Made by a program: the position numbers and the translations under genes | Notes under the pieces: model-generated | What the model was told of the DNA's origin: nothing | Databases searched by the model: none | Seen by the model: the letters and a program-made list of their open reading frames with translations, nothing else | Shown here: positions 1 through 64,000 of the stretch, one piece after another | Layout: every line of letters starts with the position of its first letter | Position numbering within the stretch: the stretch's first letter is position 1 | Origin: Morinoia aosen | Lineage: Eukaryota; Arthropoda; Malacostraca; Amphipoda; Talitridae | Direction: 5' to 3' | DNA length: 64,000 nucleotides | Assembly (NCBI GenBank): GCA_030386875.1 | Contig: CM059564.1 | Span: forward strand, 41,560,075-41,624,074

Positions 1-1534
1 TACGTCGTTTTCTGATATATTTTTTAAAAAATATAGTGAAATTATTTAATTTTTTATTTACATCGGTACACAAATAATCAATATGGTGGAACACATACGT
101 ACCATTCCGTAGTCATTGTGTCGAATGCGTGCCTAAAAAATATTTTAGTTGTTTTTTTATTTAAATTTGCAAAAATGCGGTGCCTAAGCATGCAGGAATT
201 CAAAAGGCTTCCTGATAAATATTTTAAATAATATTAAAATACTCTATAATACTCTAATACTCTCCTTTAAACTGATAATGTTTAAAAATATGTAAGCCTT
301 TGTAGGCCATTTCTTGACAGGCTTTAACTTCACACAATGTACACGAAAGTTTATATTATGCTTACGGCCTGAGATTTAATTTACAAATAATTTTGTACGA
401 AACAATCGCTGCTGAAAGACGGTCATGATCTATTGTGTATTTTTAAAAGTCTTGCCAAAAAATAAGAATATTCTTTGTCCTGGAAAATGAAATTAAGTTA
501 AGATGAAATATCCAATGCCACGAATGTATTTTTTAGAATTTAGAAAAAGATTAGGCTGTTCCGTGGCTTGATTTTTGTGCTGCAGAACTAAGTTTTGAAA
601 GTTAATGAGTTTTTAGAATTTAGTAACAGACTTGGCTGTTCCACTTTTTGATTTTGAAAATAAAAAAGTTTTGGAAATATTTTGGAATTTAGTTTGAAAG
701 TTCACTGCACCATATGAAGGATTAATGTTCTGGCGTCAGCCAAAGAAATACGACCGTAAAAGCGCGCAGGAATGCACTGTCAGCGCCGCCCTCCCTGTTG
801 CGCGGGCGGCTATAACCGCACAGGGTCAGCGCCTGTGAGGAGTGGCCTCTGCTCACCACCACCGACACCCTCACGCAACGACGGCCTGAGCGCTACTGAG
901 ACACGCTGGTCACCAACACGCTATATAAGCGGGCTGATGGTATAAAAAAATGAAAAAAATCTACCAGCAAAAATTTTAGCGAGAATTATGTACGAATTAT
1001 TGTGGAGCCTTAGAGAAGATTTGTGAACATAAATTCGGAATTTAATATACGGGTTTTACTACACGCATTTAACTTACTCTGTCATCAGACGAATAACAAA
1101 CAGTCCACGGATTTTAAAACTCACATTTAATTTATTTGGATTCGCTGCTGGACGACTACATGCTATGTATGGTAGCAGGGAGTTTATTATCACCCTTAAA
1201 ATTGCAAAGTTAGATAAAATTTGGCGCGCAATAAGGTTTTATTTAAATATTTACTGGTAATCTAGGAATTGCAAGGTATGTATGTCACTTGCTCTACAGG
1301 CATAAACATTCTTTAAAAAGATTGTATTTTTCAAATGTTATTTTACCCAATCGCGTTGCATAAATATCCGATACTTTATTTATTGTATATAAAACCGTAT
1401 TATATAATTTGCAATCTTTTCTGCGACGTCGACGATTATGAAAAACTGATGCAAGTTAGAAAACTCACAGCGAGAGGCACTAGGTAATTTGGCACACAAA
1501 CCCGCTCACCTTGACTTGAGTGGTCAATTTGTTT
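1..1534. other. AT-rich noncoding DNA
   Basis: No coding exon is recognisable. An imperfect direct duplication of about 80 bp lies at 530-600 and 605-665, sharing a 'ttttagaattta ... ggctgttcc' core. A GC-rich island at about 770-930 is listed separately. Confidence 0.5.
770..935 (+). promoter_or_regulatory. GC-rich island with TATA-like box
   Basis: About 160 bp of GC-rich sequence interrupts AT-rich surroundings and ends with a TATA-like element, gctatataagc, near 920-930. A promoter for an unseen transcript is possible, but no downstream open frame or splice structure supports one. The strand is assumed from the orientation of the TATA motif. Confidence 0.2.
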
Positions 1535-1539
1535 CTATA

Positions 1540-1785
1540 GCCTCATCAACGTCAATGAACCTGATAAAATGATTATTTTGATATTTCAAAAATGTAAGTA
1601 GCTTCCTGAACGTCAATAAACCCCATAAAATGATTATATTTAAATTTTAAATATGTAAGTAGCTTCCTCAACGTCAATAAACCCCATAAAATGATTATAA
1701 CTAAATTTCAAATATGTAAGTAGCTTCCTCAACGTCAATAAACCTGATAAAATTGTTATATTCGAATTTTAAATACATGAGAAGG
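1540..1785. repeat. 61-bp tandem repeat, about 4 copies
   Basis: The motif 'cttcctcaacgtcaataaac' recurs at about 1542, 1602, 1663 and 1724, giving a 61-bp period. Three of the units also carry 'atgtaagtag'. The array is noncoding. Confidence 0.85.
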
Positions 1786-1789
1786 CTTA

Positions 1790-4700
1790 ATAACGCTACA
1801 ACCCCTTAACAAGTTCCTGCAATACATAGAGCACAACACCACTGCTTTGTTATAAGCTAAGTGTGTGGATCGAGACTTGGCAGTTGCGGAACACAATTCA
1901 TTTAATAATTTTTACGAGTTATTGAGTTTAATAGTAAAATAAATTCATGCGTTGTTCATATCAGTAGTGCAGTAATCAGAAATTTCAAGTAAATTTTCTG
2001 TATTAATTCAATGAAATTTCGCAAATTTCGGTTAAAATCATTTTCATTGATTTCAAAATATTTGGTTGTGTTTTCTCATTTTCTCTTTGACCCAAACTAA
2101 AATTGCAAACTTGGCAATAAAGATATTCTAAAAAGTTACTAAATGCTCGATATTCCTAGCATACCTCAAATGTTACTGTTTGTTCGACTCATACGAGTTA
2201 CAAATCCTTCATTTATGACAGATAAATATGAAATTACCATCCTATGCTACATAATCAATTAATAACATGGTGTATTTAGTCACTTATAATATTTTCAAAT
2301 ATTTATCGTACCACCATGTCTCACTTGAACTCATTACAATCAATATAAAATCATTTGGAACAAATTTCAGCAGAATGAGAAAACTTTACAAAATCCTTCG
2401 ACTCAAATCAAGGTAAAGAAAACATGATCCAAAGTATGCAACATAAAGTTCAATGTTTTACCTTATTTTCAATTACTGATACAGCGATTCTTATTCTGTA
2501 AAATTTAACTGAAAATTTATTGTAAAGCAGTATTTATTGAACAGAGTTTGATCGGCAACTGTTTAGCAAGATTTACTTGCTTCCTACTGTCGAGTGACCA
2601 GTTTTCCTATCGGTAATTACTAGTGCGTGTCATAATAATACTTGCATACTTGCAATAATACTTGCAACAACATTCGGCAGTATTTGGAACAGTTTCTTTT
2701 GAATTACCTCAACAAATACAAGTATTGAAATTTGCAATGTATTTAATGAGCTACGTTTGGTGCTAATTATAGAATCCAAACCTAAAAGCGAATTCTGAAG
2801 AACAACCAAAATTTCGCGTCCAATCTGTCGAAGTCATCTCAAAATTACAATTTTAATATCATAAAATTCAGTCGAATCCATTCAGTTACATTCTAACAGA
2901 AAATCAGATAGATTTTCAACTTTCATAAAAACATTTTAAGAAATATTCAGTCTCTATTGTTCCATCCCTAACTTAATCTTCTGCAGTTCACTTCACACGC
3001 AAAAATAAACGTTGAGAAGCATAACTTTGTGACGATTTTCAAGCTCTTCCTCGAGCACAGTAACTTTCTCTCAACCCCAGCGAAGGTAACTCACGCGTAC
3101 GTGACTGTTTATAAACATCTCAAGCAGCACAGCTCGAGCTGCGCACGCAGAACAGAAATTACCTCATTCCCCGCAGCCACGCTCTTCTTATTACCATTAT
3201 TGCATTTTGGGACTGGGGACCTCCCCGTTGTAACAAGCAACGTGAAAAATGCCTGGCCGTTTTTGGCATTCTTTTCGCACGGGAGGGAAGCTGTAACTCA
3301 GCAGCGATATTCTGCCAGTGCCGCTCTAATGGTCTCTCACATTTTGTGACGAATAAATGGAAACGTTTTGATGTATGTGGCTCCACATTGACAACTAAGT
3401 TGGGGCTGCAATGTTACACACATATAAAAGATCTGAGTTATTCGAAACGATTTGTGTATAGTGTAGTTGCCTCAACCGGGTTTTAAATTGCCTGTAAGAG
3501 GCAAAATCCTTCCAGTTTAAAGAAAAGAGCTCCAATGGACGATACGATGTTACACTCTTTACAAGCACGAAATTAAATCAACAATGCAATGTCGTTAATG
3601 CATTTCCCGCGTACCTTCTTTCACTACCCGCATCCCAGACCGAGAAAAGTGTCCCATTTGCCGGCCTCTGCAACACGCGATTCCAAATAAAGCGCAATTC
3701 GTGTCGAAATGAAGCCATCAGGCTTGGCATTTGACAGTGCTAGAGAGCCCGGATAGAAGAGTGACACCCGCAGCTGAATGCAGCCCTAATGATAGTTTTG
3801 CGTTGGCTGACGGGCAGAACGCTCTCTCGCAGAGCTGGCCTTGTGTCTGATGCAGAGGCGGATCACCGAACCATTGTCTTCTTTGATTTGAGTCATCCAG
3901 GCTTGACAGAAATTCGGGGACATCGTCGGTGAATGAGAGGAGTGTGACGGGCGCCATTGCATTCCAATTGAAGTTCATGAACATGCATTTCGATTTGAAT
4001 GTCGAGAATTCCCTGCAAATGAAACAGGGAAAGTTCAGCATTGAGGACAGCCATTGCGCACTCGTAGGTGATGCATGTACTTCTTATGTGATGAATTTTA
4101 TGAATATTTACGAGCATTTCAGAAACAGTGCTGACCTGTAATACATTTGTTCCTGAATAATTAACAGGAGACTGGGCTGGGAAAGGTTGACTTGAGAAAT
4201 TCAGTGTTCAATATACTTATGTCCTATTCTGAGTCCTGACAATATATCTTCCAAAGGAGCATGCCAGCAAGAGTATCGTTTACCCAAACCAACTGCTATT
4301 TCTTTTCGGGAATTGAATTTACCCTTGAGAAATTATTCAACTAGTCTAACACGGAAAAGCTCATTTATCTTCGGAACACTTACAGTTGTCTTTCATAAAG
4401 ATATTTTGGAAAGACTGCAGTAACTCTAGATCATATTTATGAACAACTTATTTCTCTAACGCTTTTTTTGGTTACACTGATGGGCCAAATAATCATTAGA
4501 GATGTGAACTTTCCTCGGATCCTCTTTAATTCCCCATTGAGCTCAAAAACACTTTCATTTGAACAATAGATGTTTGCTACTGGCTTTAAGCTCTCAGCCT
4601 ATGTATTTTATGCTTAGCCTAGCTTGCATCGCGTACCCAAATCGAGTGGAGTAAAACTTTATGCCTGTCACGAGCAATGGACGGAAGCATTTGGCCCCTT

Positions 4701-7700
4701 GTTCAAGCGTAAAACTGTTCACGTTGACATTGACAAAGTTGGTAAAATACTTTCTCGAGTTCGCTTATACATTTTAAACGTACTCATAAATTTCGCGTTG
4801 CATCATCTGCTTCATGAAATCCTGACGACTAGATACAGTTTTTAAGCACGGTGTTAAAAAGTTTGGACATCGAGTTGTATGATGAAGAGTTGCCTTGTCA
4901 TTTTGAGGAGTTATGAGGCAGGTATAAAACGCATTGTCTTATAATTTTCTCTATAATCACCTAGAGCACGACAGTCAACGGATGATTCCTCGGCTACGAC
5001 CAGGACAAGTTTTTTAACGTTTTAGGAAACTCGTCAAGAAATTCCCTCCTTCGAACAAAAGATCATAAAATGGAGGAGTTTTGCAAATCCCGATGGCTTT
5101 TCATCAGTCTCGCACAAGAAACAAGTCTTGTTCAAAGAACTTTTCGACCAAGATTCATCTCTAAAGACCGACGTTTCTTCCCTCAGTGGATGAGCTGTCC
5201 TGTACAAAAGAAGCAGCTTTCCCTGCTCAGCAAGCGTTTCCAGACTTAATGATGAAGTTTCTGACAAAAATTCTGGAGAGTTACCGAAAATTATTTTTTA
5301 ATAACAAAGATACTCACTTCAAGACGTTTTCGAAGGATGGCGAGAAAATAAAGTTCTTTGACGGCTTCTAATATCAACTTTGATCTACTTGTGATCTCTT
5401 TTTGAAAAAGACATAGAAATAACTAAAAGTTTGCTTGCCATTTACCATATCGTTTCCATTTTTACCCTAAAACCTACGTTCACACAAGTATTCTGAATCT
5501 GGGCTTGCATTTCAGGATAATAATTCATAAATTTATTTGAACTTGTAATTTTACCACTTTACTTTCTCAAAAAAACTAACAATTCGGGCTTTCCTCTTAT
5601 GAAACAAAATTTCATTGGAAGATAGTAGTTAAATTCAAATATAGGATTTCATTAACGTAAGCAGCGATATCATAGTTTCCTACTGTCAGAAATGTGGTAA
5701 ATGACATAAAGATAAACGTCAGTGTGCTTTATGTTGTTGACTTCAAGTCTGTTCTTTGAATAGTACGACTATTACACAATACTATTGCTCTTCAATTCAG
5801 GAAGATAAGAGACTGTACTACCAAACACTATTGAACAATGAGATATTTTTTAAGACAATAAGGCACTTCTTGACGGACAGAAACCTAAGCACATTTTTAA
5901 AATGGCTTCATCATCAAATATCTTCAAGTGTACTGCTGCAGTGAGTTTTATTCAACTGTTTCTCGTTCGCTTAGGCCGACTGCTGACTGCTGACGTATGC
6001 AAAGCCTTATTATTTGACAGTAAGTTACCTTTTATAGCCCTGTTTAAATTCAGTACGAGAGAGAGAAATTGAAGCGCTCTTAGTAACTTTACTATTCATT
6101 GGCGTGGGAATTGGTTTGAATTGTGTAGCAGAGGTCTTCTCAGTCGCACAACATAAAATCTCATAATACTGACTGCAATGAACAGAATAAGTGGCACTTT
6201 CAAAATCAAGTGATGCCAGTGACTGAACTGCTTATTACTCATTTTTGCTTATTTTTGCTCGTTGGGTCACGGTGTAGAAAGCAAATTTCTCTCAACACTC
6301 CACGCGTGAAAAGGTTCAAATTATCAAGAAGGAGACGAACGTATTGTAAAATTTTCCCTGGATTCATTGTTGTACATAAATTATCCAACAATATTTTTCG
6401 GTTCCTGCTATTGTAAATTTGAAACTCGAACTGAATTATCATGGAGGCTTGGAGCAATAATATTTTCGCCGAGCGAACTCTGTAAAACATTTTGTAATTT
6501 CGCAACTTTTAGGTTTGTGGCTTGTACATTCCTGGGCGTAAACTGAACGTCGATTTTCCATAAAAACGTGCGCAAGAAATACCAAACCCAAACATGGAGT
6601 TTGAAGTTCAGAAGTCATATCCTTTAGAGAAAAACCCCGGAATTCTTTGGCAGTAAAAAGATTTCAATTTTGGTCGCTTTCTCTTGAGGTTCTGGAGCCA
6701 GAGATCCAGACAATAGTGCGCTATACTGGAGCTGATCAAACAGACGGGTTTTCATCTCTGGAATCAGAATTCTCCAGCAAATATAATTTGTCTTGTAAGA
6801 GAACGCAAATGTGAAAAAAGCCTCACGACTGTTAATGGAACCGAATACAGTGTATTTTAGCACGTTAATTCAGTCCTTTCGGAAAACGTATATGTGATGG
6901 GAAACGCTCAACTGCTAATGAAACTGGTTCTAAAGTATCGGAGCTACTAGACAGACATTTTGAGTTTTTTGAAATAGGTTAACAAATTTGAAACCCAAGT
7001 GCGAGGACTTTGGATGGATTCTCATTTATTTATTAACTGCACCGTAGTCGCACTTCTACGTCCATACACCTTTACAACACCTACGATACGGTGTGGGAAA
7101 AGGAAAATTTTTACGATTATCACGTTGTTGTCAATAATAGGGCTTTTGTACCTTAATAACGTATCCCGCTCAAAAGGTAATTATTTTAATTTAGTTCGAG
7201 AGTAAAATATCACTATCAATTTAAAGCAATTTTTTTCGAAAAAAAATTTCCATGAGGAAATTAGTTAGTCTAAAAGTTGATCGTCTTATTTTATTTCTTT
7301 AATTGGAATAAAATGCAGTATTACTCAAATAAAACTCATAACTTCTCGATCATGCATGAATGCACAGCATAAGAACTTATTCTGCAATTTATTTTATAAC
7401 TTTCGTACATTTGAGATCTTCTCTCACATGCCTCGTAAAACATCAAAACTATTATCATAATTGATGAAATTTACCTGCGTGTTTGAAATATGTAAAATAA
7501 ATTCTAGTATGTGATATTAATCCAAATGATATTCTTTTCCCATTTCATTTTCGATTCTTTATTAAATTGTCGAATCGTACCTGGCAAATAATGGTGCTGA
7601 AACTCTTTCAAACTTCGATATTTCGGGAATTCAAGAATGTTTGTCATTGCTCAAGGTTGTTGTAACGAAACTTCAATTGGAACGTACTCGTAACGACTAG

Positions 7701-9600
7701 TCAGAAAACATGAATTTTCTGGTCTGTTTTTTCTGTATTGGATGCCAAAATTTTAATTGCTTTAATTTTTAACTGGATTGGATGCCAACATTTTAATTGC
7801 CAATCGGAATGAATGAAACGTGTTTCGAGAAACCATTTATTGAGTGGGAGCAACAGAACGGAGCTCAACAATAACACGAAGTTGGTTCAACGAGACTCGT
7901 AGTGATATTGTTTTGTCTTTGATTGAATGCGTAGTGCTTCGTGAATATTACTTTCTCCTCCTCAAATATTGCAATCAGAAGTCAAAACTTCTCCCTTAAA
8001 ATATGCAACAACTTTTTCTTTTTAACTTAACGAATAAAGTGTGCGGAATATCATTTGGATCCCTTAAAAACTAGCGGAACCTTTTGATGAATAAAATCAG
8101 CTTAGAGGACTAGATTCAGCTGAACTGTGGCGTTTACACCAAAGGCCACAGTGTTAGTTGTATTCATTTATTCTGCAGAAAAAAATTGAACCTCGTGAGT
8201 GGTTTGTTTTTTTACGAAATACTTAACACTCTCAGTGCAGTATCAAAAAAATTTAAATGATTGTGACGGTAGTTATTCAGTAAATGATCCGAAAATGTAT
8301 TTCAGAGTCACATATTTTGTTTGCCGTAAACTAAGCTAAAAACACACATCCCTTGAGTGGCTTTCATGATGTTACTAAAGCTTCAAGTTTACCTTCATGT
8401 CTTAGGCAAACAAATACATAGTGAGTAATTATGCTTTCAGTTCGTAAATGATTCACAAAAATCCCATTGACCCTAAAAATGTTTATTGGCTACATTTATT
8501 TTTTGAGGTTGCATGAGAACGATTGTCAGCGGCGTTTCAGAGACCATTTCGCGTAAATCAAATTATAAAATTAAAGTAAGGATAATTTACGAGGGATAAA
8601 GAATACAGAACAATGAGGGCATCTTGGTGATACGTGGACAACGACATAAACTACGTTTTGAATTAAAAATCATCCCAAATAATAGTTGGTGCTGCTATAA
8701 CATGAGTTCTACCACGCCATAGCATGATATCTACCTCTAGCTAGTACTACAGCGTGAGGTTAGGTTAGGTTACTAATGGATTCTACTTATTTCCGTACAT
8801 TTAATTTAGCGATAAACACCTAATATGTACATCTCAAGCTGCAGCTGGGTAGGCGATATTTGGCGGTAGACCACACGTTATAGTAGGACGGAATAGTTTT
8901 ACAACAAGGGACTGAAAAATATATTTCTTTTCAATTCTACATTTCACAAAAGAATAAAAAAGTCTTTCGACCACAGATGCCGCGTCAAACAAAATAGTGC
9001 ACGTGATGTCTTTGCAGTCAGAAGTCTGTTCGTCGATCAACTGTCCCTTTAATTTCACCTCTAATTCATTTTATGTCACTACGGATTTTGAGAACAGACT
9101 CAATTTTGCATCCTATTGGGGACTGCGTTTCTTCAGTGAGCTCAACGAATGAGTTGTTTCTGTCTCATTACAAAAACAGCCAAATTAAGTCATTTTTCCG
9201 CCGGTCTTCATCTATTTTATAACAACGACAGATTTTTAAACCCACTGCCAGGATTTCTTTGCAGATTCTCTGCATCATTTTAGCCAACCTACTGTCGTCT
9301 TCACAGGCCGCTGTGAAATTATTCTTTCCTTAAAAAATTGTCTGCGAGTTTCTTTGTAATTTACAAACTCCAGACAGTCTCAAATTTGACTTGATTTTAC
9401 AAACTTGACTGGAGTTTCAGAGTCCTTTTGCCACAATTCCATGGCAGCTCAAAAGTCAGACTTATTTGATGGTCAAGTCAAATAAATTTATGACGACATA
9501 TGCCAGCTTCTAATACGTTGTTACATGTGGTATTAGGAAAATAATTTAGGAGAAGTAAATTTCGACGAGTAGAACTATACACTCAACCGTCACACTATCG
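1790..9600. other. Gene-poor AT-rich stretch
   Basis: The open frames here are all at most about 107 codons, overlap on both strands and match no family I recognise. The segments at about 3110-3350 and 3600-4140 have higher GC than their flanks and could be conserved noncoding sequence. A short duplication, 'ggatgccaa..attttaattgc', lies at 7740-7800. No RNA gene was seen. Confidence 0.5.
8755..8772 (+). repeat. Short TTAGG interstitial repeat
   Basis: The sequence 'gaggttaggttaggttac' holds about three copies of TTAGG, the canonical arthropod telomere unit. It is too short to be an array and may be chance or a relic of break repair. Confidence 0.4.
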
Positions 9601-9602
9601 AA

Positions 9603-10175
9603 TAGAATGTCACAGAGAAAAATCGTTACTGTATCCCCATTAGTCAAAATCGTTACTTTATCCACATCAGTCAAAATAATTACTTTATCCCCATCAGTCA
9701 AAATCGTTACTTTATCGGCAGACAAAACAGCCCATCTACTACCATTGCCTGCCCCTCAAGTGCCCCTGTCAGTGCTTCAAGTACCATTGGTAGCTACTCA
9801 AGTACCTCTACCAGCCTTTCAAGTATCCTAAGTACTCTTATATATGCAAAGAGTACCAACGGAAAACATCCCCGAAGTACCCCCACCCCAGAAGGGTCCA
9901 ACTAGCCTCTCCGGCACCTTCAAGTAACCTGAATAACACAAACATCTCCCTAGTATCACCACCCCAGAAGTGCCCCAACTATCCTCTAAAGTACCACCAA
10001 CAGTACCCGCGCACCACAAACATCCCCACAAGTACACCACCCCAAAAGTGCCCCAACTATCCTCTCAAGTACTACTAACAGTACCCGCGCATCACAAATA
10101 TCCCCACAAGTACACCACCCCAAAAGTGCACCTACTAGCTTCTCAAGCACCACCAATTAAGTACCCGCGCACCAC
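9603..10175. repeat. Compound minisatellite (27, about 24-30 and 78 bp units)
   Basis: Three arrays adjoin. Units of 27 bp built on 'tcagtcaaaatcgttac' occupy 9625-9715. Units of 24-30 bp built on 'caagtacc' lie at 9750-9835. A C-rich unit of about 78 bp, containing 'agtacccgcgca', repeats about 2.5 times at 9955-10170. Long open frames on both strands here come only from the repeat composition. Confidence 0.8.
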
Positions 10176-10199
10176 CAGCACCAGCCCTACCACTGACCA

Positions 10200-12755
10200 G
10201 TAACCAAACGATCCTCATACGAGGGACGCAACTTCTGGGATCGTCCCCGGCAAACATTCGCATTTGGTCTTCGAAATTTGACGGCTGCAGAAATGATTCA
10301 AATTGCAGAACAGAGCAGCGATTTGTGAAATTGAAGGATACTCAGAACGCTCTTCTTTGATGACATTTGTCCACCGACACCATACGGTATTTTTTATGGA
10401 ATGTTTTTTGAGGCCTTACTTGTATTTAATTTTGGCAGCTAAGATAATTCTAATTTGACGATATTTATAAAATATTACAATTATGCAGGCGAAAAAAATT
10501 AGTGTGGTGGAATTATTAGCCAAAGACCTTTATTTTGTATTTTATGGATGGAAAAACCTCATAAAAAATTCTGCAATGTATAAAATAATTTCATTTTGAA
10601 TTAAAGAAGTCCTCTCTGTTGAAAAATACTGCGGCACCAGAAATATGGATGAACATTATCACTTACTCGGGAAAGAAAAATCACAAAAAAATAAATTCGG
10701 AGGCGCGAGAAAACCATCCAAGTTTTTCCTTTCATCAGAAAGTAGATAAAAACACGTTCTATGATAGTTATAATTCGAGCACAATGCGACTTAACTGTAA
10801 TTACCACGCCTGCGCCACTTAGCATTTAGAAAGGAGATAAGAATTTAAACTGCGACTGCTAGGGTATGCTGTCTCTGTTATATCTTGTTCTCATTCATGC
10901 CTAATCTCTCGGCTTTACAGGACCGAGCTCCAAGTTCAGCAAATGAGAAGCTCAAACCAGGCGCAAGTAATCTCCCCAAGTATGCGCTTACTGCTGACGT
11001 CCAAATTAAAAATCATTAAAAAAAGAACGAAAAAGCGATGGAATAAAGCGTAGAAGAGGGAGAAAATTAAAGCGTGAAGTGTGTGCCTCTTACAAGAGAT
11101 TAAAAAATCGTTCCTTGAACCAAATTGGTTCTTTTGCATTCCGTTCGCTAAATTCAGATCCCTGTGGTGCCGAACGAAGAGCACTTGGCTGCCTTCGGAG
11201 AAGGCGGCAGAGCGCTCGGCAACTGCTCCGTTAGCCCTCAACTCTCGCCGCAAATGCTCGACCAAACAAGAGCTCGCAGCGGCGTAATTGGCCCAAATGC
11301 TAAAATACGTCTGGGTGGCCGACACTCACCACTCGCGAAAATCCAAGCAAATACTAACGCTACTTCAAGAATACTTTCATGGAATTCTGATGGCCTGCAG
11401 TAAAAGTTTGCGCATACCGAAGTGGCGCGTCAAAATTTATTGACAGGAGCCGGAGTCTCGAGGGTTTCCTTCAGACGTGGTGGCTGTAATCGACAAGACA
11501 TTCGCGTGTGCCTCATAGGAAAAGAAAATCGGGTCAGGCTTGAATGGAAAGTTCACAACTGCCTCACAGCCTGCATGGTTCTCTAAGTGTGGGTTAACGA
11601 TGTCGCTACTTTAGGAGTCAGTGGGACTTTCTTGTACCGTTCGTTTCGTTACATGCTACATTATTCAGATTTATGTTCAATTCCAAGACAGTACTTTTTA
11701 ACCATTAGATAAAAATCATATAATTAAATTTGTATCGAAGGAACGTAGCTTGTTTATAAGAGACGGTATTCATAGGTTCCAACATGAATGTATGTTATTC
11801 ACTGAATTACTTAGTTAAATATGAGTAAACCTAGCCAGTAAAGACTTGGCCTCATTGCATACTTTCAAAAGTATTAGATTCGTTTTCGCTTCTCTTAGCG
11901 TTCCCAGAGTTACTATTTTATTTCTCACCTGTTGGAACCAAATAAAAATTTTGTAACTAAAATTTTGATCACAAAGTGACGTTTTTCGCAAGATATATGA
12001 AAAATTAATAGAGTAGTAAGTAAATTCGACATAAAGCAGGGGCTAAGATTCTGCCCGCACACGGTCAGTGGGATGCAACTTTTCGTACAACTTGCTGTTG
12101 TCTCATTAGACTCAATACTTTAGTTGGGACTCAATACTTTCAATACTTTAGTTGAGAGTTCATCTTTCATGCACGCTAGTCGTAAGGCACGTTATTTAAA
12201 ATCGTTATTTGAGAAATTGTCATGCTTGAAACTAAAAATGTCCTATAAAAAGTTAAAAATAAAGAGCGAAGGTTTCTTGAAACTGTAATGTAAAAAGTTT
12301 TTATTCATAAAACTACTTTTTGTAAATGGTTAAAAGAATTGCTATCCACCTACTGAGAAAGAGAAATCTGAGAATAACGAGCCATCAATTAGGTTATAGT
12401 TTACGATATTTCCGCAGATATTTTACTGGTTTATTTCAGCCTCAATGCGTTGCATTTTTCTATCGTGCTAAAGGGAAGTTTAATGTCATGTTGTGAATGA
12501 GGAAATCCTGATGAATATTTGAACAAAGTTTGAGAATAGGCGTAAAGACGTAAGATATTGCGCTCGTAAAATTCACAATTCCCAATCCCTTATAATTAGA
12601 ATAACATGTTTATGTGTTTGTACATTCATGAAGTTACAGAGGAATAGATCTTAATACAAGGCAGTTGCAACTCAACGATACGCTTAAAAAAAAATACTCT
12701 CGCAACCGCTGCAGGATAGTTTACTTTAAACAAGACGCTACGTGTAACTTCGACA
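10200..12755. other. Noncoding stretch, no gene recognised
   Basis: Short overlapping open frames only. The segment 11140-11350 has raised GC. A 129-codon minus-strand frame at 10936-11325 has no recognisable domain and no splice-supported extension. Confidence 0.45.
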
Positions 12756-12759
12756 TTAA

Positions 12760-12990
12760 GGCTCGTTTGTTCATATCACTGTAAAATTATTAAAGCTTGA
12801 CATTATAAAACATTTGTATATTTCTCTACAGAATTATTGACGTCTGACATTATGGCACATTTGTACGTATCACTATGACATTATTAATGCCTCACATTAT
12901 GACCCATTTGTACATTTCACTGAAGAATCATTTACGCCCAACGTTATTGCACATTCGTACATATCACTGCGACATTATTAAACGCTACGA
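12760..12990. repeat. 47-bp tandem repeat, about 4.5 copies
   Basis: Successive units share 'gacattatggcacatttgta' and 'tatcact' and are diverged from one another. The array is noncoding. Confidence 0.75.
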
Positions 12991-13289
12991 AGAATAAGCC
13001 CTTTTTCAATCCGAAGCGCAAAGAATAATACCAAATAATCGTAACTTTAAAGGCTCTTTTTCAAACGAAGTGTCTTCCTGTGGGACAAATTTTGACTAGA
13101 ATGTTGTGATCACATCGACCGACTCCATCAGGAACCTTTGACGCTCTTTCGTCTGGTGCTGTTGAGGTGAACCTCGAGGTGTGAAAGTCAAATTCAGCAG
13201 CAAATGAAATCATCGAAGTACAGCGGGCGTTGCAAACTCGCCTTAGCATATGAAAGCTGTACTGAAGCAGCGTCATTGTCGTGAGCAGC

Positions 13290-13500
13290 AATGACCAAAA
13301 TGGCGCATTTGCAGACAGATTCACTGGTATTGTAAATACTATTTTTGCCCAATTTTCGAGTGTAAAACTAATCCAGATTGCGCACTCGCAAACAGATAAT
13401 GAATAGTTCACGAAAGATGAACGAATAATTTACTAGTATTGTGGGCGTTATTTTTGGCCAACCTTCGAGCAAAAAAAATAATTCAGATAGATCTAACACT
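13290..13500. repeat. About 125-bp tandem duplication
   Basis: Two adjacent imperfect copies share 'tattgt..atactatttttgccca', then 'ttcgag' and 'attcagat'. It is noncoding. Confidence 0.55.
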
Positions 13501-13659
13501 GTCCATACTTAGCATTTTTAGCATGCTCTACGAATTGTTTTTCTATGCGTGATATCGCAAAAAGTTTTATGGGCGAAAGGCTAACATATTTCGCCAACAA
13601 TCATAGGCATGAACACAACTAAGAATACTGAGCAGCTCTTGCAAAGACAAGGGTCTTAA

Positions 13660-13815
13660 TAACCGACAAGGTACAATGATGTTACAAAATAACTGACCAA
13701 GATTATTGATGCCACAAAATAAGTGACCAGGCGCAACGATGCTACAAAACAACTGACAGAATGCAATGATGTTACAAAATAACTTACCAAGAGCAATGAT
13801 GCTACAGATACATTT
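13660..13815. repeat. 30-bp tandem repeat, about 5 copies
   Basis: The unit core is 'tgatgttacaaaataactga', with substitutions in every copy. Confidence 0.8.
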
Positions 13816-13819
13816 ACCA

Positions 13820-16280
13820 GCTAACAGTGAATGAGATAGGCAATTGCATTCTCTTTAACAAGAAGCTAAAGCGAAAATCGTCCTCCAACTGTTTCTGCGT
13901 TTGTTTCTACCGCATGTGGTTCGGTAGTATTTCCTTCGAACTTTCAGTGTAATATTTGATTTTCAGGTAAAAATCTCCATTCGTTTTGCTCAATATCTAA
14001 TCCAAAAAATTTTTTAAAGGAATATCAGTATTGCTGCGTGATTTTTCAGCTCAAACTCTATGATGTAGGGTGAAAACTTGTAGGAACACTTTAAGATGGC
14101 TTTATTTTCTAAGATCGATGTGTGTGCAAGAAAAACGTCCTGTTCAGAAATAAACATAATTCGCAAATTTTGATAATTTTTGATAACAATTTTGATTTTG
14201 ATAACACAATTGTTATATTCAGATTTGCGTTGCTATTGCGGCAGCCTCAAAACGTTCAGCGGCAACAATTCAACTTTTATTGGGCAGTGCTAATATAAAT
14301 TGTTAACATGAAACATACTTCTGAGAAAACGCACCTCACGTTTGCTGCTTTGTTCCTGGTACCTTGGAGTCATAGAATCCAGCCCTTGTAGCTGCGTTTG
14401 GTGCGATGTCGCAAGTGTTCACTGGCAGCATTCTCGTTAATAAGAAACACAACCATTTTCAAGGGAAGTGTTTTGATGAAGTGATGCCCCAAAAGTTGAC
14501 TGACAGCATTTTGATTAATGAACCATCACAAGAGTTTTCAAGAGAAGACCGTTGGGAAAAAAATTATTCTCTTCTCTCCCCCGTCCTTTAATTGGATTAC
14601 AATACAAAGCGTAAGACGGACGAGCGAGCGCAATCTGGCGTTCGCTGAATAAATGCAAGACTGCGGTCCGGCGCGTCCAGTCTAGGGAGCGGATTCCTTG
14701 GTCAGCAAAAGGGCGTCTCAGCCCTGCCTCGTACGTCTGGCGATGTAGGAGGTCGTTGTCTCCGGCTACTTGCTCTGCATGCGCTTCGAATTCTTTATGT
14801 TTTCGCTTAATCATGGCTTGAGCGGAGATAATTCCTTTTTTTTTGTGATGATGACAGAAGCACAAGCAAACGTACTCTTATTAGGAGAACCAGCCGACGT
14901 ACAAGATGTTTCCCTTGAGAAAATGGGTTCAAAGATTGGTGGGACTTGTAACCAAAAGAAAAACAAGAGCTGCTACATTGTTCAACGGGAGAAGTAGAGA
15001 TGATTCCACTGTAAGGAGATCTTGTTCAATTCAAGACGTTAAACTCATCGCTTTTTGCAAGGACTTAGGCCCTGAAAGGAGCCGTAAAAGTGTTGAAAGC
15101 TCCAGGAGTAAAAACAGGCGCGCTGATCTTCAGTAATTTGGTAAAGGAGGTCGGCTCGAGACTTTACGATGCCTCGACCTGCGGAAACGGAGGTAATTTC
15201 TCGTTTGCGCGTTCTTCTTTGAGTTTACAGTGGAGACATTCATAGGGTCATCAACTATCCTTATCTCAGAGTGAAAAACACCGTTCTTTTTCCAATTCCC
15301 ATTAGACGCTGGGCTCGGTTAGGCTTTCGATGGTTTCGATGGAAGACTGAAGCACTTTTAGGAGAGTCAGTCAAGAATTCTAGTATATTCTTCAATTCAG
15401 TATCTTTAATCCTAGAATCACTAAATGCAGATTTAGCGTCTAGAGAATTTCAACGGCTTCACCTTTATGTGAAGGTGTAATGATTGTATTGTGTAAAATA
15501 TGGCTCACAATTTAATTTTACTAACAACATGAACACCTTTTTTACTCGCGTTCCAGAATTGAAACGAAATTTATTTTACCAACAATTTATCCTGAAAAAT
15601 TTCGTACCGATAGCTTGACTCTGAATGAATATTATCCCTACCTTCTTATTAATCGCGCTGGGTGCAACTTGAGCAAGAAAAAACTGTCTACGAAACTTTA
15701 AGATGGTACGACAATTATCAAGCGAACTTTTTTTATTTCCTTCTCATGGAGTCCTTCGGTTTCAGTCAGGAATGCAAACTCCATAAAACTTGCGGGGAGG
15801 ATTTTATTTTCTGACCCAAGTTGGTTTCATCAAATTTTTAGCGGCATAACTTTTAGAACTGTGAAGCCCACAAGGCCGCTTGTCAGTCCTCCATCTTTAA
15901 TTTGGAGGCTAATGAAGGAAGTGTCAAGAATGTGACAACACAAAAACCTACTCCAAAACTCCGGCCCTCGATAGACACCCCTGAGCTCAAATCAATTTAA
16001 CTTGTGTGAAAAAAAATCTTCGACCCACTCCAGCAAGAAGATTTGCTTCCTTTTTTTGGCTGAGGATGAAACTCTAGAGGATGAATGGAGAGAAGACCTG
16101 AGAGGAAGAAAAAGTGGATGAAGCTATTGAGGACCAGAGGAGAAGAACATCCGAGACATCCATTGTTCCTTGTTCATCTTCTTCTGAATTGGTAAAAAGT
16201 AAGAAACTAGCTAACAGTGATTGAATATATTGGTATCATTATGTTTTTTGGAGTCTATAACTAGTTTTAGAATAAAGCTA
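13820..16280. other. Noncoding stretch, no gene recognised
   Basis: There is a moderately GC-rich segment at 14590-14790. Overlapping frames of up to 116 codons lie on both strands, none with a recognisable domain. A purine-rich tract runs through 16060-16160. Confidence 0.45.
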
Positions 16281-16282
16281 CA

Positions 16283-16391
16283 ACCCAATCTAACTTTTTC
16301 GCTAGAACATGGATATTTTTCGCCGCCCATGTGAATTAATTATTTAGGCGGCGATAAACATGCATGCAGGCGGCGAAAAGTTAGACTGGGT
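16283..16391. mobile_element. 109-bp foldback / MITE-like element
   Basis: The terminal arms are inverted repeats. The left arm at 16283-16302 begins ACCCAATCTAAC and the right arm at 16373-16391 ends GTTAGACTGGGT. They differ by about one substitution and one indel. Nested inside are CGCCGCC and two copies of GGCGGCG, so the whole unit can fold into a hairpin. There is no coding capacity. It is probably a small nonautonomous DNA transposon, and no clear target-site duplication is visible. Confidence 0.6.
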
Positions 16392-16399
16392 ACTCTTGT

Positions 16400-17280
16400 T
16401 CATAAACTTTAGGGGATGGAAATAACGACTCATTTAATACGTGAAAGTTACGTTGCCTCGCGAGTATTAAGTTCGCCAGTCTCGAAGGGCAGTTCTCTAC
16501 TCTTTGACTAAGATCATGGTATTGATGCATCGAATTATCGTAAGTTGTTTACTCTCGTAGTAATGTTCGCTGATTGTAATCCAAGTGCAGGATCAAGGGG
16601 TTTCTAATCGAACACGATTTGATGCATTCAACCAAGCATTGACGCGCTCCGTGAGCAGTTTGAGACAGAGGTTTCTACGCTACGCGTGACGAATTTCCCT
16701 ATCAAAAGTCTTTATCCAGGGACAATCGGGGGAAAATCTTTCGCCGTAAGCAAGAGAATGCGTGGAGTTTTCTCGGTATACCAAGGTAGAATTTTTTATA
16801 TTCTTTTCACAGTTCTCAACATTCTTAACAGAATAAACTTCAAGTTTCGGCGCGCATTCAAAGCATCGTTCAATTTCTTTAGGGCGATCTAGAAATAGTA
16901 AGCTAATAGGCAGCGCTGAAAAACGAATGCTCCTGCTGGAGTAAAGTTCTCAAGAAGACGTTAAAAATTATTTCGACAGAAAAATTTTAATTACTATGAT
17001 AATATTTATATGGTCGTTATGAGCCACCATTACCCATGCAAGTTGCGAATTTTTTACTACAATTAGCATCTGGCAACCATGCAGGGTTGCCAGATTCTGA
17101 GTGGTATTTGCGCTCAAATTTTATTCGAAATAGCAGAAATGTGTTTTCATTCGAATAAAAGTATTAATGCATTATAAATCGAAACACAACCAAATCGGCG
17201 CATTATATTTTGCCAAGTTTATCATAAAATCAAGATTATCATAAAAAATTAAATCAGGCCCGTTTCTGTATACAGTGCTC
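16400..17280. other. Noncoding stretch, no gene recognised
   Basis: AT-rich sequence with only short open frames. The sequence 'ggcaaccatgcagggttgcc' at about 17074 is a small palindromic stem. Confidence 0.45.
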
Positions 17281-17440
17281 TCAATCACTTATTTTAGCTA
17301 ATGACATGGGTATTACGATATCCATGTGTGTATGTGTGTGTGTGTCAGTTAAGGATCCTTACTTTAAGATATTTCAAAAACCAATGATGTTTTCTACATC
17401 ATTTTCATTGTAAAGAAACTGTTTTTCTTTCTTTATTCCA
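17281..17440 (+). mobile_element. LINE 3'-end fragment, copy 1
   Basis: This fragment is homologous to the 3' ends at 20935-21092, 25530-25682 and 35296-35395. Shared landmarks are 'gacatgggta', 'ccatgtgtgtat', 'aagatatttcaaaaacca' and the terminal 'aaactgtttttctttcttt'. It looks like a heavily 5'-truncated copy of the CR1/L2-like LINE family in this window. It ends about 340 bp before the RT1 coding remnant. Confidence 0.7.
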
Positions 17441-17815
17441 CTCTGACGGCACTGCTCAACACAGAGCGAGCCAAATCAAGAAAGAAGGCAAGTGAGCTCT
17501 TTTTTGCCAATATTTCCGTATAAACGAGCGAATGAATTGCTTCACCCGACCGCGGGTTTGCTGGAGCCGAGTTGGACGACGATTTCTTCTCTTCTTCAAG
17601 TCTTTATTCCTCCTTTCTAGTTTCCGAATCCGAAAACCCGTTCTAATTAATTCCAAACAAATGAAACATTCTATGACGTTTTCTTTTGAAGTTTCTGGGT
17701 TTGTTTTTTGTTGTTCCTATGCAAAACTTAACAGTTTTAAGAACAGTAATTTTATAATCCAATTTATACATGCTTTTTTATTTGAAAACTTTCGTTAACG
17801 TTTGAGAATATTTCA

Positions 17816-19309
17816 TTGACAAGCCTTGTAGTTGGACATGATAGTATCAGTCTTCAATATATCAAAGACAGTTTCCCTGTTACAGCACCATTGATTCGTC
17901 TGATAATTAATACATCAATAGTAACCAACACGTTTCCAAACCAATGGAAACACTCCATTATTAGACCGTTGCATAAAAGTGGTGACCTAAAAACAGCATC
18001 AAACTACAGGCCCATCAGTCTTTTGCCTGTCATGTCCAAACTATTGGAGAAAGTGGTGACAAATCAACTGTCATTTCACCTGGACGAGTCAAATCTACTC
18101 CACCAAAATCAATATGCCTATAGAAGAAATACCAGCATTCAAGACGCTCTGCTCAATATATCTGAAAAAATATACAGTGACATCGATCAAAAGAATGTAA
18201 CACTCTTGATGCTACTCGATCTCTCTAAGGCGTTCGATAGCGTCGAACATAAAAGACTTCTACGTAAAATACTGAACTTGGGAATAGACACGCAATGGTT
18301 TGAAAGTTACTTGTCAAATCGATCTCATGCAGTCCACATAGAAAACAAATTGTCCCCATTCATTCAAAACAATTTTGGTGTTCCCCAAGGATCCATTCTT
18401 GGTCCGCTACTGTTTTCTATTTTCATTAATGACTTCCCTCCAATGCCTTCTAACACACGGATCTCAATGTATGCAGATGATGTTCAAATTGCAATAACAA
18501 GTGCTGTATCGGAAATACCACAGACGCAAATTAAAGCTGAAACTTTACTGACTAGCCTGAAATCATGGTACGACCGAAATGGTCTGAAATTAAATGCTAA
18601 TAAAACACAATGCATTGTTTTTGGATCCAAAGATGCAATTTAAAAAACTTCAGATCTTACTCTTGCAGTTGGAAATGATAAAATTAATGCATCAGAAAAA
18701 GTTAAAAATCTAGGTATCTGGTTCGATAGAAATATGTCCTTCAAATCTCACGTTGAGACTACTTGCAACAAAATCTACGGAACTTTAATGTTTTTTCATC
18801 GTATGAAAAGTATGCTAGACGAAAAAAACAGATTATTAGCCATTCAATCCCTTGTATTATCGCGCATTGACTACTGCAGCCTAGTATGGGGAGACTTACC
18901 TCAATACCTTCAAAGGGAGTTACAAAAATGCATGAATTTTGCAGCCAAGGTGGTATGCAACGGTAATTTCAAAAGAAGTGATCACGTAACCCCTCTCCTC
19001 AATAAACTCGGCTGGATTCCTATCCAAGAAAGGCTCCTCATGCAGAAGGCCCAATACGTATTCTCCTCGTTATATCTTCCTCAGAGCAATGCTGAGATAG
19101 TGCGGTTCCATCCACCCACTGTAACCAATCAAAAACCGAACAGAAACAATAATGTCTTAGTAAACTATCGTTCATCTCACTTAGGGCAGAAGGCTCTGTC
19201 CATATCAGGCGCCTTACTGTGGAACAAACTTTCCCTGAGTATTAAAGTCCCTCAAAGACCGAGAGAATTTAAAGCCAAAATAACTCGACATCTTGTGTCT
19301 CAAAAATAA
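17816..19309 (+). pseudogene. LINE reverse transcriptase ORF with one nonsense codon
   Basis: This is the reverse transcriptase of a non-LTR retrotransposon, which would copy its own RNA at a nicked target. Seen in the 5' part (275 residues) are NYRPISLLP at about 63-71, motif A LLDLSKAFD at 133-141 with catalytic Asp135, FGVPQGS at 187-193, and YADD at 219-222 with the catalytic Asp pair. The C-terminal part has the 'LSRIDYCSLVWG', 'HVTPLL', 'LGWIPI' and 'LLWNKL' signatures of CR1/L2-group ORF2 ends. A TAA at 18641-18643 interrupts the frame, but the same frame reads on to the natural stop at 19307-19309. Apart from that stop it is intact from RT domain 0 onward. The N-terminal endonuclease is missing, and the initial TTG is not a real start. 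Confidence 0.85.
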
Positions 19310-19489
19310 TTCTTAGTTACAGAACATACTGAATAAGTACTGACGAATCTCATTTGCCTGGTATCTCCATTGCTGAACAATCTCCCTCGCTCATTGTTTT
19401 ATAATTCAAGACATCACACAACAGTTTTGAAGTATGCGCAGGTATTGTGATTTGACCGCTATACGTTGTCATTTGCAAACATGCTTACT

Positions 19490-20604
19490 TGTATATGTGC
19501 GTACGTATATAGGTGTATGTGCGCATATGGGTGTGTATATGTGCACGTACACCTGTGTGCACTAGAGTAGATAAACCAGTCGAAGGTTGCATTTTATGTC
19601 ATTCCTCTCCGTTTCTGTGCAAGCATCAAACTAGACCGTCATGGTACCTATGTGCGTGTGTGTTTATCAATTGCAGACATTCTGCACCATATTACAAAGA
19701 TAATAGGTTTTTCCTAATATGAAATTGTAAAGCATCCATGTAAAAAAATAAAACAAATTCGTTGTGTGTTCATCCATTTATACTGCAGTAATATGCTTAT
19801 TCTGCTTATAGTTATATGCTTATAATAATGTGATACCTATGTATGTTCATCAATTGCCGAAAATTTGCGCCAAATTTCGAAGATAATGTGATTTTTTTCT
19901 AATATGAAACCTTTATAGGACATTAATGTTTTCTTACTCACGTCCCACAATCGTTTTCATGTTTCTGACTTTAGGTAGACTGTTTTGTGCCACTATTTTT
20001 AGTACAAAATTTTATAAAATTCATGCTATAGTAAAAGATATTTTCTCCGTTTCCCTCGATTAGAATTCTGGTTTATACTGACTAGTTTACGCTGATATTT
20101 GCGCACATGCTGACTTGTGTATATGTGTACGTGTGCACGCTATGCGTATGACACTCTGTAGAATGCGTATGTATTGCCTCGATGCATAGAAATGCATTTG
20201 TGTATGCTTACGAGTTTGGTGTAAGTATGTGCGTGGGTATGTGTGTGCATGTGTATGTGTATATATTTACATTTATACGTGCGCATATGTGTGTACTAAA
20301 CTGACAACTAGCATTTTACTAGAGATAATGGTTTTTTTTCTGTGCACTCTCAACTTGTAACATTGCCTAACTCGTCATCTCTTTATTATTGTAAAGCATT
20401 CATGTAAAAACTATACACTTGTTGTGCGATCATCCATTTATATTTAAATAAATAGGTTATTAACTAATTACCGTTATGTTAAAATTGTTGAATCAGAAAT
20501 ACAAAACTTATAATCTTCTTGGTCCTCATGCTTATGTGTACATGTATGTATACATATATGTATATATATATATATGTATATATATATATGTATATTTATA
20601 TATG

Positions 20605-20636
<32 letters not shown>

Positions 20637-20720
20637 GATATATGCACACATACATACGTATGTGTACGTATGTGTGTATGTGGATATATATTTATATATA
20701 TATATTTTTTCATGTTTCCT
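19490..20720. repeat. TG/TATG microsatellite tracts in LINE 3' region
   Basis: Purine-pyrimidine alternating tracts (tatgtgcgtacgta, tatatatgtata, tgtgtgtg) occur at about 19490-19560, 20110-20290 and 20530-20712. The last is almost pure TA/TG/TATG. Open frames of up to 112 codons on both strands here are composition artefacts. Confidence 0.8.
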
Positions 20721-20934
20721 TAAAATGACACTTGTGAACATTGACGAAACAAGCGATTTCATATATTATTTCCTGGCGTCGAGAATTGCGAAGCTTTATG
20801 TCATGTACATGTAAACTGTCAAAAGTGTTTTCACCTCACAATGAAAATGCATCGTCCATGAAATTGTGTTATCTCTTATAATTATCATTACGTGTATTAT
20901 CAAATGTAGATTAAGCTAGATTAGGAGTACATTG

Positions 20935-21092
20935 CCCTCAATCATTTTTTTTCGACTAGTGACACGAGTTTTACAATACTCGTGTGTGTGTATCATCTAA
21001 GTGTATTAATTTTAAGATATTTTAAAAACCATTGATGGTACTTTTGTACCATCTCTATTGGAAATAAACTGTTTTTCTTTCTTTTCTTTGTA
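20935..21092 (+). mobile_element. LINE 3'-terminal module, copy 2 (end of RT1)
   Basis: It shares 'ctcaatca', 'actcgtgtgtgtgtat', 'aagatattttaaaaacca' and 'ggaaataaactgtttttctt' with the other 3'-end copies. The AATAAA-like 'gaaataaac' just before the T/C-rich tail is in the position expected for the element's 3' terminus. Confidence 0.7.
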
Positions 21093-21099
21093 AGCAATA

Positions 21100-21425
21100 T
21101 GAGTGTTTTGTAATATTGTTCTTAAAGTACAAAGGGACCCCTTAAGGAGGCATATTTGCTCCAGAATCCTCTAGTTTCAAAATCAAAAACTTCTAAAGCC
21201 TCTAAAAACCAGACGTTAACGCAGCTCAAAACTCACGCCAGCGACCTGCTCCACCTTCATCTGCATACGTAAAAAACTGCGCCGGCTTCATGTTTCTGCA
21301 GATTTTGCATCCTGCTGTCAAATCCAGCACTGTTGGATTCTGTTTAGTTTTCCGCGCCCGGTTGCAGCTTGTTAGCGCCGCTGTTGCTGTGAAAGAAAGA
21401 AAAAGAAAAACAGTTCATCTCCAAT
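21100..21425. other. Noncoding stretch
   Basis: Moderate GC with no recognisable domain. It includes 'gggaccccttaagga', a small palindromic segment near 21132. Confidence 0.4.
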
Positions 21426-21429
21426 ACAA

Positions 21430-21580
21430 AACACAGCTGATGTGCGTCGTGGAAGCTGATGCGCGTCATCGAAGCTAAAGCGCGTCATGGAAGCTGATGT
21501 GCGTCACGTGATGTGCGTCGTGGAAGCTGATGTGCGTCACGCGATGTGCGTCGTGGAAGCTGATGTGCGCCGTAGCTCAA
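21430..21580. repeat. GTGCGTCGTGGAAGCTGAT minisatellite
   Basis: Irregular units of about 18-33 bp share 'gtgcgtcgtggaagctgat' and 'gtgcgtcacg'. The array ends about 40 bp before the SINE. Confidence 0.75.
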
Positions 21581-21617
21581 TCCAGACTGGCCAGATTAGT
21601 GTTTCTAGTCGCCCTGG

Positions 21618-21795
21618 TCGCCGTGGCCGAGTTGTCAAGAACGCACCCTTCCGTGAAGTGGTTGGCAGTTCAAATCCCGGCGCTGCGCGGGGATTTCTCG
21701 CCGTTGGGTAAAGGGAGAACTCAGCCACAATTCCCCACTCTCCCCAGGTGTCGGAAATGGGTACCGGCTTGACCGGGGGTAACCGTCATTACATC
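21618..21795 (+). mobile_element. tRNA-derived SINE
   Basis: The 5' part carries a matching RNA polymerase III A box, TGGCCGAGTTG (21624-21634), and B box, GTTCAAATC (21668-21676), at tRNA-like spacing. This suggests a tRNA-Leu/Ser-type head. A tRNA-unrelated body follows, containing 'cgccgttgggtaaag', 'ccccactctccccagg' and 'gggtaccggcttgacc'. No proper acceptor stem closes around it, so it is a SINE and not a working tRNA gene. The 3' end is approximate. Confidence 0.7.
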
Positions 21796-21799
21796 TTGG

Positions 21800-22490
21800 T
21801 GTTAGATATTAGGCATATGAAAAACTAATGTACAAAATGATATGTATCACTTGATTGATTGGAGTATAGCATCCCTTTTTTCTTCGAAAAGATATTCAAG
21901 TTTCGGCTAACTTTAAACATAAACTGAATAGTCTTTATGATACACCGTCGCTCGAAAAAAATGAGAATTTGACTGAGAAAATAGTCTAGTAACCCTACTT
22001 CGGAGTAGCGAAAGGTATAATTTTTGACGATTTACAGATTTAAAAAAAATGTAGACGGCGACGAGCATAGCATTTTAGTGACAACAAGGCCTCGGAAGCT
22101 AGGGAGTTGTGAAGCCTCACTTCCTCTAGTAAAAAACAATATTCCTAACTCTCAAAAAAACAGCCACCAAATCTCTCAAGGAAATGCCACAGAATAATTT
22201 TATTTGTAATACTAATTACATCAGAACAAAAATCGTTCCAGTTTAACTAAGACATTTATTTTACTAGACTATGAGTGAGGTATCGTAATATTTCCAGAAG
22301 AGCAGTCGCTTTGTAATCCAGCTGTGCTCGAGTCTGGACTAATACCAATTATCATTTGAGTCATAGAAGCAAATAAGATTTCTCTGCAGCAGGCCAAGAA
22401 GCAAATCCCAGTAATGATATCGATGCCGATGTACGACTGCGTCTTGCCTTTGTGACGCCTTTCTCGATGAGCGAAAGTGGAGACTGTATT
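21800..22490. other. Noncoding stretch, no gene recognised
   Basis: AT-rich sequence with no domain and no strong repeat. Confidence 0.4.
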
Positions 22491-22494
22491 CCAA

Positions 22495-23065
22495 AGATTG
22501 TAGGGGAAACCAACCCAAAGACTGTAGGGAAGCTAACCCAAAGACTGTAAAGGAAGCCAACCCAAAGACTGTAAAGGAAGCCAACCCAAAGACTGTAAGG
22601 AATCCAACCCAAAGACTGTGAGGAATCCAACCCAAAGACTGTAAGGAAGCCAACCCAAAGACTGTAGGGAAGACAAGCACAAAAATTGTGGGAGACCAAC
22701 CCAAAAACTGGGAGACAAGCCCAAGGACCGTGGAAAGACAAATGCAGAGATCATGAGAGATCAACCCTAATACTGTGGGAGACAAGCCATAGACTTTGGA
22801 TGTCTAGCCCTCAGACTCTGGGATACGAGCTAAAAACTGTGGAAAAGACCAAAATACCAACTTAAAGACTGTGGGTATGACCAACCCAATGACTGTGGGA
22901 AACCAGCACAAACGTTCTGGGAGACACAAACCTCAAGACTGAGAAAGACCAGTTTAAAAAGTGAGGGAGATGCCAATTCAATGACTTAGATTGACGTAAA
23001 GCTAAAAAGCTGTAGGAGACCAGCTCGAAAATTGTGAAAACTAGCCCGACGACTGTGGGCATCGT
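22495..23065. repeat. About 24-bp minisatellite, some 20 copies
   Basis: The unit is 'aacccaaagactgtaaggaagcc'-like. It is well conserved at 22500-22670 and decays to 'gacca..ctgtgggaga' versions out to about 23065. Minus-strand open frames with repeating 'SLWVGF' are artefacts of this array. Confidence 0.85.
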
Positions 23066-23069
23066 CTAT

Positions 23070-24560
23070 CCAAAGGCTGTGGAAGAAGCGAGGTCCCGAC
23101 AATATCCTAACGAGTCCGCTACGAACGAGGGCGCCGAACCCCTTCATGCTGCTAAGGCCGGGCCACATCCGAGCTTAGTGTTTCTCTTCTTCAGTGCGTA
23201 GAAAAGCAAATTTGAAAAGGTACAAGTTACAGAGGATTATACTGTCGTTTTTAATTGCGCGTACACTCTAATAGCCGTGTGAACAGCGTAAGATGAGACC
23301 GCATTAACCTCGCTTGAATAGCATGAATATTCTAAGCGCCACAGACGACCAAACCAGATACTATTAAAGTGTATAACAAATTGATACAGGCTTGCGGCGC
23401 AGTTTTTCAATTCATTAAAAACTGGAAACGATACCGGCATCTCTTTCTTATTCTTAGTGATACCCGAAGTAAAACACGAAAAGATTGTGCGGAAAATAAC
23501 GTGCTTCGAATAAACTTTTTTGGAAATTTTCACTCATCGAATGCAAATGAAATATTCAAAAATATCTGAATGAGAATGACTGACCCATTTCAAATCTAGC
23601 GGCCTCCATCGATAGTTGAAAGCAGTTAGAAATACGGAGTGTCGTAGTAATTTTCTCTCGGAACCAAAACTGCCACTTCCAGAGCAATCATCTAATCTCA
23701 AATGAGCTAAAACGGAGGCTTTTATAGCGCGGTGGCGTGCCGACCTCCAAAGAAGGCAATTATCGCGCGGTAATGAAGCGTGGGGCGGCGAAGAAGAGCT
23801 CTCAGAGAACGTAATATAGCGTAAAAAAGCCCAATCTCAACCAATTGCTTCCACAATAGTTTCTCTGATGAACTTCAGTCCTGAATGATGTTTAGTTTTC
23901 AGCCTCATTATTCGGGAACCCACGCTTTAGTGATAGTTATTCAAGGAAGGAGTTAAGTTATAGCAGAAGTTTTTCAAGTTAGAATCCACGTTACAAAGTA
24001 ATTATTCAATTCTGAAGCCACGTGGCTGGGAAATTATTTAATTTGAGAGCACGTTACAGTCGAAACACTTCAGTTCAAAATCTTTACAGGAGCGGATTAT
24101 ATGCAATTTAAAAAGCTCCTTAACTTCGAACCCGAATATTCTACCAATTTTACATTTAAAGTGCTCTTTGATACACTGCTTTTCTTAACACTTGAATATC
24201 TTAATATTTCGCATTTAATACTCTGCACGTGTGAGGGATTCTAAACCTCTACTGCCGACACATTACTCTCATGAAACAAGCGCGTCTGAGTACGGAGTTC
24301 CTATACTACGATAATAGTCTCATCTCCACGTACTTGTTCACATTTCCAGTGTACTTATTGGCGGAGTCAAAGCTATGCGAGTGATCTTATTAAAGCATTC
24401 CTGGAACGTGATTAACAGCATTTTTCACTCGCATGATAAAATTGCTAAATAAAACTCGTTTTTTAAGACTCTAAATTACGCCAGACAGATGAAGAAAAAA
24501 GTAGGAGGACGTGACCCACTTAAAAACTTTTTTTGTTTGAAGTCCCGAATTGTGCACTTC
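23070..24560. other. Noncoding stretch, no gene recognised
   Basis: A GC-raised segment at 23700-23830, containing 'tatcgcgcggtaatg', stands out from AT-rich flanks. No coding exon is evident. Confidence 0.4.
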
Positions 24561-24584
24561 CGCTTGCCACGATTTTGCTGCCCG

Positions 24585-24815
24585 GTTTAATGACATCATC
24601 AGCAAGTCACATGCCACTGAGTCTTCAAATTCTTTCCTCTTTAAAACACTTAGAATGTTTAATGGCATCTGTTTAATAACATCAGCAGGTCACTTGCCAC
24701 TGACTTCTCAAATTCTTTACGTTATAAATCAATCAAAATGATTAATGACATCTGTTTAATGACATCAGCAGGTCCCATGCCACTGAGTCTTCAAATTCTT
24801 CACGTTTTAAATCAC
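24585..24815. repeat. About 81-86 bp tandem repeat, 3 copies
   Basis: Each unit carries 'aatgacatcagcaggtca', 'tgccactga' and 'cttcaaattctt'. Copies start near 24589, 24675 and 24756. Confidence 0.8.
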
Positions 24816-25525
24816 TTTCGTCAGGAAGTATGAGAGCTCTCCTGCGCTGGCATGTAAATGGCCACCCCGAGCTCCGTCTCTTTGCAGCGGTCCCAAACTT
24901 GGGCGAACGAGACCTTGCCGCCAGGAAATGAAGGCTTTGATGCTTCGGGATTGCCATTTAGGAAATAAAATGAGACACTCCCCAAAAAAGACGATATCGT
25001 GACGCTCAGTGACATATTTCATGGGTCAGCTGAGGCAATAAAAAGACGTTTCGAAGCAACAGTCCCAAATTACAGCAGCATGAATGCGATAAAATTATGA
25101 AAATTTGTCTCTTCTCGACCTGTAAGTGCCGAATGCGGTTGGAAAAATTCGAGAGAGTGGTTTGAGAAATTTTAAAATTCTTTTGATGAGAAAAGAGAAT
25201 TGCTTTTTGATTGATAAACGTTTTGTGAAGAAATAGCCCTTACGAAGGGCTCTTTCCTGTCTTTTTAAAAATTCGTCAGAACTCTTTGATACAGTGATTT
25301 TGATTTTGGTGATATTTTACCTTTCTGCACATGGTTTAAATGCCGTGACACAATGTCATATACAGTCATAATGATTTTGTACAGTCATGCATGCAATCCG
25401 AAGGGATATCCTATGCGCTGTTCAGAGTCTTTTGCACTATTACGCATACGATATGGAGACTTTTTTGTATTTACATGCATTGTCAAACTAGATACGCAAC
25501 AAAGGGAATACATTTTTCCATGCTT
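24815..25525. other. Noncoding stretch
   Basis: There is a moderately GC-rich segment at 24830-25050 with overlapping short frames on the minus strand. No family is recognised. Confidence 0.4.
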
Positions 25526-25529
25526 TTCT

Positions 25530-25682
25530 CTCAATCACTTGTTTCGACTATTGACATGGGTACTCAAATACCCATGTGTGTATATTAACCAAGGATCTTT
25601 ATGTCAAGACATTTGAAAAACCAGTAGGGTTTTGTGTCCTCTATAATAACAACAAACTATTTTTTTTTCTTTTTCTTTCTAT
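25530..25682 (+). mobile_element. LINE 3'-end fragment, copy 3
   Basis: It shares 'ctcaatcacttgtttcgact', 'gacatgggtact', 'acccatgtgtgtat' and 'catttgaaaaacca', and ends in a T-rich 'tttttctttttctttct' tail. No reverse transcriptase lies upstream, so this is a short 5'-truncated insertion. Confidence 0.7.
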
Positions 25683-25689
25683 TGCACAG

Positions 25690-27170
25690 CCACGTATACG
25701 GCCAGAGGATTTTTCATTGTCCTGTGCAAAGTTCTAGGTCGATTTTTTCACTAACTTGAACACGGTGATTTGTCAATTTGGCTCTGCACTACTTTGTGTT
25801 CTATCCAGAGGCTTCCCTTCTATGTATAAAATACTCGAAGTCAATACGAACACTGAAATTCGCCAGCAGATTAACGCTCAAACTGAGTCCGCACAAACGT
25901 GAAATGAAAACAAACTTTTGGTAACGTATTACTCAAAAGCCATATTTCAACACAGTTTTCTATTTGCTGTTACGAATTTTTGGAATTTCATCCATAAAGA
26001 TATTTATGATGCTCTCTTTTCAGCACTAAAATGTAGGCTTCAATCTTAAATGATTTCAAATTACTGGTCAAATGTATGACAAATAAAAATTGAAGGAAAT
26101 TAAAATTAAATCACTAGAAAACAAGTAAAATATTCCTCCCGAGCTTTATCCCTCACCGTGAATAATGTTCAGGAGAAATTACCGTAGAGCTATCAAAATA
26201 TGTATACCAACATATGTGTGAGTGAATATGTTTAGGTGTAAATTTAGGTGTATTTGCAAACTTGCAGATATATAAAATACTCCTGATGAAAAATCGTTAA
26301 CAGACTTTCAAACTGAATTTCCTCCCAGTTTGATATTATGTTACACTGCCTTATAATCATGTATAATTTTAAGTTAAACACGGTAGGTGGTACACTAATT
26401 CACTAAGTGTTCAGGTTGCATCAAAATTTTTGCCATCGTGATAAGTGGCGGTAGGATGTTGGTATCTAATTTAGCCCTCAATGCTAATATTGTTGGCTGT
26501 CGGATATTAAGTATGCTGATGTGCCTTATTTGCAACAATATCCGTACAAAAGAAAAATGAGAGAAAGTCACCATATATTTTCAAGGAAAGTGGGTACGTG
26601 AAATGTAGTACAACCAATTATTACAACTAAATACAATGTCAGATAAATCTCAGGAAGTAAGTTCGTATCAGAGGGGGAAAAATATGATGGCAGAAAGAAA
26701 TGTAAAACGTGTGAAAAAAAATATCACATTATATTCGGGTTGGTTTGTGCTGATGCTTTATTTCTGCATGTTTTAATTTTTCGATGGGACGCGCTTTTTT
26801 TCAAATATGCATGGGAATACAGTGAATAGTTTCTTTTTATACTTGAACTTTCAAGAACCGGATGGAAGTCCTTTAATTAGTCATAGAGAGAAGCAAACTT
26901 TTCTTTCTTTTACTCAGTGGTGAAGACTGCATATGACTGTAAGAGCCACGTTCCCCAAATGTGCGTTAGTTAATATGCATGAAATTCAGAGCGACGCGGA
27001 GCACTCAGAAGCAATTGCAGTCGCTACCTCAAACTTTGGACAGAAATGCCGAAATTAAAGCGTCACAGGAAGCGGACCAGGTTTCATCGAAATATATTTT
27101 CCCACAGTCGCATTCCGTAAGATATGCCCAACTTGAACTTTCATGCATACACTAAATATGGATTTTATTT
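25690..27170. other. Noncoding stretch, no gene recognised
   Basis: AT-rich, with no open frame worth reporting and no clear repeat. The segment 26930-27080 is slightly GC-richer. Confidence 0.45.
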
Positions 27171-27174
27171 CAAT

Positions 27175-27425
27175 GTGGGAGTTGTTGCTTTTATTTAAGT
27201 GTGGAAGTTATTGATTGCACTGAAATGCGTCTGAACTCTCATATGTCCTGACTAATTGAGAACTTTATTTTACTGGGGGTTATTGCTATGATTTATGCTT
27301 GGCCTCTCATATGCTCTGACTTAATTAAAATGGTATTGTTAATTAAATAGTTATTGCTATGATATATAGGTTTGAACTCTCAAATGGGCTGACTAAATTA
27401 AAAAAAATTTCAGTGGGGAGTTACT
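27175..27425. repeat. About 75-80 bp diverged tandem repeat, 3-4 copies
   Basis: Recurring pieces are 'gttattgctatgat', 'gaactctcatatg' and 'ctgactaatt'. The spacing is irregular. Confidence 0.6.
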
Positions 27426-27939
27426 GCTCTGATGTTTGAATGAAAATTAATGGGCGATTAAGGTTAAGTTTGGGGATGGAGTTGTAGTGGGAATTGAAAA
27501 TTCAAAATTTGTCGGATGTGTAAAATCAGCAAAAATGTGAGGGTGCCATGTAAATGCAGTTCCTTAAAGCATCGAGTCAGAATGTTTTAAAATTACCTTG
27601 TAACTTATTTAACATTGTTAGAAAAATTTTTATGTACGTAGTGTATATTTCAGTAGATTTTTTTGAGCTTCCATTTTTCATCTGAGTTTGATATGAGTCA
27701 TGACAAACAGCCTTTTGAGTCTCAACTGCATCAAGAATAGCAATTCTCAAGCAAAAAGGCAATGAACAATAGTCGATGGTAGCGTTTGGGTCTTTGGAAA
27801 CGATACTGTAGCCATGACTTTCATTGTAGTATTTTCCAGTATAAATTCAAATGAAATACCTTCGGAATACATTACTTCTGTCTGGGTAACAGCCAAAATT
27901 ACTTAAAGGAGTTGGCAAATATCTGAGCCGTCATCACTG

Positions 27940-28105
27940 GCCCTTTTATACGTATAAGCGCGGTGTCGTAACTCCTTAACCACTTTCTGAGCACTTGTTC
28001 TTTTATACATACGAGCAATGTCGTAACTCTTTAACCACTTGCTGAGCACTTGTTCTTTTATACATACAGTATACGCGCAGTGATTGCAACTCTTTAACCT
28101 CCATC
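27940..28105. repeat. About 60-bp tandem repeat, 3 copies
   Basis: Each unit carries 'cttttatacatac', 'gtcgtaactctttaacca' and 'ctgagcacttgtt'. Confidence 0.8.
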
Positions 28106-28109
28106 GCTC

Positions 28110-31100
28110 ACACAAATCGCCTCATTACGTTCATCAAAATGTGTTACATGTGCGAAATGTGTTATATGGACCGCCTCGAGTTGAATGAGAGGTACCCGAA
28201 ATCGTTCAAGTCGCCTTCAAAACAATGCGCAGCTTGAAAATCTATTGCATTTTTCTATGGAAAAATAGTTAAGTGGATTATTTGTTAAAGGAAAAATAGG
28301 CCTAACGCAGTGCAAAATTGTCGTTAAAAAACGAGGAAGTATAATGTTTGGCGAGTGTGTGTGTCGAGCGCTGTAGGATGAAGAAGTGGTGCATAAATTG
28401 CGTGTATTGAACGTCTGAAATTTCCCTGTATGCTAATTAAGCTAATATTAAATACAGACTTAGAGGCCCACTGGGCAGTTTAATTATTAACTAAATAGCC
28501 TAAACGAGTCATCACCGGCAGCTCCATGCAAAGCCTTAAGAAATTTCCTGACTTCTCACGTAATCAAGTTTATAATTTAATAATGCGATGGTTTAGGCAC
28601 GCAAACTCTTCAGCTTCTATGTAGGTTGCTTTCGGCCACCTTAGGACCATAAGCCAGGCCCGATAAGTTGGCCCTAACGAGTTATGAAGAAAATTAAAAT
28701 TACTCCCTATACCTAGAAAAGTATATTCACCATCGCTGGCGTTGCGAAATAAAAAGATTTCAATATAACATTATAGTTTCATCAGAGTTGACACATGAAA
28801 CGTATTTCGCAAGATTAGTTTTTCAAGCCAATATTTTGCATCGCGAGACTTATCCATCGACACAATCTAGGTTTTGTCATCCTTGGCGTTTTAACAAGAC
28901 TTTTCTGACAGCAATGGAAGAGCAAACGTCAACCTCATGAGATTGTATTGGGTTGTTTTCTTTTCATTGGCGTTGTACTGCGTTTCGATCACAGCCGGAG
29001 TTTCCCTGGCCAAACCAACTTGCCTCTTATCTCTAGCAGGACAAGCTGGTGTGGGAAACGACTTGAAATCAAAAACAAACACAGCTCACTGTAATACAAT
29101 TCCCTAGTTATCGTGAAATGCCATAGGACAAACACGGAACTCAGATAAAAATACGTTAAAGTATTAACAGGAGCGTTTCTAAACTCAGCAGCTAGTGTGA
29201 AGTATTGCGTCAGTGCGAATTGTGTCCTGAGTGTGAGTGCAGTGTTTAATTTGGTGCAAAAAAATTCACTTCTGCTTTGAAGAACATTTTAACCATCTTC
29301 CAGGTTACGAAGAGTCTAATTTATCTGAAAGAACATGGTGAATGTGTACAAGGTATCAGCTAGCGCTGATGATTGTACAGATCACGTTTGACTGCATTGA
29401 AAAGATGTTCTAGCGATTTTCCATTACTTTTGTGCATCAGTTCTGGGCAGTGAGAATTTTTTCGTGTTTTAAAAAGTACTCACCAAATGTTCACAGCTCA
29501 AAATTGACTCGAGGTGCCCAACTTGATTTGGAATCCAACGTAAATTCCTAGTGGTCCGTGTTACTTCCAATTTCATGGAAATTCTGCGGCTGAACTTCAT
29601 AAAATGATGAGTAAAAAATACATTCTATCTGTTCTACAATCATACCTAAGGTCGTAAAAATGTTGCTAGGCTTATTGACGTTAATTATTTTTAGTTTGAT
29701 GTATTTTTTGCAGTGCATAGACCAAAATAAATGATGGTTAATTTGAACGATATCGCTGAATTACTCAGCGAAAATATGGATTTCATGGAGGTTAAATAAG
29801 GTCTTTTGATTTCAATTAACTTCATACATGTCATTGTTTTTTGAAAATACTTTCTAATTACTAGCAGGCACTAACCGTCATCGATGATGGCTAAACCTCT
29901 ATATTTTTGAGTGTGGCTTCATTTTATTGTTTGTGAAGTAGATCATTTAACCAAACTGGTAACTACTTAATATCATTAATTATCCCTTATTTACTGCAAA
30001 TTTTTATACATATATACAAACAGGGAGGTGTAAAAATCACTTCATCATTTTGAACATTCTTGGAATCCGTATCATCGGTACTGCATGAAACTTGAAGATT
30101 TTCTCTTTCATTTCGTATGAGACGCGTTTTTATAGCTTCATTAGTAGTTGTCATAAGATAAATGTTCGAAATTTTTAAGTGACTTTTGCGCCATTCTGCA
30201 TTCTGTACACCTACGATACGATCTATATGGACGTTAGAACTCTCTGACAGCTATCCCAGGTCGCTAGAGCTCTTAGGCTGATTGTATCTAGAAGGGATCA
30301 AGTTCTTTCGTTTTCCAATGAGAAGAAAGATCGAATTTTTATAGTACAGTTTTGTTCAAACACTTGACCATTTTTAGGTATCGATGACCATGCTGTATTG
30401 AAAGGCCGTTAAAATTTGATTTCGTGTTATTAGATTCCGCCGTAGCTGTGCTACATGGCCTCATTAGGTATCTTCGCAGAGCTGTTACCGCTATCGTAAG
30501 GCCATGACTCTGAGAAGTATATTCCCTAGTGTTATAAAATCAATAAAAATAAAGAACATAAACTTTACTTGGATTCTCAAATGATAGTTGCTGATACGAT
30601 ATTACACATACACTTACTCGGATGGTATATGTAACAGTTCTCACACAGTGATTCGTATCACAGCGAAACGAAAATTACCTCTGCTCTCTGTTTATCCACT
30701 GTCTTATTAACTTTGAGAAAACATCTTACGTAATTATACTAATTGTAATTACTTGTTCCCCGTTCAACGATAAACTATTCAAATTCATATTACAAGGCAG
30801 TTAATTGAAGGTCTTGATGACGAACAAATATGTCCGTTCTAATAGTACCTGTGATATAAATATTGTTGTACATGTGCACTGGTGAAACTCGTATCACAGA
30901 CACGGTCATTAAGAATCCTTATGAGCGTGATAAAGAGACAGAAAGAGTGAACTCAAAACAAATATATGAATAAATTAACAAACCAAGAGTATTATTAAGT
31001 AAAATTAATTATTTTGAAGAAAGGCTTTACGACCTAGAAGATATTACGAACTACATAACTTTTACACATCTTTACCAAAGTCGACGCTCTTTGTTTTCAT

Positions 31101-31485
31101 CATATAATGAGTATGATCACCCTATATTAGCACGAACGAGATTTATTAAAGAAGTATTTCGAAATGACGGAAGGTTAAGCTCATAATGCATTATGACATG
31201 CAATAGAATTTTAGCATACCATGGATTATGTATGTATTCTAGTTAATTGAATTTTTCGTAATTCGTTATTGAATATTTGTATGAATGCTACGTTAAAATA
31301 TTAGGCTTGATTCAATAAGTTTAATCATTCATTGGCGCGAAAAATTTCATACCCATATAAAATTTATTTTAAAATCCTGTTGAGATAAGATTTATGGAAC
31401 TGCATCCGATACTTTTCAATAAACACTTACTTTTCGTCTGCTGCATATTGACGAAGCTTTTGAAAGAAACTTCATTATCATCAAG
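28110..31485. other. Noncoding stretch, no gene recognised
   Basis: AT-rich, with no open frame longer than about 63 codons. No RNA gene or strong repeat was detected by eye. Confidence 0.45.
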
Positions 31486-31487
31486 TT

Positions 31488-32525
31488 TTGTTTCAGCATT
31501 GGTTTTACACTCAATGGTTTGAAAGCTACCTACTAAACCGCTCTCATGCAGTGTGCTTGAATAACAAAATGTCATCATTCATACCAAACAATTTTGGCGT
31601 TCCTCAAGGTTCAATCATCGGCCCGCTCTTATTTTCAATCTTCATCAATGATTTCCCCACCATGCCGGCAAACACAAAAATCTCAATGTATGCTGACGAC
31701 GTACAAATTGCCATGACAAGCTCAACAGCAGATTTAAAAGCAACACAAGCCAACGCTGAAAACCTTCTGAGAAACCTTAAATTGTGGTATGACCATAATG
31801 GCCTCAAACTTAACGCAAGTAAAACGCAATGCATTATTTATGGATCACAGAATGAGACTAAAAATTTACCACCATTCAAGCTAACATTTGGATACGATAA
31901 AATTGAACCAGTAGAGACGGTAAAAAATTTGGGTGTTTGGTTTGACAAAAATATGACTTTCAATTCACACGTCGAAACAATGTGCAACAAAATAAACGGA
32001 ACCTTAATGTTCTTTCATCGCATTAAGAACACACTTGACGAAAAATCTAGATTGTTAGTGATTCAGTCTTTAGTTTTATCGCGCCTGGACTACTGCAGTC
32101 TTGTATGGGGAAATTTACCTCAATATCGTCAGGAAGAGTTGCAAAAATGTCTAAACTTCGCCGCCAAAGTGGTGTGCAAAGGAAATTTCAATAAATACGA
32201 TCATGTCACCCCTCTTTTAAGAAAACTCGACTGGATCCCAATACCGAACAGATTCATGATCCAAAAAGCTCGACGAGTGTTCTCCTCTCTGTACCTCCCC
32301 CAAAGTAATGCAGAGGTGGTAAATTTTTTTCCATCTAATATCCCAAACAAAAAACCAAATCGGAGGAATGATGTTTTAGTCAGTTACCGTTCATCTAACG
32401 TGGGACAAAAAGCTCTCTCAGTTTCTGAAGCTTTTTTGTGGAACAAGCTTCCCCAGCATATCAAAAACTCTAAAACTGTAAAAGAATTTAGAGTTAATGT
32501 GTCACGTCATTTTGCATCTCTATAG
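31488..32525 (+). pseudogene. LINE reverse transcriptase fragment (C-terminal half)
   Basis: Homology to RT1 starts near 31500 (TQWFESYL). FGVPQGS at residues 36-42 and YADD at 68-71 are present, but catalytic motif A and everything N-terminal is absent. The fragment therefore cannot be an active polymerase. The CR1/L2-type C-terminus ('LSRLDYCSLVWG', 'HVTPLL', 'LDWIPIP', 'FLWNKLP') is intact to a TAG at 32523-32525 with no internal stop. It diverges clearly from RT1, so the two are separate insertions or subfamilies. Confidence 0.85.
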
Positions 32526-32559
32526 ACCTGCAGCATTTCGGTGTGAATTTCCCATTTAC

Positions 32560-34300
32560 CAGAAATTTTAATTTTCCTGAAATTTCTGTTAGAAAATTAG
32601 AAACTATTTCATTTTACGTTTGCTAAGCCATTCGTGCATTCATCTTAACTATTTCTGTCGACAATAATGAGCACCCCAGCCGTGAGTTCAATACAGCAGA
32701 ATGAACGTTTTTTCCATAATTAGGAGTATTTCCTCATCTTTATTTTGTTATTTTTTCTTCTCTGTGTTAATATTTAACATCCGTATGGAAAACATACTCT
32801 GAAATACATTTTGTGTGTATACCAATATACAGGTTTATAAATGTGAGGATTGTGCAAAGTTTATAATGAATTAAATTTTGGCTAACGTTGTCTCGTTATT
32901 TCAAAATCATTCTCGAAGATGTTTTCAATCGATTTCGGCTGAGCTGGGGGGAGGGGTTAATTTAAGCATTTTCATTTAGTCTTTTAATATTTTTCCGTGC
33001 GTTCAGTGCACACCAGCACTAAACTTTAAAATCGAAAAAAACTGTTAATTTCTGTTATCAAAATTATCACTTTGGACCATTGCTTAATCTACCTATATGT
33101 GCCAAATTTTGTAAATATTCTCCACTCAAATGTGATATCCGGCCACAATGTTACTCCATTTTATCCCATGTACACATGTCTGTATAATGCTGAAGAGTTG
33201 TGTTGTTTCTTGACTGTAACCTGAGTTTTCTTAAAAATTTCTATGAAGTAACTAAAAACCAGTTCATTTTACGTTTTCCGAAGTCTTCTTTTCCTTTTAG
33301 TTATTTTTTTTTCGAATAATTTCTTAGGATTACAATGAGCTCAACTGTCATTATCGGTGTAATAGATGGTAGGTTGTTTCTATCCTCTTTTTTTATATTT
33401 GTATTTTTTTCTTATATTTCACTCTCAATAAGTACATATATTAATATGTGTGTGTACGTATATAGGTATATATATATCTACATAAATAGATATACATGTT
33501 TTTAATTCATTTCTTTACACAAAAACCATCCGGTAATAAATTTTATTGCACTAGCGAAATGATTCAAAAATAGATCTCCCACTTACACCAGAGGACGTCT
33601 CTGTGAATCGGATTAATGACAAATACAATTATTGAAATTAATCGTAATTTGAGCGTATGAATCGTGGTAAAATTATCTTTCTGTCCGTATGTTGTACAAG
33701 CAAATTTTGATGTTGAGTATATGTTTGTTTGCGCATTTCTGCCAAAATTTTGTAGATATTTGTCAATCATGAGTGGTAACTGGCCTACACTGTATCTCCA
33801 TTTTATCCCATGTACCCATGTCCGCATGATGTTGCAGAGAATATCGAGAAGATATGATATATGATATGATATATTGAAGATATATGTTTTTTTTGTTGTT
33901 GTTCCTCAGCGGTAACTTGAGTTTTCTTAAAATTTCCTTTAGGAAATTAAAAAACCATTCCATTTATACGTTTTTCGAAGTCCTTTTCTATTCCTTATCT
34001 TTCCTCGGGTTATTTCTTACGATTCATCAGAGCTTGGGCTGTCATTTTGAATATTGAAAGAGTAAGATTATTTTTCATGTCTATTAGCATTTTTCTTATA
34101 TTCGTTTTCAATACGTATAAATATGAATATGTGTGTTGGTGTGTGCGTGAGTATGTACGTGTGCGCACGCAAACATAAATGTTTATGTATCAGTGTAAAC
34201 ATGCACACGTTTCGCACACATATATGCGCACATGTACATATATCGGTTTCCATTTCTACTTTTTGCATAAAAAGCAAAACCTCATGACACATTACATTTT
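32560..34300 (+). repeat. About 670-bp tandem units in LINE 3' region, 3 copies
   Basis: Each unit contains 'gagttttcttaaaa', then 'aaaccattccattt..acg', then an 'aatgagc / gctgtcatt' segment and a TG/TA microsatellite. Equivalent points lie near 32575, 33235 and 33920. The second and third units also share 'ctccattttatcccatgtac'. Period and boundaries are by eye. Confidence 0.65.
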
Positions 34301-34639
34301 ACCTAAAGCTCTGCGATCAGTTAACACTGCACCAAATTTCAGAAATAAACAAATTGATTGCGCTTGCTTTATGATTTATAAATCGATCTATCATGACCCC
34401 GAAGGGCATTTCTGTGAACAGAAGAAATTAAAAAGTTTAAACAGACAAAGGAAATAAAGCACTCGTGCAAAAATTATCTCTATATTTGTATGCCGAACAA
34501 GCCATGCATTTCAATTTTGAGTGTAAGTTTGTTTACGCATTCCTAGATGTGCGTGCTGTGTTGCGCGATGTTCTTTACAAATTATTTCGAGACTATCTTT
34601 TTCTCAATACTTGATTGTCATTTACGGTGTTGTTTCAAT

Positions 34640-34785
34640 CTAGTACGGTGTAGCGTTTTTTTTTGTATTTTTCCTACTTCGATGATCTTATAAATAGTTC
34701 GAAAAATACTAAAGAATTCTTCGAAACTGCCAAGTTCTTAGTTGAAATTATCGAAGTAGGAAAAAGGCAAGAAGCGCTGTACCGG
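34640..34785. repeat. Imperfect inverted repeat / hairpin
   Basis: The arms are 'tttttcctacttcgat' (about 34668-34683) and 'atcgaagtaggaaaaa' (about 34750-34765). Weaker outer pairing joins 'tacggtgtagcg' and 'cgctgtacc'. It lies in the LINE RT2 3' region. Confidence 0.65.
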
Positions 34786-34859
34786 AATCTCTTGGAACAT
34801 AAAATATCCAAGAGATAATATTTCTCACTTCTCATTCAACTACCCTTGACAGAGTTAAA

Positions 34860-35290
34860 CTATTAGCACGACCCGTATGGTTTGTCTATTAGTACGCCTC
34901 GTATATTCTTTCTATTAATATGCCTCGTATGGTCTATCTATCTGTACACCTATGATAGTATTGTCTAATATTACATCTCGTATAGTTTGCCTATTATTAT
35001 GCCTCGTACGGCTTATCTATTTGTACACCTCGTATGGTTTGTCAATTAGTATTCCTCGTATGGAATTTTGTTAGACTATTAGCACACCACGTGTGGTTTG
35101 TCTATTATAGTACGCCTCGTATATTATGTCTATTAATATGCCTCGTATGGTCTATCTATTTGTACACCTCTGATAGTTTATCTATTAGCACACCTCATAT
35201 AGTTCGTCGATTATTATGCCTCGTATGGCTTATCTATTTTTACACCTCGGATGGTTTGTCAATTAATACTCCTCGTATGGATCTTTTGTT
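34860..35290. repeat. 26-bp minisatellite with higher-order structure
   Basis: The unit is 'tctattagtacgcctcgtat' plus six bases. A block of about eight variant units (34860-35060) is repeated in the same order at 35080-35285, a higher-order period of about 215 bp. Confidence 0.8.
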
Positions 35291-35295
35291 TTAGG

Positions 35296-35395
35296 ACGTC
35301 TTATATTAAGGAACTTTTAAAAGCCAATATGTTGGCATATGTATCTCATGTGACAACTTGGAAATAAACGGTTTTGTTTTTGTTTGTTTTGTTTG
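35296..35395 (+). mobile_element. LINE 3'-terminal module, copy 4 (end of RT2)
   Basis: A diverged match to the other three modules: 'aaggaacttttaaaagcca', then 'ggaaataaacggttttgt' and a TTTTG-rich tail. Confidence 0.55.
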
Positions 35396-35399
35396 GCCT

Positions 35400-36995
35400 T
35401 CTCTTTGACATATTGACATGATCGTCAGTACAGGATCAAAACAAAAGATCAGCTGAGCTAGGGGACGAGAGGTTTTGTGAATACTGCAGGTACGTAGTAA
35501 AAAAAAGCCCCCTTGATTTTTTTTACTTCATGTGTTGATTCCTATGAGTCTACATTTTGGAAATAAATTGTATTTTAGAGTCACAGCTGATAAATATTCT
35601 ATGCTTAAATATTATAACATCTAAAAAAGCTGCTTTTTAATTCATTTGAACAGAGCCGACCAGAAAAGTCATAAACCGTTGTTTTATACACGGTAGTTAT
35701 GAAACGCATATTACGTCTTTTGTTACTTTGAAAGGCCTTACAGCTCTCAAATATAGATAAGTATACCTCTCTAAAAGCTAGAAACTGGGAGCTCTTCTAC
35801 ATCTGAGGCGTATGCAAATGCAGTAAACAAGTTCTCTCTGAGACTCTTCGTTTTTGTAGTCACAATGCAGTAGTTGATTGGTCCTGCCCATCATTTACCT
35901 AAGGACTTGACAAAGTAGACTTATGAATTGTTAGTGCCAGTTAAATTAATTATTGTAGAGCTTTTTTATAGTAGTGTTGTATGAATTTTTTTGGACATAT
36001 TAACTTGTAGCAAAATATTCGATTCACGTATCTCGTATAAAATTTTATGCATAATGTAACACCATAGAAAAATTGTGTTGAAATAGTTAATGATCCCAAC
36101 TTATTTTGAAATCAGATATTTGTGTTGCATGATGAGGTAAATCTGAACTCTGAAGGATATGACAGTAATTGATTTCCTACTTTTCGGTGCCTAAGCATAA
36201 TTAATTAAATCAAAATAAACAAGTTTTTTTCTATGCACTCTCCAGCTGAAATGATTATATTAAGAGTTATAGCGGTAGGTTTAGTTTCGTCAATGATGAC
36301 GAATGCGATCGAATAAACCGCTACTTATCGATTTTTGAATTTTTGTTGTTCGAATCATGGTTATAACATTAAAATAAACAACTTATCTTCTATACACTTT
36401 TATCGTCAAATGAGTATTTATAGAGGTATAACGGTAAGTTTAGTTTCGTCTTTGATGATGAGCGTTTCAAAAGCAAGACTCTGCCATTTTGCGCGATCGA
36501 TGAATTTCTTTCCACTTCAAACACTGGAGTTGCTGTAAGTCATTTACCGATATAACTAATAAAATACTTATTCCAGATGGAAATTGCATAAAAGAAAACT
36601 TGTTTATTTTGATTAAATTAACTATGTTTAGGCGTTGAAATTTATAAAATGGATTTCTGTCGTGTCCTTCAGATTTATCCATGATGATATTTAATTCAAC
36701 TTTAATGACTTGCAACATAGTTTGTCTCAAAGTTTTCTCTTTTACAAAATTACATGGTAAGCTGCTTATTGGTAATTTTTAGAAAACTATTATACATTCT
36801 ACCATCTTGCTTCTACTACCTAGTGCATTTTCTCATAATCTTTGTATAGTTAATCTTATATTTTGATAATTTATCATAAATTTCCTGTAATCTTTTTCAG
36901 TTAACTTATATGTTATTCAAATTGTGTTATTCATTGAACAGATAGTTTAGGCATTAATGTATAAGAATTGCAATTTATGATATTGAAAACTGGCC
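35400..36995. other. 5' flank of the SLC49A4-like gene
   Basis: AT-rich sequence with no recognisable exon. A near-duplicate pair, 'aaataaacaa..ttttctatacact' plus 'agcggtaggtttagtttcgtc', lies at 36210-36310 and 36370-36470. Acceptor-like sites at about 36900 (tttttcag) and 36941 (cattgaacag) could end a 5'-UTR intron, so the transcription start may lie further upstream. Confidence 0.4.
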
Positions 36996-37083
36996 ATGGC
37001 CTCAAGATCATCAAACAGAGCATCCACCTCCAACACTGGCCAAGTGTCTGCTGCTGCCGTTGCTCCAGTGATTGATGATGGAG
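36996..37083 (+). CDS. SLC49A4: SLC49A4-like exon 1 (start codon)
   Basis: This exon encodes residues 1-29 plus one base of codon 30. It is a polar, Ser/Ala-rich cytosolic N-terminus with no obvious dileucine sorting signal. The donor is G|GTATTG (phase 1). It is the least conserved exon, so its call rests on the in-frame upstream stop, the Kozak context and the phase match to exon 2. Confidence 0.65.
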
Positions 37084-40000
37084 GTATTGTCAGTGTTGTG
37101 CATGAAACCAAATGGCTTTGCTGAAAATAGATGTATAACATTTTTTCTTTTCAGTCTTCTTTTTTCCTTTATGAATGCATGTGGGGGACGTATAGGACTT
37201 ATGAGCTCTGGATAGAGTGCCTGTATGTAGGTATGCGTGTATGGATGTATGTATGTATGTACCCACCTAACTACACATATTTGTACCTACTCATATTATA
37301 GCTCTGACTGGTATATTTATTGCAGTTTCTGCTTATTGAAAGTGCCAATTTTTCATTTTATTATCTATCATAAATAGTACATAAATTGTGAGATGTGGTA
37401 AAGAGTCAGTGATTTTGGTTTAGAGTTTTTTCAAGAGGTGTTGATGCTTGCATTTTTATGGTCGTATAATTAAAAAAATATTTTGTTCCTTTAATGATGA
37501 ACACCATGAGACTGAGATATGAATCAGTTGTGATTTTTTAAATGCCTCATATTTGGTATTGAAGATAAATCTTCATGCTAAATCATTAGACAACTAATAA
37601 CTAAACTAATTTTATTCAACAAGTACTATACTTTGTGCTATTTTATGGCTACTTTGAATTGTAAACCTAATGTTATTTTCTAGTTACTTGATATCATTTT
37701 TGGATGACTTTCTATGAAACCAGCTTTGTTTAATCTATTTATTTCTTTTTCTTGTCTTCATTTTCATGTAAACACTAACTCATCAAATGAATGTTATTCC
37801 CAGAGAGAGGAAGTGATGCGGCCGTCACCCTGCGCCAGAGTGTCACATTGCCGCCAGGACCCATGCTCTACACTCGGCGTTATGCCATGCTTGCCATGTT
37901 TGCTGCGCTTGGATTTTTACAAGTAAGTGCAATGCTTAACTACCAAAGTTGCTAGGTAGTTCTTTCTGGTGAAAACCCTCAGACAGTTTTTTCAAGTAAA
38001 ATTTGATCTATGTTTTCTATTCATGCTTCTTCAATGTAGTTCTACAATGTTGAAAGTTGAAACATTGAAATCTAACCATCACTAAAACTTCAAATTTAAC
38101 AAGTTCACTGCATTTCCATGGTTGTTAACAGTTTGTTTGGTTAGGTTATAACTAGTACAATAGGGAAATGGGCTTTAGTGCTCGAATATAATTTCATCCT
38201 TCCTCTAAGAAATATGAAAATAAATTGCATGATAACATTTCCCAATGTATAATAACAGTTATATTTTAAAAAGTTTGTGAAATAGATAAGATGTCTTTCA
38301 CTTACACCGGTACTTGAATGAGCAATTTACCGAATGGTACACATGTGGCCTAATACGCAGTGAACGTGTCAAGTTTAATTCAAATCTAATATCACGAAAA
38401 AGTATTTTTGTCAAAATGTTTTACCCATGCTTGCATTTAGTGTGCAGTTTGGAACACGTGGGGCCCCATAGCATCAACAGCACAGCAAGCCTACCCTGCT
38501 TTCACCCCAAGCAACATTGCCACCCTCGCCATCTGGGGGCCTGTGACCTGCCTCTCTGGTACCCTTTTCTGCACCATGCTCATCCAAAAGCGAGGTGCGC
38601 TCTGCCACTCTCTCATGTCTTTGGGTGTGCTGGTAGTTCATAGCAAGACATTGTGAGACAGTCTTTGGTTTGGGTCCTGGCTCAGAAAGACTGTTTGTGA
38701 GGTACCTAGTGTGTCGAGAAAAGGAAATTTGCGTGAAGTGTAAGTATAGCAGTGTAGGTGTGTTTTATAGGGAATCTTAGGCCATAACACAGGCCCAAGT
38801 GTATATCGACCCATGCATTTGAGTGCAAGGCTCGAGCAAATGACACAGATGCTTCAAGAGTCTTTGAGCTTTTTGTTCACTAAAAACTTGGCAATTATTA
38901 AGGTACAAATGAAATTATGCAAGATAGATGTTTTGATTAAGCTTTGGTTGATATTTGTTTAAAAAATGGCTACCAAAAACAGAATGCAGGCCTAATCTTT
39001 TGTATCTGTAGACCTGCAGAAAAAGTATGGGGATCAGATCTCCTTCATTCTCTTGTGTATCCTTGAGTAACCTTTCAAATAAATGCATGCCAGAGAGAAG
39101 CAATGATTTGTAAGCATGACTTCAAAAAACTTAGCACAAAGTTACGTGTGACTGATTTATTTTGTATGATTTTGAGGTTATGGTAATTATGGTTTTGACT
39201 TCTGTATTGTTGCACCTTAAAATTTATGATCCACCCTTCATCCAAGGCATTTCCAAGTTTACTTATGATAAGCAGAATTCATATGGACAAACATGGGTTT
39301 GCATTAATTGCTGAGAAAAGTATATCATGATAGCAGTTTATTTTAAAGGCCCAATGCTGTGCCTCTCTTCTGGAACTCAATGTAAAGTGTTCATCAAAGT
39401 ATATATGTTCTGTAGTTTTTGCCGGTAATTGGATTTTTAGTCACTAGGGTATTCATGAGCGTCAGTTTTGTTGCAGGGCTGCGGCAAACGATGATCATCT
39501 CAACGTTAATGATGGCAGCCGGCACGTCATTGCGCTGTCTCTCCCAGGACCCCGAGGTCTTCATCATGTACGTACTGGTTGCTGTTTCTATTGACTTGTA
39601 GGCTATATTTATAATGTTGGGAAAAATGCACTGGTAGGTACTTATACTTGATGGCTCGTTTGTGGATGTGACTGTCATTTTTACTCTTGTGCTTGTGCGT
39701 AATAGGTGTTTGACAACGTGGCATTTGTGTAGTAACCTGAGAAAGAGCCTCTTTGTTAGTTCATGTTAACATAATCTATGTTTTTGAAGGACTGATAATT
39801 TTGCTAGTGTGCTTTAGTGGCTCGTATGCTTGTTAGTTTGATACCGTTCAGTCGTTCACACGCAGCTCTCATTGGTCATAAAGATTGCTCCGCATCTGGT
39901 AACACTAGAAAGTTGACAGATGTGACCATGGGCCACCTGATTCAACATTTTACAGGTGGTTCAATATTTACTTCGAGGAGACTTAAACACTGGTCTAGCG

Positions 40001-43000
40001 CGCCTTTTGTTGTTCCACATATGTGATGAAAATTTTTGTTTGTACGTAATTCACTTGTGTCAATTCGTTCATTAACAAAAGTTGTTTGCAGCATGGCACA
40101 CTTTGGAGCAATATTGAACGGGTTTGCGGGTGTGGTGGTGGGCATTGCGCCGGCACTGGTGTCTTCCTTGTGGTTCCCCGTCTCCTTCCGCACCACTGCC
40201 ACCAGTAAGACTTGATCTTTGTAGTGTCCTATGTGAGGGCCCGAGCTAAAGGTTAAGTAGGCTTTCTTTTTGTTAAAATAACATAGGTTTTTGTTTTGTT
40301 ACGGACCATCTTTTTTTGGTTCACTGCTGTCCTGTTTTTCAGCACCTACTACTTTCTTCTTCAACTTTTTCTTGTTTCATGATATTCTTTCTTAGCTTTC
40401 TGTTTTTGTGCCCTTTCTGCATAGATTCTGCGTTTTCTTAACTCCATACTAAATGGTGGCTTCTTCCTTCCTCTCTTTGGATAGCCTTTGTTGCAGATAG
40501 GGAGGCTTAAACTAACTAATAATCTAATCTAATCTTTGTAGTGTCACGTGTTGGGTGTTTGCTAATGGTGTTTGTTTTTTGCTGCTTCGTTAATGTAGTG
40601 CGCTGTCAGGGTCTTCTAGGAAGAAAAAGTTGTCTGTGTTTGTTCTCATCATCAGATGAGAAGTTTTTTAATATTCTCAGAAAAATATTAGGTTATTGAT
40701 GAGTAACTCGGTGTTACAGGTTCTTAAAGTCCGTTGTTACATTTTATTACTCTTGTAACTATTGTATTTAATGATACATTTTATTGCTCTTGTAACTATT
40801 GTATTTAATGAGATATTTTATTGCTCTTGTAACTATTGTATTTATTGATAAATTTTATTGCTCTTGTAACTATTGTATTTATTGATCCTGTTCTCTCTTC
40901 ATCTCGAAGTATTGACGATAGTACCGTAACCAACGCCGATATTACAATAGTAATGTAATCAATGAAACGACGACAGTCAAAAATATGTTTTAGACAAATT
41001 TTGCTTCTACAGATGGGTTTGATTCTGTAATGAAGTCAATTACTGGAACTCATGATGCAAAAAATGTTTGCCTTTTTTTCTTTATGTGACTTTCACAGTT
41101 ACTTGTATGATTTACTGTGCATGCCATGTACTGGTTTTATCCCTAAACCTTGTTTGTTTTTGGTTTAGCCTTCTGATACTCTTTGAGCATATTCGTTGTG
41201 GTAAGGGAGGCTAAACTAATTTGTAATCAATCAATCCCTCAATCGCCTTCTGTTAACAGGCATTGGCTGCACTTTCAACCAACTTGGAAACGCCGGCGGT
41301 TTCTTCTTAGGTCCGTACATGGTGCAGTCTCTGCATCGCGTTGCTAAGCAGCAGCAAGAGGCAGCTGAACTTCAGAACGAAGTACAGAGCAGCGTCAAGA
41401 CTTCAACTCTAAATGCCAGCCTTGGTGACGGTCTGTTTCATAGCCTCAGCAATGTGAGTTCCAGTCATTTGACTCGCGCCAGCACTAACAAAGCAACACT
41501 CGCCAATTTCACGCTGGAGCAAACAAGTACAACAGCCTGGAACTTGCCATACGGCGAGCGGCTGCACAGTTTAGTGCTCGATGGGAGCATTTCGCTAAAC
41601 GAATCTGTGTCGCCCGAGGAGCAGAAGCTGCTGCAGCACTACATCTCAAACTATATGTTTGTTGGTACGTGGTGTTTCTTCAAATTCTATTATCAGGGAT
41701 GACATTGAAATACCAAACCAAAACATAACGGCCAAAAAGCCCCGTAAACGAAGATTCAATGATAGATGTAGTGTTTTCCGAGGTTTCTTATATTTTTGGG
41801 GGATAATTTCAACATTTATGCCTACACCGCATTGCCTATTTTTTTGCTTTGCGACTTGCGTGTCCGTACCTACTTGCCTTTACAAAAAGATTGCATTGAA
41901 AACTATTAGTTAACTTTTTCTCTCTTTGAAGTATTTAGTATAATACACTTCGGAAAACTTATCTTGAGTCGATTCTAATTCATTAAAACATCGATCTTGC
42001 ATTCAATGTTTATACATTTACTGTATTTATTTAAAGAAGTTGTGAATGCTTCATTTTTTCAGTATCAGAACTTATAATTTATGAAATTATTTCCTTAGCG
42101 TTTAAGTTAAGAGAAAAATAATTTGAAAGAGAAGGTGTTCTTAATTATGTTGGTGTTCTTTTCCCAAATTGACCTGTTGATTCTTGATGTCAATGCTTCC
42201 TGGGAGCGATCTCTATTGCTTGGGGCCAGAGGGTCCCCATGGGTCGTGGTCTTGTGCACGCTTCATAGAGCTTAGTTGGTGCAACTCTGAAGCTAGCCTT
42301 CATAAAATTTCACCCTCCAGATCTCTCTCAACAGATTTCTTCTGAGAGTATTGAGTAGCCTTTCATCTATAATATTAATAGTGCTCTGTTTGTACATTAC
42401 GCCTACACTAGTCACACAGAGATAAATAAGGCAGCAATTTACCGGGTTAGCTATCATTTGGTTATAAAATCTTGATTCTAAAGTTAGAAAAGGTAAGTTA
42501 GTTAATTGAACAGGCTAACACGAAATACTCAGAAAATAAAATACCTTCATCTTTTTAGAAAATAGCCTTTTTTTACTGCTACGTTCATTAACTACACCTT
42601 GTGTCACCAGTGGCAGAAAAATTACCTTTTTCCCTGCTCCACCCATTAACTGCACCTTGTGTCACCAGTGGCAGAAAAATTACCTTTGTCCCTGCTCCGT
42701 CCATTGACTGCCCCTTGTGTCACCAGTGGCAGAAAAATTACCTTTGTCCCTGCTCCGTCCATTGACTGCACCTTGTGTCACCAGTGGCAGAAAAATTACC
42801 TTTGTCCCTGCTCCGTCCATTGACTGCACCTTGTGTCACCAGTGGCAGAAAAATTACCTTTGTCCCTGCTCCGTCCATTGACTGCACCTTGTGTCACCAG
42901 TGGCAGAAAAATTACCTTTGTCCCTGCTCCGTCCATTGACTGCACCTTGTGTCACCAGTGGCAGAAAAATTACCTTTTTCCCTGCTCCACCCATTAACTG

Positions 43001-46000
43001 CACCTTGTGTCACCAGTGGCAGAAAAATTACCTTTTTCCCTGCTCCACCCATTAACTGCACCTTGTGTCACCAGTGGCAGAAAAATTACCTTTTTGCCTG
43101 CTCCGTCCATTGACTGCACCTTGTGTCACCAGTGGCAGAAAAATTACCTTTTTCCCTGCTCCACCCATTAACTGCACCTTGTGTCACCAGTGGCAGAAAA
43201 ATTACCTTTTTCCCTGCTCCACCCATTAACTGCACCTTGTGTCACCAGTGGCAGAAAAATTACCTTTTTCCCTGCTCCACCCATTAACTGCACCTTGTGT
43301 CACCAGTGGAAGAAAAATTACCTTTTCCCTGCTCCGTCCATTAACTGCACCTTGCGTCACCAGTGGCATCCATTAACTGCACCTCATGTCCCCAGTGGCG
43401 GGCATATGCATAGCGCTGCTGATCCTGGTGGTGGCGTACTTTGAGGACGAGCCGCCGTCGCCGCCCACGCTACCCGTCCTGGAGATCCTGTCGAGCTCGG
43501 GCCGCTCCGGCCTGCACTCGCAGTCGTGGCGCGGCCGCTCCGTCGCCTCCCGCACCGATGTTGCCCGCACCCGCCCCCTCACTGAGACGCTCAGGCTCAC
43601 TGTTATCCCGCTCAGGTGGGTGCTGGTCCGCTGCTGCTGTGGTTAGCTTTGGTTGTGCTGTGGTTAGCTTTGGTTGTGCTGTGGTGAACTTCTGCTGTGC
43701 TGTGGTAAGATTTTGCTGTGCTGTGGTTAGCTTTTGCTGTGCTGTGGTAAGCTTTTGCTGTGCTGTGGTAAGCTTCTGCTGTGCTGTGGTAAGCTTCTGC
43801 TGTGCTGTGGTAAGCTTCTGCTGTGCTGTGGTAAGCTTCTGCTGTGCTGTGGTAAGCTTCTGCTGTGCTGTGGTAAGCTTCTGCTGTGCTGTGGTAAGCT
43901 TTTGCTGTGCTGTGGTAAGCTTCTGCTGTGGTGAGGCAGCTTATGTGATGTGGTCATGGAAATTTCTGTTGTGCGGGGGTAAACTTTTTACTGTTCAGTG
44001 GTATACCTTTGCGGTCCTGTGGTAAATTTCAGCTATAAAGAGTCAAAAAATGTCACAAAGTATTTTTCATCCAGTTGGTCTTGTACTGAGTGTACACTGT
44101 ATATCTGCATTGCTGTCTAAAGACTTGACCCTCTCAACTCTGATTTCTTCAATATACCTCTTCTCCTCAGCTACCGAGCCAAATATCGGAAAATTGACTC
44201 ACCCGAGACCTAATAATTTATGACTTTATCATTGAGCTTCTATTTTTAAATATGTACTATGGGTTGAAGGCAAGCCTTATCTCACCCTTTTACGGGTTAC
44301 GTAATTATTGGCTTGCAGTGCACCTATTCATCCGAGATCATCGGATTCAGTGTGTTAATAAACTTGATAAAGGTACATTTGGCAATTCGGTTGTAAACCT
44401 TTCGTACATTTATACTGCAATCTAAAAACCCACTGATGTTACAACCGCTTGTTTTTAATGATGAAGTTATTTTACGCGGAAGTTTCTGTCCAAGTGTCAG
44501 TTAAGAGTTGCTTTCTGTGAGCAGGAATGGGTCGTTCCTGGTGATGCTGCTGGCGTACAGCATCACTCTGGGCATCAACGTGGCCTGGTCCAGCATGCTG
44601 GAGATCAACCTGAGCCCCCTCGGTGTATCGCAGGTCTGTGCTTTCCCCGCACACGAGCGCAAGCAATTTGGCTTACTTTGCTATTTCCCTGTGCACTTCC
44701 TTTAGTTGGTTGCACAAGCTTAGTTGCGCCCTAGTGAAACGGGTACACGTGTTGGCACGGGCATGTTGTGCGGTTGGATTCAGAAAATCTTGGCTTGACA
44801 GATCAGGTCATAGGTATCTCAAATGTCAAACTTAATCAACACGAATTGATAGCACGATCACTGTTAATGGTTGCAATTTTCTGCATTGCTTACTAAAAGT
44901 GACTTTAAATTTGAGTTAAAAACTAAACGTCAGTTTTACCCACCTCAGTCAAAGTGTTAAATAGAACAATAGAACAAACACGTTTGTTCAATAAAGCTTG
45001 TTTGTTGCTACAGGAAACAGCGAGCTGGATAGGAGTGTACGTGACGTTTGGAGGCGTGATGCTGGCTCTGCTCACAGCACGCTTGTCTGACCTGCTCTTC
45101 GGGCACCTCAAAATCACCATCTTGTGCCTCATGCTGGCTGCCACGGTCGCCTTTGTGTGGTTCCTCCTGCTCGTTGTTGGACACATCCCCTTCTCGTCCT
45201 GTGAGTGAGACTATCTTCTCCACTCTGGTCCCCTCAGGGGATACAACTATTGTATCTATGGGAATTAGCGCTCCTAAGAGGGAAAATGTGTGAGGGCCCG
45301 AGCTGGGAGTTTGGTAGGCCTTTTTTGTCTAAATAAAATGTTTTTTGTTATGTTGAATACCACATTATTTCAATTCACTGCTGTCCTGTTTTTCAGCACC
45401 TACTACTATGTTCTTCAACTTTTATCTTGTTTCATAAACTTCTTTCTCAATTTACTGTTTCTATGCCTCTTATGCATAGATTCTGCATTCCCTTATCTCC
45501 ATACCAAATGGTGCCTTCCTCTCATTGAAATGCGTTTTTAGAGGTTTGAGAGGCTTTAAACTAAGATCTAATCAAATCTCTACTGTCATCGAAAGTGGCA
45601 GAGAAACTCCGCAGGTTTTGCTGGTCGTATGGGAGGCCAGCATGGTGGGTGTTGTTGATGACAGTGACGCGTTTGTCCGTCGCAGTGCAGGTGTTAGTTA
45701 AAAGTGCTGCTATGGTTGAAACTACAAGAATGTTAATTGAAAATGTTGATGACAATAAAATACAAATTTTGTTTGAAAAAAGAATGACATCACTGATCTG
45801 TGAGAAATTGGCCCCCTTTAAATCTTATAAGGTACAATCTACTTGTGAAAAAACCCAACTCTGCGTTTTAGAACCCAACTCTGTGTACCTACAAACCATT
45901 CAGACTACGGAAACTTTGATAAGTAAAGTCGACATATCAAGCAAAAAGCACTAATAATACTAACATAACTACCACCCCTTGAGGGTATACAGATTTTGTA

Positions 46001-47951
46001 TTTCAAGAATTAGCACTCAACGGTGAAAGTGTGAAGTCCCGAGGTAAGAGCTAATTAATTAGTCAACCTTTTTGGTTAAAGTAAATAGTTTGTTTCTTTA
46101 GGACCGTCTTTTTTTGGTTCACTGCTGTCTTATTTTTAAGCTTTTACTGCTTCTTCAACTTCTGTCTTGTTTTGTAAATTTTTTGCCCTGCTTATCTTAC
46201 TGTTTCTATGCTCAAGAGATCTAGCGCGGAAGTACACTTACGACATCGATTCTGTGCTTCCATAACTCCACTCTATATGGGGCCTTCATCCTACCATTCA
46301 TGAAACCCAGTAAAGTGTGAACATTTCATAAAAGCATTTAAAATATAAGAATGATGCGAGTGATTTCTTGATGTCCTTCAGAAATGACGGTGGCCGATAA
46401 AGGGTTACACTAACCTGAAATCTAATCTCATACTCGAAGTATCTCTAAGAATAATAAGTAGCCACCTGAACATAAGAATAATATAATCTCATACTCCACC
46501 TATTGCTAACTATAAGTAGCCACCTGATCATATAAAAAATGTTATCTTATACACCACCTACTGAGAATAATAAGTAGCCACCTGAACATAAGAATAATAT
46601 AATCTCATACTCCACCTCCTAATAAGATGGCATGCAGTATTGTGTTGCTCAGGGGCTCCCTGGCTTATTGCTTGCTTTTAACTGTAAATATTTGTTGTGC
46701 TTGTGGTTATATTTTAAATATACCTGAATATGATGTTTGACAATTGTGATCAGCTCAAAGAAATAGACCTGTAATAGTAGTAGGAGCAGGGTGAACATAT
46801 CGCTCATTGGGAAGAATAACGTCATAAGTCAAAATTTTGGAAAATTGACTTCTCCATACTGTTAAATTCGCCATTTCATTCTACGTATTTTAGTAAAACC
46901 GTCATAACTGTACCTTCTAAATTGACCGAGAGAAAGAATTCTTTTTTCGATCAAAACTAATCCCGTGAAGCAGTTTGCAAAGTTAAATTCGCTTCTAAAG
47001 AATTTCAAGCGTAAAAAAATGTGATATAATATCTGTTACAGGGCAGGTGCAAGTTAGCGCAGCGCTGGCAGGCTCCCTCAACTACGCTGTGTCTCCGCTC
47101 TTCTTTGAGCTGGGCATGGAGCTTGGCTATCCTGCTCCTGAGGACGTGCTGGGCAGCATCATGAACTTCGCCTGGAACACGGCCGGGCTGTTGTGTCTCT
47201 TCTCCATGCAGGTAACTGGTGCCTGGAGCACAGCCGGGCTGTTGTGTCTCTTCTCCATGCAGGTAACTGGTGTCTGGAACACTGCCGTGCTGTTGTGTCT
47301 CTTCTCCATGCAGGTAACTGGTGTCTGGAACACTGCCGGGCTGTTGTGTCTCTTCTCCATGCAGGTAACTGGTGTCTGGAACACTGCCGGGTTGTTGAGT
47401 CTTTTCCATTTTGCTAACTGGCGGTCGGAGAAATAAAGCTCAAGTTACCGTAGCTCAGTTAAACTTTGCTTATTTGTGATGTGAAGCTAGTACTTCACGT
47501 CAACTTGCGGTTATCATGAAACTTGCTTTTGATCCCGATATAGCTCCCGACGGGAAATGAAATTTCAACAAGATCTCCAATTATTTTATTCTCTCTGTTA
47601 TGGAAGTCTGATTGCAACATCATTTGAATGCGGTTTTTTGCTCTACAGCAACAAAACTCAGACATCAACTCGGTGAAGGTGATGGACTACATGCTCGTGG
47701 GCCAAGGCGTGCTGGTGGTGTTGTTGCTGCTCTTCGTCAAGGAGGAATACAGACGCTCTGGTCCTCAGAAAACAGAGGAGATACGCTCGACCATGAGACG
47801 TGGCCGTGTTGAGGAAGACGAGGAGTCAGGGTACGTGGTGAGCGATGACAGTGACGAGGATTTGCAAGAAGCTCCCCGTGTGCGGCTGCTGGCGGACTCC
47901 AGCTCAGAGGACGGTGGTCGCGACAATCCTGCTCTCAGTGTGCAATCATGA
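36996..47951 (+). CDS. SLC49A4: SLC49A4 (DIRC2)-like lysosomal MFS transporter, 11 exons
   Basis: The gene encodes a predicted 12-helix major facilitator protein of the SLC49 family. Vertebrate SLC49A4/DIRC2 is a lysosomal membrane protein reported to export pyridoxine with protons; substrate here is inferred. Eleven exons join with consistent phases into 652 codons plus stop, all introns GT...AG. Family landmarks are VWNTWGP at 72-78 in TM1, IWGP at 100-103 in TM2, GTSLRCL at 136-142, ILNGFAG at 158-164, N-x-x-GN-A-GG near 195-202, VSQ at 431-433, PLFFEL in TM10 and a final helix before KEEYRR. The start ATG (ggccATGG, good Kozak context) follows an in-frame TGA 12 nt upstream. Human SLC49A4 is about 478 residues; the extra length is in the luminal loop (about 215-318), the central linker (341-396) and the acidic tail. 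Minisatellites abut several splice sites. Confidence 0.9.
37804..37922 (+). CDS. SLC49A4: SLC49A4-like exon 2 (into TM1)
   Basis: The acceptor is ttattcccag and the donor CAA|GTAAGT (phase 0). It encodes residues 30-69, including YTRRYAMLAMF, which corresponds to the basic-then-hydrophobic start of TM1 in SLC49A4. Confidence 0.9.
38118..38392 (+). repeat. Dispersed repeat family B, copy 1 (intron 2)
   Basis: Homologous to 59236-59556. Shared pieces are 'ttgttaaca', 'ggttaggttata', 'gctcgaat', 'aatggtacacatgtg', 'ctaatacgc' and 'gtgtcaa'. No coding capacity or termini are evident, and the class is unknown. Confidence 0.6.
38441..38594 (+). CDS. SLC49A4: SLC49A4-like exon 3 (TM1 end, TM2)
   Basis: The acceptor is gcatttag and the donor CGAG|GTGCGC (phase 1). 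It encodes residues 70-120 plus one base: VWNTWGP, the following loop, and TM2 with IWGP, ending at IQKR. Confidence 0.95.
39477..39567 (+). CDS. SLC49A4: SLC49A4-like exon 4 (TM3)
   Basis: The acceptor is tttgttgcag and the donor ATCAT|GTACGT (phase 2). It encodes GLRQTMIISTLMMAAGTSLRC and following residues. The RGLR after TM2 and the GTxLRC end of TM3 match the family. Confidence 0.95.
40092..40204 (+). CDS. SLC49A4: SLC49A4-like exon 5 (TM4)
   Basis: The acceptor is gttgtttgcag and the donor ACCA|GTAAGA (phase 1). It encodes residues 152-188 with AILNGFAG, TM4 and the cytosolic SLWFPVSFRTTAT loop that corresponds to the STTWF...ERATAT loop of vertebrate SLC49A4. Confidence 0.95.
40228..40535 (+). 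repeat. Dispersed retroposon family A, copy 1 (intron 5)
   Basis: It runs from 'gtgagggcccgagctaaagg' to an 'aatctaatctaatc' tail, lacking the first 60 bp seen in copies at 45231 and 57618. The CCTGTTTTTCAG acceptor-like block is present. The shape, with a constant body and short repeat tail, suggests a SINE or LINE 3' end. Confidence 0.65.
40730..40890. repeat. 41-bp tandem repeat, 4 copies (intron 5)
   Basis: The unit is 'acattttattgctcttgtaa' followed by 'ctattgtatttaatgat'. The copies are nearly identical. Confidence 0.85.
41140..41235 (+). repeat. Family A 3'-end fragment (intron 5)
   Basis: The sequence 'ttgtggtaagggaggctaaac' followed by an aatc-type tail matches the 3' end of family A copies. 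The body is missing. Confidence 0.45.
41260..41664 (+). CDS. SLC49A4: SLC49A4-like exon 6 (TM5, long luminal loop)
   Basis: The acceptor is ctgttaacag and the donor GTTG|GTACGT (phase 1). It encodes residues 190-323. TM5 has NQLGNAGGFFLGP. A loop of about 100 residues follows (about 215-318), rich in Gln, Ser and Thr, with four N-glycosylation sequons at N240, N253, N271 and N302. The vertebrate protein has a shorter glycosylated loop here that is cleaved by lysosomal protease. The exon ends as TM6 begins (YMFV). Confidence 0.9.
42585..43395 (+). repeat. 58-bp minisatellite carrying the intron 6 acceptor, 14 copies
   Basis: Each unit contains a pyrimidine-rich tract (tttttccctgctcc), a branch-point-like ATTAAC or ATTGAC, and tgtcaccag|TGGC. 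The true exon 7 acceptor, catgtccccag|TGGC, is the last degenerate unit, 32-36 bp after the fourteenth. Two unit types (ccattaac and ccattgac) alternate in blocks. Confidence 0.9.
43396..43615 (+). CDS. SLC49A4: SLC49A4-like exon 7 (TM6, cytosolic linker)
   Basis: The acceptor is tgtccccag and the donor CTCAG|GTGGGT (phase 2). It encodes TM6 (AGICIALLILVVAYF, residues 325-339), then EDEPPSPP, matching the YFPPRPPLPP segment of human SLC49A4. A GC-rich, Ser/Arg-rich linker then runs to 396. The exon is much more GC-rich than its introns. Confidence 0.9.
43625..43940 (+). repeat. 21-bp minisatellite at start of intron 7, about 14 copies
   Basis: The unit 'gctgtgctgtggtaagcttct' begins about 10-20 bp after the exon 7 donor. 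Most units carry GTG|GTAAGC, a better match to the 5' splice consensus than the assigned GTGGGT site. Long repetitive open frames on both strands are artefacts of the array. Confidence 0.9.
44525..44633 (+). CDS. SLC49A4: SLC49A4-like exon 8 (TM7)
   Basis: The acceptor is ctgtgagcag and the donor TCGCAG|GTCTGT (phase 0). It encodes residues 398-433: FLVMLLAYSITLGINVAW, then a loop ending GVSQ, the counterpart of HVSQ in vertebrates. Confidence 0.95.
44830..44960 (+). repeat. Dispersed repeat family C, copy 1 (intron 8)
   Basis: A 3' part shared with 49215-49441, 56385-56600 and 58818-59049, ending 'cagttttaccc..gcagtcaaagtgttaa'. It stops about 50 bp before the exon 9 acceptor. Confidence 0.55.
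45014..45200 (+). CDS. SLC49A4: SLC49A4-like exon 9 (TM8-TM9)
   Basis: The acceptor is ttgctacag and the donor TCCT|GTGAGT (phase 1). It encodes residues 434-495: SWIGVYVTFGGVMLALLTAR, then a short cytosolic turn (LSDLLFGHLK) and the hydrophobic TM9. Confidence 0.95.
45231..45578 (+). repeat. Dispersed retroposon family A, copy 2 (intron 9)
   Basis: A complete-looking unit: palindromic CCCTCAGGG head, 'aactattgtatctatggg', 'gagggcccgagc', CCTGTTTTTCAG, then 'aaactaagatctaatcaaat' as tail. It is sense-oriented to the gene. Confidence 0.7.
45976..46435 (+). repeat. Dispersed retroposon family A, copy 3 (intron 9, diverged)
   Basis: It begins CCCTTGAGGG with the 'gggaattagc'-type stretch altered, keeps 'gttcactgctgtct', and ends 'ctgaaatctaatctcata'. 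It appears internally enlarged by an insertion near 46225-46380. Confidence 0.6.
46430..46625. repeat. About 60-65 bp tandem repeat, 3 copies (intron 9)
   Basis: Each unit carries 'aagtagccacctgaacata', 'agaataatataatctcatac' and 'tccacct'. Confidence 0.8.
46630..46784 (+). repeat. Dispersed repeat family D, copy 1 (intron 9)
   Basis: About 155 bp, closely matching 49714-49867. It runs from 'gcatgcagtattgtgttgct' to 'gacctgtaatagtagta'. The terminal TAG/TAGTA run may be a SINE-type tail. Confidence 0.7.
47042..47211 (+). CDS. SLC49A4: SLC49A4-like exon 10 (TM10-TM11)
   Basis: The acceptor is tctgttacag and the donor ATGCAG|GTAACT (phase 0). It encodes residues 497-552: TM10 ending SPLFFELGMELGYPAPE (compare IFFELFVETVYPVPE in vertebrates), then TM11 ending LLCLFSMQ. 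Its last segment and donor are repeated downstream, so the exon end could be 51, 102 or 153 nt later without changing frame. The shortest form best fits family length. Confidence 0.9.
47167..47400 (+). repeat. 51-bp tandem repeat of the exon 10 end and donor
   Basis: Units begin GTAACTGG at 47212, 47263, 47314 and 47365 and end CTCTTCTCCATGCAG. The first copy is exon sequence. 51 is a multiple of 3 and no in-frame stop occurs, so the frame stays open through to 47436. Each unit is bounded by donor-like GTAACT and acceptor-like pyrimidine tract plus CAG. Confidence 0.92.
47649..47951 (+). CDS. SLC49A4: SLC49A4-like exon 11 (TM12, tail, stop)
   Basis: The acceptor is tgctctacag, phase 0. It encodes residues 553-652: a luminal loop, TM12 (MLVGQGVLVVLLLLFV), KEEYRR like the REEYDR-type end of the family, and a long acidic, Ser-rich cytosolic tail (EEDEESG, DDSDEDL, SSSEDGG) absent from the human protein. 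TGA is at 47949-47951. Confidence 0.93.
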   Translation, partial: QQNSDINSVKVMDYMLVGQGVLVVLLLLFVKEEYRRSGPQKTEEIRSTMRRGRVEEDEESGYVVSDDSDEDLQEAPRVRLLADSSSEDGGRDNPALSVQS

Positions 47952-48032
47952 CCTCCTGGGAGGGTAGTTAAGCGATCCTGACCGCCTGGGAGGGTAGTTG
48001 AGCAATCCTGACCGGCTGGAAGGGTAGTCAGG
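47949..48032 (+). repeat. 30-bp tandem repeat starting at the stop codon, 3 copies
   Basis: The unit TGACCGCCTGGGAGGGTAG plus 11 bases begins at the stop codon and recurs at 47979 and 48009. Because 30 is a multiple of three, the in-frame TGA recurs in each copy. Confidence 0.85.
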
Positions 48033-48290
48033 CCAACTTTCCTGTCTGTGACCACATGCTGTTGACCGTCGTACCAGTTGTCCGGTGGTTGTTTACTTCT
48101 CTCGTTCCTTGAATCTTGCGACTCTTTTTCTGAATCTTGCACCTTTGTGGAGGGTGCAGTTGTGGGTCCATGCTTTGTCATTTCAGAGCAGTGAATCAAC
48201 AGAGCATTTTCGAATGGATGATCCGTGATGTCATACGTTGTCTTGGGTGAATGAGGTGTGTTGAAATAAATTTAAAGGTTACAAGTAGTG
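47952..48290 (+). other. Probable 3' UTR of the SLC49A4-like gene
   Basis: AATAAA at 48265-48270 lies 314 nt after the stop and is the nearest canonical polyadenylation signal. Others occur further on near 49102, so the transcript end is uncertain. Confidence 0.5.
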
Positions 48291-49210
48291 AAACCTTTTT
48301 AGCTGAGGGATGTGACTAATTGTCGACTGACTAATTGTCTTCGAGCTCAGAAATATTTTCGTAAGAGTGATAACGCAAAAATATATGACGTGTATCACTC
48401 GGAATAAGGATGCATCATGTTTAGAAAAATACCGTGGCTTTCTCCGAGGGCAATTTTTAACCTGGAATAGCTGTAGGAAATTATTGCCACCTGCCTGGCT
48501 TGTTTCTCCAGTAACGTAAGGCTTCCTATGACATTGCCAGTAGGAGTTCCGCTCATATCGTCTCAACATTCCTGCGCTTCGTTGTGCTCATGTACCACTG
48601 TAATCCATTGCTGCTGTAATTATTTCGGATTCTGTGAGAAGTCAATGATGTGTAGAACGCGTTTTATTTTTGAAGCCCTCAGCTTGCGTAAGTTCAGCGG
48701 GCAACACGCGGTCGTTAAGTGTACTCGTATGTCGTTTTTTGGCTTTTTCATTCAAAGTTATGTGCGAAAGTTGTTAGATGCGTTTGTATTAACGCGCATC
48801 CAAATTATTAAATATCCTCGTTTATATAATATTTTGCAGATAGCAGACCCGTAAATTTGTGAGTTTATTGTCTCTGCCGTAGCCTATAAATAAGAATATC
48901 ACGCCTGCCTGCTTTGTACTTACTTTGTTGCGTGTGGTTGGCATTATTGTATTTTAAAAAACATTTTGTACTCTTATAATCTGAAAAATTACGCTTATGG
49001 AACATTAGCTGTATTTTTTTGACTTGTTACGTTGTAATTACAGCGTCAAATTTGCGCTTCAGAGCAGATATGAGGGCTATCACCATGCTGAAATGAAAGG
49101 AATAAATTCACCGTGAATTGCAAATCTAAATAAATTCATTACTTCACTCATGCTTCTGATTGACTGTTCAAGTAGTTGCCAAACCCCAGCAAAATATCAG
49201 GCAAGTCTCA
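48290..49210. other. Noncoding 3' flank
   Basis: Only short overlapping open frames, on both strands. No family is recognised. Confidence 0.4.
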
Positions 49211-49214
49211 TCAA

Positions 49215-49441
49215 CACTTCGACTGCGACGTAAGCTGTATTTGGTCACTGAGGGAGCTTCCATTATGCTGCTGACCAACCAGTAGTCACCACTAACACAA
49301 TTTCTAAAAATACTTGATCAAAACTAAATGAAAGCACGATCTAGCTAATGTTTGGTATTTCCAACATAGCTTCCTATAATTAACTTGAATTTGAACTGAA
49401 TGTTAAACTTCAGTTTTACCTGCCGCAGTCAAAGTGTTGAG
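49215..49441 (+). repeat. Dispersed repeat family C, copy 2
   Basis: Runs from 'acttcgactgcga' through 'atgctgctgacc', 'aatacttgatcaaaa' and 'gcacgatct' to 'ttttacctgccgcagtcaaa'. Close to the copy at 58818-59049. Confidence 0.7.
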
Positions 49442-49713
49442 AATCCCCCACAAAATGTTCAACAACCGGAGCAAGGACTGAAGGACTAACACGTTTTATT
49501 TTATTATTAGCCCTCAAGCTCCAACAAATTTAATTAGATTTACGCCACCTTGAAACGCTATCTAAATCATACCAATATTTGTTCTATCGTGTTCTTAAGC
49601 TTTTTACTTTTCGCTAGTCTGTAATTGTAAGCGGTAGCTCATTCGTTCTCTGCATTATACTCTAAATATCTTATGCTTAGCTGCAGATCTCACGGAACCG
49701 AAATTGAATAAGC

Positions 49714-49867
49714 TGCATGCAGTATTGTGTTGCTCAGGGGCTCCCTGGCTTGTTGTTTACTTTTAACCGTGATTACTTGTTGTGCTTGTGATTATGTTTT
49801 AAATTTACCTGACTATGATATTTGACTATTGTGATCAGCTCAAAGAAATAGACCTGTAATAGTAGTA
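49714..49867 (+). repeat. Dispersed repeat family D, copy 2
   Basis: Matches 46630-46784 over its full length with scattered substitutions. Confidence 0.7.
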
Positions 49868-49869
49868 TA

Positions 49870-51265
49870 TATTTTGACCGTTGTCATGGACTTACTATGT
49901 GCATACATACCATAGCCCAAAATACCCCGTTTTGTGGTTCAATTTTTACAGTTGAGCTCACGAATCGAGTCTCTACTCTTGAGTTTTATGAATTGATAAA
50001 TTTTTATGAAATTGGAGTTAAGAACTAACTGTAGTCCAATTTATTCATGGTGTGGTTACACAAGCGAACTTGAATTTTGAAATGCCCCTCATGGTGCGCA
50101 CCAACCTTTCTAGCATCTCATTGTCAAAATTGACGCAGCGTCCATGTTATTATAGGATACAGTGTTTAGGGTGAAGATCAGTTAGATTTTAAACTGTGAA
50201 GTCGTTTCTACTCACTCTTTTTCTTGTGTTCTCTTGAACAAGGACGTATTTATATTTAAGTCAGAATTTATTGTGTTCTACATAAACTCCATTTGTAAAT
50301 AGAAGGGTGGGAATTATCGGCGAATATTTAACCAGATAATTTTTGTCGACCTGTATTTTTTGGTTACCGCGAGTTGAATACAGATAGTAGTATGCAGCAC
50401 CTGTGGCAGGTCAATGAACACTCCCTCTTGTCTCTCGTTCAGTCTATTCCCTGTTGCATGAGGTATGCACGTGAAGCGCACAGCGGCATCGCTGTCTATG
50501 CTGCTGCGTCGAAAAAAGCACATTTAACCTCGCTGGAACTGGACCTCTGTCTTCACGTAGTCAACATTTGTCTTGTTTTTATGTAAATTTATTTATCTAT
50601 CTATGTATTCTCTTTACATTTTCTGTGCTGTCAAGTCAGCGCCGTCTTCTCTAAAACGTATTTTTGACGCCAGTTGGGTGTGAGTGTGTCATGCAAGCGG
50701 CGGTCGTTAGTCGAGTTCCGACGGTCGTGAGTTAAATTACAACGGTCGCAAGTCGAGTTCAGTTGCTCATCAGGTTTTTTGTACAGCAGATGAATGGTGA
50801 GTGGCAGTAATGTACTTCGTTGACTACTGCACTCCAGTGCAGAAGGGGTAGACCTTCATGTGTTTTTGTGTACTTTTAATAATATGCTCTCACAAACTTC
50901 ATTTCTACCAATTATTTAGGGAATTTTCTCTCTTAACCTGCATATTTTTTCTCCGACCTCTTCTTGCCCGGTGTATAAGATAAGACGGAAACGCCGCACC
51001 ACAAGTGTTACCTGTAGATATTTGTTTGGGCTCGCTTCTGTTCCTGTGTTCTGGTGTGTGCAGGTTTTGTCTTGCCTGGATTTGATTATGGATAGTGGTG
51101 GAGAATTCCGAGTTACGCCACTCACTTACAGTATAGCCTCATAAACACTGCCTGATAATTCTTAACTAAACCAAGCAACTACGATCATCGTATGGTTACC
51201 TATTTTCCTTGTTTGTGTGACTTGATTTATGACAGTTATAATATATCTAGAATGCCTGATCTTAT
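49870..51265. other. Noncoding stretch
   Basis: No gene is recognised. The segment 50695-50765 has three degenerate copies of 'ggtcg..agtcgagttc', the same motif as the large array at 53165-53650. Confidence 0.45.
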
Positions 51266-51270
51266 CAGCC

Positions 51271-51951
51271 CAGGGTGCGTACAGGCATGGAGAAGCATGG
51301 AAAGCAGTTGAATTTCGAAAATAAAATTCAAGGCCTCGAAAGTAGTGGAATTTTAAAAATGGTCATTGAAAGTCATGAAATTTTAGGATTTTCGTGAAAA
51401 GAAAATTTTACCGTTGAAAATTTTTGTTCCGTTTGGTCCGCGTTGAGCGAGGCGTTGTCAGTAACCTTCGAGTGTTACTTGGGCTCTGATTGGTTGATAC
51501 AGCTACGTCTTTAGTGTCCGCGATTTTGATTGGTTCTCAGGCGTCACGTGAAACCAAACGCGCTCAGTGTGACTGAAGACACGCGCTCGCTCGGACCATT
51601 GTTGACCTGTCGCCACTGTTGAACATTTTCAAGCTGAGTTTTTATCATCGGTCTTGACCATCCTGTGTGTGTGTGACTAGAGTTACGGTGCCGAGACTGA
51701 GCTGAGGAATTATCCTCATGCCAGGCAGTTGTTCTTTCAACAGCTTGTGGTTGCGAGACAAAGACTTTCAACAATGGATAGCACCGCATCCCAAACTGAA
51801 AACAATGGCGGTTTGCACCGCGTGCGAGTCGGAGTTCGACATCGCCAACATTATTTTGGGCAGAGAGAGGTAGTAAAAATGTGATTTGGTTGGCATAAAA
51901 AGTCATGAAAAAGTAGTGGAATTTTGAACCTCAGAGCCTGTACGCACCCTG
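51271..51951. mobile_element. 681-bp nonautonomous DNA transposon, hAT-like
   Basis: A perfect 16-bp terminal inverted repeat, CAGGGTGCGTACAGGC, lies at 51271-51286 and inverted at 51936-51951. The element is flanked by TCAGCC on both sides, consistent with a target-site duplication. Subterminal 'agtagtggaatttt' and 'agtcatgaaa' motifs recur. There is no transposase. CAGGG-type ends suggest hAT, though only six flanking bases match rather than the usual eight. Confidence 0.8.
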
Positions 51952-51954
51952 TCA

Positions 51955-53130
51955 GCCTGTAGGCAGTGCGTTGGATCGCACGATTTCATTTATTTTTATT
52001 TTGTTTTCGTTTTCTTGCATGAGGTTGAGTGCGTTAGTGTCGTGAGAATGGGTCATCTTCTACCCATTAACTTTGCGGGCTTCATGAGCATGACTGACCA
52101 CTGCAGAGCATCGCTTAAAAAGCTCTCATGTCGCCTACATTCAACATCTTGTCGCTATGAAAGACAATGTTCATTCTTATATGTTCCCTGTACGGATGAG
52201 GGAAGAGTTCTCACTACATAGTTGTTGCGTCTCCGGTTGAATGACTGAATTGGTTTCCTCACGACAATTTTGAAAGTCGAAATGTCACACAAATCAAAAT
52301 AATATTGTGATAATTATAATCTTTGAACTCCATGTATCGTGACTGGTCCCATGTGTGAGGGAATGAATATCTTTTGTCATTAGTGTCGTCGTATCAGGTT
52401 GTATGGGATCTTCATGTCCTGTTTGGTGTGAGTGTTCGACTGCTGTTTTGAAATGAATGTCCATAGGTTGTTGGTATTTGTACAATAACGTAAATCACGG
52501 TTGTGCAACGTCGTAGTAGGATTGTCTTCTTCATTGAAGTTCAGTACTTGCATGTTTGTCAAAAATTGTTGTTTTCCCCCACCGCGTTCCTTGAGCAATA
52601 ATTATCACTTTCTACCACCAGGCGAATAGACGCAACCTGAATCTCGTTCTTGTTCTGTGTGTATGTTGAATTTGAGTGATGTTAACGTTTCGATAATACT
52701 TTACTTTCTCGAGTTGTAGCATCTGGTGTGTGGGCGTGAATTCAAATGTGTTATCCAGCAATGCCGACGTCAACTGTCTGTATGTTGCTGACACAAAGTT
52801 GTTAATGTGTCACAGTTGTTGAGTATAAAGAAGGCCAGAAATGTATTATAAACTTCCCTGTTCTACGAAGAAATTGTTGAAAATTTGCCTTCCTTAGAAA
52901 ATACTTGTGTAGGCTCCTGTATCTTTCCTACGCTCTGATGACGTTCAAGTTCTCGTACAGATTTTATATGACTGTTTCGTGAAGGCCGAGTTGGTGCTGC
53001 TTTTAAACGCCATCGTTGTGGCTGAGGTGGTCATTTTTGGAGCTCGTCATTGTCTCAGCCGCTTCTTTGTTGTTCCCTCAAATATTCGAATCAGTCAGTC
53101 AAAATTTCAAGTAAATTTTGTCAGTTAGAC
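51955..53130. other. Noncoding stretch, no gene recognised
   Basis: Short frames on both strands without recognisable domains. Confidence 0.4.
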
Positions 53131-53159
53131 TTATATGACAAGTTCATCGTCCTTCCAAA

Positions 53160-53655
53160 TCGTTAAATTTTCAAGTCGTAAGTCGAGTTCAAGTCGCCAG
53201 TCGAGTTTTCAAGTCGCCAGTCGAGTTTTCAAGTCGCCAGTCGAGTTTTCAAGTCGCCAGTCGAGTTATCAAGTCGTCAGTCGAGTTTTCAAGTCGCCAG
53301 TCGAGTTATCAAGTCGTCAGTCGAGTTATCAAGTCGTCAGTCGAGTTTTCAAGTCGCCAGTCGAGTTTTCAAGTCGCCAGTCGAGTTTTCAAGTCGCCAG
53401 TCGAGTTTTCAAGTCGCCAGTCGAGTTTTCAAGTCGCCAGTCGAGTTTTCAAGTCGTCGGTCGAGTTTTCAAGTCGTCAGTCGAGTTATCAAGTCGTCAG
53501 TCGAGTTATCAAGTCGTCAGTCGAGTTATCAAGTCGTCGGTCGAGTTATCAAATCGTCGGTCGAGTTATCAAGTCGTCGGTCGAGTTATCAAGTCGTCGG
53601 TCGAGTTATCAAGTCGTCGGTCGAGTTATCAAGTCGTCTGTCGAGTTTCTGAGTT
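53160..53655. repeat. 20-bp minisatellite, about 24 copies
   Basis: The unit is AAGTCGCCAGTCGAGTTTTC. Variants are spatially sorted, with CGCCAG...TTTTC units mostly in the 5' half and CGTCGG...TTATC units in the 3' half. The 181-codon open frame across it, rich in SSRQSSFQV, is a repeat artefact. Confidence 0.92.
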
Positions 53656-53659
53656 GTCA

Positions 53660-54730
53660 TATTTTGAAGATATTTGTTAAAATTCCTGTCTTTGTTGGGA
53701 TTTGCAAATCTCCGGTAGAAAAAATCTGTCGAATTTTTAAATCTTTTGTGAAAACTTTACACCTTCTGAACATTAAAAGTTTTTTTCTCAAATTTTGAAG
53801 TCTACAGTTAGACGTTGAAATCTTTCGTCAAGCGTTCAAATCATTTGCTTAACTCGAGTGTGTTCATTTATGTTCATATCTGGATTGATAATTTTATTGT
53901 TATTTGTATGACTGCGGTTTTTATGGTTAGGTGTTCTGAATACTTTTTTAGGAGGAATGTTTCACGAGTCAGACTTTAGTTCCCAATGTTTATTTGCATT
54001 GTATGAATTGTACATGAATATATTAATAAATATTTTTGTTACAAAGGCGCCGTGCAACTGTTTCCTTTCCCTAGTAAATAACTATGGTCGGACTTGTGTC
54101 TGCATATCGTGAAGTTCACACATGATGAAGTAGAGAATATGCTACGTTGAAATATGCCTTAAACGTGGCTCAAGTGTTTGTGAGGTAGCTGGACGTTCCT
54201 GTCAATGGTAAAATATATTTAGCTCAATGAAAACTTGAATTTGATGAACTTCTATTCAAGCGCTCATGTTCGTAAAGATTTCGCCATTTTTTCTCGGTTT
54301 TCTTAGGAGAACGTACGTCTCTGTTGCAATACTCGTGATTACATTTTGGTGTAGCTGAGACATGGCGAGTAACTCGCATTGGATAAATCAGTTTTATGTC
54401 GTTAAACCTAATAAATTTTATATTTTATGCGCTCCATTTCGTCCTACTCAAAGTACTTTGACGGCGCTTTAAACTTAGTGCAGTTACGCATTTATTTTAT
54501 GTTTCTGAATTTATTACGTGGGGCAAGCTACATTCCTGGTATTTTTCAAGTTTAAAATAAAATCTACGATCACTGCATTTCAAAGCCGAGTGCAAAAAAC
54601 TTTAAATTAAAAAGATTGCATGGAAATACTGTAGAGTATAACTTCAGTTCCAAAACAAAGCAGGCCAGAATACCAGTCTCAACTCAGCCGGAAGTATGAT
54701 ACAAGCATCAATACTGAAGTTCACGCTTGC
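53660..54730. other. Noncoding stretch
   Basis: AT-rich sequence with no gene recognised. Confidence 0.45.
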
Positions 54731-54736
54731 CTTTAA

Positions 54737-55580
54737 GGGAACCGTACTCCCCCAAAAAAATCCTAAACTATTCGACCGATCTTCATGAAACTTGATATAG
54801 GTATGTAAAATTGAACAAGGATTAAGTTTGGACTCATGTGTTTTTCCAACTTTCCCCATAGAAAACGTGTTATTCAAAGAAAACATCAAAATAAGGGGTC
54901 TGGGGAAAATCTATGGACGTAATCAGATTTTGAGATACTGAGATAATATTGGTACCAAAAGAAGCACAAATGTATTCTCTACAACGTGACGTGGAGTTAT
55001 GTGTGAATTTTCGATATACTTTTTGAAAAAAAATGAAAAATACAAAAATTTTATCCTTTTTCACACTTTTCCTGACGAAAGAAAATGTAGCTAATTTTCT
55101 ATTCCGAAAATGAATAAAAGCCCACGTCATCTTGTAGAGGAATAAATTCTGGTTATTTTGATACTAAAACCATCACTGTAGCTCAAAAACTTTAGAATAC
55201 GCTATATTTTGAAGCCCCACATTCCGGTACAACAAAATAAGGCAAAACAGGTAAACAAAGATATATAAACAATTTCAATTTTTTCTTTATTATTTTTTTG
55301 GGTCAGCTAGGACCCTTGAAATCATTATACAGTAAAAAAGAGACATAGAAGAAGGCATAGCAACGTCAAGCCTTGAAGAAAGTGCCAAGGGGGAGGTGTA
55401 ACATGATAAAATATCACTTCCCCCTCCCCTCCCCCCCCATACTTCAAACCCCCGTAGCGGGCGAAAAAATGAACGTACGAACTTCATTTTTTCACAGGAT
55501 GTACCTGACATCTTACCCTTCCTATGGCAGCTAAAACCCAATATCTCAAGAAAAGTCGATTTTCTGGGAGTACGCTTCCC
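54737..55580. mobile_element. 844-bp TTAA-flanked nonautonomous DNA transposon
   Basis: Terminal inverted repeats GGGAACCGTACTCCC (left) and GGGAGTACGCTTCCC (right) have one mismatch and extend imperfectly inward. Each is flanked directly by TTAA (54733-54736 and 55581-55584). TTAA target sites are typical of the piggyBac and Kolobok superfamilies. No transposase frame is present. Confidence 0.78.
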
Positions 55581-55589
55581 TTAAGTTTA

Positions 55590-56380
55590 TGGCAGTAAAC
55601 CGTCGCATGACACCTGACTGCGCCAACACGACAGGGTAATTGTAGAGCCGTGCTTGCCGAGCCATCATGGTTGATGCGTCCTCAGTTTTATCCTCGCGTG
55701 TATCCAACATACGCCCCCGTAATTTAGGCTCACCTCTGCGCGAAACGGACTGGAAAGTCGACGTTAGTGGACTTCTCTGCTTTATTACTCTAAATTTACC
55801 CGGGCAGCAGCCATAAAAAGTGATGACATTTTAGAGCTAAAAGGTCATTGAACTTCGTTTAAACCTGTCGCTGCAAGGACAAAAGGATAAGAAATGTGAA
55901 AAATCCGAGCAGGAGCTTTTCTATTAAAAGAGATGTCATGGGTTAATTATCACTCACCGGATTACAATCACGAGTTGGCCGCTGGTAGCGTACAGTAGTC
56001 ACAATATTACAATGTCAAGAGATCTTCAAATCGATCCAAGTTGATGAATGTATTCAAAATTGAGCTTTCAAATCCAACGACGGATACCTTCGATAGCTCG
56101 TTGTTGCCGATGCTTATAGAAAAGACGGAAGGGGAGTTTGGCACAGAGTGTGTCGTGGAGAGAAGAGGTGAAACAGAAAAGGATAGATAGGAAACTGATA
56201 GAGATGCGCTTTGCGCATATGATGCTAGTGTTGGAGGATTTTTTGTAAGTAGTTTGAGGGTGGTGAAAGTTAAGCGCTCGGGTTTGGCAAAAATGGTACG
56301 TCACCTTCCGTATCCAAGTTACTTCACCGTGACCATCCAGGTGATATAAATCCGGCCGTAGATCATCTCTTTGACCTTCA
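55590..56380. other. Noncoding stretch
   Basis: No gene is recognised. There is a minus-strand 78-codon frame at 56068-56304 without a domain. Confidence 0.4.
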
Positions 56381-56384
56381 ACAA

Positions 56385-56600
56385 GTTTCCGGTGGTCACT
56401 GAGGGGATTTTCAGAATGCTGCTGAACGACCAGCAGTCAAAGACTCAATTTTCATAAATACTTAATGAAAACTGAAGGAAGGTAAGATCTATTTGATGCA
56501 TGGTTTTTCAAAATTGATCTCTCTAATAATCAACTCTAATTATTTGAGTTCAATATTGAAACTCAGTTTAACCCGCTGCAGGAAACTTGATAAAGTGACG
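56385..56600 (+). repeat. Dispersed repeat family C, copy 3
   Basis: A diverged copy with 'atgctgctgaacgaccag', 'tcataaatacttaat' and 'actcagtttaacccgctgca'. Confidence 0.6.
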
Positions 56601-56604
56601 AATA

Positions 56605-57610
56605 CGTCCCAAAATTTGTGAATCATCTACATAGATGGCCACACGTCTTGGCTGTCATCTGATGTATTCCAGTCTAATTTTTTCGTTCCAGCATCTGCAA
56701 TTTTGGTATACGGTTCGGCGAAAATCATAGATGCTCCAGCGAAAAATTTATTCCGGGATCACAGAAACCGAGAGCTGTGCTACAGTAAAGAAGTTGTTGA
56801 CGTGTACGGTGCCTTCCTCTTCAGTGTAGCTGCGCATCACAGCACTAAGTATAATGAGAAGCTGTGACTTTATCAATCGTGTTTTCGGTTAATGTTGTAT
56901 TCGAGCTTAACTATCGCACTTCCAGCTGATGAAAGTGTAGCGCCTCACGAACGTTGACTCGTAATAAAACTATTTGGTCTAGGCTTTTGTAAATAAATCA
57001 ATTGTAATGAATTTTAGATGAACTAAATCTTACTTCAGTAAGTGAACATAGGTGAGGAGGGAAGAGATAAGAATAGATCCGGTGGTTACCCTCGGTGTCC
57101 ATAGTCATTTTCTGTATTGTCAGTGATATCATTTGTTTATTTTGTATGCAGTGCTGCATCAACATCTTTTTTTCATTTGGTTATGCGTTCATTTGCACGT
57201 ACGAAGTTCTAAAACAGGAATCGTTAGATATTCTTCATTTATTTTTATTTTTTGTTTATATTTAAGCCACTGCAATTAAAGAGTTTTCGTTATTTCTGCA
57301 AGAGTGTATTGAAACGCTTTCTAATCGTATTGAAAATAAGCGCGACACCCAGCATTTATTTTGTTCTTTGTTTACTTCTGTCTGCTGAGCCTCTAGAACT
57401 ATCAATCTAAAGATAGTTCCAAATTCATGCTTGTCAAATACCATTTTATGCTCATCCACTCGCCAAGTCAGCAGATGTGAGCATTAATCGAAAAATCTAT
57501 TTTGTACTCGAAGAATCTTTCTTTAAGGACTAAAAATATTTTGGCATTCGCGAGAGCTCTGCTTTTTGCTCAGAGCAAATATACGTGGTAATTTGACTTT
57601 CCTTTGTTAA
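56605..57610. other. Noncoding stretch, no gene recognised
   Basis: AT-rich with short frames only. Confidence 0.4.
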
Positions 57611-57617
57611 CTAACAT

Positions 57618-57958
57618 CCCCTCAGGGGATACAACTATTGTATCTATGGGAATTAGCGCTCCCAGGGGGACTATGTGAGGGCCCGAGCTAAAGGTTAGGT
57701 AGGCTTCCTTTTTGTTGAAATAGAATACGTTTTTTTTTACGAACCATCTTCTTTCGGTTCATTGTTGTCCTGTTTTTCAGCACCTACTACTTTCTTCTTC
57801 AACTTTTTCTTATTTCATGAACTTCTTTCTTAGCTTCCTGTCTCTGTGCACCTTGTGCATAGATTCCGCGTTCCCTCAACTCCTAACTGAATGGTGCCTT
57901 CCTCCTTGCACTCTTAGAACATCTTTATCGTGGTTAAGGGGGGCTAAAAGTTTCTTAT
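57618..57958 (+). repeat. Dispersed retroposon family A, copy 4
   Basis: The best-preserved copy with the one at 45231: head CCCCTCAGGGG, 'gagggcccgagc', CCTGTTTTTCAG, and the 3' end 'aaggggggctaaaa'. Confidence 0.7.
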
Positions 57959-57960
57959 CT

Positions 57961-58180
57961 ATACTATAATAAGAGCAGTGTCCGTCCGTCTCTCTGTCTG
58001 TCCGAAGCCAGCCGAAAGTGCGTGATGAGCGTATCTGTGATACGGGCCGTGTGCACTCGGCCTCATCAACTCTCGAGAGATTGAATTTTTCTATTTTACG
58101 GCCTTTCTTTCGTTTTGCCTTCTTTCTTATTTCAAACGATGGGGGGTGGACTAGTATATATAATAATAATAATAATAATG
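57961..58180 (+). mobile_element. Possible Helitron-like fragment ending in (AAT)n
   Basis: It begins TCTATACTATAATAAGAGC, followed by a (GTCC/GTCT)-rich tract, a shape seen at many Helitron 5' ends. It closes on a TAATAATAA microsatellite at 58157-58178. No CTRR 3' hairpin end was identified, so the class is uncertain. Confidence 0.3.
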
Positions 58181-58184
58181 TTAA

Positions 58185-58815
58185 CTAACAATCCTGATGA
58201 AATACAAAAGATGATTCTCTTCAGATTTTTGAATGAAAAGTCTTAGCCAGCAAATTACTTTCCTGTTTCATTTTACTTTTCATGTGTGTGAGAACATTCG
58301 GCTGCACCTCAGGGTGATAATTTTAAAACTCATTACCCATCATGAGGAAATATAAACAAAACTCAACTCAATGACCTTCGAATGAAGCTTAACTAAGTAT
58401 CATTTGCAGTTATTTCAACTGACAACTTAGCTCGTTTAACATTCCTCAATTAAGTAATAAACAGTTAACTTGAGAGAAACTTGATCAATACAATTTTTGT
58501 CATCGTTTCAACTAATAACTTATCACACTTAACAGTCATGAAGCACGTAATAAAATGTCACCTCGAAAGTAAGACAATGAGAGCGAGCTCTGCGTTGTGT
58601 TATGTGGTCGTCATCATCACGATAGACAGTCATGAAACACGTTATAAAATGTAATTTTGATGTCAATTAGAAAGTAAGATGACGAGAGCGGTCGCGTCGT
58701 TGTGTTGTGCGGTCGCCAGGCAGTGCGCTCACCACACGACGCCCTCCACAGCACATTGATCACAGCGCCACCGTGAGGGCACCAGGCGCACGACACGCAG
58801 CGGCTAACACTTTAT
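58185..58815. other. Noncoding stretch
   Basis: The related blocks 'gtcatgaa(a)cacgt(a/t)ataaaatgt' at about 58535 and 58630, each followed by 'aaagtaagacaatgagagcg'-type sequence, form an imperfect duplication. The segment 58680-58810 is GC-rich. Confidence 0.45.
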
Positions 58816-58817
58816 CC

Positions 58818-59049
58818 TTTACACTTCGACTGCGAAGAGCGCCACTTGTAGCCACAGAGAGAATTTTCATAATGCTGCTGACCGACCAGTAGCCCCAAAC
58901 TCAATTTTCATAAATACTTGATCAAAATTAAATAAAGGCACGATCCGGTTAAGGTTTGCTATTTTCAACATTGCTTAATTAATTACGATTGACTGTAAAT
59001 TTGAGTTGAGTGATAAACTTCAGTTTTACCTGCCGCAGTCAAAGTGCTA
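58818..59049 (+). repeat. Dispersed repeat family C, copy 4
   Basis: Full-length match to copy 2, from 'acttcgactgcgaa' to 'cagttttacctgccgcag' and 'tcaaagtgctaa'. Confidence 0.7.
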
Positions 59050-59235
59050 ATCCTTTACCGTCAAAGTGGAATTCGAAATCCACTTTCACAAAGACCTTTA
59101 ATATAATTTATTCCTTGTGAAATTCGTGCCCCAATGTATTCATTGTCGAGTGACAGTCACTTCCTCATTGTGATGCGGGTGACTACGTGATGCCGGTGCC
59201 AGTTTAATGATGGTGGTTGTGATAACGGTAATATG

Positions 59236-59556
59236 AGTACAAAATGCGGACTTTAAAGGGATAGGTTTACTGATTTTACGTGATTGTTAACATTTGGTTT
59301 AGCTAGGTTGTAGGTCCCAGAACTGAGGGATCAACTTTATAGCTCGAATTCATTTTTTCCCTTCCTATGAAATGTGAAAAAAACGATTGCACGAGAAAAT
59401 TTCACCTCGTATGATAAGTTATTTCTGAAAAGGTTGCGAAGCAGTGAAATGTCATTCTTTTATACGGGTACGTGACTGAGTAATGTACTTAATGGTACAC
59501 ATGTGTCCCAATACGCGGAGAAAGTGTTAACTGGAGTCTGATTTTTAAACTATTTA
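59236..59556 (+). repeat. Dispersed repeat family B, copy 2
   Basis: Matches the intron 2 copy at 38118-38392, sharing 'aatggtacacatgtg' and 'caatacgc'. Confidence 0.6.
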
Positions 59557-59559
59557 AGT

Positions 59560-60545
59560 CGTTGAAATGGTATACATGACAGCCTAAGTTCTTATGTCGA
59601 TTTGTCTACGCTACAAGAATTTTCAGGCCTAAGTCCTCCAGTTGGAGCTTTTTCAAGTAAAATCTGTAAATTTTGGTGCCAAAAAAGCAGGTATCATTCT
59701 CAACTCAACGCGAAAATTTGCGCTGCCAAATGTATTGCTCTTGTGACGTGAATTTTACGAATATTCAGTCGCTGGTCGCACGTTGGCTCAGTTGTGCTTA
59801 TTTCTAAGAATCCGTCCGCGATGAGATTGAGGAGTTGCCAAAATATTTCAGTTCCCGCTAAATTTATATTTAAAGCTAAGGAAAATAATATAATAAGTGA
59901 CGACCACGGTGTTATCATCTTGAGATGTGTGTCAGAAATATTGTGTTGAATTTATTCTGGAATAAAGATCTGCTTTATTCTATGAATGTTTTAATTCGCA
60001 CGTGCTGCTAAATATTTGTGGATATCCGTGCACGTAGGGAAGAGCTTTTTCTCTCTGCAACGATAAATTGTAAGCCTAAATTATGTTTTCTGAATGCGCC
60101 GCCCAGTATCACTAAAATTTTACTTTTACTTTTCAAAACACGCAGCCCCAATCTAATCTCGTTTACCAAATACTTAAATTTATTTTGATAAACTTTCCGG
60201 TACGCTCTTGATGCTTTACAACGAGCAGAAGAGTAAATTTTTTCTCCCTTTTGTTGTTCAAGCTTACATAGAAATCTTTATCTTCTATGTGTGGCTTATT
60301 TCTATGAATTACTTTTCGTGCTTTACATTTTTACGAAGGTAATCTTGTTGTATTAATGACATTTTTTCACACAAATTCGTGCTTCCGGAATATCGCTACT
60401 AAAACGCAGTAAAAATTTTTAGAAAACAGCGCTGACAATTTATCTCATGTAAGGCATCCAATTCTCCAAATTTTTGTTTACCGACCGTGATGAAAAATAA
60501 ACGTTCCATGTGACGACACTGCGCATGAGCGACAGCGCAGGTTCC
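59560..60545. other. Noncoding stretch
   Basis: AT-rich with no gene recognised. Confidence 0.4.
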
Positions 60546-60550
60546 AAAAG

Positions 60551-60604
60551 ATGCTCACAGCACTGAAGACCATTCTGAAACTCAATCCAAGGAAGACAAA
60601 AGAG
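60551..60604 (+). CDS. Candidate short first coding exon (unproven)
   Basis: An ATG in fair context (aaaagATGc) opens 18 codons (MLTALKTILKLNPRKTKE) ending at GAG|GTAAGT, a near-perfect donor. The upstream 100 bp is GC-richer than its surroundings. No downstream exon in the window could be matched to it, and I recognise no family. It may be chance. Confidence 0.2.
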
Positions 60605-60623
60605 GTAAGTCTTTTGTCTTCCT
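60590..60623. repeat. Perfect 14-bp stem inverted repeat over a donor-like site
   Basis: AGGAAGACAAAAGA (60590-60603) and its exact reverse complement (60610-60623) enclose the six-base loop GGTAAG, which holds the donor-like GTAAG. Confidence 0.85.
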
Positions 60624-60624
60624 C

Positions 60625-61195
60625 TGAATGATTTGTATCAATCTGTTTAAATTTATTGGAACCGTGAGCTGTTCATTTACAGGAATGCATTTGATTATTT
60701 AATGAAATCATTTCAAGTATTATTTCGTTTATTGCGTAAGTGAGGCAAGTGAACTTGAATGAGTGAGATTTTCCTTGTATGATATACAAATTTGAACAAC
60801 AAACGATTGCCTCGGTTAACTTTCATATATGACACAGTGTTTATCTGTTGTTAACTAATGAAGTTATGGTTCGTAAAACAATTCTGTAAAATGAAAGAAA
60901 AATTTTGGGATTTCCGTTTTTTTACTAACGCCATTCAGAACCCTTCTTGTTTCTGAAATTGAAAGATTTAAAGCTACCATTAATTCTGTTGCTTAACTTA
61001 GCTGTGCGCGAGTGGGAGAAAAGTTGTAATCGCTTCAACGATTTCGATCAACATTGAACATAAAATCGAGAGCGAGTTGCATTAGAAGTCATCAGTTGCT
61101 TCCGAAATTATGACTCAGTTTATGATCCTATGAATAACTTCCTCAAATGACTCTGTTAATAACTCGGTAGGTGATTCTGTTAGTGAATGTTAGTG
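60625..61195. other. Noncoding stretch
   Basis: AT-rich with no open frame of note. Confidence 0.45.
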
Positions 61196-61202
61196 ACTCT
61201 GT

Positions 61203-61312
61203 GCCCATTTCTGAATCACGCAATCTTCCCAATGTTCATTGAAAAGTCAACTGAGAAACATTTCTGAATCACGCAATCTTCCCAATGTTCATTAAAAAGT
61301 CAACTGAGAAAT
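61203..61312. repeat. 54-bp direct tandem duplication
   Basis: Two copies of 'catttctgaatcacgcaatc ... gtcaactgagaaa' differ by about one base, indicating a recent duplication. Confidence 0.9.
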
Positions 61313-61499
61313 CCATTATAATTTACAATTTCTTAATTAATACACATTATCGATACATGCCATCAACATGTAACGCATGATACACGCTCTACCTCATGCT
61401 GCCCTCGTACAGAAGTAGAGCCCTTGTACGTTATGGAACTAAGAACGTACTTCTAATTCCTCAAATCATGATAATGTGGGCCACCTGTTCTCGTGAGTT

Positions 61500-61650
61500 A
61501 GCGACTGCGATTACCTGCAGAACGATTAACGTCTACAATCACCTACAGTACGATTAACGACTACGATCGCCCACAGTACGATTGACGACTACGATCAGCT
61601 ACAAGACGATTAACGACTACGATCAACTACAGGACGATTAGCGACTACGA
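61500..61650. repeat. 28-bp tandem repeat, about 5 copies
   Basis: The unit is 'gactacgatcacctacagta' plus 'cgattaac'. Confidence 0.88.
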
Positions 61651-61779
61651 GTTAGGTTCGTCGTGAGATCTCTCGCATTCCGCCCACCTGTTGTTCGTTT
61701 TGGTGTCCAGTCCATCTATAATTTGCAAAGTTCACTGGTGGTGAGTCATTGTGCGTTTCTCAGAATCCCTACTTAGTCC

Positions 61780-62655
61780 AGCGCTCGCATATACTACAGT
61801 GTCTATACATAGTCCAGTGTCTACACATACTACAGTGTCCATGCATAGTCCAGTGTCCACACCTACTACAGTGTCTATGCATAGTCCAGTGTCCGCACAT
61901 ACTACAGTGTCTATACATAGTCCAGCGCGCGCATATACTACAGTGTCTATACATAGTCCAGTGTCTACACATACTACAGTGTCCATGCATAGTCCAGTGT
62001 CCACACATACTACAGTGTCTATACATAGTCCAGTGTCCGCACATACTACAGTGTCTATACATAGTCCAGCGCTCGCATATACTACAGTGTCTATACATAG
62101 TCCAGTGTCTACACATACTACAGTGTCCATGCATAGTCCAGTGTCCACACATACTACAGTGTCTATACATAGTCCAGTGTCCGCACATACTACAGTGTCT
62201 ATACATAGTCCAGTGTCTACACATACTACAGTGTCTATACATAGTCCAGTGTCCACACATACCACAGTGTCTATACATAGTCCAGCGCTCACATACACTA
62301 CAGTGTCTATACATAGTCCAGTGTCTACACATACTACAGTGTCTATGCATAATCCAGTGTCCACACATACTACAGTGTCTATACATAGTCCAGTGTCCGC
62401 ACATACTACAGTGTCTATACAAAGTCCAGTGTCCGCACATACTACAGTGTATATACATAGTCCAGTGTCCGCACATACTACAGTGTCTATACATAGTCCA
62501 GTGTCCGCACATACTACAGTGTCCATACAAAGTCCAGTGTCCGCACATACTACAGTGTCTATACATAGTCCAGTGTCCACACATCCTACAGTGTCTATAC
62601 ATAGTCCAGTGTCCACACATCCTACAGTGTCTATACATAGTCCAGTGTCCGCACA
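61780..62655. repeat. 36-bp minisatellite with 144-bp higher-order repeat
   Basis: About 24 units built from two related 18-bp halves, 'ctacagtgtctatacata' and 'gtccagtgtccacacata'. Variant units with 'gcgctcgcatata' recur at about 61781, 61925 and 62069 (144 bp, four units) and then at 62285. Frames of up to 384 codons on both strands arise because 36 is divisible by three and the unit lacks stops in several frames. Confidence 0.93.
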
Positions 62656-62765
62656 TACTACAGTGCTATACACAGTACAGTGCTCACACAGTACAGTGCT
62701 CACACAGTACAGTGCTCACACAGTACAGTGCTCACACAGTATAGTGCCCACACACACAGTACAGA
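62656..62765. repeat. 16-bp minisatellite, about 6 copies
   Basis: The unit 'acagtacagtgctcac' follows directly on the 36-bp array and shares its 'acagtg' core, so it is probably derived from it. Confidence 0.85.
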
Positions 62766-62769
62766 TCAT

Positions 62770-63815
62770 AATCACGCTCAGTATCCCTGATAGATTGCCC
62801 CCAGCAGCAATCAATAAGCGTGCGGTCATTACTGCAGTTGCCAGGCGACTGAGTCGCTTTAGTGGCGAAGAAGCATCGGTCGAGGTGGGGGAGGGCAGTA
62901 GGTGACGTGTGCTGTGTGACCTATTTCCGCTCGTTTTTGCCTTGAAGAAATCGGTTCCAATCGCCATACGATCCGCTGTTTTGGTCCAGACTTTCTCATT
63001 TTATGACTTTCTTCGGAAATTTTTGGATCGCTGCATGACTTAAAGTGGCATTTACAGAGTGTTTTTCTAGAGTTTTTGTAAGCGCTCCCACTTTGCATTC
63101 CGAGAATAGATGAAGTGGAAACTTTCATGAAGAAAATTTATTTCAAAGATTTTTGTATGGGGCTTACTTACCAAAACTTTACGAAAAATGGTTGCTGAAC
63201 TAAAGCGCTCTCATGAGCTTGAGACTCCCAGCATTATTTTAAGGTGTTCAGGACATCCAATGCATATTTTGAAATTGTGGTATGTACATGTATGACTATC
63301 ACTGTTAAATTCCAAGACTAGGAATGCAGCTAGAGCGGCACGTACCGTCAAGCTGTCAGTGTGCCGCTGGCGTCTGTGTTGGGAGGTTGTGCTTGCGGGA
63401 GTCTCCAAGAGCACCACTGCTTACATGTGATCGGTGACGGCTTCTATTTTCCGAGTAAATTCGATGTATATCTGTGCGCATCAATTTTAATAGTAGTAAG
63501 TTACTTTCTTATTGCGTATTTTGAGAATAGGTTTGTGTTTATATAAGCCATTGACTGGTTGATCGACGAATTTACTATTATTTTCAAAAAATATGTATTC
63601 AATTCATATGAAGTCACAATACGCAAACTATGTCAATTTCCAACACGTTCCACAATTTGTTAAATGAAAGCAGGAGTCCGGCGTATAGACTCGTTCTCCT
63701 CGTTACGTAAAACGAACTTGGACTGACAAAGAAAGAATTCATAATTCATGGTGAATACCTAAAGAAGCGATTCGATTCACTCTTTTTACTCAGCGTGGAA
63801 ACGTAAAAAATTACC
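62770..63815. other. Noncoding stretch
   Basis: No gene is recognised. There is a moderately GC-rich segment at 62780-62930 and an 89-codon minus-strand frame at 62859-63128 without a domain. Confidence 0.4.
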
Positions 63816-63837
63816 ACCTCAGAGTGCACTCCTTGGA

Positions 63838-64000
63838 AAAGTAAGTTCAATATGTGTTCTGATGTCCGTAGATTTTCTGCAAAATGTGCCTCTAAGAAAA
63901 AGTAAGTTGAATATGTGTTGTAATGTCCGTAGATTTTTTGCAAAATGTTCCATTCCAAAAAGCAAGTTAAATATGTGTAGTCATGTCCGTAGATTTTTTG
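63838..64000. repeat. About 61-bp tandem repeat running off the window
   Basis: Three copies share 'aaagtaagttgaatatgtgt' and 'atgtccgtagattttttg'. The array continues past position 64000. Confidence 0.85.

Follow-up and report, generated by a model that had tools for sequence, protein, structure and literature searches.

According to a study of 1995, a minisatellite at an exon end of the human gene 6-16/IFI6 reportedly supplies multiple 5′ splice sites. Human UBC and VCX3A carry tandem arrays of dual-specific splice sites; in the part of the report used here, the UBC unit is 228 nt long and equals a whole protein module, and its usage was shown by RT-PCR (PMC10809524). Intron gain via tandem duplication is described by the Rogers model and for potato RdRp in excerpts of PMC4974935, where tandem duplication of AGGT, named in the first-pass annotation of our locus as a proposed route of intron gain, is indeed in print. 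Partial accounts also relate intron gain to tandem repeats at human exon–intron boundaries (PMC2812944) and to 24-nt repeats in SPOG_01682 and SOCG_00815 of fission yeast, in which the site is AGGC, not AGGT, and the spliced EST of one gene disagrees with the annotated intron (PMC3629103). Ratchet points of Drosophila are, in the sections of PMC8605326 drawn on here, conserved sites of recursive splicing located mostly in long introns. Here, in a 64-kb stretch of Morinoia aosen DNA (the window), we found four identical donors 51 nt apart at the end of a transporter gene exon, each joined to acceptor-like sequence and thus forming candidate dual-specific AG|GT sites.

The host gene and its 51-bp array

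Ten exons of the host gene join in one open frame that encodes a 622-residue MFS protein, matching Pfam MFS_1 (E = 3.9e-12) and FLVCR2 (E = 1.1e-15). From this domain and the SLC49 similarity, the predicted product is classified as an SLC49/FLVCR-like MFS transporter, and the gene may correspond to SLC49A4/DIRC2 in particular. The penultimate coding exon (exon 10 of the first-pass annotation; 47042..47211, + strand), supported by the one-frame model and by collinearity with FLVCR2, ends in the first array copy. It encodes ...GSIMNFAWNTAGLLCLFSMQ, the next-to-last hydrophobic peak of the protein, which is presumably TM11. The last coding exon (47649..47951, + strand, stop included) follows an acceptor with the top score among the 10 modelled acceptors of the gene. 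The intron between them (47212..47648, + strand) is 437 nt long with donor 1 and, by subtraction, 386, 335, and 284 nt long with donors 2, 3, and 4. The FLVCR2 alignment crosses the 47211|47649 junction with a one-residue gap and without a 17-residue insert. Since direct splicing at this junction yields an FLVCR2-collinear protein, the 17-residue inserts described below are derived. In an Rfam scan of the 64-kb window, no family reached its gathering score.

Four near-identical 51-bp copies occupy 47172–47375, with 1–3 differences per 51 nt between any two. In each full unit, the terminal 40 nt of the exon are followed by the initial 11 nt of the intron. On the + strand, copy 1 (47172..47222) comprises the 40-nt exon end plus 11 nt and has its donor at 47212, followed by copy 2 (47223..47273; donor 47263), copy 3 (47274..47324; donor 47314), and copy 4 (47325..47375; donor 47365). 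The four donors are identical (CAG|GTAACT) and spaced by 51 nt. GTAACT starts at these four positions and nowhere else within 47001–47500, and CAGGTAACT occurs four times on the + strand of the window, the strand searched, each time at an array donor. Tandem Repeats Finder (TRF) also called the array (47172–47406, period 51, 4.6 copies, 94% matches). The tandem repetition of the exon end and its donor, as first annotated, was thus confirmed by both search and TRF. Around the exon end, copies 1–4 are invariant from 25 nt upstream to 10 nt downstream; private letters are present in copies 1, 2 (unit positions 6 [G] and 10 [A]), and 3 (unit position 15 [T]).

The first-pass annotation recognized the four donor copies and missed a decayed fifth copy (47376..~47422, + strand), which has TG|CT in place of AG|GT and matches copy 4 in 40 of 48 aligned columns with two 1-nt gaps, as counted by eye in a gapped alignment. 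This decay points to a first duplication that would be older. Therefore, the proposal that the event was caught early fits copies 2–4 and fits less with copy 5.

The copies delimit three 51-nt intervals on the + strand, U1 (47212..47262), U2 (47263..47313), and U3 (47314..47364), whose retention would add VTGAWSTAGLLCLFSMQ, VTGVWNTAVLLCLFSMQ, and VTGVWNTAGLLCLFSMQ, respectively. Each starts with GT and ends with CAG preceded by a tract of 13 pyrimidines in 16 nt, in agreement with the original description. Retained or removed subsets of U1–U3 give eight possible mRNA forms, and all eight sequences are distinct. Four of them (no unit, U1, U1+U2, and U1+U2+U3) can result from the choice of donor; U2, U3, U1+U3, and U2+U3 would require excision of unit-length introns.

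Reading frame and other repeats of the window

The transporter frame stays open through all array copies up to a stop at 47434–47436, and the unit length, a multiple of three, keeps the frame in every combination, as had been claimed. These features proved uninformative. Five of the six frames lack a stop throughout the four copies, and 88% of 20,000 simulated 51-nt units (P ~0.88), in which the 40 exonic nt and GT were fixed and nine intronic nt were random, were free of stops; the open frame was therefore rejected as coding evidence. Divisibility by three was rejected as evidence likewise, since it is shared by 10 of the 27 window arrays of period 15 or more, a count that omits two arrays of period 4. 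Given the duplication, the lack of stops and the multiple of three are no more than expected by chance.

Minisatellites are common in the window: 29 arrays, obtained by merging 42 TRF rows by hand and keeping one period where TRF gave several, make up 9.5% of its length. Arrays spanned 2 of 19 splice junctions, compared with 1.82 on average when arrays were placed at random 20,000 times in the window (P[≥2] = 0.52) and an expectation of 2.98 covered junctions within the gene span; of these two junctions, the acceptor at 43396 was counted as spanned only via merging a 58-bp array with an overlapping 32-bp row reaching 43399. An attraction of arrays to splice sites is thus unsupported, with the reservation that random placement gives selection against splice-site arrays no role and a real excess may be hidden. 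In the host gene, a further array covers a splice site and another lies next to one; neither is frame-compatible, as expected if arrays land regardless of frame. Arrays thus lie over the splice junctions of the host gene about as frequently as under random placement, which weakens the initial reading of the locus; as a whole, that interpretation is partly supported.

Splice signals and competing explanations

Donors and acceptors were scored with vertebrate-type weight matrices that are not fitted to Morinoia aosen. With these matrices, donors 1–4 all scored 9.03, ranking third among the nine donors of the gene, and the internal array acceptors scored 11.59, versus 2.25–9.05 for the 10 modelled acceptors. 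When acceptor and donor scores were combined, the array supplied the top four of the 368 AG|GT sites on both strands of the window. This best joint signal, the unit length divisible by three, and the splicing of human introns of 43, 49, and 56 nt reported in part of PMC4463651 are in line with a working dual-specific array. Each AG|GT would then act as donor and acceptor, and 51-, 102-, or 153-nt segments would be removed stochastically or stepwise, in a recursive-like manner, which would produce a ladder of in-frame isoforms and represent an intermediate stage of intron gain. Several observations make this unlikely. At least one AG|GT scoring 20.6 or more was contained in 9 of 60 simulated windows. 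Three of the four AG|GT exon ends of the host gene already reach at least 7.93 as acceptors; acceptor-likeness is therefore not specific to the array exon end. The nine modelled introns of the gene are 380–1841 nt long. Additionally, the YTNAY branch motif was absent from the 51-nt unit, whose sole TNAY lies inside its own donor; in the host intron, by contrast, a YTNAY is located 37 nt upstream of the acceptor. Since the unit has no such motif, excision of 51 nt would be poorly equipped and excision of 102 nt better, and single-unit excision was set aside as a likely route. The units, annotated as complete candidate mini-introns, are so in the formal sense of GT...AG intervals but have no YTNAY. 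We regard as quite improbable the related scenario of a live ladder of dual-specific sites grown from a working 5′ splice site, with introns of 102 or 153 nt (even 51 nt), each internal donor providing the branch site of an acceptor located one unit downstream, and intron gain inside a TM segment through in-frame intermediates. If active, the array would represent a naturally occurring step on the way from repeat expansion to intron gain, and the sequence tags of the copies let ordinary RNA reads separate donor competition from true unit excision.

The array is probably a minisatellite that expanded over the 5′ splice site at the end of the penultimate exon, with donors that compete, one donor mostly used, and possibly minor in-frame inserts. 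Slippage or unequal exchange of the ordinary kind probably produced it in this minisatellite-rich region. With the four donors in competition, the majority of transcripts would join 47211 to 47649 and encode the ancestral protein, and a minority, spliced via donor 2, 3, or 4, would gain 17, 34, or 51 residues as hydrophobic in-frame inserts after TM11. Removal of units as mini-introns would be less likely, two or three together being more plausible than one. Such an array would be tolerated because the first donor still yields normal mRNA, and no regulatory role is demonstrated. In the most passive form of this explanation, donor 47212 alone is used and copies 2–5 are inert intron, as the ancestral protein from the direct junction and the lost donor of copy 5 would suggest. 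We consider this form doubtful, because donors 2–4 match donor 1 at every position of the 9-mer and of the preceding 25 nt, and exclusive use of donor 1 needs an extra cause. If inactive, the array shows to what extent repeats over a splice site can be accommodated by a gene whose outermost donor still works. Selection could alternatively have kept the donors and frame intact in the three extra copies. The retained inserts are hydrophobic (mean hydropathy 1.05–1.32), and one insert adds one further hydrophobic peak to the protein, as a selected length-isoform switch altering TM11–TM12 packing or topology might require; with frame and openness expected by chance, and an extra near-TM segment more likely to break a 12-TM transporter, we judge this switch very improbable. 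An assembly artefact of the repeat deserves hardly any credence, since the private letters in copies 1, 2, and 3 and the decayed end copy are unlike a simple duplication error.

Comparison with described systems

As reported for 6-16/IFI6, a 5′ splice site has been multiplied by a minisatellite, and the donor-bearing repeat sits at an exon end. The present array differs in gene and organism and in its 51-nt unit with a pyrimidine tract, whose inclusion makes the unit a candidate acceptor as well. The array resembles UBC and VCX3A, as partly described in PMC10809524, in that tandem units meet at AG|GT, here at the equivalent position in four of the five copies, an arrangement suggested to give rise to new introns; its unit length, like that of UBC, is divisible by three, so that retention or removal would leave the frame intact. 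In contrast to UBC, as far as that partial description goes, the unit is 51 nt long, crosses an exon–intron junction, lies in a membrane segment, and is a candidate dual-specific unit. Furthermore, the collinearity-supported intron is 437 nt long, which is not a multiple of the unit, and introns of 51-nt multiples are hypothetical. With tandem-duplication intron gain, in the excerpts cited above, the locus shares the property that splice-signal repeats near an exon edge can turn into introns, and the multi-copy 24-nt repeats of fission yeast are similar in form to the array (part of PMC3629103). The classic duplicate of the Rogers model, as excerpted, is exonic, whereas the duplicate here holds an already working donor; the unit straddles the existing exon–intron junction (40 + 11 nt) and takes in 11 nt of the intron, contrary to the initial reading as a duplicated AGGT exon segment. 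At Drosophila ratchet points, in the part of PMC8605326 used, an acceptor is followed at once by a donor that splicing regenerates; by the matrices used here, a predicted acceptor likewise abuts a donor in the array, but its steps would be 51 nt. The host intron, at 437 nt, is not a long intron of the ratchet-point kind. A repeat over a splice site is a known kind of event, with close precedents in human UBC, human 6-16/IFI6, and fission yeast.

Structure of the array and its host gene

The + strand of the window carries a gene (37804–47951) that we modelled with ten coding exons in a single frame, nine introns of 380 to 1841 nt, and a 622-residue protein. Since this protein matched Pfam MFS_1 (E=3.9e-12) and, among solved structures, an FLVCR2 chain best (E=1.1e-15) and an FLVCR1 chain (1.1e-07), the predicted gene product is an SLC49/FLVCR-like transporter. 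Its N-terminal start resembles, as we take it, that of SLC49A4/DIRC2. SLC49A4/DIRC2 is reported to be a lysosomal pyridoxine exporter (PMC9719028). Because the model may lack an upstream exon, the term "exon 10" is only the numbering of the first-pass annotation; in the model, a single coding exon follows the array-bearing one.

Tandem Repeats Finder (TRF) delimited an array of period 51 with 4.6 copies (47172–47406), whose full unit consists of 40 nt of exon end and 11 nt of intron start. Copies 1–4 (47172–47375) differ pairwise by 1–3 nt per 51 nt, and only unit positions 6, 10, 15, and 51 vary. Their four donors (47212, 47263, 47314, and 47365) are the same 9-mer, CAG|GTAACT, which has no other occurrence on the + strand of the window, and the 25 nt upstream of each are identical. 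A decayed copy 5 (47376 to ~47422, + strand) matches copy 4 in 40 of 48 alignment columns with two 1-nt gaps, as counted by eye. It is neither donor nor acceptor because AG|GT there reads TG|CT. Copy 5 has diverged further than the other copies, so an initial duplication probably preceded the expansion behind copies 2–4, although exchange between copies prevents dating. The duplication itself is not in question.

When 47211 was joined to 47649, the start of the last coding exon, the alignment of the protein with FLVCR2 continued across the junction, where it showed a gap of one residue and lacked any 17-residue insert, which points to the insert-free form as the ancestral one. The array-bearing segment forms the next-to-last hydrophobic peak; ten distinct peaks, not twelve, exceeded the threshold (ties merged), and we infer that this segment is TM11 because only one peak follows it and the family has 12 TMs. 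If retained, the units U1 (47212–47262), U2 (47263–47313), and U3 (47314–47364) would add VTGAWSTAGLLCLFSMQ, VTGVWNTAVLLCLFSMQ, and VTGVWNTAGLLCLFSMQ, all hydrophobic (mean 1.05–1.32), and one retained insert gives one further hydrophobic peak. Read-through into the host intron (47212–47648) meets a stop at 47434–47436.

Splice-site strength and removal of units

Splice sites were scored with vertebrate-type matrices, which may not suit this organism. The array donor (9.03) is third of the gene's nine donors, after 9.94 and 9.43, and the internal acceptors score 11.59 versus 2.25–9.05 for the ten modelled acceptors. The two strands of the window together hold 368 AG|GT sites; by summed acceptor and donor score, the four in the array come first (20.62), followed by a site on the - strand (20.56). 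However, when 60 windows were simulated with matched dinucleotide steps, 9 of them contained at least one AG|GT scoring 20.6 or more, and three of the gene's four AG|GT exon ends score 7.93 or more as acceptors. The array AG|GT is a good site, not an extraordinary one, and may fairly be called a candidate dual-specific splice site. Donor 43616 (exon end 43615) is likewise a strong acceptor-like AG|GT and, with a sum of 19.18, takes third place among the distinct sites of the 368.

No YTNAY branch motif was found in a 51-nt unit, where the sole TNAY is the TAAC of the unit's own donor; the host intron has CTGAT 37 nt upstream of its acceptor. Because each internal donor places its TAAC 47 nt upstream of the next CAG, removal of two or three units is better equipped than that of a single unit. 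Unit length alone is no bar to splicing, since splicing of human introns as short as 43, 49, and 56 nt has been reported (PMC4463651). The eight possible retained subsets of U1–U3 are all distinct and can be told apart because the units differ in sequence. Donor choice alone suffices for four of the eight (none, U1, U1+U2, and U1+U2+U3), while U2, U3, U1+U3, and U2+U3 require excision of unit-length introns.

Chance expectation for frame and placement

The first-pass annotation stressed that each unit is a GT...AG interval, free of stops, with a length divisible by three. All of this is correct, but tandem repetition of any AGGT-bearing unit produces such an interval automatically, five of the six reading frames stay open through the four copies, 88% of simulated units (exonic part held fixed) are stop-free, and 10 of 27 minisatellites in the window also have a period divisible by three. 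Several of these features follow from the duplication and are weak evidence.

The window is rich in minisatellites, including large ones at 53168–53648 (20 bp x 24) and 61770–62690 (36 bp x 26), and its arrays, 29 after merging by hand, occupy 9.5% of its length. A 30-bp array (2.9 copies, 47942–48028) starts 7 nt before the transporter's stop codon, and its second copy repeats TGA in the same frame (47979–47981, read by eye). Apart from these, an open frame of 353 residues with a YADDVQI stretch (31464–32525) looks, judged by eye, like a piece of reverse transcriptase from a retrotransposon. Arrays span two of the 19 splice junctions in the model; random placement gave means of 1.82 over the window (P(>=2)=0.52) and 2.98 over the gene span (P(>=2)=0.85).

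The second such junction, the acceptor at 43396, lies within reach of an array of 58-bp units (42569–43399; 13.8 copies to 43368 by TRF, then an overlapping 32-bp row). Its unit carries CACCAG|TGG, like the real acceptor region of that exon; its 14 acceptor-like sites score 3.22–4.98 versus 5.35 for the real one, and use of any of them introduces at least one stop. At the same exon, a 21-bp array (43630–43930) begins 14 nt past donor 43616, with ten GTG|GTAAG sites (8.25–8.57, the real donor scoring 9.94), each of which lies past an in-frame stop. Arrays thus lie over or next to splice sites of this gene with or without the frame being kept, which favours accident over design.

Weighing of the readings and known systems

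The reading we consider probable is a tolerated minisatellite with donor competition, in which four equal donors would compete, the first yielding the normal transporter and the others a lengthened one. The decay of the fifth copy suggests that loss of the innermost donor cost little. A silent passenger, the passive end of this same reading and hence overlapping with it, is possible but doubtful. That the array works through its dual-specific sites, as their top summed score would invite but the simulated windows temper, seems distinctly unlikely.

Published reports describe comparable systems: human UBC has dual-specific sites in a tandem array with 228-nt steps and stochastic in-frame splicing (PMC10809524), a human minisatellite supplies multiple splice donors (Turri et al. 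1995), repeats of 24 nt in fission yeast reportedly contain two new introns, for one of which the EST does not agree with the annotation (PMC3629103), and in humans novel introns are said to arise from repeats located at exon-intron boundaries (PMC2812944). The Morinoia aosen array belongs with these repeat-borne splice-site cases, but differs from them in that its unit straddles an existing donor and sits in a membrane segment.
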